A DNA stretch of 25,268 nt from a virus: the IMG/VR virus record IMGVR_UViG_3300037258_000710, positions 1 to 25,268 of that record; one strand, 5' to 3'. Below are positions 1-25,268 of the stretch, piece by piece (the first letter of the stretch is position 1; every line of letters starts with the position of its first letter). Both the position numbers and the translations under genes were made by a program. Below the pieces are notes generated by a model. It saw nothing but the letters and a program-made list of their open reading frames with translations, made no database searches and was not told where the DNA came from.

Positions 1-1586
1 CGGGCGAGACGTACCTGAAGGATGCGACCGAGACCCACACCTGGTACCGGCCGAGCCAGTACCGGATGATCAAAGACAAGGCCGTCCGCCAGGTGTTTTA
101 CGACAACTTCCCCAAAGGCCTGCGGGTGACCCATGCGGGATCGCAGCTGGCGTTTGTGCGCAACGAAAGCATGGACGACCACCTGGCGATTGTGCACGCC
201 AAGGAAGGCGATGGGCAGAACCGGCGGTCGATCGGCGCGAACTACCTGCCGCTGCAGAAGATTCTGAACCAGAACATCAGCCTGCTGGTGAAGTACTTTG
301 TGGGGTGCGTGCCGCGGCGGTTTGCCGCGATCGGGCCGCTGGATGTGGATGCGATCAATCAGCAGGCGAACGATCCCTCGGCGATCACGGGTGTGTTGCT
401 GGAGCCGGGGCAGACGATCGATGGGGTGACGGGCATCGAGAAGGTGCCGCAGCCGACGACCGGGCTGATGGAGTTTGTGCAGTGGCTGGTGCAGGGCGCG
501 CCGGAGGTGATGGACGGTGCGACGCCGGCGATGTTCGGCCAGGGCGAGACCGGCACGGTAGGGGAAGCGACACTGAACCGCGACCAGAGCCTGCAGGTGT
601 TCTCGCAGCCCTGGGGGCAGACGTGCATCGGGCTGGCCAAGGCGGCGACGCAGGCGGCGAGAAGCGCGGCACAGAACCGGAAGACGAACATCCGCAGCCG
701 GACGCCGGGGCAGGGCAAGCTGACGGTGGAGCTGGCCAACCTGCAGGGTGATGCGCTGTGTTCGCCGGAGTCGCTGGAGATTCCGCAGACGATGGCCGAG
801 CAGGAGGCGCAGACGGCGCAGCTGGTGGAGCAGAGCCCGAATGTGGAGATCTACAAGGCGATTGTGAGCGATCCGCTGAACCTGCCGTTCTTTGCCGGGA
901 TGCCGAGTCTGAGCGGATTGCATATCCCCGGCCTCGATGCGGTCGAGAAGCAGCAGGGCGAGTTCGAAGTGCTGACCGATGGCGGACCGCTGCAGAACCC
1001 GGCGCTGTTGCAGGCGCAGCAGCAGATCCAGCAGCTGACCGCGCTCGAGCAGCAGGGACAGACACATCCGGAGGCGCAGACGCCGGACGGTCAGCAGGCG
1101 ATGCAGCAGATTGGCGCGCAGTTGCAGCAGCTGGAGCAGCAGGTGGGGCAGATCCCGCCGCTGGTATCGTCCGTGCCGGTAGCGCAGGATGGCAGCGAGA
1201 ACCATGTGGTGGAGGCGGCGGTGGTGCTGGCGATGCTGAACTCGCCGGAGGGCCGGAAGTACAAGAACGGCACGCCGGAGCAGCAGGCGGTGTACCAGAA
1301 CCTGAAGCTGCACTGGCAGGAGCATGAGGCGATGGCGAAGAAGCTGACGCCGGTACAGCCGCTGCCGGTGAAGGCCTCGGCCACGGTGGCGATCGACAAG
1401 CTGCCGCCAAATGTGCAGGCGCAGGCGCTGCAGGCGATGGGCGTGGCGGCGACGCCGGACGACTTCATCACGAAGGACGATCTGGTGCCGCACGAGGTGA
1501 CGGTGGAGAAGGAAGGCGTCGACGCGAACGGCGTCCCGGTGAAACAGAAGATCTCGACAGTGAACCCGGGCGGAAAGCTGTCATGA
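1..1586 (+). CDS. Portal protein, C-terminal part (5' end outside window)
   Basis: The frame is open from position 3 to the window edge, so about 527 C-terminal residues are present and the true start lies upstream. Portal proteins form the dodecameric ring at one capsid vertex through which DNA is packaged and ejected. Support is the composition and order of parts: a mixed alpha/beta body with a stretch reading FGQGETGTVGEATLNRD, typical of podovirus portals, followed by a long glutamine-rich helical region near 960-1150 that resembles the barrel/coiled-coil tail of P22-like portals. It is followed by a scaffold-like gene and a capsid gene, the usual head-module order. P22-like portals are about 700-750 residues, so roughly 200 residues would be missing. 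The assignment rests on resemblance and position; no search was run. Confidence 0.75.
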   Translation, partial: GETYLKDATETHTWYRPSQYRMIKDKAVRQVFYDNFPKGLRVTHAGSQLAFVRNESMDDHLAIVHAKEGDGQNRRSIGANYLPLQKILNQNISLLVKYFVGCVPRRFAAIGPLDVDAINQQANDPSAITGVLLEPGQTIDGVTGIEKVPQPTTGLMEFVQWLVQGAPEVMDGATPAMFGQGETGTVGEATLNRDQSLQVFSQPWGQTCIGLAKAATQAARSAAQNRKTNIRSRTPGQGKLTVELANLQGDALCSPESLEIPQTMAEQEAQTAQLVEQSPNVEIYKAIVSDPLNLPFFAGMPSLSGLHIPGLDAVEKQQGEFEVLTDGGPLQNPALLQAQQQIQQLTALEQQGQTHPEAQTPDGQQAMQQIGAQLQQLEQQVGQIPPLVSSVPVAQDGSENHVVEAAVVLAMLNSPEGRKYKNGTPEQQAVYQNLKLHWQEHEAMAKKLTPVQPLPVKASATVAIDKLPPNVQAQALQAMGVAATPDDFITKDDLVPHEVTVEKEGVDANGVPVKQKISTVNPGGKLS

Positions 1587-1708
1587 ATTGCCCATTGTGC
1601 GGATCGGACGAACTTTGGGATCCCGTCTATCGGAAGTGCTGGGTCTGCGGACATTCCAGCCCGGTAGCGGGCCGATGGAAGACGTTTTGGAGACTGATGT
1701 TTGGATAA
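1583..1708 (+). CDS. Small zinc-ribbon protein (41 aa)
   Basis: The ATG overlaps the portal stop as ATGA, which suggests translational coupling. The product begins MNCPLCGSDELW and has two CxxC knuckles (CPLC at residues 3-6 and CWVC at about 19-22), the layout of a minimal zinc ribbon, then a short basic/aromatic tail. It ends 13 nt before the ATG of the scaffold-like gene. The function is unknown; a zinc-stabilised head-assembly or nucleic-acid-binding role is only a guess. The regular cysteine spacing and the tight fit between two genes argue that it is real despite its size. Confidence 0.6.
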   Translation: MNCPLCGSDELWDPVYRKCWVCGHSSPVAGRWKTFWRLMFG

Positions 1709-1721
1709 CGGAGACAGAGAC

Positions 1722-3056
1722 ATGGACGTGATGGAATACATGCCGGAGCCGGGCATTCTGGCGACGCTGTGGGCCGAGGGCGAGGACGCGGCTGTCCTGG
1801 ACGTGGGTGAGGTTGACCTGGGTGATGGCGGCGATCAGGCGGATGCGGCGGCGGATGGTGTCGATCAGGCGGATGCGGCCGATGGTGTTGAGCAGCCGGA
1901 GGAGAAGGTCGATGGGCGGCGGGGCTCGAAGGAGTTTCGCGAGGCCCTGAAGGCCTGGGGAGCGACGCCCGAGGGCGCGAAGTTCGCCAAGCAGGCGCAG
2001 GCGGACCACTTCCGCGCGCAGGAGATTGCCACGCTCGAGCCGGGCGGCGTGACGGCGATGCGCGAGAAGTATGCGCTGCTGGAGTCGGTGGGCGGCGTGG
2101 AAGCGATCACGACGATGCAGGAGCGGATCGCCGAGACGGATGCCGTCGACCAGGCGCTGGCCGCGGGCGACCCGAAGGCGCTGGAAGCGCTGGGTCCGGA
2201 CTTCGATCCGGGGCTGGCGAAGCTGACGCCGACGATTCTCGATCGCGTGATGCGTGCCGATCCGGAGGCGTATGCGGCGGCGATTCTGCCGCACCTAATG
2301 GCTGGGCTCGCGGGTTCGCCGATGGTGGGCGACCTGAACCGCATGATCGATGTGCTGCAGGCTCCACACCTGGACGAGGCGGGCAAACTGAAGGCGGTGA
2401 CGGCGCTGCTGGGCAGGATCGGGCAGTGGTTCGCGCACAACGAGGACAAGGCCGGCAAGCTGAAGACAGCACCTGTCGATAAGCAGCGCGGCGAGCTGGA
2501 CCAGGAGCGCAGCAAGTTTGAGCAGGAGCAGCAGACGGCGCACTGGAACAACCGCATCGCCCCGCAGGTGGCGACGTTTGAGCGTTCGAAGCTGGAGGAG
2601 CTGTACAAGCCGTTCGAGACCAGGCTGAAGCTGGATGCGGCGGCCAAGGCCGACCTGTTCGAGACGTTTCGCGCGAAGATGAAGGCTGCCGGGCGGGGCG
2701 ACCCGGCCTATATGAAGCAGATGGAGATCTACCGGAAGCAGAAGAACCCGGACCCGGCGATTGTGGCGAACTATGTGAAGTCGGCGATCAACCGCCACGC
2801 GAAGAACGTGGTGGAGGGTGCGATCAAGGCGCGGTATGGACGGTTTCTGGGTGCGCCGAAGAAGCAGACGGGCGTGGCTGCGGTTGTGCCCGGTGCGCGG
2901 GGAACGACGACGGCCGCGGGCGCGGCGCCGACGATTGTGAGCGTGAAGCCCTCGCCCGACGAGATCGATTACCGGAGAACGTCGGAGAGCGACCAGTGGA
3001 AGGGGATCTACACCCTGAAGACGGGCAAGCGGGTGAAGTACGTCAAGCAGGGGTAA
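1722..3056 (+). CDS. Putative capsid scaffolding protein
   Basis: This 444-residue protein sits between portal and major capsid protein, where P22-like phages encode the scaffold that co-assembles with coat and leaves before maturation. The N-terminus is acidic and low-complexity (Asp/Ala/Gly, with a repeated DQADAA unit at about residues 37-56). The middle is alanine/leucine-rich helix. A charged coiled-coil-like stretch runs from about 250 to 350, and the C-terminal 25 residues are basic (ending RVKYVKQG), as expected of a scaffold tail that contacts coat. ATG 1722 is chosen over the in-frame TTG at 1701 because GGAG lies 8 nt upstream of the ATG. The family is not recognised by sequence; role is inferred from position, charge pattern and helicity. 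Confidence 0.6.
   Translation: MDVMEYMPEPGILATLWAEGEDAAVLDVGEVDLGDGGDQADAAADGVDQADAADGVEQPEEKVDGRRGSKEFREALKAWGATPEGAKFAKQAQADHFRAQEIATLEPGGVTAMREKYALLESVGGVEAITTMQERIAETDAVDQALAAGDPKALEALGPDFDPGLAKLTPTILDRVMRADPEAYAAAILPHLMAGLAGSPMVGDLNRMIDVLQAPHLDEAGKLKAVTALLGRIGQWFAHNEDKAGKLKTAPVDKQRGELDQERSKFEQEQQTAHWNNRIAPQVATFERSKLEELYKPFETRLKLDAAAKADLFETFRAKMKAAGRGDPAYMKQMEIYRKQKNPDPAIVANYVKSAINRHAKNVVEGAIKARYGRFLGAPKKQTGVAAVVPGARGTTTAAGAAPTIVSVKPSPDEIDYRRTSESDQWKGIYTLKTGKRVKYVKQG
1832..1879 (+). repeat. 30-bp-period direct repeat in scaffold-like gene
   Basis: An 18-nt unit (CGATCAGGCGGATGCGGC) occurs identically at 1832-1849 and 1862-1879, a period of 30 bp or 10 codons. It encodes the repeated acidic DQADAA segment. 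The exact period keeps the frame, so this looks like an in-frame duplication in a disordered region. Confidence 0.8.
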
Positions 3057-3058
3057 AA

Positions 3059-3085
3059 GCGAACAAGGCCCGAAGGCCTGTTCGC
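3059..3085 (+). terminator. Hairpin directly after scaffold gene (no U-tract)
   Basis: The arms are GCGAACA-A-GGCC (3059-3070) and GGCCTGTTCGC (3075-3085), giving 11 base pairs with one bulged A and a CGAA tetraloop. The hairpin starts 2 nt after the scaffold stop codon. No clean T-tract follows, so it may be a weak or Rho-assisted terminator, or an RNA-stability or processing element upstream of the tRNA. Confidence 0.5.
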
Positions 3086-3116
3086 TGCTCCGGCAGATTT
3101 TCCGCGATCCCCCCTT

Positions 3117-3144
3117 TTGAAGTGTATGGAGGAGATTGTAACGA
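3117..3144 (+). promoter_or_regulatory. Weak candidate sigma70-type promoter for the tRNA
   Basis: TTGAAG (3117-3122) matches the -35 consensus at four leading positions. TAACGA (3139-3144) is a poor -10 after a 16-nt spacer. The predicted start would fall at the 5' end of the tRNA. The -10 is weak, and read-through from upstream followed by processing is equally possible. Confidence 0.2.
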
Positions 3145-3151
3145 CAGGCGG

Positions 3152-3226
3152 GCTGAGATAGCTCAACGGTAGAGCAACTCACTCGTAATGAGCAGGTTTT
3201 GGGTTCGAGTCCCAATTTCAGCTCCA
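3152..3226 (+). tRNA. tRNA-Thr (anticodon CGT), CCA encoded
   Basis: A full cloverleaf folds by hand: acceptor GCTGAGA (3152-3158) with TTTCAGC (3216-3222, one G-T pair), D stem GCTC/GAGC (3161-3164/3172-3175), anticodon stem 3177-3181/3189-3193 with loop CTCGTAA (3182-3188), variable loop AGGTT, and T stem TTGGG/CCCAA (3199-3203/3211-3215) with loop TTCGAGT. The anticodon CGT at 3184-3186 reads ACG threonine codons, which are visibly abundant in the surrounding genes. CCA is encoded at 3224-3226. Oddities are an A-C mismatch closing the anticodon stem (3177/3193) and T at the discriminator (3223), where A is usual for bacterial tRNA-Thr. It lies inside the late operon between scaffold and capsid genes. 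Confidence 0.93.
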
Positions 3227-3437
3227 AAAAGTTTTGAGACATCAGAAGCACCGCAACAGAACGCCCAGGGTCGAGATCGCTACCTCGTAAAACGCGCAAA
3301 CCTTCCGGCAAACAGCAGAGACAGAGAGACAGCGATAGAGACATCGCGACCAGCACATCGTGCGGTTCTGGACACGCTCGCGCGTGTAAAAGACCCCGAT
3401 CTGTGTGGATCTTCGTTTTTTCCCCGGAAGGGACACC
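3227..3437 (+). other. Untranslated stretch between tRNA and capsid gene
   Basis: No convincing gene is seen; the + frame open across the tRNA would have to translate the tRNA itself. The stretch holds a purine-rich GAGACAGAGA-type run (about 3316-3330), a small hairpin GCGAT/ATCGC (3332-3336/3343-3347), repeat element A (3353-3394), and just before the capsid ATG a GATC/GATC mini-hairpin followed by a T6 run (about 3402-3422). It therefore looks like a structured leader for the capsid mRNA. Confidence 0.5.
3353..3394 (+). repeat. Double-mini-hairpin intergenic element, copy A
   Basis: Hairpin 1 is GCAC-ATC-GTGC (3353-3363), the linker is GGTTCTGG, hairpin 2 is ACACGC-TCGC-GCGTGT (3372-3387), and the tail is AAAAGAC. 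It lies in the leader of the major capsid gene, 44 nt before its ATG. Copies B to F elsewhere in the window share this layout. Confidence 0.75.
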
Positions 3438-4781
3438 ATGGCGAACCCAGTAACAGAGCTTGCCTACGAGGCGGTTGAACTCGAGGCGTTTGTCGACCAG
3501 ATTCCTGACTATCAGGCGCGATTCAACAAGCTGCAGGCGCGCCTGCTGAAGGATGGGAAGAAGGTTCCCATCTCCAACATGACGACCGCGGGCGGAGTGC
3601 AGCGTCAGCCGCTGCGCGTGCCGTTCCGCGTGCAGGGCGGCGCGGGCATCCAGCAGTTTGCCGCGGACACCGCCGGGACCATCCCGATGTGGCCGCGCGG
3701 CACGGGATCGACCACGGACGCGTTTGTGGCCGCGCCGGTGCGGATTATCAATACCTGCGAGATCTCCAACCTGACCCAGCAGGCGACCGACGGCAAGGAC
3801 CGCGGGCTGGTGAAGGTGAACAAGCAGGAGATGAAGGAGTCTCTGCTCTCGTTCGAGAACGGCATCGAAGGGCTGTTGAACGGCGATGGGTCGGGCACAA
3901 TTGCCGCGATTCCGTCGACGGCGACGGTCAGCTCGAACTCCGGCACGGGCGCGCAGACCTCCTATATCTCGGGGCTGAATACCGTTGCCGGCTTCAGCGA
4001 CCAGCAGATCATCCAGGTGCTGCCTTCGGTCGGCGGAACGACCCGAGGCAACGCGACGATCAGCTTTGTCGATCCCGTGGCGCAAACGCTGTGGTTCTCG
4101 ACAGTGCTGCCTTCGACCGGCGGAGCGACCGCGGTGGGCGATATCCTGGTGGTGCTGGGCGCGACCGGGGCTGCGGGCAGCTCGATCTACGGCAAGAACT
4201 ACTGGATCGCCAACGGCTCGAGCGGCACGATCGCGGGCATCAACAAGGCGCTGTATCCCGGCCGCCTGTCGACCCCGACGATCAACCTGAACTCGACCGG
4301 CTCGATCACCAACGCGATGAGCCAGCGGATCGAGGCATTGATCAGCAGGGCGCGTGGCGACGAGTACGACGAGAACGAGAAGGAGTTCTACTACACCAAC
4401 CCGGCCCAGGGCGTGGCGCTCTCGAACAACTACTACAACGTCGGCATTACCCGTCTGGACGAGGGTGGCGACGAGGTGGTGGACACGGCGAAGAAGTTCA
4501 TGCAGAAGACCTGGGGCGGACGCGAGGTGGTCTACTCGAACACGGCCGACCCAAGCCGCGTGGACCGGTTCAAGCCCAGCGACTGGCATGTAGGCGAGCT
4601 GTTTCAGACGCGCCTGCACGAGTGGACGCCGGGCAACACGATCGCGCCGACGCCGGCGACGACCAGCGGCTACAGCTACTACGACTCGATCACGTTCGGG
4701 TACGAGTGCGGCATGCAGCTGGTGTGCGCTGACCCCAAGGGCCAGTTCTACATCCAGAACGCACCGGTACCGACCATCTAG
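3438..4781 (+). CDS. Probable major capsid (coat) protein
   Basis: The protein has 447 residues, a usual size for an HK97-fold coat protein with an insertion domain. It begins MANPVTELAYEAVELEAF and has a long N-terminal helix, a Thr/Ser/Gly-rich beta region at about 150-280, and a C-terminal part with aromatic beta strands. ATG 3438 is preceded by a strong GGAAGGG with 5-nt spacing. The gene follows the scaffold-like gene, has its own structured leader, and ends at a hairpin element and a strong intrinsic terminator, all fitting a highly expressed coat gene. No signature motif proves the fold; position, length, expression signals and composition carry the call. Confidence 0.75.
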   Translation: MANPVTELAYEAVELEAFVDQIPDYQARFNKLQARLLKDGKKVPISNMTTAGGVQRQPLRVPFRVQGGAGIQQFAADTAGTIPMWPRGTGSTTDAFVAAPVRIINTCEISNLTQQATDGKDRGLVKVNKQEMKESLLSFENGIEGLLNGDGSGTIAAIPSTATVSSNSGTGAQTSYISGLNTVAGFSDQQIIQVLPSVGGTTRGNATISFVDPVAQTLWFSTVLPSTGGATAVGDILVVLGATGAAGSSIYGKNYWIANGSSGTIAGINKALYPGRLSTPTINLNSTGSITNAMSQRIEALISRARGDEYDENEKEFYYTNPAQGVALSNNYYNVGITRLDEGGDEVVDTAKKFMQKTWGGREVVYSNTADPSRVDRFKPSDWHVGELFQTRLHEWTPGNTIAPTPATTSGYSYYDSITFGYECGMQLVCADPKGQFYIQNAPVPTI

Positions 4782-4821
4782 GTGCTTCGCGCGGTTCTCG
4801 CCGCGCTTTGCGCGTAAGGAC
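4782..4821 (+). repeat. Double-mini-hairpin intergenic element, copy B
   Basis: The element starts immediately after the capsid stop codon. Hairpin 1 is GTGC-TTC-GCGC (4782-4792, one T-G pair), the linker is GGTTCTCG, hairpin 2 is CGCGC-TTT-GCGCG (4802-4814), and the tail is TAAGGAC. Confidence 0.75.
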
Positions 4822-4859
4822 CAAACGGTAGCAACCACAACCAAGTGGCAAGGCAGACT

Positions 4860-4891
4860 GGCGGGGGTTGGAAAAACCCCCGCCGATTTTT
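4860..4891 (+). terminator. Strong intrinsic terminator after capsid gene
   Basis: A perfect 10-bp stem GGCGGGGGTT/AACCCCCGCC (4860-4869/4875-4884) encloses a 5-nt loop, followed by GA and T5. It lies 79 nt past the coat stop and would limit read-through into the chaperonin and tail genes. Confidence 0.85.
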
Positions 4892-4892
4892 A

Positions 4893-4925
4893 CACCTCGT
4901 GCGGCCCTCGATGTCGCGCGTAAGA
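4893..4925 (+). repeat. Double-mini-hairpin element, degraded copy F
   Basis: The sequence aligns with copies B and E (CAC-CTC-GTG, then a CGGCCCTCG linker, then a GCGCGTAAG end), but hairpin 2 is poorly preserved. It lies between the terminator and the GroES-like gene. It is probably a decayed copy; the match is weaker than for the others. Confidence 0.4.
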
Positions 4926-4939
4926 AAGAGACATGAGAC

Positions 4940-5335
4940 ATGGGAATGATCGGTGAGATGTTGGCGGATATCCCGGATATCCGTGGCACGGAGGCGGCGG
5001 CGGCGTTCCGGCCGGTGCTCGACCGCATTCTGGTGGAAGATATCCCCGTGGAGGAAAACCGGATCCACATCCCCGGGCAGCCCGACATCCTGCGCTCGGA
5101 GCGATTTCTGAAGAAGTCGGATCTGGGCCGCGTACTGGCGGTAGGGGATGGTGTGCCGATGGGCGGGATCCTGATGCCGATGCCGTACAAAGTCGGCCAG
5201 GTGGTGAAGTGCTCCGAGTACGGCCGCAAGTACATCCTGCTGAGCCCGAACGATGAGCTGGGAACCGCGAAGGGAGAGATTCCGAAGCGGTACCTGATCC
5301 GCGTGGCGGATACGGATGGGGAAGCACTTCGGTGA
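4940..5335 (+). CDS. GroES-like co-chaperonin (Cpn10 fold)
   Basis: This 131-residue protein shows the Cpn10 pattern in order: a first strand FRPVLDRILVED (23-34), a loop region with an IHIP segment (about 38-58) where the GroEL-binding mobile loop is expected, GRVLAVGDG (63-71), YKVGQVVKCSEYG (83-95), and a last strand RYLIRVAD (117-124). GroES subunits form a heptameric lid on GroEL; phage versions such as T4 gp31 adapt the host chaperonin for coat folding. Placement right after the coat gene suits that role. It is longer than GroES (about 97) because of a 20-residue N-terminal extension and a longer loop region. The ATG at 4940 is preceded by AAAGAGACATGAGAC; an ATG at 4946 is also possible. 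Confidence 0.75.
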   Translation: MGMIGEMLADIPDIRGTEAAAAFRPVLDRILVEDIPVEENRIHIPGQPDILRSERFLKKSDLGRVLAVGDGVPMGGILMPMPYKVGQVVKCSEYGRKYILLSPNDELGTAKGEIPKRYLIRVADTDGEALR

Positions 5336-6009
5336 GGCAGTGTCCGGCTGAGTTTCAGGATGCGTTTACGCGGCAGGGTGGCACCAACCAGTACGGCGAG
5401 CCGATCTTCAAGCTGGTGTGGGGTCCGGATGAGACGTCGCGGTCGGGCGGCTACTGGGAGAAGGACGGCTACCTGGGATATCGCGACTTCCAGATCGCGG
5501 GGCCCGACCGGTGCTGGGTGCTGATGATGTGGAAGCCGGCGGAGGCGTTTGGCAGCGACGCGCGTTGGTATTACCACCATCGCGATGAGGCGACCGGCCT
5601 GCAGGAGCTGGGCGAGTATCCCTACAGCGGGCAGTATGTGGTGATCCAGAAGCTGATCCATCGCGAGATGGTGAATGGCGCGATGACGGCGGAGATCCTC
5701 GAGGTGAGCTCGCTGCTGGTGGATGTGCTGTTGCCGGCGGTGCAGTTCTGGCAGGCGCTGAACGAAGAGGAGAAGCTGGCGGCGATCCGGCTGGAGATGG
5801 AGCTGGAGGAGAACGTGGTGCTGGACCAGATGATGGAGGCGAAGGCGGACTGTGCGCCGGCCTGGCGCGGGGCGACGGCGAGCTATACCAACCAGGGCTG
5901 CCGGACGAGCGTGATCGCCAAAAAAGTGGACGTGATGGAACGCGGGATGCGCGATGCTATGCGGATCGCGGCGCGGACGCCGCGCGGCCTGATGCAGCTC
6001 AAGGACTAG
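5332..6009 (+). CDS. Phage protein of unknown function (225 aa)
   Basis: It starts at GTG 5332, overlapping the stop of the GroES-like gene (GTGA), so the two are likely translated together. The N-terminal half is rich in Trp, Tyr and Gly (for example KLVWGPDETSRSGGYWEKDGY), with an aromatic RWYYHHRDEATG segment at about 80-90, suggesting a compact beta-rich domain. The C-terminal third is acidic, then basic helix (EEKLAAIRLEMELEENVV and onward), probably an oligomerisation or partner-binding helix. The family is not recognised. Coupling to a chaperonin gene and position between coat and tail genes suggest a head-completion or assembly role, which is only inference. Confidence 0.8.
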   Translation: MRQCPAEFQDAFTRQGGTNQYGEPIFKLVWGPDETSRSGGYWEKDGYLGYRDFQIAGPDRCWVLMMWKPAEAFGSDARWYYHHRDEATGLQELGEYPYSGQYVVIQKLIHREMVNGAMTAEILEVSSLLVDVLLPAVQFWQALNEEEKLAAIRLEMELEENVVLDQMMEAKADCAPAWRGATASYTNQGCRTSVIAKKVDVMERGMRDAMRIAARTPRGLMQLKD

Positions 6010-6035
6010 GACGACAACCAAAGGCTCTTTTGTTT

Positions 6036-8609
6036 ATGAAGCGATTGCTTATAAAACTCGCGTTTTATGCGGCTGTGCTGTGGGGCGGAGCTGCGTTTGC
6101 CCAACAGATCAACCTGCAGACGCAGGTGTACAAGACCCTGCTGCCGGTGAATGGAGGGTTCGGCATCAACCTGTCGTCGTCGAGCGGATGCCCTCTGCTG
6201 ACCTCGGGGACGTGGACGATCAGCACATCGAACTGCACGGGCGGAGGCAGCGCGCCGGGCGGAGGAAACTATGCCCTGCAATATGCCAATGGAGTGGCGC
6301 TGGGCGGGGCGAACTTTACCGGCGTGGTGATGAACAACGGATCGAGCCAGCCGCCGACGAGCGCGACCGGGGCGCAGATGGGCGGGGTATGGGGATGCGG
6401 GAGCGGCACAGATCTGCTTGAGGCGGGAGGAACCTGCAGCACCGGGTTCACCTTCCCCTCCGGGACGGCAGGGCAGATGCTGCTCTACCAGACCACGGGC
6501 ACGACCGCGACGCCAACGACGATGAGCGGAGACTGCACGCTGGACGATACGGGCGCGATTACCTGCACGAATACGCCCCAAGCCGTAGGCGGTGCGCTGG
6601 CCGAGTATCCCATGCTGGACGGCAGCGGAACTACGGTGACCGACGTCAGCGGGAATGGAAACAACGCCACCTTCGCCAACGGTTCGAATGCACCGAGTTG
6701 GCTGACCTACGGCGTGGCGATCAATAACACTGGCGTCACCTACTCCAATAACGAGTGGATCGATACGCCTCTGACTCAGTTCGGGAGCGTCCTTATTGCG
6801 AGCTGCACACCGACGCTTGCGCTGACCAGCGGGACGGCGACAGGCTATACGCCGGTGGCGTATCCCACCCTGATTGGATCGAACACCGCAGGCGATGGCC
6901 TGTTTCTACTGGGGACCAATATCACGAACACGAGTTATCTGAGCGTGCAACCGACGATCTACGAAAACGGCGTCGCGGCGAGCACATCAAGCACGGGCTA
7001 TTATGCCGGGTGTCATGTGTATGGCTATTCGCTGGGCACCGGCAGCGGTTCGGTCGATCACATCACCATCGACGGCGTGGAGTCTCCGAACTATAGCCTT
7101 CAAGGATCGTCTGCGTCGTCGGTGACGACTGCGGGACACTATGAGATCGGAAGCGCTGGAAGCAGTAACCCTGCCGCGAATAGCTCTCGGCAAGTGGTGA
7201 CCTACGCCGTGTTCTACCCTGCGGGAACGACGCTGACCGTGGCTGAGCTGGCGCAGGAGTCCTCCTATATAGAGCATCAGTTGAGTCTGCGGCCCACTTA
7301 TCCGGTTTACCCTGTGCTCAACAATGCGGCGACCGCGCAGTTTGTGGCTGTCGGCGACTCCCTGACGGCGGGCTACCTGGGCAGCTCGGCGTGGACGGCT
7401 GGACTTTCCTTTAATAACAGCTATACGGTGACCAACTACGGAATCGCCGGTCTGGCCGCACTCGATGTATGCACGATGTCATCGCAACGGTGGGAACAGA
7501 CGACGATCCCTGCGCAGACGACAACGATGTTCTGGGCCGGAACAAACGATATGGCGAACGGTGCATTTACGCCGGCACAGACATGGGCATCGTTGACCCG
7601 GTGCGCGGCGCGGGCAAGGGCGGACGGCATACGCTCGATGGTGGCAACCATGATCGACCGCAGCGGCGAAGACTCGAACAAGAATGCACTGAACGCGCTG
7701 ATTCGGTCGAACTATAAACAGGCTGGGTTCGACTACATGATCGACCTGGCGGCGGTGCCCGGCCTTGGGGCGGATGGAGCGTCAAGCAATACGGACTGCT
7801 TTCAGGGCGATGGCGTCCATCTGACCGGACCCGGTACAGGAACGTGCGGGACGATTACGTCGACGGCACTGAGCGGTTATGGCATCGTGGAGCAGCTGGC
7901 CGAGAACGTGGTGAATACGCTGGACGGTTCGAGCGTCGCGAACCCCACCGTCAGCAGCTCCAATACCTTTGTGATGACCTATGCGGATAACTACACGCTG
8001 CTGACACCGACTGCAGCGGCCACAGCCTCGCTGGTCGATTGTCTGGGGCAGACTAGCCAGAGGACGCTCGTCAACAGCTCCGCACTGTACGGGATCGCGG
8101 TAAGCGGGGTGAACAGCGAAACAATTACCGGGCCGACCACGGTGCCTCCGGGATCGACCATGATCTTTACGCCGGTGCTGACGGGACCGGCGACGGGAGG
8201 ATGTTCCTGGGTGTCCGCAGCTCAGAGTCCGGGGGTGCCAAACCTTGTTCGCTCGCTGGGGTGGTCCTATGGCGATGTGGCGACGTCGCCGCCGCTGACC
8301 ACATCGGAAGTGGGTTACATCACGGTGCCGTTCAGCTGCACGATCACCGGCTGGCACATCATGGCCAACACCGGCACGGTGACGGTGAAGACGGCGCGGA
8401 TCGCGACGGGAGGGACGGCGCTGCCGACGCTGGGATCGAATTCGATCTCGACCTCGGGCGTGTCGCTGAGTACAGGAACGCTGATCAACTCGACAACACT
8501 GACCGACTTTACCTCGACCGCGATCACGGCGGGCGATACGCTGGGCTTCTTCATCACGGCGGTAAGTTCGGCGGCGCAGGTGACCTTCTCGCTGGATTGT
8601 GCCCAATGA
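6036..8609 (+). CDS. Secreted SGNH-hydrolase protein, probable tail fibre or depolymerase
   Basis: The 857-residue protein opens with a clear Sec signal peptide (basic MKRLLIK, hydrophobic core, GAAFA cleavage site at about residue 23). Residues about 30-210 are Gly/Ser/Thr-rich beta structure like tail-fibre stems, and about 210-430 resembles a LamG/concanavalin-type domain. An SGNH/GDSL esterase domain follows: GDSLTAGY with Ser442, Gly469 in YGIAG, AGTND with Asn504, and DGVH with Asp592 and His595. The C-terminus is another beta region. The mature chain has 16 cysteines that tend to pair locally, as in exported proteins. Such domains de-acetylate or cleave esters on surface polysaccharide. 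A weak AAAGG sits 11 nt before this ATG; an in-frame TTG at 6030 has better spacing and is an alternative start. Confidence 0.8.
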   Translation: MKRLLIKLAFYAAVLWGGAAFAQQINLQTQVYKTLLPVNGGFGINLSSSSGCPLLTSGTWTISTSNCTGGGSAPGGGNYALQYANGVALGGANFTGVVMNNGSSQPPTSATGAQMGGVWGCGSGTDLLEAGGTCSTGFTFPSGTAGQMLLYQTTGTTATPTTMSGDCTLDDTGAITCTNTPQAVGGALAEYPMLDGSGTTVTDVSGNGNNATFANGSNAPSWLTYGVAINNTGVTYSNNEWIDTPLTQFGSVLIASCTPTLALTSGTATGYTPVAYPTLIGSNTAGDGLFLLGTNITNTSYLSVQPTIYENGVAASTSSTGYYAGCHVYGYSLGTGSGSVDHITIDGVESPNYSLQGSSASSVTTAGHYEIGSAGSSNPAANSSRQVVTYAVFYPAGTTLTVAELAQESSYIEHQLSLRPTYPVYPVLNNAATAQFVAVGDSLTAGYLGSSAWTAGLSFNNSYTVTNYGIAGLAALDVCTMSSQRWEQTTIPAQTTTMFWAGTNDMANGAFTPAQTWASLTRCAARARADGIRSMVATMIDRSGEDSNKNALNALIRSNYKQAGFDYMIDLAAVPGLGADGASSNTDCFQGDGVHLTGPGTGTCGTITSTALSGYGIVEQLAENVVNTLDGSSVANPTVSSSNTFVMTYADNYTLLTPTAAATASLVDCLGQTSQRTLVNSSALYGIAVSGVNSETITGPTTVPPGSTMIFTPVLTGPATGGCSWVSAAQSPGVPNLVRSLGWSYGDVATSPPLTTSEVGYITVPFSCTITGWHIMANTGTVTVKTARIATGGTALPTLGSNSISTSGVSLSTGTLINSTTLTDFTSTAITAGDTLGFFITAVSSAAQVTFSLDCAQ

Positions 8610-9340
8610 TCCGATATCTTCTTCTCTCGCTGTGTCTCTGCTGTCCGGCGCTGGCGGCGACGATCACGCATGAGCAGGGCGCGCATGCGACCGCGGCGGC
8701 CGCTGCGGTATCGACAGCCATGGGCGCGAGCGTGGGGCTGGGCGACATGGTGCTGGGGTTTTCGAAGACGGCCGCGACGTCGGCGCCGACGGTGGCGTTT
8801 ACCAACGCGGGGACGGCGGCATGTACGTGGCAGCCGGTGGTGGCGGCCCAGTTTGTGGGCTCGCAGGTGGGCTACTCGATCCAGACCTGCGTGGTGACGA
8901 TGGCGGGCACGCTGACCACGACGGCTACGTGGACGGGCGGCAGCGGAAGCCAGACAGATCTCGCGCTGGGCGAGTACAACTCCTCGACGGGATGGACCGT
9001 GGTCGGCTCGAATAACTTTATTGCGGCGACGAGCACGATCTCACCGTCGCCGGTGACCTTCTGCGCGACCGGGACGACGGTGATCCCGATCCCCGCGGGG
9101 TTTCTGGCGGTGGCGGTGTGCGGGCAGTTCAACGTCTCGCAGACCTGGTCTTCGACCGTTGGAGCGTATACCAACCGGACCGACTCCTCGTTCGGGACGA
9201 CAGGATGGTATGACACGATTCCGTCGTCGCTGGCTCCGCAGTCGTTTACGACGACGATCACGAGCGATATCGGCTATGCGGTGATTGTGGCGTTCGCGCC
9301 GAATGGAACGACGGCGCCGGGGAAGGCCCTGATATTTTGA
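8606..9340 (+). CDS. Secreted beta-rich protein of unknown function (244 aa)
   Basis: The ATG overlaps the stop of the SGNH gene (ATGA). The product starts with a Sec signal peptide (MIRYLLLSLCLCCPALAA) and continues as a Thr/Ser/Gly/Val-rich beta protein, probably a jelly-roll or Ig-like fold. The mature part has four cysteines in two likely pairs (the ACTW/QTCV region and the FCAT/AVCG region). Cysteines at residues 12 and 13 lie inside the hydrophobic segment, but no good lipobox is seen. Coupling and shared export features suggest it works with the SGNH protein, perhaps as a fibre partner or as a surface-exposed protein in the host. Confidence 0.75.
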   Translation: MIRYLLLSLCLCCPALAATITHEQGAHATAAAAAVSTAMGASVGLGDMVLGFSKTAATSAPTVAFTNAGTAACTWQPVVAAQFVGSQVGYSIQTCVVTMAGTLTTTATWTGGSGSQTDLALGEYNSSTGWTVVGSNNFIAATSTISPSPVTFCATGTTVIPIPAGFLAVAVCGQFNVSQTWSSTVGAYTNRTDSSFGTTGWYDTIPSSLAPQSFTTTITSDIGYAVIVAFAPNGTTAPGKALIF

Positions 9341-9489
9341 GGCGCGAACAGCTGTTGAAAGACCATCCCGGGTCGGAGGCTGTCCTCGACGACGCACGTA
9401 TCAGCGGTTCGCCGTTACACCTTGTGGCGGCCAGGATCGCAGAACATGAGGCGGCCGCTGTGGACCACAAAGGCGATGCTGCGGACTAA
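9337..9489 (+). CDS. Possible small protein (50 aa), TTG start
   Basis: A TTG at 9337 overlaps the preceding stop (TTGA), and the frame runs 50 codons to TAA at 9487. The product is hydrophilic and predicted helical, with a segment HLVAARIAEHEAAAVDHKGD. It fills the space between the secreted protein and the terminator at 9517 and keeps the coding-like base pattern of its neighbours. No family is recognised and no clear Shine-Dalgarno is seen apart from coupling. Confidence 0.4.
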   Translation: MRREQLLKDHPGSEAVLDDARISGSPLHLVAARIAEHEAAAVDHKGDAAD

Positions 9490-9516
9490 ACATCGGTAGA
9501 GTTGCCACCCAGACAG

Positions 9517-9541
9517 ACCCCTCTTCGGAGGGGTTTTCTAT
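9517..9541 (+). terminator. Intrinsic terminator
   Basis: The stem ACCCCTC/GAGGGGT (9517-9523/9528-9534) encloses a stable TTCG tetraloop and is followed by TTTCTATT. It ends the SGNH/secreted protein unit, just 30 nt before the next gene. Confidence 0.85.
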
Positions 9542-9570
9542 TGGAACCAAACAAGCGAAGGAGAAGAGAC

Positions 9571-10443
9571 ATGGCAGTGTTACATGGTTTTGAAGATCCG
9601 CAGGTGCAATCGAAGATGCAGCAGCTGAACGCAGGGACGTGGGATCCGCGGATCGACCGGAACATGCTGCGCGAGCCGGACCGGATGATCCACGTCTTCT
9701 CGGTCTCGAAGCGGTCGTTTGTGGTGGACCGCGCGCCGCTGTGGGTAAAGCTGCATCTGCGCGGCTGCGGCCAGGGCGACCGCTATGTGGCCGTGGCGCA
9801 CATCCCGGACCCTCTGCTGCAGAAGGTGCACAACACGGAGAACGGCCGTTATCGCGGCGAGGCGCACGACGGCCTGCGCTGCGCGATCGACCTACTGAAC
9901 CCGAACAACCCGACGAATGACCCGGACTGGAACCCGTCGCCGGAGATGGCGGCGCTGTTCGGCTCGAGCCGGGGCTGCGACCTGTTTGCCCAGGGGCTGT
10001 TCCTCTCGCTGAACGAGACGCCGGCCGAGGCGGAGATTATGAAGGCGGAAGAGCGGCGCAACAGCCGCTATCGTGCCCTGATCGCCCAGGCTGACTCGCT
10101 GGAGCAGACCAACCGCAAGGAGCTCGAAGAGTTTCTGCGCGGAGAAGACGGCACCGACTTGAGGATGGCGCTCGACTTCTACGGGGAGCAGCGGGCGTAC
10201 CACAAGCCCATGATCGCGACCAGGAGCTGCCCGAACTGCGGTGAGTCGATCAAGGTGGGCGCTGCCTTCCACAAGAGCGAGGCGCTGGGCATGATCTGCG
10301 TCCTCGACTGGGACCGGGCGATCGCCGCCGGTGTCAAGACCAAGTCCGATGCGCCGCCACTTCGTAGGGTTCTCAACTCTTCGCGTGAAAACGAAGGCAA
10401 GACCCCGAAGAAGCCCGCGGCACGTCCCCGATCTTCGCGGTAG
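9571..10443 (+). CDS. Zinc-ribbon-containing phage protein of unknown function (290 aa)
   Basis: ATG 9571 has an ideal AAGGAG 7 nt upstream, so it is preferred to the in-frame ATG at 9502, which would translate the terminator. The N-terminal two thirds is a mixed alpha/beta domain (MAVLHGFEDPQVQSKMQQ and onward) with a YVAVAHIPDPLLQKVHNTEN segment. A charged helix follows at about 155-200, then a C-terminal knuckle SCPNCGESI with a further Cys in MICVLDW, suggesting a partial zinc ribbon. The last 25 residues are basic and Pro/Ser-rich, probably flexible. The function is unknown; the zinc knuckle and basic tail allow nucleic-acid or partner binding. Confidence 0.8.
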   Translation: MAVLHGFEDPQVQSKMQQLNAGTWDPRIDRNMLREPDRMIHVFSVSKRSFVVDRAPLWVKLHLRGCGQGDRYVAVAHIPDPLLQKVHNTENGRYRGEAHDGLRCAIDLLNPNNPTNDPDWNPSPEMAALFGSSRGCDLFAQGLFLSLNETPAEAEIMKAEERRNSRYRALIAQADSLEQTNRKELEEFLRGEDGTDLRMALDFYGEQRAYHKPMIATRSCPNCGESIKVGAAFHKSEALGMICVLDWDRAIAAGVKTKSDAPPLRRVLNSSRENEGKTPKKPAARPRSSR

Positions 10444-10498
10444 CGGGAGTGGCGGCGGAGTGCTCCATGTCTCGGCATGAAGCCGCCGCCTCCCGCTA
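10441..10498 (+). other. Long hairpin spanning the stop codon
   Basis: The arm TAGCGGGAG-tg-GCGGCGG (10441-10458) pairs with CCGCCGCCTCCCGCTA (10483-10498), giving 16 base pairs with a 2-nt bulge. The 24-nt loop contains a further CATG/CATG inverted pair. The upstream gene's stop codon TAG is the first triplet of the 5' arm. No T-tract follows, so this is not a classic terminator. It may block 3' exonucleases or slow polymerase. Confidence 0.6.
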
Positions 10499-10523
10499 GG
10501 CGGAGCTACTTCGAAAGGATCAC

Positions 10524-10835
10524 ATGGATATCAGTGTAGGAAGAATTGTGCTGTACCAGCTCTCGGATGACGATGCTGTACAGATCAACCGTCGTCGCAC
10601 AACTGGAACATCGATTGCCGAGCGAATCAAGGAAAAGCTCTGGCCTCTCGGAGCACAGGCACACATCGGAAACACAGTCTCCGCTGGAGAAAGCTATCCG
10701 ATGTTGGTAGCACGCGTGTGGTCTCCCGGATACGTCAATGGCCAGGTGTTTTTGGATGGCAACGATGTATTTTGGGCGACCTCTGTAACTGAAGGCGAAC
10801 ACGGCCGCATGTGGGCGTGGCCCCCAAGGGGCTAG
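10524..10835 (+). CDS. Small conserved phage protein (103 aa)
   Basis: The N-terminus MDISVGRIVLYQLSDDDA, a middle NRRRTTG, AQAHIGNTVSAGESYPMLVARVW, GQVFLDGNDVFWATSV and a C-terminal HGRMWAWPPRG match the pattern of a small protein that I recall as widespread in phages and prophages. It is predicted to be a compact beta barrel. Its function is not known. AAAGGA lies 5 nt before the ATG. It sits between the hairpin at 10441 and the adaptor-like gene, 3 nt from the latter. Confidence 0.8.
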   Translation: MDISVGRIVLYQLSDDDAVQINRRRTTGTSIAERIKEKLWPLGAQAHIGNTVSAGESYPMLVARVWSPGYVNGQVFLDGNDVFWATSVTEGEHGRMWAWPPRG

Positions 10836-10838
10836 CGG

Positions 10839-11642
10839 ATGCCGATAGTCTATCCAAACCGGTACCCCAACCTGCAGGGGATGATGGACCTGTTTCGTTC
10901 GCTGGTGAACGATGACGGGGGCGGGCAGGATGGACCGCAGGGCGGCCTGATCGCGACCAACACGGCGCCGTTTACGCTGCCGTTTCTGAATGCATCGATT
11001 CGATGGGTCTACCGGAAGCTGCGCAATATCGGCGATCCGGCCCTGATCATCGACAACTACCTGCTCCTCGGGATTCCAGCGCTAACCGGCCCGAATCCCG
11101 CGGTGCAGGTGAGTCTGGGTTTTCTGGGCTACTTTGACGGTTTCCAGAACCACCCGCAGTGGACGCTGCCCTCCGGGGCGATGGGCATCGACAGGGCATG
11201 GGAGCGGGTGAGCGCAACAGCCCTCGACTTCTTTCCCCTGACCGAAGCCCCGGACGGCCTCGCGCCGCGCCAGCAGACGAACACGATGCGGCAGTATGAG
11301 TGGCGCGGCAATGCGATGTGGATGCCGGGCGCGCTCGAACCGGTCGATCTGCGGCTGCGGTCGAAGATCACGCTGCCGGACATCCTGGGCAGCAGCCTGA
11401 ACTTCGCGACGACGTATGTGCCGATCCTCGACGCGCAAGACGCGATCGTCGACCGGATGATGGTGTACTACGCCAGGCGGTTCGCACCGGAGCAGCTGCC
11501 GGCGGCGGATATGAGTTCGAAGGAGTCGATCTTCGAGCTGCAGCAGGAGACCGCGCGCCAGCAGCAGAGGAAGCAGGACCGGCGCGTGGACTTCGGCGAA
11601 GAGGCAGTGGGCAACTTCGCCGCATGGAACAACGATCTGTAG
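10839..11642 (+). CDS. Putative tail adaptor / head-tail connector protein
   Basis: The protein has 267 residues, with AAGGGG 7 nt before the ATG. The N-terminus (MPIVYPNRYPNLQGMMDLFRSLV) is helical, the middle has Trp/Pro-rich segments (NHPQWTLPSG, MWMPGALEP), and the C-terminal part is helical (DAIVDRMMVYYARRFAPEQ) and then highly charged and Gln-rich. Podoviruses place an adaptor (T7 gp11, P22 gp4) shortly before the large nozzle/tail protein, and this gene sits in that position. It is longer than those relatives. No diagnostic motif is present. Confidence 0.5.
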   Translation: MPIVYPNRYPNLQGMMDLFRSLVNDDGGGQDGPQGGLIATNTAPFTLPFLNASIRWVYRKLRNIGDPALIIDNYLLLGIPALTGPNPAVQVSLGFLGYFDGFQNHPQWTLPSGAMGIDRAWERVSATALDFFPLTEAPDGLAPRQQTNTMRQYEWRGNAMWMPGALEPVDLRLRSKITLPDILGSSLNFATTYVPILDAQDAIVDRMMVYYARRFAPEQLPAADMSSKESIFELQQETARQQQRKQDRRVDFGEEAVGNFAAWNNDL

Positions 11643-11677
11643 CACTTCGTGCCGTTCTCGACCGCTGCGCGGTGAAA
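11642..11677 (+). repeat. Double-mini-hairpin intergenic element, copy C
   Basis: It begins at the last base of the upstream stop codon. Hairpin 1 is GCAC-TTC-GTGC (11642-11652), the linker is CGTTCTCG, hairpin 2 is ACCGC-TGC-GCGGT (11661-11673), and the tail is GAAA. Confidence 0.75.
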
Positions 11678-11729
11678 CCTCAAAAAACAACTACTGAACG
11701 TAGGGCGAGAAGCCCGAATCACCCCAACC

Positions 11730-11751
11730 ACGGCCGAGGAGGCCGTTTCTT
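11730..11751 (+). promoter_or_regulatory. Terminator-like hairpin presenting the ribosome binding site in its loop
   Basis: ACGGCC/GGCCGT (11730-11735/11741-11746) encloses the loop GAGGA, and TTTCTT runs directly into the ATG at 11752. The only Shine-Dalgarno-like sequence for that gene is the loop itself. The site could act as a weak terminator and as a structured initiation region. Confidence 0.5.
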
Positions 11752-12114
11752 ATGGCGACCGCAACCGTAACCCTGACCGTCAACGCCTATCCCAACGGGG
11801 TAGACAACACGCAGCGCCGCCAGACCTTGGACGGCGTGCTGGCCCTGAATACGGGCGGCCTCTATGCCACCGACGGCGTGCCGTTGACTTGGACGTTTCT
11901 GAGCGAAGAGGGTGGAGCGTTTATTCCGGACTTCGAGACGGCTGTGCCGGTCTACACCGACATCAAGACGCTCGAAGGCGGGCTGTACGCGTACTGGTAC
12001 GACACCGTGCATAAGACGCTGCGGATCTCGCTGGCCGGCGACGAGCTGGAAGATGGTGACGCGATCACGGCGGACACCATCGGCTTCCACGCCGAGTTCG
12101 CGCGGGGCTTCTAA
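11752..12114 (+). CDS. Small beta-rich structural protein of unknown function (120 aa)
   Basis: The protein begins MATATVTLTVNAYPNGVDN and alternates beta strands with acidic turns (for example SLAGDELEDGDAITADTIGF). No signal peptide or cysteine is seen, and the composition suggests an Ig-like or jelly-roll domain of the kind found in capsid decoration or tail proteins. It stops 1 nt before the TTG start of the 1318-residue tail protein, so the two are probably coupled and the product may be its accessory. The exact role is not known. Confidence 0.7.
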   Translation: MATATVTLTVNAYPNGVDNTQRRQTLDGVLALNTGGLYATDGVPLTWTFLSEEGGAFIPDFETAVPVYTDIKTLEGGLYAYWYDTVHKTLRISLAGDELEDGDAITADTIGFHAEFARGF

Positions 12115-12115
12115 G

Positions 12116-15100
12116 TTGCACAACCTCACGCAGGCTGACCAGGCTGTACCGCTTGAGACGTATGGCGGTCTGGTAAGCCTGGCGCGGCCGGACAACGTTC
12201 CTGAAGGCGCGAGTCCCCGGAACAACGACATGGACTACCTGATCGGCTCGGCGCAGACGCGCCAGCCGCTTGAGAATGTCTACTCGTTCGGGGACTCGAG
12301 CACGGGACCGAATGGAGGGAGCGACGCCGCGAACATCACGATCACGGGGAACGCCTGGGCGAACCCTGCGAGCGTCCTGACCGACGATGGAAGCTATGCG
12401 GCGTGTACCCCCTCGACGGGATCGGACGGGCTGGATGTGACGGCGTTCAGCTTCGACCTGGCGGCGACCGCATCGCCCACCGGGATCACGGTGCCGGTGA
12501 AGGGGTATGCGACCTCGGCAGTGACCCTGACGGCGCAGCTGCTGCTGAATGGCGTGGTGGTGGGGCTGCCCAAGTCGCTGGCCCTGCCGACGGCTCCGGG
12601 AACGATCACCTTTGGCGGCCCGACCGATCTGTGGGGGACCGCGCTGGCCTTCTCCAGCCTGAACAATGCGACCTTCGGGGTGCGGTTTACGTCCTCGTCG
12701 GCGTTCCCGATGGCGCAGGCGCTGCTGGGCTATGCGAGCGTGACGGTCGCGCGTGCGAATGCGCTGGCCAACTTCGACTTTATTACGACGTTTGTGGCGC
12801 AGGACGGCAGCGTGAAGAACCTGAGCCTGGACGCGGACGGGAATTTCTGGGTGGAGGATGTGACCAACGATCCCGGGGTGCTGAACCTGGCCTTCGACGG
12901 GATCCGGCCCAACAGCTTTGCCAGCGGGGTGAACGGCCCGGACGTGGAGTATCTGGCGTTCAACGATCTCTCCGCCGGCTGCGACGTGCCGCGGCAGTAC
13001 ACGCCGAAGTGGACGGACAGGATCTCGCAGGTGGGTCCGGGGGGCGCGCCGGTCTTCTCGGCCAGCTCAGCCTCGGCGACCACATACGACATTACGTCGA
13101 TCACGCAGCCGGGAGCGAAGAGCTGGGGGTTCAGCTACTTTCTGCAATCGACCGGGCCGGGCTCGAACACGGCCGGCAACGTGGTGACGGTGTACTACTC
13201 GGACTCGACCGTGGGGGCGGCGGACGCGGACCTGGTGAATGCGTTCAACTCCGGCAACCCGGTGTATCTGTACTTCAGCTTTACCGGCGGCCCGGCCGAG
13301 CAGGGGCCGCTGACGGTGCGGGTGACCTCGGTGGGGGAGGGCAGCCCTCCGGGGCAGCCACGGCAGTTCTACTACTTCACCTACGTGGCGCTGACCAGCG
13401 CGTATGTGTTTTACGCGGGCAGCGGACATCCGGGCTACACGGCCAACTACCAGCGGACGCTGGCGACGATGACGACGGCCGTCCCGGTGCCGCAGCTGAC
13501 GGTGGGGACGAGCGCGGTGGTGACGGGCAGCTCGGTGACGTCGTGGGACTCGACCTGGCCGATTACCCAGACTTTGAACTCGGGCGCGATGGCGATCACG
13601 CAGACCTCGCTGACGGCGGGGGTGGCGACCTACAGCTATGCGGTGCTCTCGGGCGCGAACCCGGTGGCGGGGCAGCTGGCGACGATTACGAACTGCCTGA
13701 ACGCCAACGGCATGCTGAACGTGGTGAACAACGCGATCGCGAGTGTGAGCGGAACGAATATCGGGACGTTCACGATCGAAGGCCTCCCGGCGGCGACGGA
13801 CTATCCGGCCGAGGCGGAGGATGGGCAGGCCACGACGGCGGGCACGGAGTTTACCTTCGAGCCCGGGCTGCTGACGCTGGGCACCGACACGTCGCCGATC
13901 TACGGGAATGCGACCGGTGGCGAGATCGTGGTGACCGGGGTGGGACAGTTCGTCGCGGCCGGCACCAAGCAGGGCGTGGTCTTCTTCATCACGCGGAACG
14001 GCTACTGGACGGCGCCGAGCGCGCCGGTGACGTTTACCGTGCCGGACAACACGACAGCCATCCTGGCGTCGCAGATCCCGATTGGGCCCCCGAACGTGAT
14101 TGCGCGGGGGATCGCGTTCACGGAGAGTGGGCAGAACGGCGTGCCCGGAGCGAACTTCTTCACCATCCCGACGCCGGTGGACTATATCGCCGAGAACGTG
14201 ACGTATACGTCGACCGCGCTGCTGATCAACGACAACACCTCGACGACGGCGACCTTCTTCTTTACCGACTCTGTGCTGCTGAACGCCGAGGCGATCGACA
14301 TCCAGGGGAACAACCTGTTCAACCTGATCGAGCTGGGCAGCCCGGGGTGGATCGTCAAGTACGACTCGCGCAACTTCTACGGTCTGTGCCAGAACAAGAT
14401 CCAGAACTTCACCAACCTGAGCTTCGACGGCGGATACAACCCGGGGGCCACGCTGAAGCCGCTGGGATGGACGATTGCCGATATCTATGGCCGGCTGCTG
14501 GTGTCGCCGGTCTTCGGCAACTCCTACTACATCGAGAACACGAGCGGAGGGACGCTGGGGCAGGCCGGCCTGATCTCGGAGACCGCCTACCAGGATGCGT
14601 ACCAGCAACCGATCCTGAATGCGCATACCACGTATAGCGTGCGGGTGACGGCGCGGATCCCGAGCGGGAACACGACCGGCGGCCTGGTCGCGGACCTGAC
14701 GGCGAACGGAATTACCTATGGGACATTTACGCTGGCGTTTGCCGGAATGTCGACGACGATGGCGACGTATACGGGGACGCTGCTGACGAACGAGTTTGCC
14801 ACGGTGCCGGCGGGGCTGCTGCTGAGCGTGTATGCCTCGGCGATCGCCGATGGGGCGGATGTGGAGCTGGACCGGATCGAGGTGTTTCCGACGGCGATCC
14901 CGGTGCTGGCGACGACCGTCTTCGGCAGCTACGCGAACGACCTGGAGAGCGTGGACGCGATCACCGGGCCGGGGCAGTTTATCAGCGAGAACCAGCAGCC
15001 GGTAAACGGCGCGGTGGTGATGTACGACACGTTCTACGCGCTGAAGGCTGGGTCGATGTACTCCTGGCAATCGAGCGCGAACCTGGAGCCGGCACAGTGG

Positions 15101-16072
15101 AACGAGCCGGAGGTGGCGCAGCGGGCCGGAGCCTGCGGGGTGAATGCGTACGACTTTGGCGAGCAGTGGATCGTGGAGGCCTGCCGGAACGGGCTGTACC
15201 TGTTCGAAGGCGGGCAGCCGGGCAAGATCATGCAGGAGATCTTCCAGGTGTGGGAGGCGATCAACTGGAATGCGGGCAAGAGCATCTGGGTGAGGAACGA
15301 TGTGACCAACCGGAGGCTGTTGGTGGGGGTGCCGCTGCCGACGCCGAACTTCTGGCTGCCGGATGCGCCGGCGAACCCGGCTCCGGAGCTGCCCAACGTG
15401 ATCCTGATGATGAACTACCAGGGCTGCGAGACGGGCGAGGCGATCAAGCAGTCGATGCAGATGCACGAGACGATGTTCGGCAGCCTGAATGCCGTGGATA
15501 TGCGGCGGAAGTGGTCGATCTGGCAGATCGCCAGCCCGTACGCCAACCTGGTGAGCACGAGCGGACAGGTAGGATTCAGCGCGGGCGAGGTGAACCTGCT
15601 GGACGCGGAGTTGCGGTTCTGCAACGGGATCGCCAGCTCCAAGGTGTACCGGCTGAACACGCAGCTGGGCCCGACGGAGATCCCGATGGACGATGGAGCG
15701 CCGATCGCATCGCTCTATACGACCTACGGGTATGTGAATACGAGCAAGGTGGCGCAGATGCCGCTGCTGGGCCTGTTCCGCAAGCTGTGGGGCTACATGA
15801 CCCACCAGATCTCCGGTGCGGGCACGCTGAATGTGCGCTTGCTGCCGAATACGCTGCTGGGACCGGGCGACTCGACCGCGGGCTACTACCCATGGACGCT
15901 GCCGGGTGGGTTTGTGTTGACCGACCCGTGCACGCAGATCCACGAGGCTCCGCTGAACTTTGCGGCGACGCGGACGTTTGTGGAGTTCTCGACGACCGGG
16001 CGGATGGATCTCTCGAATCTGGTGATGGTGGGGAAGAAGCATCCGCACAACCAGATCACGGGGCAACGGTGA
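12116..16072 (+). CDS. Large tail protein, nozzle-like (1318 aa)
   Basis: This is the longest gene in the window. The N-terminus (YGGLVSLARPDNVPEGASPRNND) matches the opening of podovirus tail-tube/nozzle proteins that announces a repeat-built propeller. Residues about 60-950 are Thr/Ser/Gly/Val-rich beta modules. The C-terminal 350 residues contain propeller-like blades with short recurring motifs: GAVVMYDTFYALKAG, QWIVEACRNGLYLFEGG, NRRLLVGVPLP and NVILMMNYQG. Such proteins (T7 gp12, P22 gp10 class) form the lower tail. At 1318 residues it is much longer than those, suggesting inserted beta domains. The TTG at 12116, with GGGG about 8 nt upstream, is chosen because it lies just after the preceding stop and keeps the conserved N-terminus; ATG 12231 is the next alternative. 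Confidence 0.65.
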   Translation: MHNLTQADQAVPLETYGGLVSLARPDNVPEGASPRNNDMDYLIGSAQTRQPLENVYSFGDSSTGPNGGSDAANITITGNAWANPASVLTDDGSYAACTPSTGSDGLDVTAFSFDLAATASPTGITVPVKGYATSAVTLTAQLLLNGVVVGLPKSLALPTAPGTITFGGPTDLWGTALAFSSLNNATFGVRFTSSSAFPMAQALLGYASVTVARANALANFDFITTFVAQDGSVKNLSLDADGNFWVEDVTNDPGVLNLAFDGIRPNSFASGVNGPDVEYLAFNDLSAGCDVPRQYTPKWTDRISQVGPGGAPVFSASSASATTYDITSITQPGAKSWGFSYFLQSTGPGSNTAGNVVTVYYSDSTVGAADADLVNAFNSGNPVYLYFSFTGGPAEQGPLTVRVTSVGEGSPPGQPRQFYYFTYVALTSAYVFYAGSGHPGYTANYQRTLATMTTAVPVPQLTVGTSAVVTGSSVTSWDSTWPITQTLNSGAMAITQTSLTAGVATYSYAVLSGANPVAGQLATITNCLNANGMLNVVNNAIASVSGTNIGTFTIEGLPAATDYPAEAEDGQATTAGTEFTFEPGLLTLGTDTSPIYGNATGGEIVVTGVGQFVAAGTKQGVVFFITRNGYWTAPSAPVTFTVPDNTTAILASQIPIGPPNVIARGIAFTESGQNGVPGANFFTIPTPVDYIAENVTYTSTALLINDNTSTTATFFFTDSVLLNAEAIDIQGNNLFNLIELGSPGWIVKYDSRNFYGLCQNKIQNFTNLSFDGGYNPGATLKPLGWTIADIYGRLLVSPVFGNSYYIENTSGGTLGQAGLISETAYQDAYQQPILNAHTTYSVRVTARIPSGNTTGGLVADLTANGITYGTFTLAFAGMSTTMATYTGTLLTNEFATVPAGLLLSVYASAIADGADVELDRIEVFPTAIPVLATTVFGSYANDLESVDAITGPGQFISENQQPVNGAVVMYDTFYALKAGSMYSWQSSANLEPAQWNEPEVAQRAGACGVNAYDFGEQWIVEACRNGLYLFEGGQPGKIMQEIFQVWEAINWNAGKSIWVRNDVTNRRLLVGVPLPTPNFWLPDAPANPAPELPNVILMMNYQGCETGEAIKQSMQMHETMFGSLNAVDMRRKWSIWQIASPYANLVSTSGQVGFSAGEVNLLDAELRFCNGIASSKVYRLNTQLGPTEIPMDDGAPIASLYTTYGYVNTSKVAQMPLLGLFRKLWGYMTHQISGAGTLNVRLLPNTLLGPGDSTAGYYPWTLPGGFVLTDPCTQIHEAPLNFAATRTFVEFSTTGRMDLSNLVMVGKKHPHNQITGQR

Positions 16073-16109
16073 GCACTATGAGCCGTGAGTATATGAGTAC
16101 GGAAGTAAG

Positions 16110-16694
16110 ATGGCTGACCTAAACGGGGGCGAGTTGCTGGCGCAGATCACGAACATGTGGCCGAAGCTGGGGATCCTGCTGGGCAAGCATGAGAGCGCGA
16201 TCAACACGGTGGCGCTGAACGCGGCGGTGGCGACGAGCGGCGAGCTGAATGCGCCGGCGCGTCCGGGGCAGGTAAATGTCAAGGTGGCGGGTGAGATCGC
16301 GCATGTGACGATCGACGATCCGCAGGAGCTGCAGAGGGGCGCGCAGTATCACCTGGAGATCGCCGACAATCCTCAGTTTTCGGCGCCGCATGTGGTGCAC
16401 CTGGGCAGCACGCGGGGACACTTCATGAATCTGCCGACGAACACCGACGACGGGACGCCGCACACCTGGCACGCGCGGGCCTACAGCCAGTACCAGGGCT
16501 CGCAGCCGAGCGCGTACACGTACTTCGGCGGGGATGCGCCGGCGGGGTTCCAGATGACCGGGGCGACGAACCTGACGCCGCTGGCGTCGACGGGAAGCGG
16601 CACGGCGAGCAATAACGGGCAGCAGGGCGGATCGGGGCTGGGCAAGGTGCTGTTCCGGGGCGCGCCGGCGCCGAAGAGGAATGTCGGTGGTTAG
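16110..16694 (+). CDS. Ig/fibronectin-like virion protein (194 aa)
   Basis: A short helical N-terminus (ELLAQITNMWPKLGILLGKHESAIN) is followed by a single beta-sandwich domain at about 48-145 with fibronectin-III-like features: a proline-rich entry (NAPARPGQVNVKV), YHLEIADNPQF, and HTWHARAYSQYQG near its end. The last 45 residues are Gly/Ser/Asn-rich and flexible with a basic end. GGAAG lies 4 nt before the ATG. It follows the large tail protein and is probably a tail accessory or host-binding protein. The FN3 call is from strand pattern only. Confidence 0.6.
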   Translation: MADLNGGELLAQITNMWPKLGILLGKHESAINTVALNAAVATSGELNAPARPGQVNVKVAGEIAHVTIDDPQELQRGAQYHLEIADNPQFSAPHVVHLGSTRGHFMNLPTNTDDGTPHTWHARAYSQYQGSQPSAYTYFGGDAPAGFQMTGATNLTPLASTGSGTASNNGQQGGSGLGKVLFRGAPAPKRNVGG

Positions 16695-16697
16695 AGA

Positions 16698-16727
16698 GCA
16701 CATCGTGCCGTTCTCGACGCTTCGCGT
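16698..16727 (+). repeat. Double-mini-hairpin intergenic element, copy D
   Basis: It begins 3 nt after the stop at 16692-16694. Hairpin 1 is GCAC-ATC-GTGC (16698-16708), the linker is CGTTCTCG, and hairpin 2 is ACGC-TTC-GCGT (16717-16727). It ends 9 nt before the acetyltransferase ATG, so it may overlap the ribosome footprint. Confidence 0.75.
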
Positions 16728-16736
16728 GGCGACTGG

Positions 16737-17123
16737 ATGATTCGGGATATGGCGGGAACGGACTATGCACGGCTGCGGCGGATGCATGCGCGGCAGGGGA
16801 TCGATTATGCGTTTCCGGATCTCGACTCGCCGTTGTTCTTTTGCAGGAAGGTGCTGGTGGTGGATGGAGAGATCCGCGCCGCGCTGGTTTTGAGGTTGTG
16901 TGCCGAGACATCGCTGTTGCTGGAGAGCAGCTGCGGGCCGCAGGAAAAGATGGCCGCCATGCGGGAGTTGCAGCAGGCGGTGCTGAAGGAGGCCTACGAC
17001 CGGGGACTGGACGAGATCCATGCGGCCATCCCGGAGATTGGCTTCGACAGGCGGTTACGCCAGCTGGGGTGGGAGAGAGACCGCTCGGGCTGGAATCTTT
17101 GGTCTCGCTCAACTACTTCGTAG
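16737..17123 (+). CDS. GNAT-family N-acetyltransferase-like protein (128 aa)
   Basis: The pattern fits a compact GNAT fold: MIRDMAGTDYARLRRMHARQG as beta1/alpha1, FFCRKVLVVDGEIRAALVLRL as the beta2-beta3 hairpin, a central helix EKMAAMRELQQAVLKEAYDRG, IHAAIPEIGFDRRLRQLGWERD covering beta5 and alpha4, and a C-terminal Trp-rich strand. The acetyl-CoA-binding pyrophosphate loop is not canonical (no clear Q/RxxGxG/A), so activity is uncertain. I recall similar proteins in tail regions of other phages; the target is not known. The stop codon TAG lies inside hairpin 1 of repeat copy E. Only a weak ribosome site is visible. Confidence 0.65.
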   Translation: MIRDMAGTDYARLRRMHARQGIDYAFPDLDSPLFFCRKVLVVDGEIRAALVLRLCAETSLLLESSCGPQEKMAAMRELQQAVLKEAYDRGLDEIHAAIPEIGFDRRLRQLGWERDRSGWNLWSRSTTS

Positions 17124-17148
17124 CGTTCTCGACGCTGCGCGTAAAGAC
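17113..17148 (+). repeat. Double-mini-hairpin intergenic element, copy E
   Basis: Hairpin 1 is CTAC-TTC-GTAG (17113-17123), whose last three bases are the acetyltransferase stop codon. The linker is CGTTCTCG, hairpin 2 is ACGC-TGC-GCGT (17132-17142), and the tail is AAAGAC. Hairpin 1 differs from copies C and D on both arms yet still pairs. Confidence 0.75.
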
Positions 17149-17171
17149 ACAACACAAGATCAGGAGCACGA

Positions 17172-17738
17172 ATGCGATCGGCAACGACACAAGCGAATAG
17201 CGCGACCAACACGGCGGCGAACACGGGAGCGGGGCTGGGGGCGAGTGCCACCGGCATCAGCTCGACACTGACACCGTTTCTGACCTCGGAGCTGGAGCAC
17301 CCGGAGGGCTTTAGCCAGCAGGACCAGTCGGCGATGCTGGCGGCGGGCGAGGCGGGAGCGGGCGGAGCGACCAGCGGGATTGTGGGGCAGGCCAACAAGG
17401 AAGCGGCGACCAGCCGGAACGCGGGCGGCTTCCAGGCGGTGCTGGACGATGCGGCACGGCAGCGGGCGAAGGCGGCGGCCGGGACGAGCGAGGGGATCGC
17501 GGCGCAGAATGCCGACTTGAAACAGAACCAGCAGCAGGACGCTTCGAAGCAGCTGCAGGGGATGTACGGGACCGACACCAGCGGGATGCTGGACGCGACC
17601 GGGCAGGAGTCCAAGGACATCGATGCGAATGTGGACGCGAGTAACAGTGGGTGGCTGCAGAATTCGCTGGGCGTACTCAATTCGCTAGGTAAAGCGGCTG
17701 GCGGTGCAGGGTCTCTCATCTCCGGAATCAAAGGCTAG
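17172..17738 (+). CDS. Putative internal virion (ejection) protein (188 aa)
   Basis: AGGAG lies 5 nt before the ATG. The protein is Ala/Gly/Ser/Gln-rich with low-complexity helices (NSATNTAANTGAGLGASATG, then QQDQSAMLAAGEAGAGG) and a C-terminal glycine-rich segment SLGKAAGGAGSLISGIKG that could insert in membrane. In P22-like phages the ejection protein genes (gp7, gp20, gp16 class) have this composition and follow the tail genes. Its stop overlaps the stop of the minus-strand cargo gene in the shared sequence CTAG. The function is inferred from composition and position. Confidence 0.55.
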   Translation: MRSATTQANSATNTAANTGAGLGASATGISSTLTPFLTSELEHPEGFSQQDQSAMLAAGEAGAGGATSGIVGQANKEAATSRNAGGFQAVLDDAARQRAKAAAGTSEGIAAQNADLKQNQQQDASKQLQGMYGTDTSGMLDATGQESKDIDANVDASNSGWLQNSLGVLNSLGKAAGGAGSLISGIKG

Positions 17739-18271
17739 TTATTTCCCTGGAGGTCCTTCAGTTTTAGTATTGCAGCCTTTAGCAGTGAAACAGACGAGGA
17801 CGTCAATATAGTGCGATTTGTGTCGTGAACGGGTGCTAGAGGTTTTAGCGAGCCCCCTCCAGCAAAGTTGATGGTGTACAGTATTCCGTTTGCAGAATAG
17901 GCATTGTGGCCACCGCCCCCTTGGTTCGGGATGAATATTAAGTGTTCTTCCCAACCTAAAACGTAGATCGGCTTATTTCCGGTCACAGTTTCTAGGTAGT
18001 GGTTTGGGTCATCGATATCGTCTGTGATCGGTATTCTTTTCCCCGTTTGGTCAGCATTAATAATGCAGACGCCTTCGTATTGTTTTTTGTTTCCGTCTTT
18101 GCGATACCAATGTTCTTGTGTGTCGTTGAGACCCGACATCTTAAGGTTCATCGTGGCTTGGTCCTGCTCAACAGGCAGTAGGTACGCTGTGCATGTGGCT
18201 GCGTCTTTTTTTGCAGCGAAGGCGGTGGTAGAGAGCAGTGCAAGTAGGGCAGACGTGAGGAGTTTCGGCAT
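17735..18271 (-). CDS. Secreted protein of unknown function, cargo (moron-like) gene
   Basis: The 178-residue protein has a Sec signal peptide (MPKLLTSALLALLSTTAFA, cleavage near residue 19) and a globular mature part with three Trp/Tyr-rich strands (EEHWY-type, PIYVLGWEEHLIFIP) and a GGGGH motif. AGAGG lies 5 nt before the ATG. It is on the strand opposite to the late operon, visibly richer in A/T, and converges on the upstream gene with overlapping stop codons. These are the marks of a cargo gene expressed independently, perhaps from the prophage, to alter the host envelope. No family is recognised, and no convincing promoter was found in the 113 nt upstream. Confidence 0.75.
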   Translation of the reverse strand: MPKLLTSALLALLSTTAFAAKKDAATCTAYLLPVEQDQATMNLKMSGLNDTQEHWYRKDGNKKQYEGVCIINADQTGKRIPITDDIDDPNHYLETVTGNKPIYVLGWEEHLIFIPNQGGGGHNAYSANGILYTINFAGGGSLKPLAPVHDTNRTILTSSSVSLLKAAILKLKDLQGNN

Positions 18272-18491
18272 GGAGACCTCTGAGGTTGAATATCCTGGCT
18301 ACCGCGAGATTGCGAAGCCAGTGGAGCACAAGAACAAACTGCACCTTCACATCGATGGTAAGAGCATCGAAACCAGCGTTTACTTCATGTACGAAGAGGC
18401 TCTGGGCCTTTTTGATGGTGAATCTCCTCGTCCGTGTAGCTGTGACGAGTGCCGCAGTGAGGGCAAACTTCGACCAACGCCTCTGGGATGA
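18270..18491 (+). CDS. Possible small protein (73 aa), overlapping two minus-strand genes
   Basis: The ATG at 18270 has an ideal GAGGAG 7 nt upstream, but it overlaps the start codon of the minus-strand secreted gene back to back. The product starts METSEVEYPGYREIAKP and has a CSCDEC cluster near its end. By hand count, codon positions in the first 38 codons look coding-like (second position about 29% G+C, third about 66%). The remaining part, which overlaps the minus-strand 68-residue gene, does not. Either this is a short real gene with a tail that is antisense to its neighbour, or it is a chance ORF. Confidence 0.35.
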   Translation: METSEVEYPGYREIAKPVEHKNKLHLHIDGKSIETSVYFMYEEALGLFDGESPRPCSCDECRSEGKLRPTPLG

Positions 18492-18591
18492 CTTCGCGAG
18501 CGCTGAACGAATTGACTCCGTCATAGCGCCAGTAGATCGGTAACGACCCCGGCTTCGTTTTGCAATACACGACTAACCAGTAGTGAGCCAT
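18385..18591 (-). CDS. Small zinc-ribbon-type protein (68 aa)
   Basis: The product begins MAHYWLVVYCKTKPGSLPIYW and carries CPHCGTRHSYTDEE near its end, giving a CPxCG knuckle with a Cys at residue 10 as a possible further ligand. I recall similar short proteins with this layout in acidobacterial genomes. First codon positions are G+C-rich in the C-terminal half, as expected for coding in this frame. It lies 113 nt upstream of the secreted cargo gene on the same strand, so the two may form an operon. A GAGG lies very close to the ATG (1 nt), so the start is not firm. Confidence 0.55.
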   Translation of the reverse strand: MAHYWLVVYCKTKPGSLPIYWRYDGVNSFSAREVIPEALVEVCPHCGTRHSYTDEEIHHQKGPEPLRT

Positions 18592-18674
18592 GCCTCAAGT
18601 GTTGAGCAGGCGCAGGATATCCTTCCATCCCACGGTTTGGGGTGCGGGTACAACTTTTGTCAGAAAGGGAAACG

Positions 18675-20036
18675 ATGGCGAATCAGCCGATAGTCTTCGA
18701 CAATCCGTGGCAGCCGGACGCCGCACCAGCGATCGCACCGGCGCAGGTGATGGCGAGTATGCCGCCGGACGCGGGGCAAGCGCCTGCGCTGATGAAGATT
18801 GCGATGGGCGGAGCGCCGCCGGTGTTTGCGGCGCCGCCGATGCCGGAGGTGTCGCGGACGCCTTCCGCGATCGAGCAGCAGGAGGGTGTGGCGAGCCAGC
18901 GGCTGCAGGACCTGCAGAAGCATGATACGTACGACTTCTCGCAGCACGGGAAGCTGCGGAACGCGGGGCATGTGGCCTCGAAGATCGGCAATGTGCTGGG
19001 CGATATCTTTGCGCCATCGACGATGGCGCTGATCCCGGGGACGGACCTGAACCGGAGGGTGGAGGAGGGCAGCCTGGGCAACCGGCTGCAGGCGCTGGCC
19101 GCGGAGCAGAGCGAGAACGAGGCGCGGGACGCGACGACGGGCAAGACGAACGCCGAGACCGGTGAGGCTCCGCAGAAGGCGAGCGATGCGCATAACGAGT
19201 CGTCGGCCCTGACCGATGAGGCGAACGCGAAAGCTGCCGCGCTGAACGATCAGCAGCCAACCCTGGCGCAGGGGTACTCTCATGCGGTGCAGCAGGCGAT
19301 CAAGGAGGGGCGCGATCCTTCGACCGACCCGGTTGTGCAGCATCTTTCCAGTGCCATTGTGGCGCTGCAGCCTGGGCAGAACAAGCCCGACGAAGCGCCG
19401 AAGACGATCCAGATCGAGGAGGGCGGGAGGCCGCACCAGATGGGCTGGAATCCGCAGACGAACAAGTACGACCTCGATATGGGCGAGAGCGGCGAGAAGC
19501 CTGCCGTGGTGAACGTGAACTCCGGCAAGGCGAACGATCGCGCGGAGAAGAACGATGTGCTGAAGGCGTACCAGCCTGCGCTGGACTCGGCCGAGCGGAT
19601 GAACGTGATGACGGAGAACTACGAGAAGGCGATCAAGGACCATGACCAGCAGGCGATGCTCTCGCTGCTGGCCAACCACCTGGGCATGACGATGGGGCTG
19701 CAGAAGGGCGCGCGGATGACCAAGGACATCATCCGCGAGGCGCAGGAGTCGCAGCCGTGGATGCAGGGGATTGCGGCGAAGTTCGATAAGGATGGCTACC
19801 TCTCCGGCGTGACGCTGTCGCCGAACCAGATGCGGCAGATGGTGGGGCTGGGACAGAGCCGGTACGCGGAAGACGCGAAGAAGTCGCGATCGACGGCGCA
19901 GTACCTGGGCGCGACCGATGACGGGCCGGAGCGCGTGCCGGGCGAGGCGACGATCCGCTACTACACGGGACTGGCGAACGGCGATGCGGCGAAGGCGAAG
20001 CAGCTGGCCGCGGCCGATGGATGGACGGTGAAGTAA
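18675..20036 (+). CDS. Putative internal virion (ejection) protein (453 aa)
   Basis: ATG 18675 is chosen over ATG 18642 because AAAGGGA sits 5 nt upstream. The N-terminus (MANQPIVFDNPWQPDAAPAI) is Pro/Ala-rich and disordered. Residues 60-260 are helical and Gln/Ala/Glu-rich (ALAAEQSENEARD, KASDAHNESSALTDEANAKA). A more globular C-terminal region (about 290-450) contains long helices and a final small domain TIRYYTGLANGDAAKAKQLA. The composition and position suit an ejected DNA-transfer protein that extends the tail across the envelope. It is followed by a partner gene through a TAATG overlap. No known family could be assigned. Confidence 0.55.
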   Translation: MANQPIVFDNPWQPDAAPAIAPAQVMASMPPDAGQAPALMKIAMGGAPPVFAAPPMPEVSRTPSAIEQQEGVASQRLQDLQKHDTYDFSQHGKLRNAGHVASKIGNVLGDIFAPSTMALIPGTDLNRRVEEGSLGNRLQALAAEQSENEARDATTGKTNAETGEAPQKASDAHNESSALTDEANAKAAALNDQQPTLAQGYSHAVQQAIKEGRDPSTDPVVQHLSSAIVALQPGQNKPDEAPKTIQIEEGGRPHQMGWNPQTNKYDLDMGESGEKPAVVNVNSGKANDRAEKNDVLKAYQPALDSAERMNVMTENYEKAIKDHDQQAMLSLLANHLGMTMGLQKGARMTKDIIREAQESQPWMQGIAAKFDKDGYLSGVTLSPNQMRQMVGLGQSRYAEDAKKSRSTAQYLGATDDGPERVPGEATIRYYTGLANGDAAKAKQLAAADGWTVK

Positions 20037-21490
20037 TGGCACAGCCACAACAGCAGGACCCATGGGAGCAGGCCGCGCAGGCGTACAAACCGCAGCAGAC
20101 ATCGTCGGGAGCAGTGCAGCCGAGCGCTACACAGAAGCCTGGTGAAGACTGGAAGGTGTGGCAGGCGCAGGGCGACGACGCGGCACCGCCGCAGACGACG
20201 ATGCAGTACATCGGAAGCGCGGCGAAGGACTTCGGCAAGGGCATCCTGAAGGGCGGCCTGAACACGATTGCGAACGTAGGCCGGATGGAGAACAAGATCC
20301 CGTTTGTGGGGAGCACACTCTATTCGCCGGAAAACGTAGAAAAAATGGACGCGTTCCAGGCAGCCCATGGACAGCCGCAAAACACCGCGCAAAAGATCGG
20401 AATGGGGGCGGAGCAGGCGGGCGAGTTTCTGATTCCGGGCGGAGCCGAGGAGGCAGTTGCGGAGCATATGGCGCCGATCCTGGCTGAGGTTCCCTGGCTT
20501 GCAAAAGCTGCGCCTGCGCTGGCGAAGATGGGGACGTCGGCAGTGGCGAGCGGGGCAGTGAACAAGGCGCAGGGCGGATCGTTCGGGGGCGGCGCTGCCG
20601 CAGGTGCAGTGGGCGCCGGGGTTGGTGAAGGTTTGAAGAAGATCGCGCCGGTGTTGGCGGAGACGGCGTTGAACGTGCGTGGAAGCGACCGCGCCTATGG
20701 CCGGACGCCGGGGCAGGCCATCCTGGATGAGACAACGGGATTTTCGCCACGCAGGATCGCGACGCAGGCCTCCGGCAAAGTAGATAAGCTGAGCGACGAC
20801 CTTGAAGGCATGGCGCGAGATTCGGGAAACCCAGCTTCGTTGCAGCCTGCGCGGGAGGCGGCGACGCAGTCGATCGGTGCGGCGCACGGCCGGAACAACA
20901 AGGCGACCTACGACAAGATGTTGAAGATGGGGCGGCAGCTCGACACCAATCTCGAAGGGGAAGAGATCCCTGAAGTGACATCGCCGCAACAGTTGTTGCA
21001 CCTGAAGCGCGGGATCGGCGATCTGCAGACCTCATGGAACCCGGCTACGCAGCCGAAGTGGGTGAACGGTCAGGTGGGGCATGTTTATCACGCGCTCGAT
21101 TCGGAGTTCGACCGGGCAGTCCCTGAGGGTGCAGCACTCAACCAGAGAATCTCCAGCCTGATCCCTGTGGCACAGCGCGCGAATGCCGCGGACCTGAATG
21201 CCGGATTTGTGCAGCGATCGCTCGGGCGCTTTGGCGCGCATACCGGAGCGCTGGCCGGAGCGGGGTTTGGCGGAGCCTATGGATACAAGGAAGGCGGCTT
21301 GCCCGGAGCGATCGCAGGAGCGACTCTGGGCGTGCTGGCTCCGGAGGCGCTGGCAAGCCCGGAGGTCCAGATGATGGGAGCGCGTGCGATCAATTCGCGA
21401 GCTGCCCGCCGTGCAATTCGTGGCGCAGTCGGTGCGGGGCTACAGATGGGCCACAGGAGCCCATTCTCCGATCCATCGGAGCAGCCATAG
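20036..21490 (+). CDS. Putative internal virion / DNA-transfer protein with glycine-zipper segments (484 aa)
   Basis: The start ATG overlaps the preceding stop (TAATG), indicating coupling. The N-terminus is Gln/Pro-rich and disordered (MAQPQQQDPWEQAAQAYKPQ). Residues about 150-200 contain Gly/Ala-rich stretches (SFGGGAAAGAVGAGVGEG), and about 410-450 has a second glycine-zipper-like stretch (GALAGAGFGGAYGYKEGG). Both could form membrane-spanning helices. Between them is a charged helical region with HLKRGIGDLQTSWNPATQPKW. Proteins of this type are packed in podovirus heads and form a transenvelope channel. The assignment is by composition, segment order and neighbours. Confidence 0.6.
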   Translation: MAQPQQQDPWEQAAQAYKPQQTSSGAVQPSATQKPGEDWKVWQAQGDDAAPPQTTMQYIGSAAKDFGKGILKGGLNTIANVGRMENKIPFVGSTLYSPENVEKMDAFQAAHGQPQNTAQKIGMGAEQAGEFLIPGGAEEAVAEHMAPILAEVPWLAKAAPALAKMGTSAVASGAVNKAQGGSFGGGAAAGAVGAGVGEGLKKIAPVLAETALNVRGSDRAYGRTPGQAILDETTGFSPRRIATQASGKVDKLSDDLEGMARDSGNPASLQPAREAATQSIGAAHGRNNKATYDKMLKMGRQLDTNLEGEEIPEVTSPQQLLHLKRGIGDLQTSWNPATQPKWVNGQVGHVYHALDSEFDRAVPEGAALNQRISSLIPVAQRANAADLNAGFVQRSLGRFGAHTGALAGAGFGGAYGYKEGGLPGAIAGATLGVLAPEALASPEVQMMGARAINSRAARRAIRGAVGAGLQMGHRSPFSDPSEQP

Positions 21491-21492
21491 CG

Positions 21493-22203
21493 ATGGGGAT
21501 GATCAAGAGTGTGGCGGACCCGAACGCTCCGGAGCTGCAGAAGATCACGCAGCAGGGTGCGCCGGACTGGGCTTCGGCGGGGCCGATCCCGACGGTGATG
21601 GGGACAGACAGCGATGGTCTGCACTCCGGCGACGATGCGTATGTGCGGCCGGGGATCTCGAAGATCAACGTGATGCAGCCGGGGAACTACACGCCTGCGG
21701 TGGCGGCGCACGAGGCGACGCATGTCTTCCAGGGGACGCGCAACGGCGACTTTCAGCGGAGGACGAACGGTCTGCTCTCCGGAGGAGATCCGCGACCGTC
21801 CGATTACGACTATGGCGGGGTGGCCGGGCTGCAGGCGCATCCGGGCCGGACGATCAGCAACTACAACCCGGAGCAACAGGCCCAGATGGTGGAGGACCTG
21901 ACCAGCGCGCAGGATGCGTTGCCGGCGCACATGAGCCAGCAGCAGCTGGCCGCGTGGGACGCGAAGAAGAATGCGCTGGAGCGGCCGATCCAGCAGCTGA
22001 CCCGCATACCGGCGGCGGACACGTCGCTGCTCGGCCGAGCGGATGAGTATCTGGATGCGCGGCCGGAGTTGGGGCTGGACCATCCGTTTGCGCGGCTGAA
22101 GGGGCTGATCTCGCCGCCGGCGATGCCGACCGCGCCCGAGCCGGGGCCCGGTGCGCCGAGCGTGGCGCTGGGGTATGCCAACCGGTCGAGACTGGTGAAG
22201 TGA
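21493..22203 (+). CDS. HExxH zinc metallopeptidase, probably virion-associated (236 aa)
   Basis: The motif AAHEATHVFQ places His73, Glu74 and His77 in the HExxH zinc site. About 50 residues later YNPEQQAQMVED (from Tyr124) resembles a downstream motif I recall in secretion-associated HExTHVxQ metallopeptidases, where acidic residues help bind zinc. The C-terminal third is Pro-rich and carries no recognised domain. It begins 2 nt after the DNA-transfer protein and lies in the ejection-protein group, so it may be packaged and delivered, or act on virion proteins. There is no signal peptide. The start could also be ATG 21499. The substrate is unknown. Confidence 0.65.
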   Translation: MGMIKSVADPNAPELQKITQQGAPDWASAGPIPTVMGTDSDGLHSGDDAYVRPGISKINVMQPGNYTPAVAAHEATHVFQGTRNGDFQRRTNGLLSGGDPRPSDYDYGGVAGLQAHPGRTISNYNPEQQAQMVEDLTSAQDALPAHMSQQQLAAWDAKKNALERPIQQLTRIPAADTSLLGRADEYLDARPELGLDHPFARLKGLISPPAMPTAPEPGPGAPSVALGYANRSRLVK

Positions 22204-22228
22204 AGTTCTACACGCTGTAACGTGACCT

Positions 22229-22248
22229 GCCGCCTACGGGCGGCTTTT
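22229..22248 (+). terminator. Terminator-like hairpin
   Basis: GCCGCC/GGCGGC (22229-22234/22239-22244) encloses the loop TACG and is followed by TTTT. It lies 26 nt after the metallopeptidase stop and 17 nt before the next ATG, which has its own AAGGAG at 22255. Confidence 0.65.
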
Positions 22249-22265
22249 GAGTTCAAGGAGAAGCT

Positions 22266-22946
22266 ATGCCCGCATACAACAAATCGCCGTTCGCCGCCTT
22301 CATCAAACTGCTCTACGCCGGAGTGGCGGAGTATCTGTGGGGGTCCTGGCCGCAGGATGTCTCGCCCACAAAGTTCTATGTGACTTCGGTCGCGATCACA
22401 TCGGACGTCGCCACGGTTGGCGTCACGATCTACGAAGGAAATCCCCCGGCCGTGGGATCGCTGATCTCGATCCAGGGGACGCAGAGCAATAGCGGCGAGT
22501 TCAACGTGACGAACATCGCGTTGACCGGGGTGACGCTGAACTCGGCCGGAGTAGGGACGGTGACCTTCGCGCTGACGGAGGCGAATGTGGCGACGACAGC
22601 CGATGCGGGCATCGCGATTGTTCCGCAGCCGATCCAGATGGAGGCAATTGCGGCCGGTGCGAGCGTGCCGGTGGCGATGTCGAACAACAGCTTTGGCGGC
22701 GATCTCGACCGCACGGTGACGGCGACGGCGATCTTCGGAACGCTGCCGACGGCGGTGACGGTGAAGCTGCAGGGCGCGATGTTCAACGAGGATGCGGCGT
22801 TTGTGGATGTGGGGACGCTGGCGACGGTGGCGGCGAGCGCGGTGACGGCCAATGGCCTGACTGTGGTGGCGAACTGGCTGTTCTATCGCGCAAACACCTC
22901 CGGGCTGACCGGTACCGGAACCTACGCGATCCAGATCGAGGCTTAG
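22266..22946 (+). CDS. Beta-rich structural protein of unknown function (226 aa)
   Basis: AAGGAG lies 5 nt before the ATG. The first 35 residues contain aromatic helices (SPFAAFIKLLYAGVAEYLWG). The rest is Val/Thr/Ala-rich beta structure with repeated strand-turn units (KFYVTSVAITSDVATVGVTI, VAMSNNSFGGDLDRTVTA, and a final GTYAIQIEA). This is typical of phage tail or decoration proteins, but no family is recognised. It stops 2 nt before the next gene, and the two are likely co-translated. Confidence 0.65.
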   Translation: MPAYNKSPFAAFIKLLYAGVAEYLWGSWPQDVSPTKFYVTSVAITSDVATVGVTIYEGNPPAVGSLISIQGTQSNSGEFNVTNIALTGVTLNSAGVGTVTFALTEANVATTADAGIAIVPQPIQMEAIAAGASVPVAMSNNSFGGDLDRTVTATAIFGTLPTAVTVKLQGAMFNEDAAFVDVGTLATVAASAVTANGLTVVANWLFYRANTSGLTGTGTYAIQIEA

Positions 22947-22948
22947 CG

Positions 22949-23455
22949 ATGATTATCAGGGTGGACAGGACCGTGCAGACGGCGCAGGGGCAGGCGGTGA
23001 GCGGAGCGCAGTTCTACGTGCTGACGCAGCCGGCGGACGTGGATACGCTGACGCCGCTGGCGACGGTCTACTCGAGTACGGGCGGCGCACCGGCGGACAA
23101 TCCGCAGATTACGGATGGGCTGGGGCAGGTGGGGTTCTACCTGGACAACTCGCAGCTCTACACGTTTGTGGTGGTTTCGCCGCTGATCGAGACGCAGTCG
23201 TATCCGGACCAGAGCCCGGGCAACAGCCCTTCGGGCAGCTCGCCGTTCGAGCAGACGCCGGCGGGGACGATCGACGGAACGAATGTGACGTTCACCCTGA
23301 CGGTGTCGCCGTCGCTGTTATTTCTGCAGTACAACAGCGGCGTGCTGATCCCCAACGTGGGGTATACGACGGCGGTGGTGGACGGCGTGTTCACGATCAC
23401 GCTGGCGGTGGCGCCGCAGGTGGGCGACTCGCTGTATGCATCGGGACTTCTTTAG
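22949..23455 (+). CDS. Small tail-fibre-like protein with two beta domains (168 aa)
   Basis: The first domain (1-85) runs VDRTVQTAQGQAVSGAQFYV, TPLATVYSSTGG, ADNPQITDGLGQVGFYLD and LYTFVVVSP. This matches a module I recall at the start of phage tail-fibre proteins (built-in Ig/carboxypeptidase-regulatory-like fold). The second domain (about 105-168) runs PAGTIDGTNVTFTLTVSPS, FLQYNSGVLIP and GVFTITLAVAP, a module also common in phage fibres. The protein is short and lacks a long fibre shaft, so it is probably an adaptor or tail tip piece. It precedes the lysis genes. Confidence 0.65.
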   Translation: MIIRVDRTVQTAQGQAVSGAQFYVLTQPADVDTLTPLATVYSSTGGAPADNPQITDGLGQVGFYLDNSQLYTFVVVSPLIETQSYPDQSPGNSPSGSSPFEQTPAGTIDGTNVTFTLTVSPSLLFLQYNSGVLIPNVGYTTAVVDGVFTITLAVAPQVGDSLYASGLL

Positions 23456-23473
23456 AGGAAAGGGAACGACGGA

Positions 23474-23737
23474 ATGGGACGTACGGTGGCGATGCCGATG
23501 ACGGAGAGTGGGGTACACCAGATTGTGCGCGAGGCCTTCGATACCTATGAGCGTGACATCGCGAAGCCACGTTTTGAGAAGACAGACGCCCAGTTGGGCG
23601 AAGTGCTCTCGATGAGCGGCCAGATCAAGGGCGGCGTGACCACGATCAAGTGGACGCTGAAGTACCTGGGCAGCGCGATCGTAGTGGGCGCGGCGCTGGT
23701 GAAGATTGTGCAGGCTGCGCTGGGGCATGGCTGGTGA
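23474..23737 (+). CDS. Holin-like protein with C-terminal membrane segment (87 aa)
   Basis: A polar N-terminal part (helical, residues about 10-55) is followed by a single hydrophobic segment near residues 62-84 (LKYLGSAIVVGAALVKIVQA). The XhlA-type holin/lysis-membrane proteins have this order: soluble coiled coil, then one C-terminal transmembrane helix. The gene lies directly upstream of the endolysin and overlaps it by GTGA. AAAGGGA lies upstream of the ATG. The holin role is from architecture and position; a spanin or membrane-anchoring partner is the main alternative. Confidence 0.6.
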   Translation: MGRTVAMPMTESGVHQIVREAFDTYERDIAKPRFEKTDAQLGEVLSMSGQIKGGVTTIKWTLKYLGSAIVVGAALVKIVQAALGHGW

Positions 23738-24168
23738 CCCACTCCGGACGGGCTACGGCGTTGGTGGAGGAGTTCGAGGGACGCAGGCTGGCGGCCTACC
23801 GGGACGGCAACGGGATCTGGACGATCGGCTGTGGCCATACGGGAGCGGGCGTCGTCGAAGGATTGACGTGTACGCAGGCCGAGGCCGATGCGTGGCTGAA
23901 CCAGGACCTGGGCGTGGCGGACGAGGCGCTGGACCGGCTGGTGAAGGTGCCGGTGAACCAGAACCAGTACGATGCGCTGGTGTCGCTGGTCTACAACATC
24001 GGCCAGGGCAACTTCGCGCACAGCAGCTGCCTGAAGGCGCTGAATGCGAGGAACTATGCCGAGGCCGCGCGCGCGATCGGGATGTGGGACCTGGTGGCTG
24101 GGCAGGTGAGCGATGGCCTGAAGCGGCGGCGGACCGCCGAACAACGGATGTTTATGGAGACGGTATGA
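23734..24168 (+). CDS. Endolysin, GH24 lysozyme (T4/P22 type)
   Basis: This 144-residue protein cleaves peptidoglycan glycan strands. The catalytic E-8x-D-5x-T triad is visible as Glu15 (EFEGRRL), Asp24 and Thr30 (RDGNGIWTIGCGHT), with the same spacing as T4 lysozyme Glu11/Asp20/Thr26. The conserved NQNQYDALVSLVYNIG (about 80-95) and the C-terminal LKRRRTAEQRMF are also GH24 signatures. The start is GTG 23734, overlapping the holin stop, which gives a normal family length; upstream in-frame starts would overlap the holin gene. There is no signal peptide, so it needs the holin for release. Cysteine in IGCGHT replaces the more usual Tyr. Confidence 0.93.
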   Translation: MTHSGRATALVEEFEGRRLAAYRDGNGIWTIGCGHTGAGVVEGLTCTQAEADAWLNQDLGVADEALDRLVKVPVNQNQYDALVSLVYNIGQGNFAHSSCLKALNARNYAEAARAIGMWDLVAGQVSDGLKRRRTAEQRMFMETV

Positions 24169-24386
24169 ACTGGCATGGCCTGGTGAGTTTTGTGGGGCAG
24201 AACAAGCTGGCGCTGGCGTTGCTGGCGACGGCGGCGATCGTGACCATGCCGGAGCCGGGATCGGAGCCGAAGTGGGAGACGCTCTACCGCTGGATCTTCG
24301 ACTGCGCGCACCAGTACCTGAATATGAAGCGCCCTACGCTGCCGGCGGACCGCACGATGGAGAAGCCGGCGCAACCGAAACCCTAA
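24165..24386 (+). CDS. Small membrane protein of lysis region (73 aa)
   Basis: The ATG overlaps the endolysin stop (ATGA). The product has a hydrophobic helix near residues 13-29 (NKLALALLATAAIVTM), then a Pro/Glu-rich and Trp-containing tail (PKWETLYRWIFDCAHQY) with a Pro-rich end. It may be a spanin-like or second holin component. No lipobox is evident, so an outer-membrane lipoprotein spanin is not supported. It is closed by a TAA at 24384-24386. Confidence 0.65.
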   Translation: MNWHGLVSFVGQNKLALALLATAAIVTMPEPGSEPKWETLYRWIFDCAHQYLNMKRPTLPADRTMEKPAQPKP

Positions 24387-24388
24387 CC

Positions 24389-24402
24389 GCCGCAGACGCG
24401 GC
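24389..24402 (+). other. Small hairpin before the helical protein
   Basis: GCCGC/GCGGC (5 bp) encloses the loop AGAC in the 32-nt gap between two lysis-region genes. No T-tract follows. The significance is uncertain. Confidence 0.35.
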
Positions 24403-24418
24403 AGAGAAAGAGACGACG

Positions 24419-24739
24419 ATGGCCATTACGTTCAAGAGTGTAGGACATTTTTTCGCGACCGTGTACCAGAAGGTGGTGGCTGTTCTGCCGAAGATCGAGG
24501 CGACGGAGCAGACGGTGGAGGCGGTCTCGGCGAAGGTGCCGGTGTACGGCCCTTTGAGTGTGACGATCGAGGAGGCGGGCTATGCCGTGCTGGGCGAGCT
24601 CTCTGCCGTGCTGAACGCCGGCGGAGCGGCCGCGAAGGCGAAGCTGGCCGATGCCGGTCTCGATGAGAAGGTGATTGCGACGGTGGAGGCGCTGGTGGCG
24701 AGCGTGCCGCAGGTGGCTTCGCTGGCGAAGGCTCTCTGA
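24419..24739 (+). CDS. Helical protein of unknown function (106 aa)
   Basis: The leader GAGAAAGAGACGACG precedes the ATG at 24419, which is preferred over the upstream in-frame ATG at 24272 inside the membrane protein gene. The protein is Ala/Val/Glu-rich and predicted to be all helical (FFATVYQKVVAVLPKIEAT, EEAGYAVLGELSAVLNAGGA, KVIATVEALVASVPQVA). There is no signal peptide and no clear transmembrane helix. The pattern of helix and Val-Pro turns suggests an oligomeric small protein. It is not recognised. Confidence 0.7.
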   Translation: MAITFKSVGHFFATVYQKVVAVLPKIEATEQTVEAVSAKVPVYGPLSVTIEEAGYAVLGELSAVLNAGGAAAKAKLADAGLDEKVIATVEALVASVPQVASLAKAL

Positions 24740-24741
24740 AG

Positions 24742-25268
24742 ATGCAGCGGCTGCTGGTGATCCTGAAGGCCCTCGCGCTGGCGACCGTGCCGGTGATGGG
24801 GGCCTTCTGCTGCCTGCTGCTGTTCCAGGTCTCGAGCGCGGTCGAGCATGCGGACCGGGAAGCTGGCAGCACGTTCGCGCGGCTGAACGGCGCGATCGAC
24901 CAGGTGAGCCGGACGGCGATGCTGGGCGGCAGGCTGGTGGACGATGCGCGGCTCTCGGCCGACAACCTGAACAAGGCGGCGATCGACGAGCGGTTCTACT
25001 TCGAACGGCAGCTGCCGGAGCTGATGGACCAGGCGCAGGGCATCCTGGCCAACGTGCAGACGGCGACGGGAGATCTGGATCCTCTGCTGAAGGAGACGGC
25101 GGCGCGGACGGCGGCGCTGGCTCCGATCGAGGCCTCGGCCGGGCAGCTGGTGGACGATGCCGATCGCACGGTGCGCGACCCGCACATCGAGGCCTCGCTG
25201 GCGAACATCGATGACGCGACGGCCGAGCTGGCGGCGACGGGCAGGGAATCGACGGCGGCCATGGGCAG
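24742..25268 (+). CDS. Membrane-anchored coiled-coil protein (3' end outside window)
   Basis: The ATG at 24742 comes 2 nt after the preceding stop, and the frame stays open to the window edge (175 codons seen). The N-terminus is a strong transmembrane anchor (LLVILKALALATVPVMGAFC). The rest is a long polar helix with heptad character (NGAIDQVSRTAMLGGRLV, LMDQAQGILANVQTATGDL). An inner-membrane anchor with a periplasmic coiled coil is the plan of an i-spanin, but the chain seems too long for the usual spanin. The C-terminus and so the final assignment are not visible. Confidence 0.75.
   Translation, partial: MQRLLVILKALALATVPVMGAFCCLLLFQVSSAVEHADREAGSTFARLNGAIDQVSRTAMLGGRLVDDARLSADNLNKAAIDERFYFERQLPELMDQAQGILANVQTATGDLDPLLKETAARTAALAPIEASAGQLVDDADRTVRDPHIEASLANIDDATAELAATGRESTAAMG

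Follow-up and report, generated by a model that had tools for sequence, protein, structure and literature searches.

A recurrent pattern of abutment on stop codons, together with a second element of the same layout, points to a putative, as yet undescribed RNA control element that has also been acquired by phages. The unit, here called motif 1, is ~32-48 nt long and consists of hairpin 1 (4-5 bp, UUC or AUC triloop), followed by a nearly invariant single-stranded linker, SGUUCUSG, and then by hairpin 2 (4-8 bp); its structure is conserved, and its placement is strand-specific. In our best explanation, which we regard as evenly poised and whose mechanism we infer, motif 1 would represent dispersed REP-like repeats whose copies at a stop serve as RNA elements of the 3' UTR, linked to translation termination or to decay of the mRNA. 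The original prediction, which started from the double hairpins of a single phage, had missed that the anchoring to stop codons is exact, that orthologous genes of the hosts keep the element, that a second family can take its place and that sister phages have empty sites.

We analysed a virus record of 25,268 bases (the window), covering both strands where stated, with a covariance model, R1, based on 30 copies from phages and hosts. R1 finds six places in the window at 25.6-50.5 bits, all others reaching at most ~11 (Table 1). The five copies predicted as clear are confirmed at their positions, with E-values of 8e-12 to 2e-5 that, like the 4e-6 of a further copy within a gene (10354, also cited as 10359), are rough. 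This in-gene copy had been overlooked, so that the predicted count of five good copies and one decayed copy falls short by one. It also departs from the claim that all copies are intergenic or begin at a stop codon, as does the 17113 copy, which has the stop inside the 3' arm of hairpin 1. Placement on one strand holds: an exact two-hairpin descriptor matches at four start positions on the plus strand and none on the minus strand (~0.15 per shuffled window), and the 17-mer core with at most 3 mismatches has 19 matches in the window against 5 expected. The 3353 copy reads GCAC AUC GUGC, then GGUUCUGG, then ACACGC/GCGUGU, then AAAAGAC; the (A)AAGAC tail claimed to follow hairpin 2 is present among the copies, but loosely kept. 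At 11642, the first base of hairpin 1 is the G of the upstream gene's TAG. The degraded copy proposed at 4893 is statistically invisible to R1, yet it proves to be a decayed motif-1 copy because L349, a phage 94% identical, has an intact copy in the same place, past the same terminator.

Table 1. Motif-1 copies in the window, with the position at which the R1 match starts.
Feature	Position	Strand	Context	R1 match start	R1 bits
motif-1 copy	3353..3394	+	interval between tRNA gene and coat-gene start, away from any stop codon	3350	39.6
motif-1 copy	4782..4821	+	abuts TAG stop (4779-4781) of the 3438-4781 gene	4779	25.6
decayed motif-1 copy	4886..4927	+	directly 3' of terminator hairpin (4859-4885)		4.4
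motif-1-like copy	10354..10395	+	in 3' part of gene ending at 10443; weak pairing; repeat D7		28
motif-1 copy	11642..11677	+	abuts TAG stop of gene 10839-11642	11639	43.2
motif-1 copy	16698..16727	+	3 nt past TAG stop of gene 16110-16694, 9 nt ahead of next ATG	16695	48.9
motif-1 copy	17113..17148	+	overlaps end of gene 16737-17123	17110	50.5

Pfam and PHROGs supply no name for the phage genes bearing motif 1; the coat gene, so called in the original prediction, has no significant match in either, and we refer to it as the coat-position gene. Just 5' of it lies a tRNA gene (3152-3223); the eight loci of related phages that were scanned contain no such gene. Right after it, window positions 4940-5335 give a weak GroES/Cpn10 match of 19.5 bits, below the cut-off; motif elements are also found at host groES genes.

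The claim that stem bases change while pairing is kept is borne out by covariation, both over the whole set and at orthologous sites. Scored on pairing and covariation over all copies, the motif-1 structure beats every shuffle and all slid controls, although the whole-set alignments were fitted to R1 and hence favour structure. The counts from orthologous sites are less affected: here, 47 cells of hairpin 1 carry double (compensatory) changes and 4 are broken, both directions counted, and the linker is kept while about half of the flank has changed. Some of these double changes could be due to the exchange of one copy of the family for another. The energetics give a different picture. Only three of the five window copies have two hairpins as their fold of lowest energy, and the folding z-scores of these three are ~0; the 4782 and 17113 copies fold better as one long hairpin; and in 13 of 70 host copies the two-hairpin fold lies at least 2 kcal/mol above the minimum. 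Such folds, and the shortness of the stems, count against our best explanation. Thermodynamic z-scores were thus discarded as structural support, being uninformative or, for some copies, contrary. As such, the double-hairpin design that had been predicted is a putative fold whose case rests on covariation, not on energy. Pairing of the loop with the linker or tail was not supported on inspection. Conservation of the linker suggests recognition by a factor, though it is partly a matter of ascertainment, since the seed patterns included the linker.

Further copies of the kind that the original prediction proposed to search for turned up in phages, both related and unrelated, as well as in genomes of Acidobacteria. 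Scanning viral contigs with a pattern yielded true copies, with stems changed yet paired, in some ten contigs of other phages (L005, L010, L013, L014, L022, L031, L032, L034, L042 and L047), many first matches being chance matches in coding sequence. Of 29 stretches from the genome pattern scan, 27 belong to Granulicella, Terriglobus, Edaphobacter or other Acidobacteria; matches in Olsenella and Methylobacterium were rejected as chance coding matches without hairpin 2. The R1 family resides chiefly in soil Acidobacteria of the Acidobacteriaceae (Terriglobus, Granulicella, Edaphobacter), where four genomes hold 16-43 copies each (21-43 in G001, G038, G102 and G187), a few others 1-2 and most none; these counts are lower bounds, as the larger genome searches scored 20-30 candidates per genome. 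R1 matches occur in at least 7 of 200 genomes of the family and at least 9 of 297 of the phylum, a patchiness that speaks against an essential function. In Terriglobus roseus (NC_018014, G001), 16 of 21 copies are on the minus strand, and the interval from 0.72 to 2.70 Mb holds no copy; GC skew in 20 sampled stretches revealed no clear pattern relating this strand bias to the replichores. In G038, G102 and G187, motif 1 also sits after GGGGCTTGACAG within a dispersed non-coding repeat of ~265-490 nt (loci L199, L205, L207, L211, L212, L219, L230, L237-L239, L247, L255, L262, L263, L275 and L286), which has no open frame in common and was rejected as a gene.

Host copies are very often anchored to a stop codon, starting no more than a base or two from it. 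Based on gene calls from a simple, purpose-written codon-usage gene finder, as the genomes came without annotation, the loop of hairpin 1 lies 3-5 nt past the stop of an upstream same-sense gene in 75 of 168 distinct host copies, a spacing that random intergenic positions show in 0.5% of cases; in about nine further copies, a hairpin 1 that is half duplicated lies at the stop. The distances from stop to linker and from stop to hairpin 2 are 11-13 and 18-20 nt, respectively. TAG predominates at the abutting copies (TAG 59, TAA 13, TGA 3; background 172/136/75; P 6e-8), and of the 23 copies whose own 5' arm counts 3 nt, 22 follow a TAG, its G completing hairpin 1. Among 79 evaluable copies away from stops, eight carry a stop-like triplet (TAG, TAA or TGA) at this edge, and the base before TAG varies; hence, the stop is mostly external to the element, and TAG is no mere terminal tag as in GTAG REPs. 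Counting against our best explanation, about half of the host copies lie away from stops, in tandem repeats, in the larger non-coding repeat or at convergent intergenic sites. Hairpins placed past stop codons might recall intrinsic terminators, the least probable of all readings considered here: a run of at least four T follows hairpin 2 in only one of 70 host copies, as the original prediction had anticipated in dismissing this role, copies occur within operons, and true terminators adjoin copies, as at 4859-4885 of the window.

The 84 upstream proteins at or near whose stops motif 1 lies fall into 51 groups, and 22 of these gene families have the element at the corresponding stop of two or more loci, which are mostly orthologs in different species. 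The upstream genes are often core genes, such as rpoC, rpsH, tuf, groES, dnaK, frr and gyrB; NCBIfam names the proteins RpoC, S8, S14, L6, L30, S21, EF-Tu, ribosome recycling factor, GroES, DnaK, GyrB, DnaB, Ffh, Der, GatC, peptide deformylase, FabF, FabH and FolE. Host copies at core genes, unlike phage copies, persist across species. Many copies stand between genes of a single operon, for instance in operons for ribosomal proteins and in the late operon of the phage; of the 84 near-stop copies, 57 are followed by a downstream sense gene. This arrangement, and a conserved single-stranded linker flanked by two hairpins, is what one would expect of an mRNA processing or stability element in which the linker is cut to part the cistrons, and the hairpins guard the new 3' and 5' ends. 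We consider such a role on its own improbable, as processing alone leaves the abutment within 0-2 nt of the stop unexplained, 26 of the 84 copies stand at operon ends, and 4-bp hairpins are weak exonuclease barriers. Separately from motif 1, the interval between rpsH (S8) and rplF (L6) in loci L289-L318 contains a conserved stretch, GGCTGCAGTGGAACG...CGGGACTCGCAAGCC, whose arms are able to pair. It was followed in 27 Acidobacteriaceae loci with a located L6 start, matches no Rfam family in the ten loci compared, and is possibly an undescribed ribosomal-protein leader.

Comparison of rpsH in 30 relatives revealed that many genes without motif 1 carry another element directly past the stop. This motif 2, composed of GGAC-UGGCC-GUCC, then AGGCGNAC, then GCGCC-UUC-GGCGC, is unrelated to motif 1 in sequence and shares its layout and position, in other Acidobacteriaceae. 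With a model of its own, R2, motif 2 proves to be dispersed as well (35 copies in G042, 22 in G073, none in G001 and G102), and 36 of 83 copies abut a stop. Its pairs covary strongly; moreover, loop GCC pairs with linker GGC, and coordinated swaps to CGC/GCG indicate a pseudoknot. In five orthologous genes, namely rpoC, rpsH, tuf, groES and a 476-aa glutamine-synthetase-like gene, one lineage has motif 1 and another motif 2 at the same stop. Leaving out S8, the seed of R2, four families are shared against 0.27 expected (P ~2e-4), where the expectation assumes an even draw from ~4000 genes and is generous, since highly expressed genes may attract both motifs. A pseudoknot directly past the stop, and a frame that stays open through most elements, could suggest a readthrough or recoding signal as in MuLV or SECIS. 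We give this idea very little credence: all three stops are used, the register relative to the stop differs among orthologs (e.g. S8) such that no peptide is conserved, and openness past the element is about that of chance.

In phages, motif 1 comes and goes. Related phages with coat-position proteins 82-94% identical mostly lack it: L349, L350 and L354 have a different sequence at the 3353 site, L349-L354 have no element at the stop of the coat-position gene (4782), and the site past the nearby terminator, intact in L349 and decayed in the window, is without a copy in L354. The 11642 site after gene 10839 is empty in L351-L354, and both the 16698 site, in the 16110/16737 interval, and the 17113 site, after gene 16737, are empty in L352. 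These empty sites imply that phage copies are gained and lost fast. Downstream of gene 9571, L349 has a full element (GGAGCCACTTCGTGGCGTTCTCGAC...); window positions 10480-10505 have GGAGCTACTTCGAAAGG, possibly a deleted motif-1 copy.

Such turnover is also what purely selfish REP-like DNA would display, its hairpin being kept for mobilization by a Y1/HUH-type single-strand endonuclease and its stop adjacency reflecting tolerated or targeted insertion. The patchy distribution, the tandem and partial copies, the larger repeats containing motif 1 and the empty sites in sister phages all fit this explanation, as does the location of REPs elsewhere downstream of genes (PMC3733652). We hold it to be unlikely, although a somewhat better candidate than processing alone: conservation at orthologous stops and the exchange of motifs 1 and 2 at the same genes would not be expected, and motif 1 does not flank the 30 Y1_Tnp loci found in 10 genomes that carry the element. 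One of them has a copy nearby, which lies at the stop of an unrelated neighbour gene that itself has a copy in another genome. Counting against our own best explanation, no transposase or reader protein for motif 1 was identified.

A ribosome with a stop codon in its A site covers roughly the first 11-13 nt past the stop. Hairpin 1, with its 11-13 nt, would fill exactly the stretch under the terminating ribosome and form only when the stop is free, whereas the linker would lie at the front of the ribosome, with hairpin 2 further downstream. We thus propose that motif 1, as a stop-anchored RNA element, may read the occupancy of the stop codon and set the outcome after termination, i.e., release and recycling versus stalling, and cleavage or protection of the mRNA. 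The most likely route would be recognition of the linker combined with trimming or blocking of the 3' end. The element would spread by some copy mechanism, copies at core-gene stops being kept and phages gaining and losing theirs quickly. In a broader and more tentative form, to which we attach a little less than even confidence, Acidobacteriaceae may own a general stop-anchored RNA device of at least two unrelated designs that swap at the same core genes, are read at termination by a dedicated factor or the ribosome itself, and are carried into phage late operons.

If this holds, a phylum with little described RNA biology would use 3'-UTR structures set to the nucleotide at core-gene stops, with two unrelated designs filling the same sites. 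It would offer a testable system for the fate of mRNA after translation termination and for REP-like repeats turning regulatory, in which phages with ~92-94% identical coat-position proteins provide natural pairs with and without motif 1.

Our literature search found no description of the motif-1 family, and none of 4227 Rfam models matched the element at E up to 5 in the window and up to 0.5 in ten host loci. The two interpretations of the original prediction, an RNA element or a mobile REP-like repeat, are each partly supported, as features of both occur side by side: the repeats are dispersed and REP-like, but strict REP membership does not apply. Many dispersed extragenic copies per genome are found in G001, G038, G102 and G187, most genomes having none. 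The unpaired GTAG or CGTC tag at the hairpin end is lacking, and no tyrosine transposase (RAYT) gene has the repeat on its flanks in the 10 genomes compared. GTAG REPs (PMC3733652) likewise lie downstream of genes, and some supply the TAG stop to the flanking gene; GTAG and CGTC REPs differ in having tagged hairpins or single stems of 8-9 bp (CGTC), against 4-5 bp in hairpin 1. The phyla of that catalogue exclude Acidobacteria, for which it describes only TIR-type repeats with tyrosine transposases (PMC3733652). Class 3 TnpA-Y1 repeats of Acidobacteria (PMC6006769) resemble motif 1 in their atypical hairpins and high copy number; they carry a foot CnGA beside the transposase gene, whereas motif 1 is unlinked to Y1 genes and has USGA or CUSG ahead of hairpin 2, where we had looked for that foot. 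REP/BIME sequences near stops in E. coli (Liang, Rudd and Deutscher 2015, as cited in PMC12306157) are likewise short, dispersed, palindromic, extragenic and downstream of genes. Motif 1 differs from them in its two unlike mini-hairpins, a fixed linker, exact stop abutment, sense orientation, orthologous core-gene conservation and 20-45 copies per genome, with neither a GTAG tag nor a linked RAYT. Functionally, the nearest precedent is provided by those REPs of E. coli that lie no more than 15 nt from a stop, which stall ribosomes and lower translation (PMC12306157, citing Liang 2015); the motif-1 and motif-2 copies that abut stops lie within this distance.
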